Of a DNA stretch of 64,000 nt, positions 1 to 64,000 are shown one piece after another; the first letter of the stretch is position 1; the number at the start of each line of letters is the position of its first letter. The DNA is from Prillingera fragicola (lineage: Eukaryota; Basidiomycota; Tremellomycetes; Trichosporonales; Trichosporonaceae). The translations under genes and the position numbers were made by a program. The DNA is taken from assembly GCA_002335605.1 (NCBI GenBank), contig BEDY01000004.1:1426001-1490000 (forward strand), given 5' to 3'. Below the pieces are notes generated by a model. The model saw nothing but the letters and a program-made list of their open reading frames with translations, made no database searches and was not told the DNA's origin.

Positions 1-1209
1 CAGTTGGGTCACGATCGAGGGCAGGAGCAGTGCCCCTTAGTTCCCGCCGTGGGCCGCCGTGGACCTGGGTAGTCTCTACCGATTTCAATGACGTCGCGCA
101 GCTGGGCCTATGGGGGCGTGAGACGGTTTCGATACAGCAGGCAGAGGGGAGTCTTTGGACGAGGGTGCAGTGTACACAGAGGGGCACAGAGACAGACAGA
201 CACTCTAGTCGATAGCTGGGGGCGGCGCTGCTCCATCAGAAGCAGCACTACGTTGCATCTTTCAGCTTTGCGTCGCTCTCTCCCTCGTTAATCTCGGTGC
301 GCTGGCCGGCCAGGTGGTGCGAACAAAACACCCACCTGCTCGCAGCACGCAGACGTCTGCCGCCGCTGCCCGTACATGCCCGTGACACCACTTTTACGCG
401 CAACTGTGCACGACTCCCGAGCAGCCCTGGGAGCCTCTGCTGATACACGGGAGACTGCAGCACTACACACTCCAAATGTTCAGGGTGTCTCTGGAGCTCA
501 GGGTCCACAAGCGCACGCGGCCAGAGGTCTGTGAGCCCTAATCCCAGCAAGCTCCAACAAGTGTGCCTGGGCCAGGAAAAAGGACACGGTCTCCAGCACT
601 GCCACCTTGCCCCAAATTTTGTCAATCTGCTACGAAGCGGCAACCTCGAGTGTTTGGTTCAGCGCGTCAGAAAACAAACGCCACTTCCCCTACAACAGGG
701 TGGCTGCGCTCTGCTACAATGCTCATCGTGTGCGGTTCAACCTGAACGCCAGCAGCCTGGAACGCACTCCGGCGCACTCCAGAGAGCATGATTACAGGAT
801 CAAGGCCGGATCTGCGTTCCTAATGGCTGACTGTAAGCCTCGATCCCCCTGTTGCTGTGCGCCTCGACGATCCTCTACACCAGGGCGACGCTTTATTTAT
901 ATCGCCATCAAGCTCGGCAGGGACAGCAGGGGGCTGCTACCATTTAACGCACATGAGAGTGGCACTTCACGACGAGATCCACGACGTGATCATTGCTCGT
1001 ACAGCAGAGACGGCCTTTGAATGCAAAAGAAAATACATCATGCTTAAAAACTCTTGACGTACTGGGAAGCGTCTATGCCGCAACTCTCCGTATCTGATAT
1101 GCTCATCTCATTGCCGGCGACTGGACTCTCGCAAGCCAAACCATTCGTGTGCCTGCCTACACAGGCTGTTGCCACACAACGCCATTGTCTCAATCGTCGT
1201 GCTCTAGCT
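1..1209. other. Intergenic, downstream of NOC3
   Basis: The left edge of the window holds only short overlapping open frames in several phases. None has a recognisable domain, a clean intron pattern or a convincing start. It includes the 3' flank of the NOC3 gene. I see no repeat, RNA gene or mobile element here. Confidence 0.5.
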
Positions 1210-4048
1210 CTAGGAAAAGTTGGCGTCACGGAGGCGGCGGGCTTCACTGCGGACCTTGCGATCCCAATGACGCTCAGCAATCTCGTCGAGCTCGTACAGG
1301 CTAGTGGTGAACGGGTTGGTGAGCTGGGGGTCGTCCATCTCGGGGCGGTATACACCGTCAAACATGCGCTCCTCAGTGTCGAGCAGGTTGGCAAGTTTGC
1401 CCTCCTTGGCAGCGAGGCGGCGCACAAAAGACAGAGCCTCCTGTGCTGTGGCAGGTGGGAAGAAGAGGGCGCATTCGCACAGACGCTTGGCGAAGGCGGC
1501 CGCCCGGAGCGGTGGTGCCGAGGCAGTGCTGGCAAACAGCCTTGGGAAGAAGATGGCCTCGAGGCAGCGGAACAGCAGAGCTGCAGTCGACAACGTGTGC
1601 GCAGGAGGGCGGTCTGCCGTCGCACGCTTTGTACCGGCGCGCCTCTGCTGCGCAGCAGCGGCAGCCGTCGCAGCAGTGAGAATGGGAGGGTCCTCGATGC
1701 CAGTGTCCACAGACAAGGGGCGCAGAAGGGCAAAGAGTTCGGTGACAAAGTCGCCAAGATCAATGTTGAGAGCCTCTCCTTGGCCTGAAAGAAGGTCGAA
1801 TGCCGTGACGATGCCAAGCATGCGGATACGCACGCGCAGGCCAGCGCCGACGGGGTCCAGCTCGGTATCGTCATCGTCGTCGCCAGTGGCGTTGCGGTCG
1901 GCGATGATCTTGCGCAAGACCTGAAGAAGGTCCCGGAAAAAGTCGACGTTGATGAGGTGGGTGAAGTGAGAGATACCCTCGAGCGCGGCAGGGAGCAGAG
2001 GTGAGCGGCCGGGGAACTTGAGAATGGAGAAGTATAGAACAAAGAGGTTCTTGAGAGTCTCTGTTTGCTGGAAAACGTCAGGACATGTTGACCCAGATGG
2101 TACTCACTGTCTGAGCGCGCTCCTCCTCGTTGACCTCGGCCTCGGCCTCAGCCATCTCCTTTTCAATCTCCTTCATCTCCTTCTCCTTCTTCCTCTGGTT
2201 CTTGGTCTGCCACTTTTTCCTGACGTCGCTCTTGTACGTCTTCTCAGGCTTGTCCTCGCGACGACCCCTGTTTTTGCGCTTGCCATCCCGCATGGCGTCG
2301 AGCTCGGTGCGCAAACGGAGATGGAGTAGACAGGCCAAAACGTTCTGGTGGACCTGGAACTTGCGCTCCTTGATCATCCGCGCGATCAGACGGACAAGGG
2401 CCTGAGAGTAGGTTGCAGCAGTGTCGGCGCGGAAGACGGACACAAATGTGTCGAGAATGAGGTCCGAGTCCTGGTCCCAAGACCGGCGTCCGATGCGACC
2501 AACCAAGACCCCCATAATGTTCTCGGAGAAGTTGAAGTGAGGCACCGAGGAGAGCAGGTCGCACATGCACTTGAGAGCCACAGAAGCCAAAGGCGACTTC
2601 CCTACGATAGTCAGCGCGGAACAAGAGCAAAACACGTACGTTTAATCTCGATCTCAAGCGACTTGAGGTAGCCCTTGTAGTTGCGCACGAGGAGCTTTTC
2701 TCCCTCACGCATGCGGCGCACCTCGTCACGGACCTTTTCCGACTCCTCGAGAGCCGTGAGGTCACGAATACGGTAGCCAGGGACGAGGTCCTTGAACACA
2801 GCGAGCTGTGACAGGTAGGCGAGGGCGCGGATCGAGTTTGGCACGGGAAGAGGTCCGTCGCCGTCCTCGGGGGAGGGAACGTTGGGGAGGGAGAACGTCG
2901 ACATGCGGGTCAGGACAGGTGCGATGTCGATGAGCTCGCCACCGCCGAGAATCTCAGCACCAATCTGTGCCATCTGCTCCTTGGCGGCCTCCAAGCGACG
3001 GGCATTCTTCCACCCGGGAGTAGAGACAATCTCGGCAACGCCCATGCGACCAAAGCGGCCAGGCTGAGCAGCCATGTGGGCAGCCTCAGCGGCAGCGTCC
3101 AGCTCCTCGTCGCTCTCCTCCTCCTCCTCCTCGCTCTCCTCAACCTTCTTAACAGGCTTCTTACTGGGAGGAAGTTGCACGCGGGTTGTACCCTCCACAA
3201 GTTTGATCTCTCCAGTCGCAAGCTTGATGGGCAACCGTCCAACCTCAACATGGTCGTCTTCCTCTGCCGACTCCTCGGCAGCCCAGCGAGATCGTCCGGC
3301 AACCTCGTACTCGGCCTCGTCATCTCCCGCCCGGCGCTTGCGCTTCGGACCCTCATCCTCCTCATCCTCCTCGTCGCTGTCCGAGAGGTCATCGTACTCA
3401 TCGTTCAGAGCATCCTGGTCATCGTCGTCCTCGCCGTCATCAGATCCAAAGTCAGAGCCACCAATATCCGATCCCGAGTCTCCCAATGCCTCGTCATCCG
3501 AGAGGTCCACCTCTGAGTCGAAATCGTAGTCGGACATGTCGGAGGCTGAGGGAGGCGAAGGCTCGCGCTTCTTCGATCGTTGGGGCATCACGTCTCGCGA
3601 CTTCTCGAGGTTGTGAATACGCTTGGACTCTTTTGCTGTCCTGAACCATCAGCTCCGCTGTTCCCGTAATATGAAACTCACCTCGTGAGTGTCTTGCTGT
3701 CGAGGCTGGCCAGGAATCCACCAGCGTTACCAGCTTCAAGCCCCTCATCCTCGCCGAGGTCCATGTCCATGATGTCCGAGTCGTCGTCATCGTCGTCTCC
3801 ACCAGCAAAGGAAGTCTTGGGAACAGGAATGAACTTCTGGTCGCGAAGCTTGACCTTCTTGGGCTGGTCGGCCTTGCGCTTAGGCTTGCCAGTTGGCCCA
3901 ACGTCTGGTTGGGCGTCCTTTCCCTTGCCCTTCACCTTCTTGGGAGCCTGAGAAGGTCAGCAGAGATGTGGTACCAAAGACTCACGCTTCCTGAAGGCGC
4001 ACCTCCAGCTTTGCGCTTTCCCAATGCTTTCCCTGTCGGCTTGCCCAT
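1210..4048 (-). CDS. NOC3: Nucleolar complex-associated protein 3 (Noc3)
   Basis: Noc3-family protein of about 890 residues, read from five exons joined by four short introns (near 3950-3985, 3640-3680, 2602-2640 and 2068-2107). The N-terminus is Lys-rich and then strongly acidic (runs of D/E and S-D-E over roughly residues 110-330). The conserved Noc3 core follows, with the motif FKDLVPGYRIRDL and then SLEIEIK and FNFSENIMG, then a basic segment (KPEKTYKSDVRKKWQTKNQRKKEKE), and a helical C-terminal half with the segment KNLFVLYFSILKF. In yeast, Noc3 pairs with Noc2 in late nucleolar and nucleoplasmic 60S pre-ribosome maturation and has also been tied to replication origin licensing. The start at 4048 gives a short basic first exon (MGKPTGKALGKRK). 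The protein ends with a TAG at 1210. It is divergent from the small gene at 4410. Confidence 0.9.
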
Positions 4049-4409
4049 TACTATGCGAGTATGTGTGCTTCAATACTGCATGTATCTCGACCAGCTGTGG
4101 ACATTCAGAAACCTTGATCGAAAACAGAAATTCTTCACGTGACCTTCCACCACGTGTTTGCCACCGGCTTCATTGTGACTTGCTTCCGAGAGCTGGCGAG
4201 CTTGGGCGGTCGTCCTGTACGTCACCAATTGTTAGTGTTGCAAAGTCCTTGACACTGTCGACAACGAGCGACACCAGTGCAACCTGCCCTTTGCCCGTAG
4301 AACAAGTGCGCAAGCGGGACATCACAGGCTGTCATTTCTTGCCCTTGACAGCGCCGCCAACATTCGGCTCACCTTCCTCCTTACGCTGGTGGCAGCAGTC
4401 ACGGCCATC
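4049..4409. promoter_or_regulatory. Divergent promoter region NOC3 / small gene
   Basis: About 360 bases lie between two outward-facing start codons, so the stretch must hold the promoters and 5' leaders of both genes if the small gene is real. I could not pick out a TATA box or a specific factor site with confidence. Confidence 0.35.
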
Positions 4410-4724
4410 ATGCCTCCAACAGCCATCCTGCCGGGTCACACCTATGTGCATGTGACGTCGAATCTGTCACCCAAAGCCATCTCAGACAGTCTCACCTCGT
4501 CCTCTCCCAATCTCAAGCTAGAGTATCGTGGGCCTGTGGGCGAGTTGGAAGGCGAACACATCTTCGAGGCAACGCAACCTGGCGCAGAAGAGGTCGTCGA
4601 GCCAGAAGGCTCGTTGTGGAAGCGGGACGGCGAGCCGCTGCTGCACGCAGTGCGAGCTGTAAAGGGTGTTGAAGCTGCCCAGGTGTTAGTTTCTCGGCAG
4701 CGCGCAAAGCGCGAGGAACTATAG
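4410..4724 (+). CDS. Small hypothetical protein
   Basis: A 104-residue reading frame starts at ATG 4410 (MPPTAILPGHTYVHVTS) and ends with KREEL before TAG. It has no signal peptide or membrane segment. The composition is mixed and plausible for a folded protein (VHVTSNLSPKAISDSL, LKLEYRGPVGELEG), with a charged basic tail. I do not recognise the family. It is placed head to head with NOC3 and tail to tail with the Mis14-like gene, which ends about 90 bases away. That is a normal slot for a gene in this compact region. An upstream exon in the 4200-4400 stretch cannot be excluded. Confidence 0.45.
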   Translation: MPPTAILPGHTYVHVTSNLSPKAISDSLTSSSPNLKLEYRGPVGELEGEHIFEATQPGAEEVVEPEGSLWKRDGEPLLHAVRAVKGVEAAQVLVSRQRAKREEL

Positions 4725-4815
4725 CGTGTTGTAATTGATACATATCATGCCGAGGAAGATATTATAGACACTGTTACAAGGTATGGAAGCGTTTGCTCGC
4801 GATTCGACAAGAGTG

Positions 4816-5581
4816 TCATGTCCTTTGCAACTGCTCTTGGACCACCTGAACGCGCTGCGTGCGAGCAAGCTGCTGCGGGGCAGTCTGCATCGTTAGCGTC
4901 GTCTTGGGGAACAAACATACCTCTGCCATGTCCGTCAGATCCTCTACCACCTTGGTGAAGGCGTCCAGCACCTCGGCGTGACGCGGAGGAGAGACAATGT
5001 CCTCTGGGCGAACATTTGGTTTCGCTAATAGTTCAGCATGTCGACGTCTGCACGCATACATACCGGTTGATGCCTCTTCTGCCACGTCTTCCTCCGACGG
5101 CATCCACTGCGCTGCGTCTCGTCGCATTTCCAGGCCCTCCAGAAGATCCGCAACCTGGTTGGGAAGCTGCCTTCGCTTCTCTGCCACCTTGGTCTCCCAG
5201 TTGACACGCTCGTCATTCAATGCCCAAAGACTGCGGTCCAGCTTTTCGTCAAAGGGTTCGGTCGCTGCAAAGTCAGCGTGGTCATGGTGGTGGGGTACTG
5301 GATCGCCGCTGCAACTCACCAGCAAAATACTTGTCGTAGTCAATTCCATTAACACGGAGATTGGGCTTCGCCAGCTCCCACATGCGTTCACGAACGCGTT
5401 TCAACTCGGCTTCGATTTTGGGACGCATACGAAGAGCTGTCGGTCCCTTTGCTCCACCCGGTAGCGCCGCCAACGTTGCGTCCAAGGCCTCGGCCATTTG
5501 CTGATCCGCGTTGGCTTGCACTTGCAGCCATTCTTCTTCCCTGTCTACAGTGACTCGAGTATTGAGGTTTTCGTTCTCCAT
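4816..5581 (-). CDS. NSL1: Mis14/Nsl1-like kinetochore protein
   Basis: Four exons give a helical, highly charged protein of about 210 residues. Exon 1 begins MENENLNTRV at 5581 and ends near LRVNGIDYDKYFAG. Exon 2 carries EPFDEKLDRSLWALNDERV followed by KVAEKRRQLPNQVADLL, exon 3 carries KPNVRPEDIVSPPRHAEVL, and exon 4 is a short Gln-rich end. The combination of an ING/ISING-like strand, a PFDE...LD segment, and a KR(R/K)Q.P motif before coiled coil matches the Mis14/Nsl1 family of the Mis12 (MIND) complex, which links inner kinetochore chromatin to the Ndc80 microtubule-binding complex. The assignment rests on these weakly conserved motifs and on length, so it is good but not certain. It shares a 220-base divergent promoter with the CtIP-like gene. 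Confidence 0.7.
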
Positions 5582-5804
5582 GGTGAAGTGCGTGGAGATG
5601 AGTGTAACGTTGAAGTGTGATTTCGGCTAACATTGACTCTTGATTGTTGACATTCATGTTTCCTTACGTAATCCACCATTCCCACACCTGACCGTGTTGA
5701 ACAGACAGGCCAGCTGACGCGTATGATTTCGGTGTGCGTGTGTTGTTTGCACCTTTCTCACCTTCTACTGGCTTCACTCCTCTGGCACGGCACCCTCGCA
5801 AATC

Positions 5805-8222
5805 ATGGGTCGGGGAGATCCCAATATTGCTACGGTAGCTCCGCTGGTGGAATCGGAGGAAAGCCTCTCCTCGGCGCTTGAACGTCAAATGAATGGTTTC
5901 AACGGTGAGTTTTGCCAAGAAGGGCTGGTGACAATACTGATGCTTGCAGATGTACAACAACAAGTGAGGAAATGTTGAGGAGTGTGCTGATTATAGGTGA
6001 ATTCGTTCATGAACGATCTCCAGAAACTCAAGACTCAGTGCGACGCGCTCAAAATCGAGCGTACCACCCTCGCGCAAGACTGCGCCGCGCGCGACCTCGA
6101 TCGACTTGCTCTCAACAATGAGCTCGAAGGACTTAGAGTGCAACGCGAGGCGCTTGAATCTGAGCTTTCGGAACTCCAGGAGGATAAGAGGTGGCTGCAA
6201 TCTGTTGAAGACATGCCCCCAGAAGATCTCGATATCTACGGCCGAGTGAAACGTCAGCTCTGGCTGCAGACAGAGAAGGTCGCCGCGTTGCAGCTTCAAA
6301 TCTCAGAGATCTCGGCTGGGCATAATCGCCAGCTGGACTCAGAACGCGCTATTTCCATTGGTCTACGAGATCGCATTGGCCGGCTTGAGCGACAACTGCG
6401 CGAGACCCAACAGCTATCGGAAGCGAAACCTGTGGAGCCGGCCCTCCCCATCTCCTACGAGCTTGAAGTCTCCCGAGCCGAGGCCGCGAAACTCAAGATC
6501 GAGAATGATGACATACGCCGCACTCTAGCAAAGGAGAGTAAAGCTCACGCAGCTTCCACAAGCCGCGTTGCAACTCTGGAGAGCGAGCTGCGACTAGTCA
6601 AGGAGGATCTAGTTCGCTGCCAAGAGGATCTGCGGGTCAGTGCGGCCAGCAACGCACTGACCAGCAACAAGCAGAGAGACATTAACGAGCTGCCTCTGCA
6701 AGCAATCCCCGTCAACGTCGCTATACCGCACACGCCACCGCGGCTGCCGGTTCGGCCCTCTGCTGGATCATCTACTTCCGGCGCCTCGCGTACTACAGAT
6801 GCCTTGTCTCCCTCAACGTCAATCGCCAAGCGCTTTGCCCATTTGGAGAGACAGCACGAGTCACTCAAGAAGGCCTACAAGAAGGTTCGCGCTCGTCATG
6901 CGTCCGACATCAAGCATTGGAAAGAGTATCGTGCTGTGGAGGAAGAACGAAGAGCTATCAAACAACGGAGGCGTGAGGAACGAGCTGCAGCAGAGTCAGC
7001 GGCGCGCTCCAGCTCTTCGATTGCACCCGACGACGGGCCCATGTCTTTTGCTGGGACGCCGACCCAACAGGCGGCACAGAGTTGCATCCCCCGCCCGGCA
7101 CCTGCCGCTGTAGACACGCCTAAGCCTGCAAGAGAGAACACGGGACTTAATGACGTCCCCGAGGACGACGCGACTCGGACGCCCAAGCAGTGGTCCACAC
7201 ACACACCCATACAGCATACTGATACACCTGGACGCTTGTCTCGTCAACCTTCGCGAGTAACTCCTTGGCTGGGAGCCAGCCGTTCGACCCCCGTCACCCA
7301 AGCCAAATCGTTTTGTTCAGACTCTGACGAGGACCATGATGACGGTCACCGTAACACCACTCCTGCCCAGGCCAGGACCCCACTTGTGCGCGATCGGACT
7401 GGGCTGAGCATGGGCGATGGGTCGCTCCGGCGTGCAGCTCTTCAACGTACATCGAACAAGAACCTGCTGGGCGATAGGAGTATCCTCTCCGAGTTCACAA
7501 CACCGGGTCCAGTTAATGGCAAGCGACCTTTGGACTTGGAGGGGATGAGTCCCGCAGAGCGTGCATCAGAACGCAAGAAGCTTAGTCGTCTGAGCACGGC
7601 TGAACGCCGAGCCATTTATGCACCCTACAAGGGCAAGGGACGATATATCGCTCCGGAAGATGTGTGAGTGATCAACAACGAGGCTTGAACTGACATTCTG
7701 AGTCAGCGAACAGTGGCCGACGAGTTTGAGGTCGACCCAGCGCGAAACAACGGGGTTGCCCATCAGTATCACGACACGGTACGCAACCGCGAGGAGCGCC
7801 GCCGCATGCATGGTGGCGACTGCGAGTGCTGTCGCGACGTGAGTGGACTTTGTGATATTCACGCTGACATTTCCAGTATTACGCAGCCATCGGACCTCTG
7901 CCTCGCTTCAACACGGGCCTAGTTTGGAAGGACGGAGGCGACGCCCAGGATGGCCAGCGTTCGGCTCATGAGCCGGCGGATCATCAACAACGTATTTCGC
8001 GCCATCGCGAGACGTGGCGCAAGCCCCCGACTCCTCCAGACTTTTGGAAGATTGGGTTCCCGACAACGCAGGACGTCGCAGACGTGAATGCCAAGGCAGA
8101 TCAGATGGTGGCTGAGCGCGAGATGCAGATCAGACGAGAAGCAGCGTGAGTACATGAAATTCGTCACGTACAAGAGCTGACAAGCCAGCCACAAGGAGTC
8201 CAAGTGGCGGAAGAAGAGCTAG
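5805..8222 (+). CDS. CTP1: Sae2/CtIP/Ctp1-like DNA end-resection factor
   Basis: Predicted DNA double-strand-break end-resection cofactor of the Mre11-Rad50-Nbs1 nuclease, about 710 residues in six or more exons. The N-terminal 250 residues are coiled coil (LQKLKTQCDALKIERTTL onward), the part used for oligomerisation in CtIP proteins. The middle is Ser/Thr/Pro-rich with many S/T-P sites (cyclin-dependent kinase type). The C-terminal exons hold the diagnostic CtIP block: NREERRRMHGGDCECCRDYY (CxxC), then SRHRETWRKPPTPPDFWKIG and FPTTQ. The start at 5805 (MGRGDPNIAT) gives three tiny 5' exons spliced by introns of 45 and 33 nt. One splice near 7661 most likely uses a GTGTGA donor to keep the frame into VADEFEVDP. 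The end converges on the NudE gene with an 85-base gap. Confidence 0.9.
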
Positions 8223-8307
8223 AGCTTGCATGGATGATGCTAGTAGGCGTCACCAGGACAAATGAGCGAGCAATGCAATGTACAGTACACAAGATGCAGT
8301 TGTATGC

Positions 8308-10676
8308 CTACAGCAGTGGAGTCTTTGGGCGGCTGGGAAGGCCTCCACGGCGTGGGTTGGTGTCACGCAGAACTGCGCTGGGAATGCGAGGAACAGGAGG
8401 AGGAGGGGTGTCACTGTAAGCAGGAAAGCTGGTGGGACGTCCTGGAGTGCTTCTGGGGCCAGGTATGGCACTCGGGGGAAGCCCACCGTCGTTCACAACA
8501 CCCAAGCTGCTACGGCGAGCCGAGCGCTTCAGCATTGCAGGCGCGAACTCTGTTACTGCACTACCGCTGCCGCTTGATGGTGGCGGCGGCCCTCGTCCCA
8601 ACGTCTGCTGACTACGGGGGCCTCGGGAACGGTCTTCTGCACGCGAGCCTGGACGTGACAGAGAGGCACCGAGACGCGAGGTGACTCGAGGTGGCCCTGA
8701 TGGGGATGGGTCGATGCAAGAGAATGTACCGTTACTGACGCTGGATCGCCGAGGACCAGGAATGAGACTTGGTGACATAGCACCCGAGCGAGAGCTTGTC
8801 CGGCTGTGGGCACCACGGGAAGGAGGCCGTGGCCCCGACGTAGAGGCGGAGAGCGAAGGACGGACCGACGGGCCCAAGCTCGGGCGGGGCTTGGATGAGG
8901 TCACCGATCGAGGCGCAGCAGAAGTAGAGGCTGAAAGGAGAGCACGCTTGTTCAACCCGCCAGTGAGTGGCGATGGAATACTTGGCCGGGCCGGCAGCGT
9001 CCGAGTAGAAGTACGGGATGCTCCACTACTCGCACGCAATGTCGCCCGGTCTAGAGGCGAGGCCGGCTCATTGCGAGAAGTTCTCGCTTGAAGCATTGCT
9101 GGCGGCGTGTCCTCGACATCTGACAGCAAGACCCAGCTGGTGGGCGACAGGAGGCCGACGGACGAGCGATCTGTGCCAGGCGTCACAGCCGGGGCCGAGG
9201 CCTTTGATAGAGCTGAGACGCGTGCATGAGACGCCCCTGATGCGGCGGACGAACCTGCTGTCGAAGATGCATTGGAGACAGCTGGCTGTCGCTTGGTCGG
9301 CATGGACACGTTACGCTTTGGCATGCGCGTACCAATGCGATCGTCGGCCACCTTCAGCCGAGCCTGCAGGTCATGCAACAGCTTGAATCCCTTGGTCTTG
9401 GCCGCGTTATGACTCGCTGCACGAGCCGGCGATGGTTGATATGTGGGGCGACGAGGAGGCTGACCCAAGTTTCCACTGCCTGATGCCAGCGCGCGCGACG
9501 TCGTCGACCGCGACAGTGAAGGTATGGCAGAGGGCGACGCGACGGCGGCGGTGCGTGAAATTGACGGCGACATGGCGGGAATAGATGTGGTTCGCGGGAT
9601 GCGAGGCGATGGACGGACCATTCTTGGCGTGACTGTCGTTGAGCGGTCGGAGCGCTCGGTCGTGGAAGATCGCTCTGTAGAGGACGATTGTTCGGTAAAG
9701 GAGGGTGAGGCTGCAGTGGATCGAGAAGACGAACGTGAATGGGAATGCTTCTCCGGGGCCGGTGATATCGGTGCGTTTGAAGCAGGTGGGGTGGGTGCGA
9801 CAGAGCGAGCAAGCTGATCGCGGAGGATAGCAATTTCACTGTTAGCATCTGAGATAGTCAACAGCCGCGACAGACGATGACGCAAACCTCGCAAGTCGTC
9901 CTTCAGGCGCTGGCAGTCTTCCTCCAATCCTTGCTTCTGAATAAGCTCCTGCTCAAGCAGAGTCTTCTCTTCAATTGTGCGATAATACTTGGACTCCATG
10001 TCGTCATAAGAAGAGCGAGCGACGCTGCTCGTCAGCCTTAGCCTACTGGGCGACATACCGTTCCCTGCTTTCCAGCTCATCGTTTCCCAACTCGGTATCA
10101 CGTAGATTGACAAGAGCTTGATCACGTTCAGTGCGCAGGCTGTCAATCTCGCGCTGCATGCCAGTGGCAGTTGTGGTGTGCCGCTTGTGTAGATCCAGAT
10201 ATTTTGTCTGACATCGTTCAGCAGAGACTCGTCGACATTGACTCACTTTCCACTCCTCTTTCTCTACCTCAAGGCGTTGGATGCGCTCCTTGAGTTGACC
10301 CTGCTTATTCTCCGTAGCTTCCAGCTCCTTTTCAAGCTCTTGTTCGAGCTCTCGCGAGGACACTTGAAACTCATCTGGCAACATTAGTCACATTGCGTTT
10401 GAGGAGTCAACGCGAACGTACCGAGCTCTGCACGCGTCTCATTGAGCAGGTCGAGGGCAACACGGTACTTATCACGATAGTAGCTCGCTTCCTCCTTGGG
10501 CGAGTCAAACCTAATAGACTGATTAGCGCGGTTGAAGGTTGCTTCGAGAATACCAACGTCAGGCCATCATCATCGTCGTCCATCCCAAAGTTACCGTTTG
10601 CCACTTTGTTGTGTCCTGTAGTGTGGCCGAACCCGTTGGAGAACCCAGGAGAGTCAAGCGCTACAGTCGCCGACAT
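8308..10676 (-). CDS. NDE1: NudE-type nuclear distribution protein
   Basis: NUDE-domain protein that binds Lis1 and dynein and acts in nuclear migration and spindle positioning. Exon 1 starts MSATVALDSPG at 10676, runs through an acidic MDDDDDGLT stretch and joins FDSPKEEASYYRDKYRVAL. I place this intron at 10511-10557 with donor GTTGGT, because the other nearby donors give a stop or the wrong phase. Residues of about 45-200 are a long coiled coil (ELEQELEKELEATENK, DMESKYYRTIEEKTLLEQEL), typical of the NudE N-terminal half. The C-terminal two thirds is low-complexity Ser/Pro/Arg-rich with repeated S-R-P and SxxP motifs, probably disordered and phosphorylated. It ends at TAG 8308. It is divergent from BRE1 across a 266-base promoter. 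Confidence 0.88.
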
Positions 10677-10942
10677 TATTTACGTCCCCTGACGGGATAC
10701 AGAAAAGAGGCGTGCCGCAATGTTCGAAATGTGTTGGTGTTGGCCATATTGTTGGTGGCGACGTGCTGTCAACAACAGCGGTGGCCACCCACTGTGAGAG
10801 AATGCCACACTCCATATCGCCGCGGACAATTACGAAAGCTGGTCGTCCGCCGCCCAAGTCGAGGGATTGAAGCAAGATGACTGTCACGCATGCATACCAA
10901 TCAGTTCATTACTCTTCTTTGGCCATCCCCTTCCTTCCGAGC
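10677..10942. promoter_or_regulatory. Bidirectional promoter NudE / BRE1
   Basis: A 266-base interval separates the two start codons of genes transcribed away from each other. Both promoters must lie in this interval or inside the flanking 5' ends. No TATA box is obvious. Confidence 0.45.
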
Positions 10943-13754
10943 ATGAACGTCGACCTCAAGCGGGTGCGCGACGGCTCGATAGACAGCGCACCATCGTCGT
11001 CCAAACGGCGAGCGCTGGGTGGTGGCGCCTCTCCATCGCCTGTAGTTGACGCAGACGACGATGGAGTCGAGGACTGGATGCGCGTTGTCGAGGCAAAGCG
11101 CAAGGAGGCCATCTTCCGCCAGATGCTCGACTACCGCCGGTCGTATGAACGAGAGCAGCTGCGCGTCAACGAGTTGGAACGCCAGCGCCGGGCACTCGAA
11201 GCCAATCTGCGTGGCGTGGAAGCATGCTGGGCGCAGGTTCGTGCTTTAAAACGCTGCGCGCGCCTGTGCAGCTGTGCAAAAAGTACCGGGAATGTTTTGC
11301 TGACTCTCTGCAGCTGGTGACATCTGTTCGAGATCGGGCAGGACGGCCGGACGATGTGCCAGAAGCCGACTTGTTAGATTGTGCGTTCCCTCCGGACCTT
11401 GCTTGCTCGACCAGCGTTGACCCCACTGCAGCTCACACCATTGGCTCAAAGTCTCAATCAGAAGTGGACGGTGCTCTTCAATCGCGACTATCAGCAACAA
11501 TACGACTCGTAGCACAGTTGACAGGTGACTCGCCAGCGAACAGCGACCGGGACTTGCACCGTCGCATTGAGCAGTTCCAATCAGAGGTGCGATTTTGACA
11601 AGTTGAGTTGGCACGCTGACGTTACACAGGCCAGTGCACTACGAGTCAGCTCAACTCAACTGCAGGCGCAGATTGATGAGCTTCGCCAGTCACGAGATGC
11701 CCTTCAACATGACCTTCAGCGCGCCGAGAAAAAGCTGGACCGCCAGCGCATGACCTTTGACAAGGAGCGGGAAGAGTGGCGCTCAACGCGCGAAGAGTCT
11801 GCGGTGACCTCTAAGCCAGTTGCCAACGGGTCCGGACACTCAACCCCGAATGCAAGTGCTTCGGAGCAAGAGGTCAAACCACCAGTGCTTCCTCCAGCTG
11901 AACCCTTTATTTCACCCGAGGCTGCACAACAGTCGGCGGAGCTAGAGCATTTGGCTCAATCGCGTCTGCAGCAGCTGGAAGCACTGCAAGCCGAGACCGC
12001 AGGACTTCATCAAGAATTAGACAAGCTCAAGCTCTCGGCACACCATCCATCAGAACTGGCATTGCGGGACTCCCCATTCTTCCAAGTCTACCTGCAGCAA
12101 CTGGCTGCCCATGCCAGCCGAGCGGATGCCCTGCAAGGGCGGTTCGAAATGGCAGAGCAGAAGCTGGATCAACTGAGGGATAGCAATTTAGAATTCCGGG
12201 AAGCCGTTCTGGTGAGTGAGCAATCAGCGGATCCAACTGACCATCACAGGCAGAGGCTCGCACCGAGGTCGAAGCTTTACGACAGCAGATGAGCAAGAAG
12301 GACATTGACCTGGCACGCCTTCGTGGGCAACGCGACGAGATGAATGCCGAGCTACTGGAGCGACGGGCACGCGAGACTGAAAAATCACGTGTAACAGAGG
12401 GGCTCGAGACGTTATGTAGCGCCAGGCAGGAGCGAATCGCCCTCCTCTCATCCGAGGTCCGTCGTCTCAAGGGCAAACTCGCAGCCCGTGACGGTGCCGA
12501 GGGTTACCTTGCCTTTCTGAAAGGCGATGGAGGAATTGATGGCGACTACGTCAAGGACTTGCAAGATCGCCTGGCATCGGCCACAGACCAGGTTCAGGCC
12601 CTCAAGGCGCAAGGCGAGGCCTTTGCTGCAGGCGACGAAGCTGCGGCGGCGGCTGAAACCGCGACTCGGGCTGAACTCGAAGCAGCCCGCCGGAAGTTGG
12701 CCAAGTTTGAACGCGTTCTCGGCGACAACCCGGATCTCGCAGACGACGTGCGGTACCTCACGGACAAGTTGCGAACTGAGTCCGAGTCGAAAGCAAAGCT
12801 TGAGCTGCAGGTGTCAGAAGCCGAGGCAGAGACAAACGCCCTGTACACCGAGATTGAGGGTCTGTCCACCCAATGGGAGCGTCTGGAGAAAACTCTGCAG
12901 AGCAAAGTCTTTGAACTCAAGGACGGCGAACTCAGGATCTCGCGACTCAGCACCGAAAAGGCCAAGGCGGACAACAAGTACTTCCAAGCCATGCGGCTGA
13001 AGGAGGCCGTTGAGGCAGAGTGCAAGACGGCCCAGCGCAGCACCGAGAAGCAGCAAAAGCTCTTGGAGCGCGCGCACGAGGTGGAGCATTCTTTAACGAT
13101 GCAAGTTGTGAGTACAGTGCCTCATCCGTGTGGCACGATATTGACACGCTGCAGGGTCAGCAAGACAAGGGCCTCACGGCAGCCAAGAACATCAACTTGG
13201 ACTTGCAATCTCAGCTGGCAACAACAACCTCGGAGAAGCGTCAGCTCGAATTGCGTTTGCAGCAAAGCCAAGCCGCGCTCGCCGAAGCCCAGCAGCTTGC
13301 CCACACGCGAGCGAGCGAAGCTGCGTCCAACAAGGCCGCCCGTGTCAAATTGCAAGAGGAACTGGATACTGCGCAGCGCAGCGCCAAGAAGCTTCGTGAG
13401 CGCCAAGAAGCTTTGACCTCGGCCAGCGCTGCGACCAATGTCTCTGAGAGCGAGCTCCAGACCCGTGCCGAACGTGAAAAATTGCTTGTGAGTCTAGTAA
13501 TGAGCGTGCTAGTGATGGGTGGTCTAACCGCTGCAGAAAATCCTCCGTTGCTCTTGCTGCGAGATCAACTTTAAACAGCAAGTCATCACCAAGTGCATGC
13601 ACACGTTCTGCAAGGAGTAAGTGGTCTGATTACACAGGGCTTGTCTAACGTTACCAGGTGTTTGGACTCTCGTATTGCTTCTAGGCAGCGCAAGTGCCCG
13701 GCTTGTGGCCTGGCGTTTGCAAAGGAAGACTGCCAGACGCTGTTCTGGCAGTAG
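10943..13754 (+). CDS. BRE1: BRE1 E3 ubiquitin ligase for histone H2B
   Basis: RING-type E3 ligase of about 800 residues that, with Rad6, monoubiquitylates histone H2B in the nucleus and is a prerequisite for H3K4 and H3K79 methylation. The start at 10943 (MNVDLKRVRDG) gives a Lys/Arg nuclear-type N-terminus (SSSKRR). Most of the protein is coiled coil. The last three exons build a C3HC4 RING: LRCSCCEINFKQQVITKCMH, then TFCKECLDSRIASRQRKCPA, ending CQTLFWQ. The RING tail with CLDSRI..RQRKCP..G.AF is characteristic of Bre1/RNF20. Introns are short (near 11240-11315, 11590-11630, 12215-12250, 13110-13155, 13495-13535 and 13619-13658). The SWD1 subunit of the downstream methyltransferase complex lies about 18 kb away. 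Confidence 0.93.
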
Positions 13755-15258
13755 TAGGACTGGCGTCACCAATCTAGATGGGCCGCCCGTCCCGTATTAC
13801 TTGACAGTGGCAAGGTGTGTGCAAGCGTTGCACCCTGTAGACGTAGCTTGTAGCATGATGACAGCGACATGAGCGAGCAACTCGCATAGTTTACTTTTTC
13901 CGGGCGGCCTCGACCCAGTGGGCAGATTCTGTGGGTTCACTCCAAGTGAGCGGCTTTCTGCATTTCAACTCACTAGGCCATTCATTGCCGAGCTGCTCCT
14001 GGCGGCCCAGCGTCCAGGCCTTTGTCCACATCAACACATTTACTGGGCGATGTAAACAGGGTGCTTTTAAATCGTGACATCAACCATGTGCCCCTGCGGC
14101 AAGTGCGGCAGTGGCATAGCGCGGCCTCCGATGCCCCTGGAATGCTGGCGCGTGTCCTGAGAAACGACGTTGTCAAGCAACAAAAGCCAATGAAAGTTGC
14201 TGGACGAATGCAACTGCCGCACTGTTCGGACAGCCCTGACAGTTGTGGTGCGACGATAAGCATGCCCGCTCCGTCCGCACCCCAACGCACCCTCTTGCAA
14301 GTTTGCAGGTGTGGCTGTACCCGCTGAAATGCCTACAAACGTGTTGCTGTAGCAAGAAGGATCGTTTGCCTAAGAGCTCGGGAGCAATATTTCAGAGTTA
14401 GTTTTGCAATGGACAGCTTCGGCCGTACGAGCCAATGGGATCTGGAGTTTGACGCCGTAAAGCCCGGGCGGTCGACGGAAGCGGCACAAGGCGCAAGCAA
14501 ATCACCCAAATTTCCTTATCGGCGTCCAGACCTGAGTTGGGTATTCTCGCTTGGGTCAGCCTGCCCTCCATTGGACCTGGCAGGAGAAGGCCCTGGTTTT
14601 CGACAGTGACACGCTCGCAGTCGACGAATAGAGTCAGGAATCAGAAGGCGGTACGAGTATACGAGACACGGATTCCGGCAGGACTGGTCGGTCGTCGCAT
14701 ACCGGCGAGATTAGCTAGCTTCAATTCCTGGTTCGGGGAATCAGGACTTTATTACGCCACGGGTTGATCGTGGCGGCTGGCCGGGCTCTAACGGCCGCCC
14801 AGATGAGGTGACGTCTTGTATCACGCAGATTTATTATTGTTCTGCCAGCAAGGCAAGCTTGATACATACGGTTGAGATCTACGTCGCCGCTGCTCAACCC
14901 ACTCCTCACTTCGCACTTTTAGTCTTTGCGCCAGGTTTGCTTGACTGGAATCACTAGCAGTCGACAAGACACGACCTCACGCGCAGATCACCTTGCACAC
15001 AGGGACATCGCGCAATCAGGTCCGAGGATCGAAGATTATTATTTTGCTCCAACCAACCTACGCGCCTGCGCAACACGTTCAACTTTTGAAATATCGCAAA
15101 TCGGCCGTGGCGTCTTATCCACCATTGCTCGTCAATCACTCTCTGCTTACACAAAAGAAGCTCAAGAACCGGATTCCAGATAGGCGACTCTTGGAGCTGG
15201 CTTGCTTCTCTAGTGCACACCCTCTCTACCAACCCAACCCGTGCCGCTGTCAATCAAT
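13755..15258. other. Intergenic BRE1 to arrestin
   Basis: A 1.5 kb stretch with no supported gene. It holds the BRE1 3' flank and the promoter and 5' leader of the arrestin gene. There is a small open frame at 14409-14609 (+) and a near-perfect hairpin at 14727-14745 (8-bp arms, GGG loop) of unknown meaning. Confidence 0.4.
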
Positions 15259-17610
15259 ATGCCTATGTCGAGGCTGTCCGCCCACAGCTCGGGCGCCAAC
15301 ACGCCTGGCATGTCGTCGTCACGGTCCAACTCTCGCCCAGTCTCCAGACCCGGTTCGCCCACGCACCCGGACCCACTCAACGACTACTTTGGACACGTCC
15401 AGCAGTCATCTGCTGCATCCTCGCCTCAGCGTAACGCCTTTACCCCAAACTCTGATACCATGTCGCCGTCAGTGGCCGGCTCGTTTGGCTCGTACATCAA
15501 TGGCTCGACCGCGGGCCTGCCCTTTGGCGCGTCTGCATCGACTGCACCAGTCGAGATTGTGCTGGACAATGACCACCTCGTGCTTCGCGGCCAGGGTGGC
15601 GACATGAACCCGGCTTATCTTTCTGGCCACGTCAGCATCTGGCTCGTCGAACCCATGAATATCAAGGACATTACCTTGAATCTGAGTGGCAAGGCCAAAG
15701 TACATTACTCGGACGGATCCAAGTGGGTTTGCTTATCAACCACGAGTGACGACGCACACTAATGTCTCAGCCACAACTACACCCACAACATTCTGTCGCA
15801 TGACTGGTCGTTCCTTGAGGGCAACAAGCGTGCACACACACTCAAGGCTGGCCAGCACAACTTTCCCTTCACATACACGCTCGATGGCAAGCTGCCGTCA
15901 AGCATTACCACCGCCACGGGCGATGGCATTATCCAGTACAAGCTGCGCGCGACTGTCATTCGCTCTGGCTTTGGATTCAACCTGCACGCTACTCGTCCCT
16001 TTACGCTGAACCGCACGTTTACGCCAGAGGCCCTGGAGTTCAACCAGACGCTCGAGATTGAGAACACATGGCCTGGCAAGATCATGTACTCGATTACGCT
16101 GCCTTTCAAGGCCTACGCCGCAGGTGACTCGATTCCAGTGATCCTCAAATTCATGCCAATCGCCAAAGGTGTGCGCGTCTTGAGCGTTTCCTCTGTAATC
16201 AAAGAGTACTCGCTAGTACACACACGCAGCTCGTCCCACCCAGAGACTCGCGTTGCCGTGGCTGTCAAGCACGAGATTCGTGACGGCGTGTGCATGCTGG
16301 TGGATCAAGAGGTCAGCCGCCCACCAACGCACTGGAGTGGCTCTCGCAACTGGCAATGCACATCCGAGGCGAGTCCCTGCGCCACGGGTCCTCGCCCGTC
16401 AAGCGAATCGGCCACGGCCGAGGACGCCATTTCTGGCGACGATGAGCTCAGCACCAACTTGACTATTCCTATTCCCCCTTGGACGACCCCATCACACTCA
16501 GTCAAGCCAGTGTTTGTCACCCACAAGATCAAGTGGTCTTGCTCCATCTCCAACCCGGACGGCCACATTAGTGAGCTCCGCTGTGCACTTCCAGTTTGCA
16601 TTCTCGACAATTCTCTCCTCGACGAAGCCCGTGCGGCTGGCGCCCCTACACGCTCTCTACTCACGGGTGGCACAGCGGAAGCAACCCAAGTTGTGGACTT
16701 GCCCAGCTACCGCAACCACGTCTACGACCGCGTCGCCGTCCCTGATCCTGCGACATCATCAAACTTTACCCGTTCGCGCAACTCTACTCCCCACCACTCG
16801 CCCAACCACACTCCTCCCCACAGCCGACCAGGCAGTCCAACTCGCCGCCAAGCTCATGACGATATTCCGCCTCGGCGAGAGCTCACTGAACAGGAATCGT
16901 CACTTCTTCGTTCCCTTGGCTCCTTCTCCAACTTGTCATCTCGCGGTACCTCCGCGTCTGGCAATGCGACGCCCCCGGGTGCCTCTGGATCCAACTCACG
17001 ACTGGGATCACGACCATCCTCGCGGGCAGGGTCTCGTGCCGGCTCACGTGCGGGATCAAGGGCATCCTCACCTGAGCGTGGCGAGGGTGAAGAGCGTACC
17101 CACCCAGAGCGCCGGTCTTCTGGATTGTCGCACCTATTCCACTTGCCAATGAAGCCTCTATCGGCTTTGGGGTCGACAACCAAATCGCCCATCTTGCGAA
17201 ATGGTTCGGCATCCAACTCCAACTCTCCTGTGCTGGGGGCGCAGGCGAGCTCTCTGTCGCGCAGCTCGCTCTCCTATGTCAACCTTCCATCACCTGCGGC
17301 TGAACGAGCATCCAGCGTTAGCTTTGCAGCCTCTGCACTCCAGAAGCCGCAGCGTCGCAGTTCGGGAGCGCGGTTCCAGGTCGACACAGATGACGAGGAT
17401 CAAGACAACCCGCTGTCTCGAGTCCCAAGCTACACGGACGAAGCTGCCACCTTGTTTGTCTCGCCGCTCGACCCAGCATTACCGACGTACGATGTTAGCG
17501 AGCTGCAGGAGCGAGCTCGTAGCCATACAGACTTGGAACAGCTTCGTGCCGAAGTGTCCGAGATCCGAATGACCCGCGCTCATAGCGAGCAGGGGCCGCC
17601 ACCAGCCTAA
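15259..17610 (+). CDS. Alpha-arrestin (ART family adaptor)
   Basis: Arrestin-fold adaptor of about 765 residues; such proteins recruit Rsp5/Nedd4 ubiquitin ligases to plasma-membrane transporters for endocytosis. After a Ser/Pro-rich leader (about 100 residues), the arrestin-N domain begins at VEIVLDNDHLVLRG with LSGHVSIWLVEP. One 48-nt intron at 15723-15770 interrupts it before NYTHNILSHDWSFLEG. The arrestin-C domain includes FQLPFKAY-type strands (ITLPFKAYAAGDSIPVILKF). Two L-P-x-Y sequences (LPSY and LPTY), accepted variants of PY motifs, suggest WW-domain binding. The C-terminal half is disordered and has a short tandem SRAGS repeat near 17020-17070. The first of two closely spaced ATGs (MPM) was chosen. 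Confidence 0.88.
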
Positions 17611-18671
17611 CAGAGGCGATAGACCCTTCATTGCCACCTTGTAGTGTACTGTAGCGACTCATGGGAACCTGATGTATTGTGCCTAGCAAGACTGTCGGTA
17701 GAGCGACGCACGTCTGTTTTCTAGATGAGTGAAACTTTTGACGGCATTCCAGAAGCTACTCGGCTTTGAGTCAGCCATTCTGCTTCGTACATCGGTGCAT
17801 CGGGCAGCGGCCCACGCATCAATCACCGCTTCCATGTTCCTGCTTTCAATAACGGTTTTGACTGTCGAATCCGTGCACCACCCCTGCTAGTCACCACTGG
17901 CCGGCCATTCACCACCCAACCGGCGGCCAGAGGACTTGAGCCAAGGCCTCCGCGGGATCTCGATGACTACTGGAACCCTGTATCCTATTGCCGCTACTGC
18001 AATACAAGCCAGGCAGTCTTTGTGTAGCATACTCCGCATCTGGGAAGCGCCACCAAGGCCACGACCATGCTGCCCCGCGCAGAGCAGTCAATCGTGACCA
18101 TCGCCACCGGAATTGCGCGTTGATGGAGGTTGTGCACTGTGGCCGCAAGGGCGCCTGATTTTTTTTTCAGGCCCGGAATGATGACCCTGAAAGCGGCATT
18201 TAGGCTGTAGGGATTCCCACTCGACATTGCCCATGGGTAGTGACCATTGCAAGCTTGGCCTCATGTACCAGCCATCTCCATACATTCAATCTTTAGCAAT
18301 GGTGCATGCTAGCGGAGACGCCAAAGGCTCCGCAGCACCTTGAACAACTCCCAACCAATGTGCTGTGTCACCCGCCATCATAGCTAGTTGATCAGCCTCG
18401 CTGGGCGATGAGGCTTCCCCGAGGTCAGCAGAGAGAGCGCAGTCTTCAAAAGGCAAGGCCCCCCTTGCTCTTCACTTCTCTTTCTCACCTTACACTCTAC
18501 ATCTCCCTCTTCTCGCCCCCATCCTTGCCAGGCTTTGCTGAGCAAACCTCGCATTACATTCCCACCTCGGGCCCACCTTCTTTCACAGCTGCGCTGTAAC
18601 ACTCTCGGAAGCCGGTCTTCCACCACTTTCTCCTACTCTCTCTCACTCTTCACCGTCATCCACCCCCCGTC
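17611..18671. promoter_or_regulatory. Chitinase upstream region with pyrimidine-rich leader
   Basis: About 1 kb without a gene. The last 200 bases before the chitinase ATG (about 18460-18671) are strongly C/T-rich on the coding strand, a common feature of core promoters and 5' leaders of well expressed fungal genes. A small inverted repeat, GCCTGA and TCAGGC around eight T, lies at 18153-18172. Confidence 0.4.
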
Positions 18672-20651
18672 ATGTACGCTTCTCTCGTCCTCCTCCTTCC
18701 TCTCCTGGCTAGTGTGAACGCCGCTGGCGGCGACCACTACGTCCCTCACCGCAGCAAGTCTGGTAACTTGAAGCGCAACGCAAACCCTCTGGGCGGCGAC
18801 CACTACGTTCCTCACAGGAGCAAGTTGCGCCAGCGTGACGCTCTCGGTGGCGACCACTACGTTCCTCACCGCAAGCAGGGTTCGTCCCGCCGCAGCGAGG
18901 TCGTCGAGCTTGACGAGCGTGGCCTCCCGATTACCGCAACCACGACTGTTGTTGTTCCTATGACGGTCACCGAGACTGTTTGGGTGACTGAGACACCTGC
19001 CCCGGCTCCCACATCCGACTCTTCGAGCATCCCCCCCTCCGAATCTGTCGCGTCGTCCTCCGCGGTGGAGCCTACCACCACGGCTCAGCCTTCCAGCCCC
19101 TCTGAGGTCATCAGGCCACCTGTCTCGTCCGGGACTGAGGAGCCGTCAGCGTCTGAGACTCTGGAGCCCTCAGTTTCCGAGTCCGTTTCACCTACCGGAT
19201 CTGAAACTGTCGAGCCTACGCCTACTACTAGTGGCGAGCCCGATGTTGAGGCCACTGCTCCCGCTGAGCCCACGATTACCGCCGACCCAACCTCGACCCA
19301 CCACGGCCATGGTCACCACTCGTCTTCGGATGACTGGCACCACTCGTCTTCTGGCTCGTGGGGTCACCACACGTCGTCGAGTGACAGCGAGAGTCTCACC
19401 GAGTCCGACTACTTTTCTTCCACCGCCCTTCCCGAGGTATCCGAGTCGGCTTCGCCCACCACCTCGTCGCAATCGGTAAAGCCCACTGCATCGTCGAAGC
19501 CCCCCGCGCATGGAAAGAGGATGATGAACGGCTACTTTGCCGACTGGTCGACTGACACCCTGCCCCCAGAGGAGGTTGACTGGTCGCGCTTTGACTCCGT
19601 TGACTTTGCCTTTGCCGAGCCCAGGTCTGACGGTAGTCTGGCGTTCACCCAGGACAGCAGCGAAGATCTCCTTCACCGTCTGACCGACTCGGCTCACGCC
19701 TCTGGCAAGCAGGTCAAGCTCTCTGTTGGAGGCTGGACTGGTTCCAAGCACTTCTCCAACATTGTTGCCACCGAGGACGGCCGCACCAACTTTGTTTCCA
19801 ACCTTGTCGACGCCGTCAACGAGTACAAGCTTGACGGTATCGACCTCGACTGGGAGTACCCCGGAGCTGCCGGTGCCAGTGGCAATGCCATCAACCCCGA
19901 CGACTCTGCCAACTACCTCGTCTTCCTTCACCAGCTGCGCGCTGCCATGCCCGACAAGCTCATTACCGCTGCTACTCAGGTGTGGCCCTTCTACGGCAGC
20001 AACGGTCAGCCTATGGACGACGTCTCCGAGTTTGGTGAGCTCCTTGACTGGATCCTCATCATGAACTACGACATCTGGGGCTCGTCCAGCGTCCCCGGTC
20101 CCAATGCCCCTCTCAACGACGGCTGCAAGGACTCGACTCAGCCGACTGCCAACGCCTACGCCGCTGTCGCCTCGTGGACTGCCGCTGGCTTCCCCGCCGA
20201 CAAGATTACCCTCGGTGTCCCCGCCTATGGCTACCTCCAGATGTCTTCGGCCAGCCAACTCTTTGGCCGCTCGTGGCCGCAGCCGCCCCACAAGCGCGCC
20301 AACTCTGCCCGCCAGTCTCTCACTGTCACCAACGACTCTGGCGGCTCTAGCGACGGCCAGGTCATGTTCGACTCGATGATTGCCCAGGGTGCTCTTGCTC
20401 TTGTCAACGGCGAGTACGTCGGTGCCGGTGGCTTTACCCGCCACTGGGACGAGTGTTCGTCAACCCCCTGGCTCAAGTCTGAGGCCTCGGGTCAGATCAT
20501 CACCTACGACGACCCCCAGAGCATGAACCTTAAGGGACAGTTTGCTGCCCAGTCTGGCATTCTCGGCTGCTCCATCTTCTCGATGGACGGTGACTATGTC
20601 AACGGTGGCTGGCCCCTCACCGATGCCGTGCGCTCGGGCATGGGTATCTAG
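18672..20651 (+). CDS. Secreted GH18 chitinase with Kex2-type peptide repeats
   Basis: Intronless gene for a 659-residue secreted protein. Residues 1-18 are a signal peptide (MYASLVLLLPLLASVNAA). Three identical 9-residue units, GGDHYVPHR, follow at 19-27, 41-49 and 59-67, separated by basic sites (KR at 34-35, R-Q-R at 53-55, RR at 73-74) that fit Kex2 furin-like processing. Residues of about 90-280 are a Ser/Thr/Pro-rich, His-rich linker likely to be O-glycosylated. A further KR at 282-283 sits directly before the glycoside hydrolase family 18 barrel. That barrel has KLSVGGW and the catalytic signature DGIDLDWEY (acid/base Glu at 395), plus MNYD. It should cleave chitin or related beta-1,4-GlcNAc polymers in the wall. 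There is no chitin-binding module or GPI tail. The codon use (C-ending) suggests high expression. Confidence 0.92.
   Translation: MYASLVLLLPLLASVNAAGGDHYVPHRSKSGNLKRNANPLGGDHYVPHRSKLRQRDALGGDHYVPHRKQGSSRRSEVVELDERGLPITATTTVVVPMTVTETVWVTETPAPAPTSDSSSIPPSESVASSSAVEPTTTAQPSSPSEVIRPPVSSGTEEPSASETLEPSVSESVSPTGSETVEPTPTTSGEPDVEATAPAEPTITADPTSTHHGHGHHSSSDDWHHSSSGSWGHHTSSSDSESLTESDYFSSTALPEVSESASPTTSSQSVKPTASSKPPAHGKRMMNGYFADWSTDTLPPEEVDWSRFDSVDFAFAEPRSDGSLAFTQDSSEDLLHRLTDSAHASGKQVKLSVGGWTGSKHFSNIVATEDGRTNFVSNLVDAVNEYKLDGIDLDWEYPGAAGASGNAINPDDSANYLVFLHQLRAAMPDKLITAATQVWPFYGSNGQPMDDVSEFGELLDWILIMNYDIWGSSSVPGPNAPLNDGCKDSTQPTANAYAAVASWTAAGFPADKITLGVPAYGYLQMSSASQLFGRSWPQPPHKRANSARQSLTVTNDSGGSSDGQVMFDSMIAQGALALVNGEYVGAGGFTRHWDECSSTPWLKSEASGQIITYDDPQSMNLKGQFAAQSGILGCSIFSMDGDYVNGGWPLTDAVRSGMGI
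18726..18872 (+). repeat. Three in-frame 27-bp peptide repeats in chitinase pro-region
   Basis: The units at 18726-18752, 18792-18818 and 18846-18872 each encode GGDHYVPHR. The DNA differs only at third positions, so the peptide is conserved more strictly than the bases. The spacers (13 and 9 residues) contain the dibasic sites. Confidence 0.9.
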
Positions 20652-20999
20652 ACCCTGTCCCCCCTCCCCTATACTCCTCTTACCTCCGACCTCCCTAGTC
20701 ATCTTCTATCCGCTTCATAACCTGGTCGTGTGGGCGCGCGTCAGGGAGTAGATGCCCCATTGGGGTTCATAATATACATATATAGCCTATGCAGGTCATG
20801 GCAATAGATCAAGATCGGTTGCACATCAGTATAACAGGAGTAAGGAGTCAGGGGTCAATGACGAACGTAACTACAACACAAATGCATAGTGGGTATCTGG
20901 TACTGTGCAAATTTAACCAGTGAATGCGAAAGAAGAGAGAGCGACCGACGACGTTTGCGGCGGCCGACTCTTATGCCGATAATGCTTCGTGACTGCTCT
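20652..20999. other. Convergent 3' flanks chitinase / RLP24
   Basis: A 348-base gap between two stop codons. It holds the 3' ends of both genes and nothing else I can recognise. It is locally AT-richer than its surroundings, near 20765-20900. Confidence 0.5.
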
Positions 21000-21738
21000 T
21001 TAAGCGTCGATGTTCATTCCCATGGCACCGCCCTCGGTGGGGATGAGCCTGCTCTCGCGCTTCTTCTTGCTGGCCGCTCCGATCTGCTGCTCCGCCATGA
21101 CACGGCGCTTGGCGGCACGAACACGAATCTTGTCGAGCTGCTCGACCTTGCCCTCGAGACCGCCCGGGGCGACCTTGCGGGGCTGGACGAGTTCGATGTG
21201 CTTCTCGACGTTGAGAGCAGCCTCGCGGCGGTTGCGTGCGGGGTTGCCAGCCATGCTGCGGGGGGGTTAGTAGTTGTGCATATGTGGACGGCATCCGCAA
21301 CTGACCGGTTCTTCCAGAAAGCAGTCTCGCGCTTGGTGCGAATCTCCTGGACACGCTTCATGGCCTGGAGAGTCGAAGCAACAAGCTCGCGGTCGTAGCG
21401 GACGGGGACGTTGCGGCGCTTCTCAAACTCGTAGGTAGAGTCCTGTAGGTGGTTAGTCTCGTGGTCACAAGACCCAATTCTCCTGAGGGCGCTGTCCGCC
21501 GAGCATCCAAGCTCTGCCGCAACCGCTGCCACTGCAAACTCACGATAACCATCTCCTTTCCGTTGGCACGACGGAACGCCTTGGTCCAGCGGACCTTGCG
21601 AGGGTTGCGCTTCATCTTAAAGTTCTTGTGGCACTTGGACGAGCAGAAACGAAAGCACTTTGCGTCGTTACGGACGAACATGGTGCCGTGGCCGGGGTAG
21701 ACGGTGACGGAGCAAAAGTAGCAGGGCTCGAGCCTCAT
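21000..21738 (-). CDS. RLP24: Ribosome biogenesis protein Rlp24
   Basis: L24e-like protein of about 190 residues from three exons. It begins [19 protein letters not shown], the zinc-binding L24e fold with C-x2-C and a later [10 protein letters not shown] pair, and continues [20 protein letters not shown]. Exon 2 holds [18 protein letters not shown] and exon 3 the long basic C-terminal extension ([19 protein letters not shown]...). That extension and the EPCYFC rather than ribosomal ECxF start mark Rlp24 rather than eL24. Rlp24 occupies the eL24 site on pre-60S particles and recruits the AAA-ATPase Drg1 for its own exchange in the cytoplasm. It is divergent from the GDP-mannose pyrophosphorylase gene. 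Confidence 0.93.
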
Positions 21739-22477
21739 TTTGAATGTGGATGGATGGGGTTAAAGAGAGGCGTGTAAAGAGGGGGTCGCTTGACGACGGC
21801 GATGTTGTACAGGATGACACCAAAGGCCTGCAGATTGCTCGAGCAGTTGGGGTGGGTGGCTAACGCAGAAGGACGATGAAATCTCGCGGGATTAATGGTG
21901 GGAAATGAAAGGCAGAAAAAACTACTGCTGTCCTCCCACGTGGCATGCGGAAGTATTCTGAACAAAGGAAGGTTTGGCAGTGATCTTGTTTAGACTTTGC
22001 TCCGGGCCATGCACCTTTCAGGGACACTGGTTTTGGCCAAAGGGGGATCGAGAAGGCCGGCGGTACAGCGGTCCAGTGGCCAGCACGCCCAGCAGCAGCA
22101 GCAGCGGCGGAAACGCCCCTTGTCCCTCGTCACCCTCGTCGCTTCAGTGGTGGCGGGCCAAACGCGCTCTCATTCAGCGCCACCTGCGCAATAAATGTCG
22201 TGTACGGGACGGGCCCTAATTACAGACCTTCAGACACGTTTCGGTTCGGGCGCGCGCCGCGGTTGTTCAGGCATTCAACGGCAGACGAGGGCGGGGCGTG
22301 TCGCGCTGTCGCCCGCAGCCACCAGCAACAATCCATCTTGCACTACCAACTCATCCTCTCTGTCGTATTTTTCTCAACAGTATCTAACACCACAAGCAGG
22401 CCCTTTGCTCCTCGAGGCCAAACGTACCCCATCTTCACCTTCTTTTCACCTTTCCCACTACCCCACACCCCTGCATC
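21739..22477. promoter_or_regulatory. Divergent promoter RLP24 / GDP-mannose pyrophosphorylase
   Basis: A 739-base interval upstream of both genes. The last 150 bases before 22478 are pyrimidine- and CA-rich, like a 5' leader. No coding frame is convincing. Confidence 0.4.
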
Positions 22478-24339
22478 ATGAAGATGAGTACCCTAGAGCC
22501 ACTACCGCCGGCCACCTCACGCAATGTCGCGCTGGCAACATAGCTGGTGCAGCTCGAGCTAACTTTCTTACGCTTTAATTCTCGTCGGTGGCTTCGGCAC
22601 TCGTCTTCGCCCCCTCACTGTATGTGTCGCCCGCCTTTGGTGTGCGTGAGTGCGACAGCAGCTAACGCACCGCAGCTCTCGTGGCCCAAGCCTCTCGTTG
22701 AGTTTTGCAACAAGGTAAGTTTGTTGCACACAACGGTTTATGTTCAGGTGCTGACGCGTCACAGGCTATGATGTAAGTTTGATGGCCAGCTCGATGTCCA
22801 TGGCTGCAAGGCAACTGGCAATCTGTTGGCACAGACTGTAGTTGTCCACATGGCGCTCGACATGCCTGGCATCACCTTTGCGCACGTTTACTGACGCGTC
22901 GCTAGCTTGCACCAGATTGACGCTCTCGTCAAGGTATGTATTGGGCAACTGCCGTGGATAGCTGGCTAACCATCCTTTAGGCTGGTGTCAAGGACATTGT
23001 CCTCGCTGTCAACTACCGCCCCGAGGTCATGGTCTCGGTTCTGAAGAAGACGGAGGAGGAGTATGGCATCACCATCAACTTCTCGGTTGAAACTGAGCCT
23101 TTGGGCACCGGTACGTAGTTGTGGGGCATGGCGCATGTGTAGTATAGATGCTGATGTGTGCTTCAGCTGGTCCCCTTGCCCTTGCCCGGGACATCCTCGG
23201 CAAGGACGACTCTCCTTTCTTCGTCCTCAATTCGGACGTCACCTGCACCTACCCCTTCGAGGCGTTCCGGTGAGCTATAAGCGTCGTTTGTTTTTGGCGT
23301 TCTGCTCACCAATGCCCAGCGACTTCCACTTGAAGCACGGTTGCGAGGGATCCATCATGGTGCGTTGACGCGGCTCACCACAGCACTAGCGGTAGCTGAC
23401 ATGCCCAGGTCACCAAGGTTGCTGAGCCCTCTGCTTACGGTGTTGTTGTCACCAAGCCCGGATCAACTGTCATTGACCGCTTTGTTGAGAAGCCCGTCGA
23501 GTTTGTTGGAAACCGCATCAACGCCGGTATCTACATGTTCAACCCCTCGGTGCTGGACCGCATTGAGGTGAGTATTTGTCGCCTGGCGTTGGTTGTAAAC
23601 TCACGCAATGCAGCTCCGCCCCACCTCTATCGAGAAGGAGATCTTCCCTGAGATCGCTGCCGCCCAGCAGCTTCACTCCTACGACCTTGCCGGCTTCTGG
23701 ATGGACGTTGGTCAGCCCAAGGACTTTATCTCGGGTAAGTAGCATGTGTTGATAAGTCGAGCGACGTTGCTGACCGTCCAGGCACTTGCCTCTACCTCTC
23801 CCACCTCACCTCGCAGCACTCGCCGCTGCTGACCGACCCGGCCCAGAACAAGTGGGTCTACGGCGGCAACGTTCTTGTCGACCCTGTGAGTGTCTTAAGT
23901 GTCCAAAGTGCTTCAGTTGCTGACCAGCAGACCGCTGAGATCGACCCCACCGCTCTCATTGGCCCCAACGTTGTTATCGGCCCCGGTGTCAAGATTGGCA
24001 AGGGTGTCCGTCTCCAGCGTTGCGTCATTCTGTCCAACGCCACCGTTCGCGACCACGCCTGGATCGCGTCGTCCATTGTTGGATGGAACAGCACTGTCGG
24101 CCGCTGGGTGAGTGAAGCGTGGATCTTGCAACAGACTCAGAGCTAACGTGTTGCGCAGTGCCGTGTCGAGAACATTACCGTTCTCGGCGACGATGTCACC
24201 ATCAAGGACGAGCTGTACGTCAACGGCGCCTCGGTGTTGCCTCACAAGAGCGTAAGTCTTATCTCTGCTGCGCTGAGGAATGCCGCACTCACACATTCAG
24301 ATCTCGACGAGCATCACCGAGCCTCGCATTGTCATGTAA
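22478..24339 (+). CDS. PSA1: Mannose-1-phosphate guanylyltransferase (GDP-mannose pyrophosphorylase)
   Basis: Makes GDP-mannose from mannose-1-phosphate and GTP, the cytosolic donor for N- and O-mannosylation, GPI anchors and wall or capsule mannans. The gene has about a dozen exons. The rebuilt protein begins [18 protein letters not shown] (nucleotide-binding signature) and continues with [62 protein letters not shown] and a left-handed beta-helix end ([25 protein letters not shown]) closing in IVM. Exon 1 is only ATGAAG (22478-22483); exon 2 (22572-22619) can be reached in frame only through an AT-AC intron. Exon 4 is an 8-nt microexon (22765-22772). All other introns are GT-AG with CTAAC/CTGAC-like branch points. 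The length fits the family (about 360 residues). Confidence 0.93.
22484..22571 (+). other. Probable AT-AC intron
   Basis: An 88-nt interval begins ATGAGT and ends GCTAACTTTCTTAC. Removing it joins ATG AAG to GCT TTA ATT and gives the invariant MKALILVGG start. No canonical acceptor can do this. The TAA inside CTAAC is in frame four codons before GCT, and there is no AG between it and the end of exon 2. The donor differs from the usual GTGAGT only in its first base, and the branch point looks like those of neighbouring major-class introns, so a U2-type AT-AC intron is likelier than a U12 one. Confidence 0.75.
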
Positions 24340-26107
24340 TCGCAGTAATACTGGGCAAATGGCGACTTCCAACCTGTCCAACTAGGCCGCCCGCCACGTA
24401 CTTTGTCGGGGGAACATACCCCCTACCTCATCTCTCGACTCTATAAAGAGTCCAGGTTATGCATCGGATACTAGAGATCACCACTCGTGACCCAGGCGCT
24501 GACGAGACTTACGTTGCTGGGCGAGGCACGATTCTGAACTTTGTGTCTGCTAAATGATAATACCGCAAGTGGTACTGATTGCCCTAGCTCCGTGTCTGCA
24601 CTACCCATGAAGATATTACGACCATTTGCCAGTATGGGAAGGTTTGCATCGCCCGTCCTCGTGATCGCCCATGAAACTATCTCAAGATTACAGCCTTGTT
24701 ACGTATCACCATATTGAAGCTGTGGCCGCCAAGTTTGGCAGGGGCCTTGTGCAAGTCGAGTAGGACACTTCAGGGCATCCGGGCTGCCCACGACTGTGGA
24801 AACAGAGGGCTTGTATGTTGCTGATCGCAACGGGAGTACGACCCGAGCCCGGTACTGATATCAAACCTGCCTCTTCCCTCAAACGTGTCGATTACGGAGA
24901 TTACTTTTGGCTTCCCAGGCTTCCCGGTGCCCTGGAGAAACACGGGACGGCCTGCACGACAGAGCATCCCGCTCTGCTGCTTGCCTACATGTTTCGTGTG
25001 CTGTCAAGCTACGTACGGTGTCTGCACGCCTTCTGCGAAACTGCTTGCTGGTCATGCTGGGCACGCAAGTGCCGGGAACTTGGCAGCCAGGGACATAGGC
25101 AGATCGACGGCGACGGGCGCTTTGAGGCAGCCCGTGGTGCATTAATCGCACACATGGATCCAGTTTAGTACACGAGTTCAGATTCTCAATAACTCTCCTC
25201 TACATTGCTCCATCCGCATCGTCTAGAATCACTCTAAACGTCCCCCCTGCTCATCGTTGAACACTTCCTGCCCACCTAGCTTGTCGACGTTGAACTTGAA
25301 ACAACACCCTTCTAGGCGTTGTTCCTGACCGGAACGACCACCCACCCAACCCGCGCGGATAAGCTCCAACTCTCGGCACCGACCACCCCCGTACCGCCAT
25401 TTCAGTAGGCGCAGTGCTCTCATCAGTGTTGTGACCACCACGCTACTTGGACAACATCTTGCTCACTCGTACACTGGACATTGCATCCACCACCGCGGTC
25501 AACCACACACACACTCTTCCCAGTCCCGGTTGCTCAAATTTGAGTCTGTCTGGCTTGTAATAGAATTCGGCGTTTGACTGTCGTTCAACTGTTCGTCGCC
25601 TGCAAGCCACGACAGGCACCGCGACAACTCCCAGCCTGCAAGCACCGTTGCTTCTCGACACCGCTGGCCGTCTCCAAGCCCATACCTGCATTGTTGGATG
25701 AAAGCACTCGACTCGTGAACGATAGCACAACATACACGCTCTCCCATCCTCACCACTTTCCTATCGGCGGTCCCACTCATCACCCTCCACGCCACCATTC
25801 TTCGTGAGTTTGCCAAGTCGTGCCCCGTCATTGCCCGGTAGGGCGTTATCTAGCGCATGGTGCTGGCTTCTGGCCTTGCGCGTACTGCCCGATTTGAACA
25901 GCACGTCCCTCTAGACGTGCTGAACAGAAAAAGTGCAGGGTGGCGCCTCTAGCGTCCTCCTTACGGCGCCACACTTCCCAGCCCTGCTGCCCTGGCTGGA
26001 TGTTATCGTCCACTGTAATGAGACGCGCCTCCCAAAATTCCCTCCCGCACAACTCGCACGTTTATGCTTTTCCTTCATGCTCAACATTTGCTAACTTGTG
26101 CCAGAAC
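24340..26107. other. Intergenic, upstream of membrane protein gene
   Basis: About 1.8 kb lacking a supported gene. Several short frames (for example 24815-25168) overlap in opposite phases and carry no domain. The 25440-25870 part is C/T- and CA-rich and may be the 5' leader, possibly with an intron or small upstream exons, of the membrane protein that follows. Confidence 0.4.
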
Positions 26108-27250
26108 ATGACCTCCAACCCATTAGCCTTGGAGGGCGCGGCTATGCGTCCCACGCACACCATCCTTGCGCGACAAGATACGTTCGTCACGGTATTGAGC
26201 ACGATCCAGGACACTGGACCGACAGCAGCGCCGGCCAACGGTGGCACGGCTAGCAAGGCTGTTATCGGTCCTGTCGTTGGTGGTCTCATCGGAGGCATCG
26301 CGGCAGGACTGCTCTTGGCTCTCTTCATTCTCTGGAACATTCGTCGCCGCAAGCAGAAGAAGGAGGAGGCTCGTGTTGTTCTGGCTCGTCGCCGCGCGCG
26401 CCAACTGGCTCACCACCGCTCGCGCCGCTCAACAAGTACAATGGGCACGATGGGTAGTGGCCAGGCCCTCACCTCACCGACGGAGAAGGGCTACAACCCC
26501 AACATTGCCGTCCCGCCTCCGAAACGACCTAGCAAGAGCTACGAGGTGTCTCCTCAGCAGTACGACCCGTTCATGAGCGAAAAGGCCTACGGCTTTGAGC
26601 CCCAGCCCATGGCCTACGTCCCTGCGGGCGGCGAGTACTATATCCAGCAAGCGTACGACCTGCCTTCAGTCCAACCCCAGATGGTCCCCATAAAGGACGC
26701 GTCTGAGGATCACGTCGTTCCCGACACGGACTCTGGCAAGCAGAGTCGGCGCGCGTCTCGTGGGGCGACACGCATGGCTGCGGCCGACACTGCTGCTGCG
26801 TCCGCCTCGGCACCCAGGGAAAAGCGCCACCGTCCAGCCAAGCCATCGCCTCTTGCCCGTTCCGCGGAGCAGATGCCCTCGAACGGCATGTTTGGTGGCC
26901 CACAGCCTGGTCCTTCACTTTCTGGTTCGGCATCATCGTCCATCGACGGTTTTCATCGCACCTCGCCCTCCAGCAGTGAGAGCTCGCACGCAGCATATGC
27001 CGCCGCGGCCAACGGATCGTGGGGCATTGCTCTCGGATCACCAGAGCACGACTCTATCAGCTTTGGCGCTCAGCAGGACCGCGCTCTTGCCGAGACTCGC
27101 GCCGCTCTCCACTCTGCAGAGTCTGACATTCGTACACGTTCTGGCGTTTACAGCCACGACCCGTTCGCAGAGTACCACGAGTACATGACCAGGCCAGTGG
27201 ACGAGGAGCAACTGGTCGACGCGCCCACGCAGAAGCCAGACTGGATCTAG
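26108..27250 (+). CDS. Single-pass membrane protein, basic juxtamembrane, disordered tail
   Basis: A continuous frame of 380 residues from ATG 26108 (MTSNPLALEGAAM). A short Ser/Thr/Ala-rich outer segment leads to one strong membrane helix (AVIGPVVGGLIGGIAAGLLL with ALFILW), then a stop-transfer cluster RRRKQKKEE and a long disordered cytosolic tail rich in Ser, Ala and Tyr. This plan (short exterior, Gly-rich helix, long tail) is common to fungal wall-stress sensors and related orphan proteins. No WSC, cadherin or kinase domain is seen. There is no clear signal peptide, so upstream exons may be missing; the frame stays open with an in-frame ATG at 26000. Family not recognised. Confidence 0.6.
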   Translation: MTSNPLALEGAAMRPTHTILARQDTFVTVLSTIQDTGPTAAPANGGTASKAVIGPVVGGLIGGIAAGLLLALFILWNIRRRKQKKEEARVVLARRRARQLAHHRSRRSTSTMGTMGSGQALTSPTEKGYNPNIAVPPPKRPSKSYEVSPQQYDPFMSEKAYGFEPQPMAYVPAGGEYYIQQAYDLPSVQPQMVPIKDASEDHVVPDTDSGKQSRRASRGATRMAAADTAAASASAPREKRHRPAKPSPLARSAEQMPSNGMFGGPQPGPSLSGSASSSIDGFHRTSPSSSESSHAAYAAAANGSWGIALGSPEHDSISFGAQQDRALAETRAALHSAESDIRTRSGVYSHDPFAEYHEYMTRPVDEEQLVDAPTQKPDWI

Positions 27251-27553
27251 AGACACTCGTCGATCCCAACTGCGACCACCTACATGTACTTGCCACCCAC
27301 ACACTCATTGTAATATACAAAACGCCTCTAGTGGCGCTCTCAATAATTTCTGTTTGGCTCATTTGGACATTATTCTGTACAGGCCTCTTGGACATTATCG
27401 CAGGTTCTAAGATGGCAAACATGCACGTTGTTCCATCATCAAAGTCTGCTTCGCATTTCCTCAGGCTTCTAGCCGTGGCACTGCATGCATTATATCTCAC
27501 AAAGCTGATGCAAATCAAATCTACGACAACCTTCCTAAGCCTTGCGACGGCTC
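27251..27553. other. Convergent 3' flanks
   Basis: About 300 bases between the stop codons of the membrane protein and DnaJ genes. Only 3' untranslated sequence is expected and nothing else is recognised. Confidence 0.45.
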
Positions 27554-29451
27554 TCATCTGGCTAGGTCAGTGGACATTTCAAGCAGAGGTACTCACAAGG
27601 AACCTTCTGGTCGGCCGTGGGCGGAGTGGGGGGCTTGGGCGATCCGCTCGGCGAGGCAGAGGCTCGCGCAGCCTCACGCTGTTTGGAAGCCTGCGTGTCG
27701 ATCCTGACAAATTCTTCATTTGAGCCATCGACATCCTTCTGCACAGATGCGAAGGCCTTGCAAGTCAGCGCCAGGCCACGCATCGCAAGAATCCGCGGCA
27801 ACTCACTTCACCCATTAGGCCCAAGGCAGCGGCCCGCAGGTCGCGTTTCTCGCGCGACACACTGGGGTCTCCAAGGACGCGGTCGCAAGTCTCGCGAATG
27901 ACACTCTCAACCTCGAGCTTGGCGCCCTTCCACAGAGTACGCATTCCTTGCTCGGCCGCCTGTTCCTCGAGCTTGCGCAGGTCTTCGGGCGACATGCCAG
28001 ACTGCTCGGCAGCTTGCAAGCGCTCAAAGACCGATTTGAGCTCAAGAGCGGAGCGCAATGTGGACACGCTGTCGTCAGCGCCATTCTTCATCTCCCACTC
28101 ACGTGTCCGAAACAGTGTTGAAGGTATTCTTGGCACCATGGAACCATCCTAGAGGTGCAAACTGCGCGGTAGCCTGCAGTGTCAATATAATATTCACCAT
28201 GAGAACACTTACGAGGTGCTGGGCGGAGCGAGCCTGGTACGTCCGGCCAATCGACTGCAACAATTCGACTCCGTAACTCTCTTCCTTGAGCTCCCTGTCA
28301 CATCAGCTGTCTTCTCAGACAATCATTTGTCAACCTACTCAGCCTCGAGACGACAAATTTCCTAGAAACGTTAGCGATTGTACGACGGTGCTTGCTAACC
28401 TTGAACGATGGGCCGACCTGGGGGTCGTCTGGTCCTTTGGCCGCTTCGGTGAAGATGCTCAACTTGCGCACAAGATTTGTCACAAGCTTGTCTACGCGTT
28501 CCTTGCGCTCTTTCTCTTTCTGGGGCAAGTCAATATCTGCACCACTGACTATGGGCTCACCTCCTCTGCGACGCGTTTCTCGCGTTCCGTCTTACGGGCC
28601 TGAGCCTCAGGGGTGAGAACTGGCTTCCCGTTCGGCCCGATGGTGTAATCGTTGTCACTCTCCTCATGCTGCTGCTGGAAGACATCCTTCATGTCCTTGC
28701 CTGATAATGTTAGAAGAGCCACACAGTTGGGACGTACCGATGCTGATGGAACCGATGAGGTCGTCAAAGCGGTCGCCACCAAACATCTTGCCGAATACCT
28801 CCTCGGGGTCCTGGAACCCTTCCTCGCCTCCTCCTCCTCCGTTCTTCTGGCCAAACTCATTGTATTTGTGACGAGCTTCCGGGTCAGACAGAACCTGGTA
28901 CGCGATAGAAATCTGCTTAAACTGAGAGGTCAGAATGTCGCCGAGTCGTGTGACGCACCTTTTCTTCGGCGTCCGGGTCGTCGCGGTTCTGCGGGTCAGC
29001 CTGAGCAAAAGAGTTACGCGTACCTTGTCTGGGTGGAGCTTGATAGCAAGTCGACGATATGCCTTCTTGACTTCATCCTGTGTAGCGGTGGCACTCAGTC
29101 CCAGGACGTCATAGTACGCCATGTCTAGGGGGTTGGCGTCTGACCCAATGCCTCGCCTGGAGCCCGATACTCGAGTGCTGGTGCTTGTACCAGCACCCCT
29201 CGAGGCCCCAGAAGCTCCGGGCTTTGGTTGGGGATGATTAAATAGGTGCTTGCACTGGCCGCAACGCACACGCAACGTGCCGATAAAGGTCGCTGGCACA
29301 GCGTACTCCTGCGGGGCCTTGCAACTGGGAGCTGGTCAGCGATGCTAAGCGGTATACGGGCAGAGTTCGTATCGCCTTTCACAAAGACGTACTCGGGGCA
29401 GTCCACCGGAATGTATTCTCCCCGCGGACGGGCGTCTACTATCGTAGACAT
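27554..29451 (-). CDS. DnaJ-X domain J-protein with N-terminal zinc ribbon
   Basis: Hsp70 co-chaperone of the Caj1/Djp1 type, about 500 residues in roughly ten exons. Exon 1 ([13 protein letters not shown]) splices at a GTACGT donor so that CPDC joins KAPQEY, and RCGQC follows about 20 residues later. The two CxxC pairs look like a zinc ribbon. After a Gly/Ser linker comes the J domain ([20 protein letters not shown], then LHPDK with the HPD motif and [20 protein letters not shown]). A Gly/Phe-like stretch and a DnaJ-X domain ([24 protein letters not shown], and [10 protein letters not shown] near the end of the fold) follow. The C-terminus is disordered. The last splice is uncertain: splicing a perfect GTGAGT...CTAG intron ends the protein at 27554, while reading through ends it at 27562. 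Confidence 0.85.
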
Positions 29452-29743
29452 GTTGGGCAAGATGAGTTAGGTGGCAACAACATCTTGTCCACCGCCCGGA
29501 TTGACACATAAACTGACCTCAGGATTAAGGCACGCGAAAACCACGTGTCAAATGATCGGCACGCGTCTTGTTGACCCAGCATCGCAGAACACAGGCTGGC
29601 GAAGGCATCGGACAAGAGCCAACGGGTTTGTTGGTGTGGCAGGCCGGACAACAAAGGACTGGGTGGTATGGCCCTCCTAGAAGAGGCCATATACTATGCA
29701 TACAACAGTCACCTGGTGTGACACATCCCAGTGTTTGTCAAAC

Positions 29744-31409
29744 TCAATTGTTGTCGTCCTCGACTGGAGGACCTTCGAGCAGATCAATGCTGAGATAGAA
29801 GCCTTCCCAGTCATCATCATCAGGCTCCAAGGCCGCCCAATCTGCTGCTACGCGTACTTGTCGCCCCTCTGGAGGATCTCCGGCGTCGTCGCCTCCGTCG
29901 TCGGCTAATATCTCTCCAGCGTCCGCTGTCGTCGACGGTTCTGGCCGGCGCGGAAAGTCCTCCTGAGGTGACAGAACGTCAATGATTTCGTCCTCTGCCG
30001 CATCTTTCTTGCGGGCCAGGTCGTCCTCGTCTTCCTGATATTGTTAGCGGCCAGGTGGTAGCCCAACTCACGATGTCAAACTCGTCCTCTCGTTCATCAT
30101 ATTCAACATTCTCTTCCAGCTCCTCAAAGTCCCCTGCAAAGGCAGCCCAGTTGTCAGGAGATGATGTTTGCCAGATGTGAACATCCCCAGAGTTTGCCGC
30201 GGAGGCGATGACAGGACGAGTGGGGTGCCACTGAAGGTCAGCAGCATAACCTGTGTGTTGTACTCACGTCGCAGTCAACCAAAGGTTCCTTGGGACCTTC
30301 TAGCACCTTGACCAGGGCACCCGTCTCACGGTCCCACACAAAGACGTTGTGCGCCATCTTGTGACCGGCACCACCCATGACGTACTCTCCATCTCCAGAG
30401 AATCCAACTGCGTGCCACGGCGTGCGGTTGACCAGGTCTTGGAAGCGATGGATAGGGGCCAGGGCGCCAGTCTGCGGCGACACGGCGAGAACGCGAATGG
30501 CACGATCAGACGATGATAAAATCAGATTGCTGGAGGACGTCAGGCAAACTCCAGCCACAGTGAGCTCACTGTCCCGATGGATCAAAGGCGATCTGGCGCA
30601 GGCCACTGGTGCCCACACGGACTCGTGACAGTACGAGACGTGTTACCGGATCAATGATGACCACAATGCCCGCGGTGGTACCAGCATATATTCGACTGCC
30701 GCATGGCGACCACACAGCCCGTGCAAAGGAGGATCTGGTCGTCAGTTCAAGCCGCCTTGGGGACATACTTCTTGGGTGCTGCACCGTCATCGCCCTCGCC
30801 ATTGTCGTCGTCACCTTCACCCTCCATCACATCCTGCAGCACGTATTGGCCGCCCCCGGAGCGCAAGTCGACCAAGACAACCTCATTGCAGGTTAGCGTA
30901 GCCAGTACAATCTTGGTGTTGCGAGGATGGAGGGCAGCTGTCGCAACTGGAGCTTCAAAGCGGATGGTGTATGCGCGGTGAGCACCGCGCCCTCTGCGAG
31001 CAGCGGTGGTCGGTCGCAACAGAGGTGAGACAACAGCAAGATCCCAAAGAATCGCTGTGCCGTCCAGCGACGCGCTGAGAAGGTAGCGATTGTTGCGCGA
31101 CCAGCTGGCAATGTTAGCACAAGAGCTGTCTCAAGTCGCACCTTAGCCCACCGACAGACTTGACGTGTCCTTCCAGTACGCGAACAACCCCACGCGTTTC
31201 GACATCCCACACTTCGACGAGGCCATCACTTCCTCCTGCGGCCAGGTAGTGACCGGCAAATGGCCCGGAAGGGTTGAAGCGGACGCTCGTCGCTTGTGAT
31301 GACAGAGTCGCATCGACGGCCTCTGGGTACTTTTGGGCAAAAGGATCTGGGCACCGTCAGCATGCATGATCGTTCACGTCATGTCGCACTCACTCAATAG
31401 TTGCTGCAT
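29744..31409 (-). CDS. SWD1: COMPASS subunit Swd1 (RBBP5 homologue)
   Basis: WD40 subunit of the Set1/COMPASS histone H3K4 methyltransferase. The first exon is 16 nt (MQQLL plus one base), then [15 protein letters not shown], matching the family start. WD repeats include [59 protein letters not shown] and [20 protein letters not shown]. The hallmark segment after the propeller is [20 protein letters not shown], then [20 protein letters not shown] and REDEFDI, which is near-diagnostic for Swd1/RBBP5. An acidic tail ends at DDNN. It lies head to head with MED8 (180 bases between starts) and in tandem upstream of the J-protein gene. The function depends in part on prior H2B ubiquitylation by Bre1, whose gene is also in this window. 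Confidence 0.92.
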
Positions 31410-31589
31410 GGCAGCTCCTTTCCCCGTGGCTGTTTTGAAGTAGTGGACAACGATGACATTTGAGAGCCAGGGTCCGTCAAGCCAGCTGGTGCGATCGGTG
31501 AAGTCATTTGTTGTCACTCATCCCACCTGTCTCCGTTGCTCACTTCCCAACTACTCCTCGACCCATCACAATCCGGCGCGGCTTTCACC
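31410..31589. promoter_or_regulatory. Bidirectional promoter SWD1 / MED8
   Basis: Only 180 bases separate the two start codons, so the promoters must overlap or share elements. Confidence 0.5.
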
Positions 31590-32555
31590 ATGCAGGCGCG
31601 ACCTCCAGCAGTTGAAAAGTACGTGGCTCCAACACCGCCAGGTGTCCCCATTGTCGCTGTGCAGTCGCTCGTCCCGAGGCTTCTGACTGCCATTAATGAC
31701 ATCGACGGCCTCAAGTCGCAACTCGCTGCTGGTAACGCGGACGGCTCCATGCCCAACTGGTGAGTGCTAAATCATATTGCACCTTGGTGGACATAGTACT
31801 GACATATGGACAGGGACATGCTCCTCCAGCGATACTCGATGCTGCTCAGCCGAGTGCAACAATTGACCCACTACATTGCGCGGCCGCCCGACTCAAAGGG
31901 GCCTAACCCAGCACCGGGTGCCGCACCTGTGGGAGCTGGGCGAGGAGCACCAGGGCCTTCAGCTCCCACATCTTCTGTCCCAGCCCTCGCTCACTACGTC
32001 GTGCACCCCTTGCGGCCATTGCCGGCTGATGCCAATCCCCTCGCTCCCGACACCTTTTTCCAGGCGATCAACACTCAGTCGCTCCCCGCCGTGACGGCCG
32101 CTCAGAAGGCACTGTTTGGCGAAGAGGAGGCTTCAGATGGTGGTGAGGTTACTATGAAGCCGGCAGACGCAGCGGAGGACTTTCTCAACCTCGACGCGCT
32201 GCAACGGTTGGATGAAAACGCCTTGACTCGCCTCACTGTCGACCTCCGCGCACGTCTTACACGCGAGGCGCACCGTGCCAAGGCGCTCACACGAGAGATT
32301 ATGCAGAGGGAAGGAGAGTACGACTGGACAATGCGGTTGCCTGAGGAGGGCGATGATGGGGCCAAGGATGACGACGATGACGATGACGATTTGTTCGGCG
32401 CCGACGAAGACGAGGATGGCGACGCAGCCATGGCCGCCCCGCCGTTGCCAAACCCGCGCCAAGGGTGGAGTGTCGCAGATTATCTGCGGCTCATGGATAC
32501 TGGTCGCAACCCGTCGTCTCCTGGGGCAGCGCCCGCAGCTCCGGCTGCTACATAG
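31590..32555 (+). CDS. MED8: Mediator complex subunit 8
   Basis: Head-module subunit of the RNA polymerase II Mediator, about 300 residues in two exons. The intron after PNW begins GTGAGTGC. The N-terminal Med8 helices read VAVQSLVPRLLTAINDIDGL and then NWDMLLQRYSMLLSRVQQLT, the typical W..L..RY..LLSR.....T pattern. A Pro/Ala linker follows, then ALAHYVVHPLRPLP. The C-terminal region is helical (LTRLTVDLRARLTREA), then a run of Asp (EGDDGAKDDDDDDDDLFGAD) and VADYLRLMDTG, which matches the conserved end of fungal Med8. It converges on the tricalbin gene with 123 bases between stops. Confidence 0.85.
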
Positions 32556-32678
32556 AGGTGTTTTTGTCATAACAAAATGTATAGTAACTGCAGCACATGG
32601 GGGGAAAAAACGTTTGCATCGTAAAGGCGTCAAAGTGGAGTCCACAGCGTGTATTAAAACTCGTTCTGATACTTTGAA

Positions 32679-35600
32679 TTACTCTTTCTTGGGTGTATTG
32701 GGCGTCATGGCACTGAACTTGGACGAACTGACACTGGCAGTGCGGCTACGGTTGCGCGAAAGACCCTTGCCAACTCCGGGCTGCCAGTCGAGGCGGAGCT
32801 TGACCTGTCCGGTGCCACTGCTGAGCTCAACAAAGACATCGGCCGTGGGAACGGCAGGCTGGATGTGGCGCCAGATGTCGACCTGGGCCTCGCCAATCTC
32901 AGTGTCCTTGCCAAACGAGTGCTTGTCTGATGAGACGTTAGCAAGGGAATCACACGTTGATCTAATACTCACCAAACACAAGAATGTCAAAGGCGCTTGT
33001 GCCAGGGGCAATGTTGAAGTTGAAGCTCTCGTTGAACTCGACCTCGACACCCTTCTGGTGGTCCGTCTTGTAGGCCTTGCTGCCGACCTTGACCTGGACA
33101 TAAGGCTTCATGTCCTTGGCACTGTGCGAACCGTCCTTTGGCGCGAGACTCTTGGCACCGAGCACAGCGACAGTGAGAGTTCCGGGCTCCTGCGAGGGCT
33201 GGCCCTCACCAGTGGGCAGAGCGGTAGAGGCCGGACCGACAGGGATGCCGTCCTGGACGGTGCCGGCGGGGGCAGACACCTGGCCAGCAGCGACGTTCAC
33301 GGGCAAGCCCTGAGTCTGACCACCGGGAACCTGGTATCCAGCCATCGTGGGGGTCTCGTTGGTGCCCATGGCCTGGGGAGGCTCCTGGACGAGGATCTCC
33401 TTGCCAGATTTGTCCTTGCGCTTGAACAGACGACCGGGGGCACTGACTACGGCGCCAACACCGTGGCCGACACCACCAATGACGGCGCCTCCACCCTGTA
33501 TGACACCCTTGCCGACGGCCACGGGCGCGCCAAGGGCAGCGCCACCGACAGCCGTCATAGTGCGACCAGCAGATGAGAAGGTGCTGGTCTTGGCACGCGT
33601 ACGAGCAATTATCTCGGGCGAGAACAGAAGCTTGAGCTGGATGGTGCCATGAGGCTTGCCCTCAAAGACGACGGGGAGGTCAACATCGGTAAGCTGGAAG
33701 GGCTCAAGAGCGGCAAGGTTGACAAGACCCTCGCCAAGTTCGTCTGCTGTACCGACAGTGTTATAGTCGTTAACCTCAAACTTGAACTTGGCGGCGGTAC
33801 GAGAGGGGATCGCGACCTGGAAGGTCTCATTCCACACAGGATTGACAGTCTTCTTCTTGGTTTCCGACTTGAACACCTTCATGTCGTTAAGGCTGAAGGC
33901 GACATTGGGGTCAGACTTGCCACCACGGTCGGCAGCACGCAGGCCCTTGCCACTGACGAGGGTGACACGAAGCTGGCCCTGGTTGTTGACCGACTCGCGA
34001 GGCTCGAGCTGGATAGCGACTGGGTCGTAGCGGGCGCTCATGGTGACGATGCTTCGGTTCGAGCCGTCAGGGCGCGCGAGAACAAAGTCGGCCTTCTTGT
34101 CAAGCGCCCTCTCAAGGAACTCTTTGGTGTCCATCTTGAGCTCTGCAACAATCTCCTCCTTGTCTGTGTCCTCGGAAGCGTTGATACGCAGCCAAGTCTG
34201 ACCAAAGTCGAGCTCACGCACAAAGCCCTCACCGACCTGGTCCCAGACCGCATGGTTGCTGCGAGCGCGCTCCGAGGTGTAAGCGGGCCAGTAAGCCTCG
34301 TCAAAGAGGACCTCGAGGGCACCTTTGCGAGCAAGTTGGCCCGAGATAACCTGGAACACGAGAATACCAGACTCTGTTTGGATGTTAACGGAATGCTGCG
34401 ATACGAATTAGGTGTGCACTTACGCTGAGCGAGAAGTTGGGCAGGGGACATCTCCACACCAGCCTCAGGCTTGGAGGCCTCGGTGGGCTCCTCGCCGTCT
34501 TTGGCGGGGACAGGAGGCGCAGTGGCGCTCTTGGCATCCTTGACAGCCTTGTCGGCAGCCTCGGCCATGGCCGCGGCGGTGGCAGCGGTGGTGGTGCCGT
34601 TGGGCTTGTCGTCGCTGATTTCCTCGACCTTGGCAGAAGCAGCCTTAGCAGCAGCAGCAACCTCGAGGTCGTTCTTCTTGGCCTCAAACGAGATGCCGCC
34701 GCGGAGCGACACGGCAGGCTTGAAGTCAACCTCATAGAGGAGCTGGCCCTTGAACTCGTTGTTCTTCTCCAAGCGGATGCGGTCGGCGCGAACCTGGTGC
34801 CCGGTGGACTGGTAGGGGTACTCAACGTTATCGGGAGCCTCAGCGGCGCAGTCGGCGACCTCAAGGTCAACCTTACCGAGCGAGCGGTCCTTGCCAATGT
34901 TCTCGTAGTCCATGACCTCGAGCACAACGCGCTCCCGAAGGGAATGCACGGGAACGTAAATGATCTCGTCCCAGACGGGGTTAAGGTTGTTGTTCTGAAC
35001 CTCGGTACGCGCCAGGATCTTGTTGCCGTTCATGACACGCAGGTAGGGGTCAGACTTTCCGCCAAGCGACTCAATGTTCTTGAGGTCTTGGGCGTTTTTG
35101 ATCCAGATACGGAGAATACCAATAGGGGGCACATACGAGGCAGCTCCGTCAATAACACCAGCCATGGCGACAGGCTTGAAGTTGGCACTGAGACGCAGCT
35201 TGCCGCCGCCAGACAGAGGGAACCAGTCGTTACCGGCCTCCTTGGCAGCGAGAATGTCGGAAAGCTTGACTGAGAGGCGACCGACCTCCTCGTCAGTGCC
35301 CTTGGTGTCGTTGACCTGGACGGTGATGACGCTGGCGTTCTTGTCGGCGACGATGAACTCGGTGTGCTCTTCCCACGCAGGGGTGGCCGACTTCTTGATA
35401 GTCTTGGAAGTGAATATGGGGGTGCGACCGCCACCAAGGAACACCTTGGCGTTGGCTGCGAGATCGCCACCTTTCTTGGGGAAGTCCTTTGCCTGGTGAA
35501 CCTGAAGACGAACAATACCAGTGGGAATGTCGGGCACAGGCTCAAAGGTGCCGTCCTCCTTCTTGACAGGGGCAATGCTAGGGTAGTAGCTGATGTCGTA

Positions 35601-37903
35601 GCGAAGCTCTCCGCGGTCCTTGCCACCACCGACAATCTTGGCAACAATACCCTCCCTCTCAGCGTCATCGGCAAAGGAGGCAAGCTCCTGTGTAGCGGTG
35701 CCGAGAAGGCTGTCGGGGCGGTGGTCGTTGAAGTCGAAAACGTTGAAGTTCAGAGTATCGGCGAGAGAGCTGATCAGGACAAAGTGCGACTCGTTCCACG
35801 TGGGAGCGTTGGTGCCCATGATCGTCTTGGTGGTGGCGATGGCGGGCTTCCCGCCGAGAGCAAGAGCGACGTAGGGGTCGGGGTCGCCGCCACCCAGCTT
35901 GGTAGCCTTGAGGCCGCGAGCGTCCAGGATGGTAACCTTGACGACACCAGTGGCAGCGTCCAGGGGCTCGCCGGAAAGCATCTGCTCGAGGTCGAGCGTG
36001 AAAACGTTGGGGTCGTACATCATGGGCCCCAGGTTGGCGTGAACCTGGTCCTTGATGAAGGGCTCGAGTCCGGGAATGTTGTTAATGTCAAAGCCCAGAG
36101 TCTCGCCACCAATAGGTTTGAGGACAAAGTCGAAGACGGGCTTCTCAATGAAGCTCATCTCGACGCGCTGAACGTGGGGCATCTTGGACATGAGTTTGAG
36201 CTTGATGCTGACAGAATTAGCAAAGATCGTTCATATACGAGAACTCACCGCATCTTGCCCTGGAAGCTCATGTCCTCCAGGAGGATGGGCATGCCAGTAG
36301 AGATGACACCCTTGCCGAGACGAATGGTGAGCACGATCTTGGGGTTGACCTTGTTGAGGGTCTGACGAGGGGTCAGGTCCTGAATGTCATTGGGAGTGAA
36401 CGACACGGCCCAGTCCATTATGACAACATCATCAGGGCTTCATGGATGTCAGCATCGGATTTCTGTAACCAGGAGCCACTTACGTCTTGGGGAAGGTGCG
36501 GACATAGTCGATGCGAGGCGCCTTAGTGCCGAGAGTAAAAGTAGTAAGACGGATACTGTCGAGGAAACCAGGAGTGTTGGCGACCAGGGCGGCGTCAACA
36601 CTGGCGACAATAGTCTGCGACAGAATGGGCTCGTAGATGAGCCAGAAACGGTCAAGGAAGCCGTTGAGCCAGTCGGCGCTCTCAGTCTCGGTAACAAGAC
36701 GAGTCTTGACCAGCTCGCGCTGAATGTCGTCACGAGCGCGCTGGCGGGTACGTTGAATAGAAAGAGAGTAGGCAGTGGCGCAGAAGGCGAGAATTATGAA
36801 GACCCAGCCCCAACCGAGGCGAATGACAGTTATGAAACGGGTAGCAATCACGGCAAAGACAATCTGGCATACTAGTTAGACACGTCCCCACGTTGGCGAC
36901 AAAACGTCACTTACGATGCCAGCGTTGTGGTACCACTGGCCGTAGTACTGTTCCTTTCTGGCCACTTTGTCAGCCACGAGCTTGCCAGAGGAGCGATGCA
37001 CTTACAGGAAGCTGGAGAGAACTGAGAGTTCCTGAGCAGTCTTGGCGTCGGGGGTACCCTGGCCTTCGATGCCAGCAACTTCCTTCCAGCCCTTGGGCAT
37101 CTATGATGATTAGCATGGACAGCCTGAGCAGTGAGACAATCCCAAACCTACCCAGTACGGGATGCCCGGGAGAACAGTCTTGGGAATAGTACCGGGAATG
37201 TCATCCTGAGACATGATTTAGCTTCGAACAGTGAATAGCGCATGTCTGTGAACGAACCTCTGATTGATCAGGAGCCTGGGCGTCAAGAAGCGAGACAGTG
37301 GGCACAGGAGCAGCGTCCGACGTCGACGTGTCCATCGCCACGGCTGTGCGTTGCGTGAGCTGTGCGCAGAGGGACCGTGTGTGCTGCCTGTGCAGCTGGT
37401 ACAAGGGTACTCACCACGAGCTTGGCTCTCCTCCTTGAGTTTGCCCATGCCGGGCATTGAGCCTAGTGCATGCTTGGCACCGCCAGCGACGGCACCGACA
37501 CCAGAGACAGCCACACCGCCGACGGCACCAACAGTGCCAATGGCAGCACCGCCGACAGCACCGACACCGTGGCCAATGGCACCGACACCTTGAGTGCCAA
37601 CATTGACAACACCCTTGCCGACACCAGTGACGCCCTTGGTAACACCGCGGCCGAGAGCCTTGGGGGCACCGAAGACGCTCTTCATGCCGCTCTTTTTAGC
37701 AGGGACAGCTGCTTTGTCCTCGGGCGCTGCGTTCGGGTTGAAGGCCTGGATGGCGTTAGAGGCTTGGATGGGGTGGATGCTCCTGCAACAGTACTCACAT
37801 AGACCTCGGCTCCTTTGGCGGCATCGTTGGCGACGACGTTGGCCACAGCCTGCCTCTGGCTGCTGTTGAGGCCGTCACCGCTGGGCAATTGCTGCTGAGC
37901 CAT
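32679..37903 (-). CDS. TCB1: Tricalbin (extended synaptotagmin-like) ER-PM tether
   Basis: Large membrane-contact-site protein, about 1500 residues. After MAQQQLPSGDG comes a Gly/Val/Ala-rich repeat stretch (GVGAIGHGVGAVGG-type units, about residues 65-120). A hydrophobic hairpin follows (NAGIVFAVIATRFITVIRLG, WGWVFIILAFCATAYSLSI), which would anchor it in the ER. The SMP lipid-transfer domain includes WLNGFLDRFWLIYEPILS, LGTKAPRIDYVRTFPKT and MSKMPHVQRVEMSFIEKP. At least five C2-like domains follow, starting near VVKVTILDARGLKATKLGG, IVRLQVHQAKDFPKKGG, ILRIWIKNAQDLKNIESLGG, GQLRVTLVSGKGLRAADRGG and TLTVAVLGAKSLAPKDG. Several C2s keep the Asp residues for calcium (GGKSDPYL, GGKSDPNV). Most introns cluster in the 5' kilobase. 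C-ending codons suggest good expression. Confidence 0.92.
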
Positions 37904-39386
37904 GACGCCTACGATCCAACGATTTGGTTGCGGTGGATGGATGCGTTGGAAGGCTCCGAGACTGTTGTCGGTCGTTGAAGGCCGGTGGGAACAATAACAA
38001 CGATGCGACTGCCGGGGACGACGTCACAGGGGAGATATTCGCCGTTCGCACTTCAAAAAGACAAGCGCGTGAGTATGATACCACGAGCCGAAAGACAATC
38101 TTAGAGATGGGATGGATGGAGGAGGAGAAAGGAGAAAGGATTGTCGGCAACGACGTTAATGACCAGTGGTGCGTGACTGGCGTTACTCGATGAGATGTGC
38201 GAGATTAACGACGGTGGGAGCGAGCCGGTCGGTGAGGCCGCCGTCAACTGCAACCAGCTAAACAGCGTCTGCTGCTCTGCGCAGGGTCGCCGCACATGCC
38301 CCGTCGTTGCCGTGCGCCGCCAATGCCCAGGATGACGCCAGGGGTAGTGATCAGAGACCTCCGTGCCCAGGCACCAGACACAAACTAACTCTCTCGTCAG
38401 CTCGTGACCCGCAAAGCAAAGCAGGCCCGAAACCTCCAGGGCTGGTGGGTCCAACAGCCTAAGGCTGCGCAAGGCTGCGGACCAAGTCGAGCATGCCAAC
38501 TCTGCCACGGGCAAGAGGGCATCCGACAATGGGATCGGTATGCGAGCAGAGCGTCAACTTTATCTCCTGATCTCCTGACCCTTGAGGCCCTGACCTCCGT
38601 GACCTAAAGACTCGTCATTGCGCGCGATTGCCTCTGCAGCAATTAGTTACTGCGCTTAGCGCACAGCAGCGTGCATACCTTGTGACCTGCAGGAACTTCA
38701 TAGGGCTGTAGTTTCACTTGGTATCAGGTACTGTGGACCCTAAGGCAATACGGCCTTGACTTGTTCATACCTTTATAGGACAATATTGTATCCGAAACTG
38801 TCTAATATGTCTAAACAAAGTCGATCAGTGACATTTTACAGTTTAGCTCAAGGAATCTGGAGAATATTACGTGTATTAATTGAACTTGGTGCGACGCATT
38901 ATCAGGTGCGAGACTTTGCCGACGTATTTCCTGCTGTATTTCAACGCTGCAATTCAACTTTCTTTCATGTACCCCAACCACCTCTTCATGCCAAGATCAC
39001 CACTTTCTCAACGCCACACCAATGGATTCTGACCCCCATGCTTCAAGGACAGCCCACATCGGCTCACTTACAGGCGCGCCTTGCAGCCGCCGTTCCACAC
39101 TCTTCCTCATTCTCCCCTCTCATCCTCCTTCCTACCAATCATTCCGTCCCACAAAAAGCCCTCTTTATTCACGATCAACGCCTAATTCCACTGGCGTTTG
39201 GACGGGGAAAGGGGGGCAAGATTATAATCTAGTCTGCCCAGGCGCGACGCGGGCTTTAGTCGGCCTTCGCGTGACCACTTGTGATAGCTTTGGAGTGTTT
39301 CCTCCAGAGTCATCCGCGGGTGGGCTAGGACATTTCAACCTGTACATTTTTATCTTCTGCATCAAATATGAAACTGTACAATTCAA
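37904..39386. other. Intergenic with AT-rich island
   Basis: About 1.5 kb, tricalbin promoter on the left and inositol monophosphatase 3' flank on the right. The part at about 38700-38960 is clearly AT-richer than the rest of the window. A frame at 38807-39232 (+, 141 codons from ATG) is open across it, but it shows no domain and no intron pattern, and I do not call it a gene. Confidence 0.4.
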
Positions 39387-40766
39387 CTATGGGTCCCACT
39401 CGGTGACGGTGTCGTAAAACTCGCGAGCAATGTGCGCCTGGCAACCGCGAGTGGTGTCGCCCTGACTGTCAGCCTGCGGTGTTGGATGAGTTGCCTACCG
39501 AACCAGCCTGAATGTTGCGAACAAACAAGTACTTGCGCGACGCTGCACCAGTTAGGGTCTATTGTGCGTGGAAACTCACCCATGATCTGGGCCGTGGGCT
39601 CGCCGGTAAAGTCCTTCTCGTCGAGCTTGCTGGCATAGCTCGCGCCACCTGCTTCGGCCAGAACGCACATGCCGGCCTGCTGGTCAGCTTGTACACTGTG
39701 TTGTAGTGCAGAACTCACGCAGACATCCCACGGCCAGCAGCCAATCTCCCAGTACCTAAGGTCTATCAGATCATTCCATACACGCGCCACATCACTCACA
39801 CATCCAGTGAACCGGCAGCGACGAGGCAGGTGTTAATAGCAGCACTGCCGACACTGCGAAGAGAGTGGACCATCTTGCCGCCATCCTTCTTATCAGCAGC
39901 AAGCTTGGTGAACGAGCTGATCTTGGCGGGCAGAGCCGGTGCAGTACGCGACGATCCATACTCGACAGCGATGCTGGGAGTTAGCTTTGGCCACGAACCA
40001 TCACATACAGTGCCTCTCCAAGAGAGCTCAGAGGTGCAGGCTTGCCCGTTAAGGGAAGACGCTGCTTCTCGTTGAGGAAGGCACCCTTGCCCTTGGCAGC
40101 AGAGTACTGCGGTCGTCAGTCAAATGCGTCAACAGTGCGCTCACAAGCTGGTCCAGGAAGGGGTTGTACACCACACCGATGACCGGGGTACCACCAACGG
40201 CCAGGCCTATGGAGGTTGCAACCATGGGGAAGCCGTGGATCTACGATCAGCTAGGCATGAAACTAATGGCCTCACAAAGTTGGTCGTGCCGTCAATGGGG
40301 CTAGCTGTATCAGTATAGCGTTCACGGACAAGATCTTACTCGACTGTGACGGTCAGTGCGCTCCTCGTTGATTATTCACCAATCCAAGTCGGGTCATCGG
40401 TGATGGCTTGGCCGTCGTATGTCTCCTCTCCAATGCTGTTGACGTCAGAACCAAACAATAACATGTCGACGGACAACTTGTGCTCGGGGTATGTCTCCTT
40501 GATCCTCTTGATCAGAAAGTCTTCAACATCCTTGTCCACCTGGGTTACAAGCTACCTGTCAGCAACCACCATGGCTAAGTGCATACGTCGACAGAGTTGG
40601 CCTTCTGATCCTCTCCAGACCCCTCAGCGAAGCGTTTGGCCTGTCCGTCACGGATCTTTTGGCCTGCCTGGAAGCGTCAGAGCTGCAACACGGCTCCAAG
40701 CCTAACCTCGCGGGCAATGGAGATGGCAAAGCTGAGGATAGCGTCGAGGTCGAGGTTGGCTGCCAT
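39387..40766 (-). CDS. Inositol monophosphatase family phosphatase
   Basis: Magnesium-dependent, lithium-sensitive-type sugar phosphatase; the likely substrate is inositol-1-phosphate, the last step of inositol synthesis. The start at 40766 (MAANLDLDAILSFAISIARE) was chosen; an in-frame ATG lies eight codons upstream. The many-exon protein shows the metal-site motifs IGEETYDG, WIVDPIDGTTNF (only after splicing a 4-nt microexon at 40340-40343), HGFPMVATSIGLAVGG, VGSAAINTCLVAAGSLDVYW, EIGCWPWDVCAGMCVLAEAG and the end KYLFVRNI. The length of about 300-310 residues is usual. The join before IGEET is ambiguous: an intron with donor GTTGTC, or read-through of 42 bases in frame. It is divergent from the eS4 gene. 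Confidence 0.9.
40340..40343 (-). other. 4-nt microexon of inositol monophosphatase
   Basis: On the minus strand, TCGA is flanked by CACAG before and GTAAGA after. ATT G + TC GA + C CCC ATT GAC reads I-V-D-P-I-D, the conserved metal-binding motif of the family. The next acceptor is the CTAG just before CCCCATTGAC. Without the microexon the motif and the frame are lost. Confidence 0.75.
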
Positions 40767-41051
40767 AGTGTTGGTGACTGTGTGAAGCATGGAGAGCGGT
40801 CCGGTCTCGTAGTCCGGTCCGGACGCAGTGACAGACGAGCGAACGTGCCTCTTTGATGACGTGTACGGACATTGCAAAGTCTCCGCAGAATGCAAAAGTC
40901 GAAACTGTCGGCGATATGGCCAAACCGATGGAAAAGCGGAAGCAAAGTCGACGTCGCCACACTCGAGGTACGGAGCGTGTGCTTGCTCGCTGGGCGGCTC
41001 ACCTAGCTTGATCAATCCTGTCGAGCTACTCTTCATCCAGCAACATTAAAA

Positions 41052-41786
41052 ATGGTGAGTCCAAGACCTCTACCAGCGACACCGGCAACGGCAACGATGG
41101 CATCGCCCGCTTCAATCGAAGGAGCGACGTTGGGCGCGCGCGGTCGTGGACCGGCGGGGCATGAAGGGAACTCGGAAGAGGAAGCGCCAGGCGCAGGAAT
41201 TGGGATCCCTTGAGAGCATTGCAAGCGCGGCTTGGATGCGTCCAATGGGTAGCTCTTTCTGGCGCGCTGGAGGCGTGCCCTGCTCGTCGTCGTGATCGCT
41301 GGATAGACTGGGTTACACAAATTTGTGGAAGCTAACAATTTCTAGGGTCGCGGTCCTAAGAAGCACCTCAAGCGCCTTGCAGCTCCCTCGTCATGGATGC
41401 TCGACAAGCTCGGCGGCACCTACGCTCCCCGCCCCTCGCCCGGCCCTCACAAGCTCCGCGAGTCGCTTCCCCTTACCGTCTTCCTGCGTAACCGTCTTAA
41501 GTACGCTCTTACCGGCAAGGAGGTTACCGCCATCCTCAAGCAGCGTCTCATCCAGGTCGACGGCAAGGTCCGCACTGACGAGACCTTCCCCGCTGGCTTC
41601 ATGGACGTTGTCTCGATCGAGCGTTCGGGCGAGCACTTCCGTCTCCTTTACGACGTTAAGGGCCGTTTCACCATCCACCGCATCACCCCCGAGGAGGCTT
41701 CGTTCAAGCTCCTCAAGGTCCGTCGCCAGCAGCTCGGTGCCAAGGGTGTTCCTTACATTGTCACCCACGACGGCCGCACTCTCCGT

Positions 41787-41818
<32 letters not shown>

Positions 41819-42184
41819 CGTCAAGTACGACTTTGTCCAGAACAAGATCGTCGACCACGTCAAGTTCGAGCCCGGAAACGTTGTCATGATCACTGGCGGC
41901 CGTAACATGGGTCGTTCGGGTGTCATTGTCCACAAGGACCGTCACCTCGGCGGCTTCGACATCGTCCACGTCCGTGACGTCCTCGACCGCACCTTCTCCA
42001 CCCGCATCGGCAACGTCTTCGTCATCGGCGAGGGTGCCAAGCCCATTGTCTCGCTCCCCAAGGGCAAGGGGTGAGTTTGCTCTTTAACATTCTTGAACTA
42101 TTACTAACGTTTCTTCTCAGCGTCAAGCTGTCCATCAGTGAGGAGCGTGACCAGCGTCGTCGCGCCAAGGCTTCGGAGGCCTAA
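41052..42184 (+). CDS. RPS4: 40S ribosomal protein eS4
   Basis: Small-subunit ribosomal protein, 263 residues after removing two introns, the normal family length. Exon 1 is only the ATG (41052-41054); a 291-nt intron (41055-41345) follows, much longer than the usual 35-60 nt here. Exon 2 starts [20 protein letters not shown] and contains the S4-like RNA-binding and KOW regions ([40 protein letters not shown]). A 50-nt intron (42071-42120) precedes the last exon, [20 protein letters not shown]. Strong C-ending codon bias is seen, as expected for a ribosomal gene. Promoter space to the divergent phosphatase is about 285 bases. Confidence 0.96.
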
Positions 42185-42766
42185 GTGTCTCTTGTACAAC
42201 AGGGGATGCATTTCTCGTCGCTCCAGCCCCAGGAGTTGATCCGGACTATTTGCTTAGCAATGGTGTCTGTGTATCTGAAGGACAGATGTCCTGAGCTTCC
42301 TCCGCTCGCCACTGGCCTCTGGCTGTGGAATTGTATTGATGTGGTGCTGCAGATTGATGAAGAACCCTTCGTACTAACATGTGGCCAGGTTCAAGACCGA
42401 TTTGCTAACGCGTGACCTGAAAGTGTCGCATTAAAGGCCAGATGGCACCACCTCTACCGTCTCTGGGGCCCGTAGGTAGACGTAGCGGCGTCCATCGTGC
42501 TGCGCGGCTTCGGTGTAAGCGTCGGTTTCGCTTGTACTATGAATGCAGAGTGTGAAAAGCAGCCAGCGCACAATAATTTGATTCCGCTTGTTTAACCCCG
42601 TCAATTTGGTGTCAAATTGCCTCCGCAGAGCCGTGCCTGAGCTTGTATGACGCGCAGTGATCTTGAGCATCGGCCGAACGAGGCATGTTCTGACAGACAT
42701 CGTCGACCTCCACTCGCACGAGTGCTCTAGCTTTCTTGCATATCATCATCAACACGTCTTGCAGCA
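42185..42766. other. Intergenic eS4 to CCDC124-like gene
   Basis: About 580 bases: the 3' flank of eS4 and the promoter and leader of the next gene, same strand. Nothing else recognised. Confidence 0.4.
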
Positions 42767-43713
42767 ATGCCTCCTAACAAGGGCGGAAACTCGAAGAAAG
42801 AGGCGGGTCGCGCCCGCAAGGCCGACAACGAGGTGCGCTATTGCCGAATTAATTCTGCGCGAGGCATGTCACTAATCCCACAAGGCCAAGAAGCAGGACG
42901 CCGTCAACAAGGTCAAGGAGCAGAAGGAGGCCGAGACCTGGAAGGCAGGAGGTGGGTTGCTGGTACTTGTAGATATATTGACGCCTTAGCCAAGGGTACC
43001 AGCAAGGCCGAGCAGGAGGCGGCAAAGAAGGCAGAGATTGCGGCCAAGAAGGCGGAGCGTGATGCACAGCTGGCTGCCGAGGAGGCATCACTGCCGAGTA
43101 AGCCCAAGGCCGCGCCCAAGGCCAAGGAGAAGAAGAAGGATGCTGGTTCTGCTTTCAAGACCAACGCCGGTGTCGCAGCGTTCCGCACCGACGACCCCTT
43201 GGGTCTGCGTCGCGGCGGCGACCAGGTCGTGCCCGAGTTTTCAGCTGTCGGAATCGACGACGCTCTGGAAGCGCTGGAGATTGCCAATGCCAAGACGGAC
43301 GACAACACCATGGGTGCCAAGGTGAGTTCCAGTGTGGTGGACATTGCTGACTTCAGGCGGGGCTCATTGAAAAGCACCCCGAGAGGCGCTTCAAGGCGGC
43401 GTTCGAGGCATACTTGGAGCGCGAGTTGCCAAAGCTCAAGGACGACGTACGTATTGCGGATGTGTTAGTAGATCGTGCTGACAGATCTTTTGCCTCGCAC
43501 CGTCTCCATACGCTTTGCCGTTGCAACATACAGCACCCCGGACTGCGTCAGAACCAGATGCGTGATATCATCTACAAGCAGTTCCAAAAGGCTCCCGAGA
43601 ACCCCTTCAACCAGGTGTCGGTTGCGTACAACGCCTCCAAGGAGGAGCGAGTCAGTGCGCTTCGCCAGACTATGAAGGACCGCGAGGACAAGTACCGCGT
43701 CGGCAACGAGTAG
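42767..43713 (+). CDS. CCDC124/Lso2-like ribosome-associated protein
   Basis: Lys/Ala-rich coiled-coil protein of about 240 residues, five exons. It begins MPPNKGGNSKKEAGRARKAD, continues as a long basic helix (KKQDAVNKVKEQKEAETWKA; KAEQEAAKKAEIAAKKAE), then a linker and the family-defining C-terminal block with IDDALEALEIA, KHPERRFKAAFEAYLERELP, KLK, HPGLRQNQMRDIIYKQFQKA and PENPFNQ. This block matches CCDC124, whose yeast relatives Lso1/Lso2 bind idle 80S ribosomes and aid restart of translation after starvation. The first intron starts right after NE with a GTGCGC donor. Neighbouring eS4 is also ribosomal, but no link is implied. Confidence 0.85.
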
Positions 43714-44040
43714 GCTCGGGTCTGCTCATCGAGGTGACCGTTTGTTCGGCCAAGGTCGCCTCTCGCTGCGTTGGTCTGTCCACGCTGTTGATCTATAGAG
43801 CCGCTTGATACAGATGCAGAGATGTGTCTTGCATGTGGCCTACAATGACTACTGTTCACCGGGCACGGGTTTAAGAAAGCCCTGTCAAGTACGGCCTGCC
43901 GACGGGGTGTGCTGGCGGAGGATTGATTGCTCTCCAAACGTTAAATCACAATGTGTGATGCGCAACTGAAATCGTCTCCAACACATCGTACATGCGCCAT
44001 CAACGTTGACAATGAAAATGAAATGCTATTGATGTTTAAG
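43714..44040. other. Convergent 3' flanks
   Basis: A 327-base gap between two stop codons; only 3' untranslated sequence expected, nothing recognised. Confidence 0.45.
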
Positions 44041-46955
44041 TTATTTCTGAGAACGGCCCGTCTTCTCCTTGAGCTGGGCGTACCGCTGCCGGCGTTCCTC
44101 TTCCTCCTCGTCCAGCAACCCCAATACTAGATCGTCCGGGCAGCCATCATCCTCGACGGCACGCTGATACTCGACTTCCCAGCCGTCTCCCCAATCGTCA
44201 TCCTCACCGCCGGCAAGCGAACTGTCCGTCTTAGGGACAAAAGCAGAGCTGGGGGACGAGTCGGCGTCCGCGTCTTCGCCACTGCCCTCAGTTGGCGGAC
44301 GATTGGCAAAGACCGTATCGTCCTCGAAGCTCAGGCTGTTCCCTGAGGCAAGGTTGGCTCGGCGGCGACGGTGTTGAACTCGCGCATATTCGCGTCTTAC
44401 ACGGTCTACACCTTCGCCAAGGTTGGCAGCGACGTGGCGGATCGGAATCGCACTCCAGAGTGATCCCTTGGACGGCGAGCCGTTGGGTAGCTGAGGAAGC
44501 TGAGTTGCGGGGCGGGATTCAAGAACAGAGTGCAGCGCCGTGTTCAGCGGCTCGTCAAAGGACTGTGCTTCCCAGTCGGATGGCCGAACCTGAACCTCTG
44601 GGCGGAACACCAGGCGACGCGTGCGGGCGACCTTGTCAAGAACGGATAGGGGAGAGTAGTCGTCCGTGGGCACAGCGCCATAGAATTCCACTTGGTGAGC
44701 AAGATAGAGTGACACGGGGAGGAGGTTGGGCGAATCGCTGTGCGTCTTTATCTCGGCGTGATAGAGGTTCCTCTGGCGTGGCCCTGGAGCAGCCTTTCCG
44801 GCAGCTCCGCTCAACAGGCTTGGGTCCTCTGACGCCCCCTGTCCCAGAGGCAAAGCCCATCGCGCCTTGGTCGCCTGCTCGACGATAAGATCACCTCCAG
44901 GTCGGAGACCAGCCCTCTCCCGCATCATCTCGGTGAGGTTGCTTCCTCGACGACCAGTTTCATCGACAGCGGCTGGGGGAGGCACAGCATACGCTGTCAT
45001 GCGCGCAACTTCCACCTGTGCAGAACTGGGGCGGTAGATGGCAACGTCCTGGCACAGTTTGCCCTTGTCAATAGGGTGGCGGCGTGCGGAAACAAAAGAC
45101 GCGACAGCGTACGATCCAGACTGCAGGTCGGCGTCTGCCTTCGCATCGAAGTCCTCCGCGGACGGTGCCCTTGGAGCGCGCAGTCGAGCGTACGGAGCGA
45201 CCTCGATGGAGAGTGGGTAGAGTCGCGTTGGGTTTGCGATCTTCAATGGCACATGGCTTGCCGCGCTAGGCTGTCCTCCAGAAGGGGAGATTGGGAACAC
45301 GTCTGGTAATGTCAGGAGACGTCAGAGAGGTGAAACTTACGAATGGTACCCTTGCCAGTTCCGACAGCTACCCAACGATCGTCAAACGACCAAGTCACAG
45401 AACGCACATCTGCGGTGGTGTTGCCGCGGCGCAAAACATATGCGTTCCACACCTCCCCCTTACAAGAAGAGTGCTTGATGGTTGACCGAGATCGAACATC
45501 GAGAACGTGGAACACACGACCGTCAGCCGCCGCGGCGAGCAAGCGAGAACCTTGCGCGTTGAAAGACAGGAAAGTGACTGGATACTCGCGCGCAAAGTGC
45601 GAAGTGTGCTGTTGTCCAGGCATCCCCGATGGCACGAGTGATCGGGGTGGAAGCCGGAAATGGGCAATAAGCTCTGGCGGGCCCTCAACGCGAGGGAACA
45701 GGTCCACAATCTTGATCCAGACTCCACTTGGAAGCACAGTCTCCACTGGCAAATCATCCTGGACAGAACGGCTTTCGCCTGCAGTGGGCGGAGAGCCCAC
45801 AGGCGCCAAGAAGCGCTCATTCGGAGCACTCTGGGCCAGTCTTCCACTGCTGGCTTGGCTGGCAGCTTTGGCGCCCATCTTCAGACCTGCCCATACCCCG
45901 CGAGCGACACCGCCACCAATCTCGACAGCTGATGAGAGCAACACGCCTTGAGCTGTTTGAGCGGGCGGCGGTTGCGGCGTCGAGCTACTGGTACGGGGGC
46001 GGGATGAGCGAGCGATGATGGAACCAAGACCGTCGGCGCCGGGAGTCAGCGCTGGCTCCGACGTCGCATAAGCTAAGAGTCGACCAGATAGGCTGAGTAC
46101 TGGGAGTTGGTTGCGCTGCTGAGGAGGCGCCGTAGCGATTGGACTATGAATGGCTTCCAGCTTGCTGTCAAGCACGTGAATCATCGGGGGCGTAGATGTG
46201 GCCTGGTGGTGAGCAACATAGTCGTCCGGTCAGCTACTTACGACAACGATGGCACGAGCCGAGCTTGAGACTGATGCTGAGCTACCTGTCCCAAGACCAA
46301 GGCGGTGAAACGCTTTGCCAGTGGCCAAACTAATGAGCACAAGGGCGAGGTTGCCATCTCGTCCTGGGCCTGGTGCAAGAGTACTAACTGTCAGCCACTA
46401 CTTAAACCGTCGACATACATGACAGCAACGACTGGACCACGATCCTTCCAATGGGTTTTGGCGAGAATGTGGGATGAAACAACACGCTCCCCGTCGACAG
46501 GTCCCTTGAATGGGACGCCTTCCAGTGAAGACCTCGCCATGTCGCTAGCCTGCACAATCACTGGAATCGATGCCACTTCTGTCGGAGCCGGAAACACCTC
46601 TTGAACGTGGGGGTCATCCGGGATGACGCCATTCTCAAACGCGAACATCTGCAAGGCATGTGAAGGGCTAGAGATAAGGATGATCCTGTCTGTCAGTAAA
46701 GCTCTACATGGGTGGATTCACCTCTTGGGTCCGTCGCCGAGGTCCACCTGTTGCCAGTGCGAAAAGGACTCCTCTGGCCCCACAGCAGGCAGACCCAACG
46801 CCTCGGCCTTGGGCGGCGAGAGAAAGCCCTTGAGCGACGATATGCCCATGCCTTGGAAGTTGCTCAATAGCGGTGCAAGCATGGAAGTTGGAGTGTCACT
46901 GCTGGTTAGCTGTTGCACGAATGTGACAGGAGTTTGATGCTCACTCGACCACCAT
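44041..46955 (-). CDS. BCAS3-like WD40 protein
   Basis: About 900 residues. The first exon is 11 nt (MVVD), then SDTPTSMLAPLLSNFQGMG. WD-like strands follow: WQQVDLGDGPKRIILISSPS, GRDGNLALVLISLATGKAFH, NQLPVLSLSGRLLAYATSEP, then PVTFLSFNAQGSRLLAAAAD with GRVFHVLDVR and VRSVTWSFDDRWVAVGTGKG. The F-x-P-x-G-x-L-L-x-x-A-x-x-D-G-x-x-x-x-V pattern plus a long disordered insertion between blades fits the BCAS3 family, which in animals pairs with PHAF1 on autophagosome membranes. A 38-nt intron precedes HVFPISPSGG. The C-terminal part has VALPLGQG-type strands (ARWALPLGQ), LYHAEIKTH, VEFYGAVPTDDYSPLSVLD, and an acidic tail (DEEEEERRQRYAQL). An Atg18-like propeller is the main alternative; no FRRG motif was seen. 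Confidence 0.7.
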
Positions 46956-48120
46956 TGCTGCTAGTGTCAGCTCGTTATCACAACAACGTGCACTCACGCC
47001 ACCCCGCTCGCCTCCCACCGTGTTGTACATGTTCCCTTGCCGTACCGGACGAGCGGCGCATGGTGCCGTTCCCAGTGTCCGACAAGGGCATCAAAGAAGT
47101 TTCTGTACTGAGCGTCAAGTTGCAGCGTGAGGGAAGGGTGGCGAAAGTGGGAATTGGGTGGGCAGTGCCGATGGGATGTTTGCAAGTAGATTGCCGTGGT
47201 CACAGGTGCAGTGGTGTGAGATCAAGTGCAGTCCCCCGGTAGCACAAAGCGCGATTGATCAAGAGTGGTGGTGAGTGGGAGGGTAGAATGTCGCGTTTGG
47301 AGTTGGGGGCGATCAACGTGGTTCGGTGCTGCCGGCCCTATGAGGACTGATAACGGGTCCGGTTGGGTGGCAACAAGGGGCAACACTGGCGGGGCGTGAA
47401 ACGGCGGGCGATGGAACCCTGGGGCGCGCAGGTGCGGGACAGCGAGGGATGAAGAGGGCGCACGATGCCAATGACAAGGATAGTGTTGAAGCAAGTGTGC
47501 TATGCTGCTCGATGGAGAGATGTGTAGACGCGTCAATCGGCAACCCCCATCATGTAGTCGAGACGGCGGAACCGGCGTCATCATTCGAGTTGTCGCAGGC
47601 ACCCGTCGCGCGGCACCAACGAGTCACCGAGCGTTGGTCCGCCCGTGATGTCACGTGCAGGCCAGTCCCAGTGGCGTGGACGCCGCCCAGCCAGCTACTG
47701 GGTAGGGGTCGCGCGGACGCAGCCTGCAGGCCAGTATGTAGGCCAGTAGTGGATGCTCAGGTTTGCAGGGGCATGTACACGCTTCCAACCTCAGAAGTAA
47801 TGCCCAAGACCCAAACCCTGCAGCCTTTGTATGCGGCATCTCAGGACGACGTCGGTGACGTAGGAGAATGGCGGTAGATCAGCCAATCGTCTCCATCTTG
47901 ACTGCCAAACCTTCAACGACAAAGCCAACATAATGCATCGAGCGCTATTTGGATGGCCTTGTTTGGCATCGCCATAAGCAACGAAAGGCAAACGGTACGT
48001 CATAGACGCATAAGGTAAGGAAACGAAACGGAGGACACCACTAGCGGGGTGTATTAATGTGCTATTAGGGGGAAGGCTGACAATCGTACACAGGTCGTCC
48101 AGCAGTATCGTCAAGTCACT
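46956..48120. other. Intergenic upstream of BCAS3-like gene
   Basis: About 1.2 kb with short conflicting frames and no domain. It contains the promoter of the BCAS3-like gene and the 3' flank of the Ala/Glu-rich gene. Nothing else recognised. Confidence 0.4.
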
Positions 48121-49608
48121 CTAGGCCGTTGCGGCAACAACAGGGGCAGCAGGTGGGGCAGCGACCTTGGGCTGCGATGGTCAGTACAACTAACAAGTTG
48201 AGAGTACTCACCGCCTCCATCTCGATGGGCTCGGTCTTGGCGGGCTCCTCGATCTTGGGAGCAGCCTCGGTCACAGTAGCAGGGGCGGCCTCAGTCGCGG
48301 GCTCCTCGGGAGTAGAGGGCTCGGCCTTAGGGGAAGTGGACTCCTTCTTGGAGTGCTCCTTGGGCTTGAAGAAACCGGTGAAGCGGGCAGAGAGGCGACG
48401 GCCAGCCTTGAGGGCCTTGGCAGCCTCCTTGTCGGCAGCAGCGACATCACCGGCGACAACGTCCTCAGCCTTGGTCTCCTTGGCAACAGGCGCAGGGGCG
48501 GTCTCGGTGGCGGCGGCGGTCTCAGGAGCGGCGGCCTCGACAGGGGCCTCGACAACGGGAGTCTCACTGGACGGGGTTAGATACAGACATCACAGCTGCT
48601 AATATATCACTTACACAGCCTTGGGCGCCTCGACAGGGGGCTCAGTGCCGACAGTGGTGGTGACGGGCTCGGCAACAACGGCCTCGGGCTCAGCAACGGC
48701 AGCAGGAGCAGCCTCCTCAGCCTTGGTCTCCTCAGCCGCAGCGGCGGCGGCGATGGGCTCAGCCTTCTCGGTCTTGGGGGTCTTGACCTTCTTCTCCTTC
48801 TTGGGAGCCTTGTCCTTGTTGCCAAAGAACTTGGCAAAGAAGCCCTTGCCCTCCGCCTTCACCTTCTCCTTGAGAGGCGCCTTCTTGTCCTCGACCTTGG
48901 GAGCCTCGGCAGAGGTGGCAGCCTCCTCAGTGGTAGCGGCGGTCTCGGCGGGGGCGGCGACAGCTGCAGCCTCAACGGGGGCAACCTCGGCAGCGGGTGC
49001 AGCCTGCCTTGTTAGTTGGGTCTCACCACAGGTACTAACCTCGACGGCGGCAACGGGCTCGGCAACGACGGGGGCCTCAGTGGCAGCGGCAACGGGAGCG
49101 TCGCCCTCAACCTTGACGTCCTCGGTAACGGGGGCAGCGGCAATGGGCTCGGCAACGGCCTCGACGGGGGCGGCGGTGGCGGCGACAATCTGTGCAATGT
49201 GAGTATTGGCAAATGTGACTGAGAGAAGAAAGGGCCGCCGTTCAGTGTGACTGTGAAAGGGAAGGAAGCGGTCCGAGCGTGACTGGCTCCACCCATTAAC
49301 ACATCGATTCTGACGCGCACTTGCAGTGGAGTCGGAGACGTGGAGATGAGACTGAGCACTGCAGCACCGAAGCACTGCAAGCATTGAGGCGACGCAGAGT
49401 ACAAAAGGAGCAGGTTCGGTGGTGTGGGAAATGGGCGCAACCCCGTCGCCACCGCCTGTTGACTGGGGCCAAACGGCAAAGATAAGGTGGCCAAAACAGG
49501 CTTGGACTATTGTGCAAGGCTACAGATGGAACTAGGCAAGAAGAACAAATGGACTAGAGGAGGGCGTTGTGTGGTTGTGCTTACCTTGGTCTCCTCAACG
49601 GCGGACAT
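48121..49608 (-). CDS. Ala/Pro/Glu-rich low-complexity protein
   Basis: About 320 residues in five exons. Exon 1 is 24 nt (MSAVEETK), followed by a 395-nt intron (49190-49584), the longest seen in the window. The protein is Ala, Val, Glu, Pro and Thr rich and probably disordered. Two short aromatic-basic motifs stand out in the disorder: GKGFFAKFFGNKDKAPKKEK and RRLSARFTGFFKPKKEHSKK. Both pair a Phe-rich amphipathic piece with a Lys cluster, which could bind membrane or acidic partners. No known domain is seen. Codon use is strongly C-ending, as in the ribosomal and tricalbin genes, suggesting an abundant protein. The exon joins are supported by consistent GT-AG sites and frame. Confidence 0.7.
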
Positions 49609-51414
49609 TGTTGATGTTGATAAGGGGGGTGGTGGTGGCAAAAAGTTAAAGAGGTGCGAGGTAGCTCAAAGGTATGGTGGTTGTTGACACTGCTGAGACT
49701 GTCAAAGAAGGGGGATGGCAAGGAGGGTGCTAGAGTATAGTAGTGAGAGGAATATAGAGGAGAGAAAGAATGGGAGATTGAAGCAATTGATAGAAAAGAA
49801 AGGCGAACTGGGCGCGACGGGCTAGCGTGAGGATGCGGCGGGCTGGCGACAAAGGGGCTGCAGGGAGGGAAATTGAGGACTCAAAGTCCCGTCCGCCGTT
49901 CCGGGAACTTTGACTTGTCTTGCGCGCGCAGGCCCGTGCACCTTGCCCAATGCGTTTCACCGTCTGCTCGTCGTGCTGTCAGAGCTTGACAGAGTGCTTT
50001 GCCCTAGCGCCGCAAACCGCACGCGCCACTCCTGGCCTCCTGGCAGTGTGTTGCCAACGGAGAAGGAAGGCGAAGGTCCCAGCTGTCGCGTGTGTAGTGC
50101 CTGATCTTTGACCACACTGGCCTTGGCTCTGCTGCATCCCCCTCTCTCCGTAAGGTCAGTTTGGCCAGGAGCAGGATCGCTCTCACAGCTTCTCCGGCAT
50201 CCAGACTAGCAGAACTTGAAGGAATTTTCGCAATCTGTGCGAGTTTGGCCGCCTTCTCGCCCCGAGAGTGGAGGTCGTCGCCACCCAAAACAAAGAGACC
50301 GTTAGATAGCAGCGGGCCGCCCACGCCACCCGACCCCTGCAGCGCAGGGTGGACGTTACTCGTTCCGCAGTTCCCTGAGTCACGCCTCAGGCACAGCTCC
50401 CAAGCAAAAGACTCCCAAGAAGTCCTTCGCTTTTCTACCCTGAACGAGACGCGCCAAGTTGGGATCTGGCCTCTGGCCTCTGGCCTCTGGGCTCCAGCTG
50501 CTTGGAGCCATGCGCGTACAGTGTACAGTGTTCATGCACGATTGCGAGCAAATTCGTATTCGCACTGAATAGTCTGCGGCTCTGCAGCACTGCAGCAGAG
50601 ATCGAGCAGAGCGCTGAGGGGCAGAGCGCAGAGGGGTTACATCTAGACAGCTGGACAGCTGGACAGCCTCATGAAGTCAGCCCCTTGTCCCTAAACTGGC
50701 TAGTTCCACTCGTCCCATTTCAACCATTTCAGCGTAGGCCACTCCATGGTCAAACTTGGTTACTAAAATTGTCGCCACTCATCACGCTGCACGCTGCCCG
50801 GGTCGCGTCAGTGCTTTCAGGCGGGCCAGGTTCCGTGTTTCACTGGCTGCGACCTAAGGCGCCTTGTATGCACCGAACACCGCCACGGCCGCCACCAAAC
50901 GCCCAGTGGTTAACTGACAGACGGGGTTTGCCGGCGAGGATGCATTCCAGGGGATCACGGGCCAGGCTTGTAACGATCTTTGGTCTTCGGAACTTTAGGC
51001 GGCCACTACGCCTAGGTTCTGTGGAACGCGATCGCGCGACCTCTCGACACCAGCATTGAGAGTCTCAGCAATCTCAACGCTTGTTCATGGCCATGCACAA
51101 GCTGTGGATGGACACAAATAGAGGCAATCAGGCTCTCCAATTCTACCAACTCTGCGTTCACTCGACTCATATCGCATGGCCTGCGTACGTGCCACTCAAT
51201 CGCACATGACGCTCTGGCCTCTAGGTGCCTGCTATCACGTTGTGCTGTCAGATCACCGGCTCCTGTCACTGTCCATCGCCGGACCCGATCAGCGACCAAG
51301 TGTCCGAGCTCCACATACTAACGCAGTACCTGTAACTGGACGACCCTGGACCGAACGAAAGGCCTGTATATGTGCATGACATTGCTGATACTGTTACACT
51401 CTGTCTACATGTCT
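49609..51414. other. Intergenic with simple repeats
   Basis: About 1.8 kb: promoter of the Ala/Glu-rich gene and 3' flank of the dehydrogenase. Short tandem runs occur, for example CTGGCCT three times near 50464-50485 and ACAGCTGG twice near 50647-50664. Opposed frames at 50004-50324 (-) and 50161-50568 (+) are open but carry no domain. Confidence 0.4.
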
Positions 51415-52504
51415 CTACTTCTTTTGCTCAGCAACCTGTGTGAGGAGGCCCTTGCCATTGAGGAAAGAGACAATGTTGTCGAGGGCAAGAAGCTCCATCT
51501 TGCGCTGGGTGTCCTTGGTCTCGGTGCCCATGTGGGGAAGGATGGTAATGTTGTCCATTGCGACGAGCTTGGGGTTGACATTGGGCTCATCGGGGAAGAC
51601 GTCGATACCGGCCGAGAAGAGGTGACCGCTCTCCAAGGCCTCGATGAAGGCCTCCTCGTCCACGACCGCACCGCGAGCAGTGTTGACGAGGATCGAGCCC
51701 TTCTTCATCTGGGCAAACTGCTCGCGGCCAAACGAGCCGCGAGTCTTGTCGTTGAGGGGAAGGTTGAGCGAAACAATGTCCGACTGGCGAAGAAGCTCCT
51801 CAACGCTGGACACATAGGTGCAGGGGAAGTCGGGCTTGGGGCTGATCTCGTTGCGGTTGTAGTAGATGACCTTCATGTCGAAGGCAATCAAACGACGAGC
51901 CATGGCAGAGCCAATGCCACCCATGCCAATGATACCGACAGTCTTGTTGTCGGGGTCAAGAGCAGGAACAAGACCCTCCTTCCACTTGCCGGTGCGAATG
52001 TTGGACTCGGCGCGGTAGAACTGGCGAAGGGCTGAGACGGCAAGCCAAGCGCCAACGGTAGCGGTGGCAGAGTCGACCGCCTTGGGGGTGTTGGAAACCT
52101 CGATGCCGCGAGCAGTAGCAGCTGCGACATCAATCTGGTCGTAGCCCGCACCGTTGTGAGCAATGAGCTTCACACTGGGCGGTAGGTTGTCGATGAACTC
52201 CTTGTCAAAGAAGCCAATGACGTCGGCCGAGTCGTTGTGGCGGTAGATGGCAGTAACGCCGTCGTACTTGGTCTTGCACTCGTCGAAGAAGGCCTGACGC
52301 GAGGCAGAATTGAGCTCCTGCAAAGTGTCAGCCTGTGCTCCGCGTCTCCTATTTTGCACGTACAACAATGTCGGCAATAGGAGCAAACTTCTCCTTGGCG
52401 TCCTCAGTGGTCCAGGCGAGACCGTTCTTGGCTGCCCTGTCAGCATCTGTCCTGGCTATCCAGAGGAACCACGTACCGCTGATCAAAACTTTGGGGCGGG
52501 GCAT
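51415..52504 (-). CDS. GOR1: D-2-hydroxyacid dehydrogenase (glyoxylate/hydroxypyruvate reductase type)
   Basis: NAD(P)H-dependent reductase, 332 residues in three exons (introns 52432-52476 and 52318-52363; the first must use the acceptor GGGCAG to keep frame). It starts MPRPKVLIS. It shows the substrate-binding segment KLIAHNGAGYDQIDVAAATA, the Rossmann motif VGIIGMGGIGSAMARR, and the catalytic triad in the usual places: Arg in ILVNTARGAVVDEEAF, Glu in GIDVFPDEPNVNP and His in ILPHMGTET. HNGAGYDQ and the short C-terminus (VAEQKK) resemble fungal Gor1-like glyoxylate reductases, which clear glyoxylate and hydroxypyruvate. The exact substrate cannot be read from sequence. Two TTACGTAA palindromes lie 170-215 bases upstream. 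Confidence 0.9.
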
Positions 52505-52674
52505 GTTGTATTACAGTATGCGGTATGAAGATACGAAGAGGATGGGCTCGTTCTATGCGCTTGCCAGTTCTCATATACCATGACCCCCACTGGCATGCAC
52601 TGGGGCAGTACCGACCACTGCCGTGCCGGACCGGGGATGGAGTTACGGATACCGGTCCGGTGATCCGATTCTGC

Positions 52675-52721
52675 TTTACGTAAGAGTTCTTGAGTAGTTT
52701 TCTCTGGGTTTACGTAAGAGT
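52675..52721. promoter_or_regulatory. Paired TTACGTAA palindromes upstream of dehydrogenase
   Basis: The 13-mer TTTACGTAAGAGT occurs twice, at 52675-52687 and 52709-52721, 34 bases apart. Its core TTACGTAA is a palindrome of the kind bound by Yap- and PAR-type bZIP factors. The site lies about 170-215 bases upstream of the dehydrogenase start at 52504. Confidence 0.4.
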
Positions 52722-52862
52722 GTTCATGTGTAGCCGAAGACCGAGCTGACCTCGGTCGAGACCACGAACTGAATCGATAAGGACCTCGCATGCTTGTAGC
52801 ACTGTAGTAAGCCTCATGCCGGCCGAACGCAAGAGTGTGCTGAGCTGCTCCTTACGGTTGCT

Positions 52863-53378
52863 TTATGTGTAATGGACATCTGTACGAGTCTGTAAGAAGA
52901 CGACGATTCCGTGAAGTGGGCAACTGTACTGTGCTGTGGGTTGGTGGGTTCCCAGTGCATCAGTCAGTGGGGACAGAACAGACGAGTCTATAGGGTAGTG
53001 GCCGTCGTGCAATCGCGGACGGTGAGGCAGAAACCTCGCGGCTCGCGACCTCGGCCTTCTGTCACTTTGCCGTCCGCTACATATGCTGTGATTCTCATGT
53101 ACATACCCCGAGGTGGCAAACTGGACAACTATAACCGGAATAGAGCCCGCCATACCCTGGCCATTCCGCAACTCAATAACAAAACCATTATTAATCTCGA
53201 AGCCAGTCTCAACAACACCATTGCCTTGCTTGTCCAAGATCATACGCCACCACGGCCTCGTGAGCACATTGCTTTTCGCAAATGCCTCCACTGCGTCCTG
53301 CGCATCAAGCGTCGTCCCGGCAACATCCCTCGTCCAATGGCGCTGGCTCCAACTCGGCTGCTGGGCCGTCGCGCTCAT
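52863..53378 (-). CDS. Doubtful ORF opposite the transcription factor start
   Basis: An open frame of 172 codons from ATG 53378 reading MSATAQQPSWSQRHW, then DAVEAFAKSNVLTRPWWRMI and GVVETGFEINNGFVIELRNG. The middle part looks protein-like, but no family is recognised and the tail looks random. It overlaps the transcription factor 5' end by 97 bases in antisense, and the opposite strand is also open (53113-53397). It could be a small gene, a decayed one or chance. Confidence 0.22.
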   Translation of the reverse strand: MSATAQQPSWSQRHWTRDVAGTTLDAQDAVEAFAKSNVLTRPWWRMILDKQGNGVVETGFEINNGFVIELRNGQGMAGSIPVIVVQFATSGYVHENHSICSGRQSDRRPRSRAARFLPHRPRLHDGHYPIDSSVLSPLTDALGTHQPTAQYSCPLHGIVVFLQTRTDVHYT

Positions 53379-56172
53379 CCTCGACCTCGACGACTGAAGC
53401 GAGGCCCGCAGAACATGGCGGCGAGGGACAGGCTCGCCCTCCACGCAAGTTGAACCGGTCTGCCAACCAGCTTCATCGCAATCAAGCCTGCCTGCCTTGC
53501 CGCCGCAGGCGAATCAAGTGCGATGCCGCTCGCCCACACTGTTCATCCTGCGTTCGCTCGTTCCGCTTTCTCGCGCGCACACAACCGGACCCTCAGCGCG
53601 ATGCCATGGGTATTCAGTGCACGTATGAGGATGGAGGTGATTCTGTGGACGGCGGCGACGATGCAAGCGCAGAAGTCGAAGATCCTCGTGCGGCGGTACG
53701 GAAGCTGGAGGCCCGTATTGGTAATTCCCCAATGTCCCAGCATGACGCTCACTGTTCCAGCCGAACTTCAAGGTGCCCTCGACCGTGTGACGCCAAAATC
53801 TTCATCTCCTCGGGCCTCGAGTACCTTGCCAGACAGCAGCGGCATCACTTGGGTGACGCAAGTTGCTTCAGGAACCCCTGGCTTCCCAAATGTTGAACCT
53901 TCCTCGACTGTGCCGCCATTGAGCACGGCTGGAGGCAGCATTGACACTCTCCTGATGAACGACATCTCCGCTGTTTCGGGCCCTTCGACCTCGTTCATCA
54001 TGGGCGGCCTGGAAGAAGCACCTGATGATCCTAGTGATCCGCCTCGAGCAGACTTTGAAGCCGGCAAAGTAGGCGGACCATTTCTTGACATCTTCTGGCC
54101 TGGGTGGCCGCCCCGGTTGCCGACGCCGGCAATGCTGGATCATCTGTGAGCTACTTTGGATTGCGCTATGCTGACGTATCCAGTATACAGACGTTCTTCT
54201 CCATGGTACCCAGCGTGTCTAAGATCATTCACCGCGAGAAGTTTCTCGCCCGACTCGCACTTCCTCCTACCTCACCTGGCTTTCCTCACACCGCCTTGCT
54301 TCATGCGATCTGCTCCGTTACCGCCCGATATTCGGCAGCAGTTCGCTGTTGTACGGTAGAGGAGTCCATGCGGGGAACAAACCTCGACCTGCGAGGCCGC
54401 CGTCCAACCTCTGTCCGTACCGAGGAGCAGGCCGCGAATGAGCATTGCTTTGCCGAGCGTCACGCTCAATACGCTGTTCTCGAAATGCGCTTAGGAAGCG
54501 CGACGGGACGGCGGATGCTTGAGCTTGCTCAGGCCAAGGTCCTCATGGTAGTCTACTATCAGCAGCATGGTGGGTTTTGGAATCAGAGTTACTGCTGACG
54601 TCACAGCGGTCAGTAATGATCTGGATGAGACCAATGCAATGCTGACCAACAGAAATGGATTGAGGGATGGATGATGACAGGCTCTGCGGCCCGGCTTGCG
54701 GTGCCACTTGGCCTGCTCTCTGACTCAAAGACAGGTGTACGAACTCGAAACTCCATCCTCGAAGCTCCTACAGAAAGTTGGGATGTCGAAGAGCAACGGT
54801 TGTTGATGGCGTACATCATGACACTGGATCTTAATTGCTCGGCTACGTCTGGTTGGCCCAACTGTCTGTCAATGGACGAGGTCGTGAGTGACTGGTATAA
54901 AAGCAGACTGACACGTCAGATGGCCCGCCTTCCGGCCTCGACTGAAGACTTTGTCACTCAAGTCCAGATGCCAGAGAACCCTCAAACATGGTTTTCGCCA
55001 GATTTATACACCGTTCACCCTGTCAAGGATGGTTTTGTGTTGATGGCCAAGGGTGTGCATCTTCTCGGACAGGTCATCAAGTTTAAGCGCAAGGTTCAAG
55101 CCCTCGGCGCGCCGCATTCTGCTCGCAACACGCCACTGTTCCGCAAACTCGACGCCGACATTGCGGCCTTCCACTCGCATTTCCCGCCTAGCCTTCGCGA
55201 TCCTTTGCGACCTGGGACTGGTCATTTCAAGGGTGTTGATGCAGACTTGATCACGGCTCACCTGATGCCTCATGTCGCTGCCATCGCGTTGCGTGAGTTT
55301 GCCTTTTGCGGGGTCTCCTGCTGACTGCTCAGATGAGTCTTTCGCTGATCTCGCCGACCCTCGCGATTCCTCGGCGGCCCGCATCTTGGCCGAGGCACGC
55401 GCATGTCTGAGCATCGTCTGCCTCATTACAAGTACTACATTTGACTTTTCCTACATCTTGAGTCCCATCACGTCATGTGAGTCTTTACAAGTCCTAGTCT
55501 GTCTGACAAGCCAGTCTATTTTTTCGCAGCAGCCAGGACGTTTGTGCTGTTCTATCAGCGAGCACTCGAGACGGGCGACTACCGGGGTGCCAAGGATTTT
55601 CTGGGCGAGATTGATGTGTTCCGGTGAGTGGGACGTGGAGATTAACCTGACAGAGTAGAATGACTTTTGCGGCGATGGCCCACCGCTTCGCCCTCGGAGC
55701 TCGCCATGGTGGCATGATCGATCAGATGCTCAAGGGGTGAGTGTCTGCCCGTTGACAAAAACTAATGCAAAGCTGTCACGAGGAGCTGGGCATTGCGCCA
55801 GAGTCAGTGCGCGTAGACGGACTCGGCATGGCCGACATTTCCACGGGCGAGTGGATGCACTTGCCATACCCCTACAGCGACAAGACGGCAGGTTGGCATT
55901 TCGCCGGTACACGCAGAGCAGAAACCCACAAATCACCGCCCGAATCTATTGTCCATCCTCACCACCCACTGCATCTTCTCTTTTCAGAGGGCCGGGAGTC
56001 GTTTCGCGACAAAATGAACCAGACGAGGGGCTTCCAAGATCCGCACGCGGGCACACCTGGGTCCTTGCCGGGCCATGAGACACCTCCCCTTATTAACTTC
56101 GAAACTTGTGGACCGCCGGCCTGGCAGCACGTATCCGCGCAGCCAGATGATGGTATGAGCTCGACTTCGTAA
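53282..56172 (+). CDS. Zn2Cys6 fungal-type transcription factor
   Basis: Zinc binuclear cluster regulator of about 830 residues. After a Ser-rich N-terminus the cluster reads NQACLPCRRRRIKCDAARPH then CSSC, spacing C-x2-C-x6-C-x6-C-x2-C, but the sixth Cys comes 22 residues later (in GIQCTYED) instead of the usual 6-9. A coiled linker and Ser/Pro region lead to a fungal_trans-like middle homology domain: FFSMVPSVSKIIHREKFLAR, ALLHAICSVTARYSA, ERHAQYAVLEMRLGS, KVLMVVYYQQHAVKWIEGWM and AARLAVPLGL. Introns are short GT-AG; a 6-nt microexon (54607-54612) is required before WIEGWM. The C-terminal exons contain MAHRFALGARHGGMIDQML. The target genes are unknown. Confidence 0.87.
54607..54612 (+). other. 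6-nt microexon of the Zn2Cys6 gene
   Basis: CGGTCA is bounded by GTCACAG before and GTAATG after, with flanking introns of 37 and 40 nt. CAT G + CG GTC A + AA TGG gives H-A-V-K-W and keeps the frame into IEGWMMTG. Skipping it yields a stop codon at once. Confidence 0.65.
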
Positions 56173-56337
56173 GCTTTGATATATGAATGTGTACATCATG
56201 TTGACGTGTCCATTTCATAGCAAGGAGTGTGGTGGTGTACGAGAAAGCAGCGAACTGATGTAACACTTTTTATGTATCTACAACTAAGCCTGGTTCACAA
56301 CCGCAGGAGTATCTAGGCTCGGCGATGGGCCCCGCGT

Positions 56338-58258
56338 CTAGGACCCCGAGTTCGTCATGTCCTGGTCCTCAAAGGGAAAGGTCGTTGGGGTGGTGACCCA
56401 GTACTGCGGCAGGGAGTTGGCGCTGGAGGGGGTCTTGATTGGCGCCGACCGCTTGACAAGAGGCATGGACCGAGTTGGCCGCGGCGTGCGAGGGGAGCGC
56501 ACAGCCAGTGGAGGGAGCTGGAGTTCCGAACGGATTCCGGGCGGGGGCGAGAGAGGGACAAACTGGACATTGAACAGGTCGTTGGCGGGGTCAGGGTCGC
56601 CACCCTGCTGCCACTCGACCATGCCCTCTTCGATGACACCCCAGTTACCCTTGCCGAGCGCCCTGGGATGGTCAATCAATGTTGTCAAGGGCCACTCACT
56701 TATCGAGAATGTCTCGGCGCGTGTACTTGTAGTTTTCGCAGCGCTCGACAATCTTGCGGCGCACATTGCGGATCGCCGCCCGTGCCTCTAGGGAGAGTTC
56801 AGGCAACTTGGAGAGGGAGCCGGCGTACTTGGCGTCACAGCGGGCGGTGAACGAGTCCAGCTGGGCAATGGCGCGGCGACCTCGGTGGTAGTACCACTTG
56901 AGCGCGTCGGCCTTGTCTACCTGGCTGCATTCTGCTGGAATGGACCCGATGGTAGGCACGGCCTCAATGTTCATGGTCAAGTCGGTGTCGAGCGCATAGT
57001 AGAAGAGGGGCAGGTCGACCGTGAGTGTAGGGTAGGCCTGGCACAGCTCCCACAGAGTAAGTGGGTGCAGGGGAGAGCTATGAGCTGGCCGCCGCTGGCG
57101 AGCCTCGCGGTTTGTGTTGCGGGGGGCACGGCCACGAGGTCGCTTGGTGGGACGGAACTCCTCGTCATCGTCGGGGTCCGAAGGCAGGACCTCTGCCACG
57201 TCCATGTCGGACCCTTCGTCGTCCTCTTCCTGGTACAGAGCTCGACCCTTGACGGCGATGCGAGTTGAAGTGCGCAGAGAACGGGAGCACGACGTACGTG
57301 GCTCTAAATGGCCTGCGGACGGTCGGGCAGTCCCAGATCGTGCCGTCCCAGACAGCCATGTCTTGTCAATGTGCCTGGCAGTGCGTGGCGCTCCGTCTGA
57401 GTCGCCGCTCCAGCAGTCACTCTCGTCAAATTCCACCGGGCTCTGCTTGAGCCCATGGGGCGACATGTTTGGCCCACTTTTGGAAGCTCCTGGGAACGCT
57501 GCCGTAGGGGGCACAATGCTGAGGTTGAGAGTGTTGCCCCGGAAGGACGGCTGGGTCATCGGTTCCGGGTCTCGGTATCCAGCCCAAGACAGACCGGGAG
57601 TCAAATGCGACGTTGTGGGAGCGACTGTGTCCCTCCTGTGTTGATAAGGGGGCGTGACGACCCGAGGGTGTGCATCCAGTTCCGAGTAGTTTGAGCTTTG
57701 AGAGACGGAGCGAGACAGTGGCGCAGATGACAGGAGAGTAGGGTCGATGCTGGGAGACTGCTGGGTGGCCCAGTGGCTGTTAGGCTCAGGCAGTTGGTAT
57801 CGATATGGGTATGAGCTGGCTGATGGCGATAGATCCGAGCAGGGTGACGAGGGAGGTCTGTTGGCCGAGAGCGAGGGTAGCACCGGGGGTGATGTGAGAT
57901 AGTAAGGGTCGACAACCAGGGGCGCATGGCGAGCTTGCATCTTTCCAGCCTCGGTCGGCCCAGCTGCAAAGACAGAGTAGCGGGGGCCTTGACCTCGGGC
58001 GTGAAATGCATTGTCCATGTAGGAGTGCCCTGGCGTGACAGTGACTGGAGGACTAGTGGCGGGCGAAGGCGAACCAAGAAAAGTGCTGGATATGTCTGAG
58101 CTCGACATTGGCTGGTGGAAGTCATGTTGAGACACCGAGCGCTGAAGGGCGCTTGAACTGCGATACGAGCTACCCATGGCAACTTGGGATGAGGCACGCT
58201 GCATGATAGGAGCTTCGAAAGACTCGTACTCGTAGTTCTGGAGAGCAAGGTCGTCCAT
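56338..58258 (-). CDS. Conserved-looking protein of unknown function, disordered N-terminus
   Basis: About 625 residues in two exons (a 36-nt intron near 56660-56697, GTGAGT...CCCAG, restores DKALGKGNWG). The first 400 residues are Ser/Pro/Tyr-rich and disordered, followed by an acidic patch (EEDDEGSDMD; SDPDDDEE) and a basic nuclear-type stretch (RPTKRPRGRAPRNTNREARQ). The ordered part starts at LHPLTLWELCQAYPTLTVDL and runs through ALKWYYHRGRRAIAQLDSFT, AAIRNVRRKIVERCENYKYT and GNWGVIEEGMVEW, all helical. The layout suggests a nuclear regulator, but I do not recognise the family. A 14-bp perfect palindrome abuts the start codon. Confidence 0.75.
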
Positions 58259-59894
58259 GCTGAATTAATTCAGAATAATTCAGCGAGGTGGCGGGAGGAG
58301 TGCTAGGCTGGAGGGACATGTCAGCACTGCACGAGGTTGAAACTCCTCTGCCCTCCAGTACGTTGAGGTTTTAATGAGTGCACTGTTGCGGTGGGGTGGG
58401 GTGACGGCCGGGTGAACTCACGTGGCTGGGTGTGATGAATACGAACCGAGAGGCCGAGAAAGGGGGGATGTGATGAGATAGCAACGCAGGCAGACAACAA
58501 AAAGAGGGTCGTGCCACGGGCTCTAGAACCTCTTGTCGCTGAGAAATGACAGCGCACAGTGCCTGTGCTGGTGAACGACTTCGAAGACGAGGCAGCCGGT
58601 TTAAAGGACCAGAACGAGCTTGTGAGCGTGTGAGACGCCGACCAGAGCAGACACTGTCCGTTTAACCGGACGGCAACGTGGCTGGTTATCAATACACTGC
58701 CCTAGATCAAATTTTCCCGTGCGCAGGCAGAGCAGTCACCAGCACTTACCAGGAGAGATGGAGGCTAGGACGACGAAAGACTTGATGACTACTGGGCTCA
58801 AGAAGGAGAGGGCGATGGCCACACCCAAGAGTAATGAATGACACGGAGACGAGCCAGGATTGAAAACTGGGCGGGGACCTGCTTGAAGCTGGTTCAGATG
58901 GCCAAGGGGGTGGGTTGATCACTCAGAACGAAGAGGAAAGATGGGTGGCAAGATGAGATGTGGCGACCGGCAGAGGGATGGGATGAGATATGAGCCTGCC
59001 TGTGGGGTGAGTGAGAAGAGTGAGTTCCACGACTGCAGAGGGAAACCATGCCACTTTTTGAAGGTATACCGTCTCTACCGCACAACGCAACGTGATGGTG
59101 CCCTCCTGCCAGCCTCCTACCAGATTCGACAAGAGATGGTTGAGAGCTGTTTGTGTCAGGGTCAACGTCGTCGCGCACACACCTCACGGACACTTCGGGC
59201 GTCGCGACCATCGCACATTGAGTGTTCTGGCCGGGCCAAAGGATGGGCCAAGGCTCTGCACAGACCTCGGATTCTCGGAAGTGTCTGCGATCCCCCTCGC
59301 GAACCAAAGAACACAGATGCACATGCGGCAGAAAGCACACAGTCAGTGCCTGGTCCGGCCGCGACTGGCTCGACCCACTTGCACACCCGCATGGACCTCT
59401 TCCGCGCCCGTTTCCGTATCAGATGTGCGGGGCACACTGAAGATCTGTGGAGTATGCGACGTCACGCGCGAGCACATGGGGAAGCCAGCTAACCAGTGCG
59501 TTGCGCCGGGCGCACGTTAATGTGGAGACGCAGGGGTGTGCCGCAACAAAGCTCGGAGCCTGCAGATTGATCAGCGCTCTCACCCAGATCTGATCCATTC
59601 TTGCGCGCGGCCTGGACGATATGGCACGAGCATCGAGATGATATGTATGCAGCGGATGGTTCACTCTAGATGATTGTTCACATTGGATTGATACTGAAAG
59701 TTGTACGACACATGGTGAGCGCTTGTAGCGCTGGGTACTGGTACAACATGTCACCTGCCAGGCACGCCTGGGTGGCAAAGGAGAATTGAGTCGGTGGGTT
59801 GCCTACGCACAACAACGTCCATAGACGATGAGATACGGCACAGCCCGCGGACCAGGGTATCGGGGAGCAGATAGGGGTTGGGCGTGCAATGCAC
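58259..59894. other. Intergenic, upstream of the unknown nuclear-type gene
   Basis: About 1.6 kb. It probably contains a long 5' leader and promoter. Frames such as 58941-59492 (+) are open but run opposite one another and show no domain. A palindrome lies at 58260-58273. Confidence 0.4.
58260..58273. promoter_or_regulatory. 14-bp perfect palindrome next to start codon
   Basis: CTGAATTAATTCAG is its own reverse complement and is followed at once by AATAATTCAG, so TAATTCAG is also directly repeated ten bases apart. It lies 2-25 bases upstream of the ATG at 58258 on the minus strand, in a GC-rich genome where an AT-rich palindrome stands out. Confidence 0.35.
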
Positions 59895-60119
59895 TTATGA
59901 ACGGAAAGTGCGGGCGGACTCGATAGTCGAGGTCGAAGCACCTGGAGAGACGCTGCGCTCACGGCGAGCGATACCGGCGCGATACGCATTGTAGACGGTG
60001 TGGACAAGATCTGCCAAGTGGGGGGCCGGGTGTGCGCTGGGCGGTGTTGTGCCAGTCCTCAAGCTCGACTGGGTCGACAACGGCGAGGCAATGTTCACGG
60101 GGGAAGCGGGCGCGGGCAT
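59895..60119 (-). CDS. Small hypothetical protein, 74 residues
   Basis: A frame from ATG 60119 (MPAPASPVNIASPL) to TAA at 59895. The middle reads HLADLVHTVYNAYRAGIARR, a plausible amphipathic helix, followed by ERSVSPGAS with a phosphorylation-like site. The 90 bases upstream on the minus strand are pyrimidine-rich, like the leaders of other genes here. No family is recognised, and the call rests on composition and context only. Confidence 0.4.
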   Translation of the reverse strand: MPAPASPVNIASPLSTQSSLRTGTTPPSAHPAPHLADLVHTVYNAYRAGIARRERSVSPGASTSTIESARTFRS

Positions 60120-61497
60120 GGTGTATCTCGAGCGAGTCTGTCAAAGCGAGATGGAGCAAAGAGGTTGCAATGGGGATGCTTGCTCTTGGGGGAGGCTGGA
60201 ACGGCTTGTTATGTGGGAGCTGAGGAGTACGCAGTGTCGCGTGACGCCGATGACCGGATATGGATGGATATGAGTGTTCGTGATGTGGGTTGAGATTTGG
60301 ATTGTGCGGCTAGACGAGCTAGACGAGGAACAATATCGTTGTTGGCGTGCAGTAGTGGGTGGCAGAAGCTGGCAGCTTGTAGGAGCGATAAGAGAGTGCT
60401 GACAGCCTTCAATGCATCTGCTTTATGTACCCTCCTGCATCCTGTCGTGACATGGCGTGGGTTCTACATGATACGACTCGGCCCTCGGCGTCCACCCAGA
60501 GTCCATGGCTGCCTGGGAGTGCTTATTGTTTTGAACCCCGCGGCCCCACATCAAAACCCGAGTTGGGAATTAATTGCGGCCAAATCCGCCGAGGTCGCAA
60601 TTCCCACTGCCAACCACGCCATTGTCCTCGAACTCGTGATCTCACGCGACAACGCACAGATTTGTGCGGTTCAACCGCGTAGCGATGTATATAGCACTCG
60701 TGCGTGCAGCTACTGCGTTTCAAGCAGCACAACATGCATCCAACAACTAGTAAAGCGCGTCAAGGCAAGGCTCATTGTCACGTGATCGCCGTATCAACGC
60801 CCCAACGCGTCAAGCGTGATTGTCGCGCCAAGACCGCAGGTAGACTTTTCCGTCCAGTGCATGATGCAACACGATCAGACACCGGCCGAATCTAATGCAC
60901 TAACTGAAGATCTAAACCTGTGGGCGCTGGCCGTCGAACGATCAATGTACGCATGTGCGTAGGCGACGAACCTGCTCTGATGCGTTGGGGCTTAGCTTGG
61001 AAACCCCTTGCATCGCCATCAGCTCGGCGTCCTCGGCCTTTTGGTCGCGAGGAATCTGAAATTAACGCACATTTGTTCAAGCCAGAACCGTTACATAATC
61101 AAGTCTGTTGCTTTCAATGCGAGAGAGCCCATTTCCATGGCCTTCAGGTGCCAACCTCAAACTGAAAGCGGCTGCTGTGAATGCATGAGAGCCTTGGTTG
61201 AGTGCATGGAGTACTTCTCAAAGTCTGCCATAGCCGGTTGAATCACGTGACCTCTTAAGCTAAGGGACTACCTACGTACTGCTGTGAAAGCTGACCGAGT
61301 CGTGCGCCTGGCTGCGGTGACAAATCTTTAAGGGAAGAGTTCAGCACGCGGCCCAGTGGTGCGGCTCTCATTACTCAGTCATACTTTGGTTTATGCGGCA
61401 ACGACTTCATCCACTTTGACAACTCACGCCACCCTCAGCATCGTTTGTTATTTCCTCTTTATTACATTGCTCAAATAAGACCCACTCTACGCACATC
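60120..61497. other. Intergenic upstream of DRE2
   Basis: About 1.4 kb with no supported gene. The frame at 60297-60785 (+) has no domain. The last 120 bases before 61498 are AT/CT-rich, as expected for the DRE2 leader. Confidence 0.4.
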
Positions 61498-62484
61498 ATG
61501 ACAGTCCCTAGCCAGCCTGCACAGATCGTGCTCGGTTCGCTCGAGCGCGCAGACGACTACCAGCGCATCCTCTCCGAGCTCAAGTCGGTCAACGACACCG
61601 TCAGTGGTGAGATGGTCGACCGTATCCTGGACAATGGTGAGTGCTCCTAGATGGTTCTAGGTCTAATTGCCAGCTACGACCTTTCCCGCGGCTCCCCTGG
61701 ACATTCACCTCGTTCTGCCCCTCCCTCTTCCCTCTGCACTCCTTTCCTCCATCCCTTCGTCGACCAAGGTTTTCGTGCACTTGCCTGCTTCTGCCTCTCC
61801 CGACGCCACAACGTCTCTGCAGTCTACTCTGATGCAGGCTGGCTACACTTCGGCAGCTCAGGCCCCACCTGCTAACGCTCTGGCGTTCCTCTCGCCGGCC
61901 GTTACTGCCGCGCCAGTTGCCTCGACCTCGGCCTCGGCTGTCCCCCTCTCGCGCCCCCTTGGTCTCAAGCGCAGGTCTGACAAGGCGTCCAAGGCGGCTC
62001 TGTGGGCGATCGACTCGCCTCTCATGACTGACGGCGGTCGTTCGTTCCTCACCCCAGAGGACAAGCAGCGCCCAGAGTGTGTGATCCCCGCCGCGGACGG
62101 CAAGCCCGTCAAGCGCAGGCGTGCGTGCAAGGACTGCACCTGTGGTCTCGCCGAGCTTGAGCAGGAGGAGGAGGCCCACGCTGCCGCCGCTGTCAAGGAG
62201 GCTCAAAAGGCCTTTTTCCTCGAGGGCGACGACGACATCCCTGACCATGTCCGGAATGCCACGATTGGCGTCGAGAGCATTTGGCCAACGGAGCGTCGTG
62301 CAGAGGCCAAGAAGACGAGCTCGTGTGGAAGCTGCTATCTCGGTGACGCTTTCCGTTGCGGCTCGTGCCCTTACCTGGGTAAGTAGACCTTGGCTTGTTA
62401 CGTTCCAGTGCTGACTGTACAGGTCTTCCTCCTTTCAAGCCCGGAGAAAAGGTCGAGCTGTCTCTCCTTTCCGACGATATCTAG
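61498..62484 (+). CDS. DRE2: Fe-S cluster assembly protein Dre2 (anamorsin)
   Basis: Cytosolic iron-sulfur assembly factor, 300 residues in three exons. With Tah18 it passes electrons from NADPH to early Fe-S cluster assembly. The N-terminal part ([20 protein letters not shown]) is a degenerate methyltransferase-like domain, followed by an Ala/Pro linker. The C-terminal CIAPIN1 domain carries both clusters: [14 protein letters not shown] for the [2Fe-2S] site and the twin Cxx[20 protein letters not shown], then [13 protein letters not shown]. Introns sit after DN (GTGAGT) and inside the sequence just after YLG (45 nt). The length fits fungal Dre2. It converges on the GART gene with 213 bases between stops. 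Confidence 0.95.
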
Positions 62485-62697
62485 GTTTCCACTTTCTTCT
62501 TTCTGAGCTCAGCGAGCCAACCAGTGTTGTACCGACCGCCATGCTGGCGTGTACCAACTTCTGCTAGATTAGAGTGAGCCCTCGAGTGCACACAGCAGAA
62601 GATCACACCAAAATCCCAAATCCTGAACCCAGGATCCATTGTGTACATAACAAAATGAATGCAGCATGTCGCACTCCCTAATAGCTCTCTCGAGCCT

Positions 62698-63644
62698 CTA
62701 TGCCTCCAGCTTGGAAACCTTTTCGGTGAGGTCCGCGACCTCGTCCTTGTCCTCGGCAGGCGCCGCTGCGAGAAGAGTAGCCTCCTCCTTAGTAAGCTCC
62801 TCCAGAACCACCCTTGTTCCCTCGACGATAATCTCATGCTCGACGGCGTGTATCCTCTCCTCGAGATCCTCAAGAGTGTCCTCCTTCTTAATCTCAATCT
62901 CACGCACAACCAGGGGCTGTCCACGGTCGACCTCCTTGATAACGCGATGGATCATGGCACCGGTGCACTTGATCTCACCCTTCTGGAAAGCCTCAAACGC
63001 ACGGGGAATGGCAGCGGCGCCGTCGAATGCGCCAGGAAGAGCGGGGTGCAAGTTGATGCAGGGGATGGGGAACCTCTGGGTAGGTGGAGGTGCGGGCAGC
63101 TCGGCGGAAGCGCGGAGGGCAGCAGCCGAAGGGTGGTGCTGAGGTCCCTTGGCAGCCTTGAGCTCCTCGGCGGTCGGGGGCGGCAGGGAGGGAGCGGCAG
63201 GGGGAGCGGTCGTGCCGTTGAGAATGTCCAAAAAGTTGTCCGACAGAATGTGCATCCATCCAGCGAGCACGACAACGTCGGGGCGCGACTCGAGCACACG
63301 CCGAGCGACCTCGGCGTCATAGTCGGTGCGTTGTGAGCCTGGGTTGCGGTTCAGGAAAGTCTTGAGGGCGCAGACCGAGGTGGGGACCGGTGGCGTCTGT
63401 TTGGCGGCACGCTGAAGACCGTACGCGTTCGACCTCGACGACAGCACATAGGTCACTTGCGCGTTGGGCAGGCGGTCAGTGAGCGCGGCATCGAGAATTG
63501 CCTGGAGGTTTGATCCTGGAGGGTGTCAATATTGGTGAGGCAAGCTCCGATAAGACGAGAGAGCTACATACCGGACCCAGAGATGAGCACTGTGATCCTC
63601 CGGACGCGCTCCTGGGGCTCAATCGTCTCTTTGAGAATGGGCAT
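62698..63644 (-). CDS. ADE8: Phosphoribosylglycinamide formyltransferase
   Basis: Third step of purine synthesis: transfers formyl from 10-formyl-tetrahydrofolate to GAR. It has 296 residues and one 56-nt intron that splits SGSG/SNLQAIL. The fold is clear: RRITVLISGSGSNLQAILDA (phosphate loop), VTYVLSSRSNAYGLQRA, DVVVLAGWMHILSDNFLD, CINLHPALPGAFDG (catalytic His and folate-site segment) and KCTGAMIHRVIKEVDRGQPL. An Ala/Pro-rich insertion of about 50 residues (from NGTTAPPAAP to PPTQRF) lies between the HILSDNF helix and the INLHPALPG strand. The C-terminus extends beyond the usual bacterial length with a coiled-coil-like tail (DEVADLTEKVSKLEA). This is a stand-alone enzyme, as in other fungi. 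Confidence 0.94.
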
Positions 63645-64000
63645 GGTCAACGACGGTGGGTTGCACCAAATATTGTTGTAAGTGACGTGAGAGCTGCTCG
63701 ACACTGCACGGCGGACACAGGGAAAGCCAACTTTTGCTGGCCACAACTCATTACGTGCTGTTCAAAATGACGTGTAAGCCTGCTTCACTCCACCGCGCAC
63801 CCATTGCAGATGCTGGTCCTCGACTTCATTCTTGGTCCACTGCACCGACTTAGCGTTTTCGACCCCATAGCCTACCCTCGTTGTGACCGCCGACCTGCAA
63901 CAAGCGTAGAGGCTGAGCATATTTTTCACACCGTATCAAACTTGATCGTCTCTCATTGTTCATAGAGGGCGTCAAAAGGCTCAGACCCGCACAACGGACG
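63645..64000. other. Right-edge flank, GART promoter
   Basis: The promoter and leader of the GART gene, and possibly the start of another gene beyond the window. An intron-like stretch GTAAGC...GCAG lies at about 63775-63810, but joining its flanks gives only a short frame, so no gene is called. Confidence 0.35.

What the first reader, a model, noticed from the sequence alone, without database searches (positions are those of the whole stretch)
18672..19520. Chitinase carrying a pheromone-like, Kex2-processable peptide repeat pro-region
Directly seen: a signal peptide, then three identical GGDHYVPHR units split by basic sites (KR, R-Q-R, RR), a Ser/Thr/His linker, and another KR immediately before the GH18 barrel. 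Fungal secreted repeat peptides and pheromone precursors have this plan, but a chitinase catalytic domain on the same chain is unexpected. Inference: Golgi processing by Kex2 could release two or three short peptides and a free chitinase, linking wall remodelling to a secreted signal or metal-binding peptide (His-Tyr-His content). The repeats may instead be a chaperone-like pro-region or a wall-binding tag.
Basis: partly seen in the sequence, partly recalled or inferred. Interest (0 to 1): 0.8.

Follow-up and report, generated by a model that had tools for sequence, protein, structure and literature searches.

The report
Chitinase with pheromone-style repeat propeptide
A yeast-like fungus makes a chitin-cutting enzyme whose front end looks like the precursor of an alpha-factor-type peptide hormone, with repeated short peptides, cutting sites and trimming spacers also seen in its closest relatives, so one gene may yield both a wall enzyme and a secreted peptide.

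Summary
An intronless 659-residue ORF (18672-20651, +) has a signal-peptide-like start, three identical GGDHYVPHR copies, basic sites, a disordered Ser/Thr/Pro linker and a GH18 chitinase. The repeats are not a quirk of one genome: all 4 full-length members found of a well-supported clade (one named: Apiotrichum porosum, Trichosporonales) carry two or three copies; the 66 other homologues with a pro-region do not. New here: all six internal copies follow an Arg and a run of X-Ala/X-Pro dipeptides, the Ste13 signature of alpha-factor precursors; in two relatives trimming would give the same N-terminus that signal peptidase gives copy 1. The conserved end of the pro-region is not the KR before the barrel (3 of 70) but an LxxR site, LDER (36 of 37 with aliphatic P4). 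Kexin and a DPPIV-type protease are in the genome. Best reading: a precursor that releases short linear peptides in the Golgi plus a linker-bearing chitinase. A Coprinopsis GH128 protein that releases one Kex2 peptide is a precedent; multi-copy cores with Ste13 spacers on a chitinase I found in no paper searched. Peptide release and function remain unshown.

The parts
18672..20651 (+). whole ORF, 659 aa plus stop, intronless
18672..18722 (+). signal-peptide-like stretch, aa 1-17
   Evidence: home-made -3/-1 rule; hydrophobic by eye
18726..18752 (+). GGDHYVPHR copy 1, aa 19-27
18771..18776 (+). KR, likely Kex2 site, aa 34-35
   Evidence: KR/RR at the matching place in P0002 and P0003
18777..18788 (+). 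NA-NP, Ste13-type spacer, aa 36-39
18792..18818 (+). GGDHYVPHR copy 2, aa 41-49
18825..18836 (+). LRQR, LxxR-type Kex2 site, aa 52-55
   Evidence: motif as described in PMC8528282 (passages)
18837..18842 (+). DA, Ste13-type spacer, aa 56-57
18846..18872 (+). GGDHYVPHR copy 3, aa 59-67
18888..18893 (+). RR, likely Kex2 site, aa 73-74
18909..18920 (+). LDER, conserved LxxR site, inferred end of the pro-region, aa 80-83
18924..18986 (+). conserved block LPITATTTVVVPMTVTETVWV, aa 85-105
18987..19514 (+). Ser/Thr/Pro-rich disordered linker with His-rich part, aa 106-281
19515..19520 (+). KR before the barrel, aa 282-283, poorly conserved
   Evidence: 3 of 70
19530..20594 (+). GH18 chitinase domain, aa 287-641
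19833..19856 (+). DGIDLDWE, catalytic motif DxxDxDxE (motif recalled), aa 388-395
   Evidence: D388 D391 D393 E395 invariant in 30 rows

Best explanation
The gene encodes a composite precursor. Signal peptidase exposes copy 1. In the Golgi, kexin cuts after the Arg sites (KR, LRQR, RR and finally LDER). A Ste13-like dipeptidyl aminopeptidase then removes the X-Ala/X-Pro dipeptides, leaving short linear peptides that begin X-GG-[DS]-HY-x-PH, plus a chitinase that keeps its LPITATTT block and Ser/Thr-rich linker. The peptides leave in fixed ratio to the enzyme, probably as a self-perceived or wall-directed signal linked to chitin remodelling. Shown by sequence: repeats, sites, spacers, their recurrence in relatives, and both protease genes. 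Inferred: cutting, release and any activity of the peptides.
For: Repeats in 4 of 4 full-length clade members and in none of 66 other proteins with a pro-region (one chance 5-mer in P0070). Six of six internal copies preceded by Arg plus X-A/X-P dipeptides, 14 in all; shuffles mean 1.34, maximum 9, 0 of 20000 reach 14. In P0002 and P0003 the spacer ends at the same residue that the predicted signal cut exposes in copy 1. Core identity P0001-P0002 8.0 of 9 against 67% in GH18 and 36% in the linker. LxxR before the conserved block: P4 aliphatic 36 of 37 against 227 of 634 other Arg. Kexin P-domain at 93.5 bits with an S8-like frame beside it (S8 judged by eye); DPPIV-type protein at 317.7 bits. 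Disordered pro-region. Precedent: a Kex2 peptide from a GH128 protein detected by MS (PMC9769878 section 7).
Against: No mass-spectrometry or expression data. P0004 has only single-Arg sites at its repeats and its core has drifted (4.0 of 9); one P0002 site is a single Arg. Copies 2 and 3 in P0001 are split by R-Q-R, not KR/RR. The shuffle test used sites picked after seeing them, and two X-A/X-P dipeptides after some Arg also occur in 15 of 66 repeat-free proteins. Only four full-length sequences, one of them named. No STE2-type receptor found (no working positive control). The DPPIV-type protein could be the vacuolar kind. Spacers may only help Kex2 cut (recalled from yeast expression practice).
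Confidence: 0.6

Rival explanations
1. An expanded ordinary propeptide. Relatives in other Tremellomycetes carry a short basic, often His/Pro-rich propeptide that ends at LxxR; in this lineage it was duplicated. It helps secretion, delays activity or senses Golgi pH, and the fragments are by-products.
For: Pro-regions of 29 aa or less, often His/Arg/Pro-rich, in the repeat-free motif-bearing rows; 98 His in 973 pro-region residues over 36 rows, repeat clade included. Kex2 removes propeptides from many wall enzymes (PMC9769878 passage).
Against: Ste13 spacers that set one N-terminus, and a core conserved better than the enzyme between P0001 and P0002, are not needed for a discarded propeptide.
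Confidence: 0.28
2. A wall-binding or metal-binding tag: the repeats stay on the enzyme, or form surface fibrils like Rep1 of Ustilago, and bind wall polymer or copper/zinc through His-Tyr-His.
For: Two His and one Tyr in each core; peptides of Ustilago Rep1 form hyphal surface fibrils (PMC8528282 passage).
Against: Basic sites lie between the copies, and the conserved LDER site would cut the repeats off. P0004 keeps only one His per core. Binding was not tested.
Confidence: 0.08
3. A dikaritin-type RiPP: cores cyclised through Tyr by UstYa enzymes.
For: Tyr in each core and a Kex2 repeat plan.
Against: No UstYa (PF11807) match in the genome (no working positive control) and none in seven neighbouring frames. 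Le Marquer et al. say the Ste13 signature is absent from the cyclic-peptide precursors they name (PMC6339444 passage).
Confidence: 0.02

Closest known systems
KEX2-processed repeat proteins (KEPs) with Ste13 signature, including ascomycete alpha-pheromone precursors
   Same: signal peptide, near-identical short cores, basic cut sites, X-A/X-P spacers
   Different: here followed by a linker and a GH18 enzyme; repeats fill 4.1% of the chain; one site is R-Q-R; core unlike the alpha-factors
Coprinopsis cinerea GH128 protein 365456 (peptide pyro-QSEPKPTN)
   Same: signal peptide, Kex2-flanked short peptide, then a glycoside hydrolase; peptide seen by MS (PMC9769878 section 7)
   Different: single-copy peptide, other enzyme family; the authors do not class it as a KEP
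Cryptococcus and Kwoniella GH18 chitinases (P0007-P0036 rows with names)
   Same: GH18 57-68% identical over the aligned part, LxER site, LPITATTT block, long Ser/Thr-rich linker
   Different: pro-region of 29 aa or less, no repeats
Rhizomucor miehei chitinase (5xwf)
   Same: nearest solved GH18 by sequence, 185 bits
   Different: the match covers the catalytic domain only (query 285-641)

Membership tests
GH18 chitinase | GH18 domain over the curated cut-off | tested here: met
   176 bits, cut-off 29.6
GH18 chitinase | catalytic DxxDxDxE (recalled) | tested here: met
   DGIDLDWE at aa 388-395, key residues invariant in 30 rows
GH18 chitinase | chitin hydrolysis | not testable with these tools
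   needs an enzyme assay
KEP (Le Marquer 2019 definition) | predicted signal peptide | tested here: inconclusive
   home-made rule only
KEP (Le Marquer 2019 definition) | at least three similar fragments after cutting at KR/RR | tested here: not met
   core falls in two fragments of 18 and 39 aa (rule)
KEP (Le Marquer 2019 definition) | repeats at least 15% of protein length | tested here: not met
   4.1%
Alpha-type pheromone precursor | Ste13 spacers after Kex2 sites | tested here: met
Alpha-type pheromone precursor | MF_alpha Pfam domain | tested here: not met
   only GH18 and a sub-threshold EndoS match at E up to 1
Alpha-type pheromone precursor | STE2-type receptor in the genome | tested here: inconclusive
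   no PF02116 match, but no control rang
Dikaritin RiPP | UstYa (DUF3328) gene | tested here: inconclusive
   none in genome, but no control rang; none in seven neighbour frames

The most novel reading that the evidence does not exclude
A Trichosporonales invention in which a peptide hormone of alpha-factor style is embedded in the pro-region of a wall chitinase, so that each enzyme molecule secreted also releases two or three signal peptides that report chitin remodelling to the cell or its neighbours. Such enzyme-embedded peptides would form a class that the 15% rule of one published KEP survey filters out.
Probability: 0.33. Interest if true: 0.82.

Novelty: new variant of a known kind. Interest (0 to 1): 0.62.

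Why it matters
Basidiomycetes do not use alpha-type mating pheromones, yet alpha-style precursors occur in them with no known role (PMC6339444 and PMC9769878, passages). This case ties such a precursor to a defined wall enzyme and gives a peptide (X-GG-[DS]-HY-x-PH) that can be synthesised and tested. It also shows that a survey rule such as '15% repeats' can hide peptide precursors fused to enzymes, so there may be more to find among secreted hydrolases.

Tried and rejected
Tried without result: stand-alone precursors sharing the core. GGxHYxPH in the genome matches only this gene; looser forms were not searched. The profile search for short proteins scored 7990 candidates and gave four weak hits, E 0.017 to 1.0, all N-terminal pieces with the LPITATTT block and no repeats. 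The region search 1-106 returned only P0002; it missed P0003 and P0004, so such searches can miss relatives. A search for WGGCGG, after the Trichosporon oleaginosus peptide, gave 6 matches against 4 for the reversed control and no repeat-bearing frame.

Rejected: the KR before the barrel as the general release point (3 of 70); a folded chaperone-like pro-domain as first choice (that alignment held 30 rows, of which 13 lack most of the N-terminus or belong to other lineages, so disorder is weakly tested); a gene-cluster RiPP; an alpha-pheromone proper.

Not done: expression data, codon-level selection tests on relatives (no DNA held for them), SignalP, structure searches. Supplementary tables of the KEP surveys could not be read, so I do not know whether either lists an orthologue.

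Full report
What is there. The ORF at 18672-20651 (+) is open from ATG to stop with no intron and encodes 659 residues. It starts with a signal-peptide-like stretch (aa 1-17 by a simple rule). The predicted secreted pro-region reads AGGDHYVPHRSKSGNLKR | NANP LGGDHYVPHRSKLRQR | DA LGGDHYVPHRKQGSSRR | SEVVELDER, then GLPITATTTVVV. A linker of about 176 residues rich in Ser, Thr and Pro follows, then a GH18 domain (aa 287-641, Pfam E 2e-51) whose nearest solved relative by sequence is the Rhizomucor miehei chitinase 5xwf. The three GGDHYVPHR cores are identical in protein but differ at four nucleotide positions, all synonymous. That fits selection on the peptide, or gene conversion followed by drift. 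A five-residue word occurring three times was seen in 0 of 2000 shuffles. In the 20.2 Mb genome the pattern GGxHYxPH matches only these three places.

Recurrence of the repeats. A search of 5.8 billion proteins gave 355 matches among 7991 scored candidates; the best 120 are listed. With the query that is 121 rows. By my rule (catalytic motif found, at least 140 residues before it) 70 rows have a pro-region; the other 51 were dropped because they are short at the N-terminus or the motif rule missed them. Between residue 16 and the LPITATTT block (or residue 150), repeated words occur in P0001-P0004. Among the 66 others there is one 5-residue match, QPTST in P0070, which I take for chance. A maximum-likelihood tree of 74 GH18 domains (of the 75 best rows; one failed the length or motif rule) puts P0001-P0004 in a 13-row clade with support 100/99. 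The nine other rows of that clade (P0005, P0006, P0008, P0016, P0024, P0027, P0034, P0035, P0039) are 366-377 aa, catalytic domain only. They say nothing about the N-terminus, and because of them the tree test counts the label 'repeat' as scattered (four changes). So the full-length members found, 4 of 4, have repeats. The deepest branch is P0002, Apiotrichum porosum, order Trichosporonales. If the rooting by outgroups holds, the repeats date at least to the ancestor of this clade. P0003 and P0004 come from unnamed assemblies.

The relatives read: P0002 AGGDHYVPHK...KR | DANPNADP AGGDHYAPHR...; P0003 WGGSHYSPHR...RR | DAAPEADP WGGSHYSPHL...KR; P0004 ...EIR | SPVP AGIGGAHYAQAQK...YER | DP AGIGGAHYAQAQK. 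Mean core identity P0001-P0002 is 8.0 of 9, above the GH18 domain (67%) and linker (36%). For P0003 it is 6.5 of 9 against 67% and 35%. For P0004 it is 4.0 of 9, below GH18 (69%) and equal to the linker (44%), so that lineage has drifted and keeps mainly GG-HY.

Ste13 signature. After the Arg that precedes each of the six internal copies come X-Ala or X-Pro dipeptides: 2, 1, 4, 4, 2 and 1. Shuffling the pro-regions gave a mean total of 1.34 and a maximum of 9; 0 of 20000 reached 14, and in none did all six sites have one. The sites were picked after the fact. With any Arg allowed, two such dipeptides also follow an Arg in 15 of the 66 repeat-free proteins, so the strength lies in the match between spacer and repeat. 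In P0002 and P0003 trimming would stop at the residue that the predicted signal cut exposes in copy 1 (A-GG and W-GG): two processing routes converge on one N-terminus. In P0001 copy 1 starts with A and copies 2 and 3 with L. Le Marquer et al. describe this spacer as the mark of alpha-type pheromone precursors and report it, to their surprise, in basidiomycetes, including a Trichosporon oleaginosus protein (PMC6339444; abstract, passages and pipeline section seen). The genome has a kexin (P-domain at 93.5 bits; the neighbouring subtilase frame judged by eye) and one DPPIV-type protein with an N-terminal hydrophobic stretch as in Ste13; whether it is the Golgi or the vacuolar kind is not settled.

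Where the pro-region ends. By contrast, within two residues before the LPITATTT block 37 of 38 motif-bearing proteins have an Arg (the 38th, P0023, starts at the block). Of these, 36 of 37 have an aliphatic residue at P4 and 32 of 37 a Leu, against 227 of 634 and 74 of 634 for other Arg in the same proteins. The script preferred an Arg with aliphatic P4 where two stood side by side, which leans slightly that way. Four of the 38 rows came from the short-protein search, which selects for this block. LxxR is the extended Kex2 motif described in PMC8528282 (passages). The rows are related, so the counts are not independent, and the block may be conserved for another reason. P0004 has Tyr at P4. 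On this evidence the mature chitinase starts at GLPIT and keeps its linker.

Mechanism. I think it most likely that kexin and Ste13 release two or three linear peptides beginning X-GGDHYVPH from each chain, and that the enzyme leaves with its linker. AlphaFold2 with 30 aligned rows gives most of the barrel high confidence, with weak loops (468-490, 525-538), and puts 7-107 and 113-275 below pLDDT 50, as for a disordered precursor; few rows cover the pro-region, so this is weak evidence. What the peptides do is inference. A signal tied to wall remodelling is my first choice, because Ste13 trimming fixes the N-terminus; a discarded propeptide is the main rival. That rival gains from the sister lineages, whose pro-regions are 29 residues or less and often basic and rich in His and Pro, for example HRNLPRKPQHHPHLDER. 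The repeat pro-region may have grown out of such a piece.

Against known things. The closest precedent is the Coprinopsis cinerea GH128 protein that yields pyro-QSEPKPTN, seen by MS; its authors do not class it as a KEP because it lacks repeats (PMC9769878 section 7). They suggest a screen for Kex2 substrates with carbohydrate-active domains (passage). The present protein has the repeats and spacers, yet fails two filters of the Le Marquer survey: two KR/RR fragments with the core instead of three, and 4.1% instead of 15% repeats. I therefore call it a KEP-like variant, not a member by that definition. In Umemura's survey the words chitinase and Trichosporon do not occur in the main text held (PMC7329392). 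Searches for kex2+propeptide+chitinase+basidiomycete (3 papers), chitinase+KEX2+STE13 (4 papers), Trichosporon+Kex2+peptide+pheromone (1 paper), chitinase+Trichosporon asahii+Kex2 (0 papers), 'Kex2-processed repeat proteins' (14 papers), a broader one (128 papers, 30 listed) and Apiotrichum+chitinase (19 papers, 12 listed) showed no title or abstract start reporting a repeat-bearing chitinase. Of all these I saw parts of PMC9769878, PMC6339444, PMC7329392, PMC8528282 and PMC7761569 (passages). Supplementary tables were not readable.

Verdict. It is a new variant of a known kind, with processing well supported by sequence and function open.

Noticed in passing
window 20259-20339 (aa 530-556; KR 541-542 at 20292-20297): A dibasic pair (KR, RR or KK) lies in this variable surface loop of the GH18 domain in 27 of 30 aligned relatives, beside a low-confidence stretch 525-538. 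A Kex2 nick giving a two-chain chitinase is conceivable; loop alignment is uncertain.
   Followed up: partly
window 18909-18986: LxER followed by LPITATTTVVV..T.T.TVW is conserved well beyond the repeat clade, in Tremellomycete relatives that lack the repeats; the role of the block is unknown to me.
   Followed up: partly
P0011-P0031 (named Kwoniella and Cryptococcus relatives), N-termini: Short pro-regions rich in His, Arg and Pro, such as HRNLPRKPQHHPHLDER and PPGRHRHPRIFKDLQERGQLDER; they too might be released as peptides.
   Followed up: partly
L004 (G000:C3:782346-785759): Another weak GH18-like match (29.3 bits) sits behind a long low-complexity Ser/Thr/Gly/Asp-rich stretch with RRRGR...GER before it.
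   Followed up: no
window 15763-17610 (+), 12241-13416 (+), 21358-21759 (-): Neighbouring frames match arrestin, BRE1 and ribosomal L24e families; no sign of a biosynthetic cluster in the seven frames searched.
   Followed up: partly
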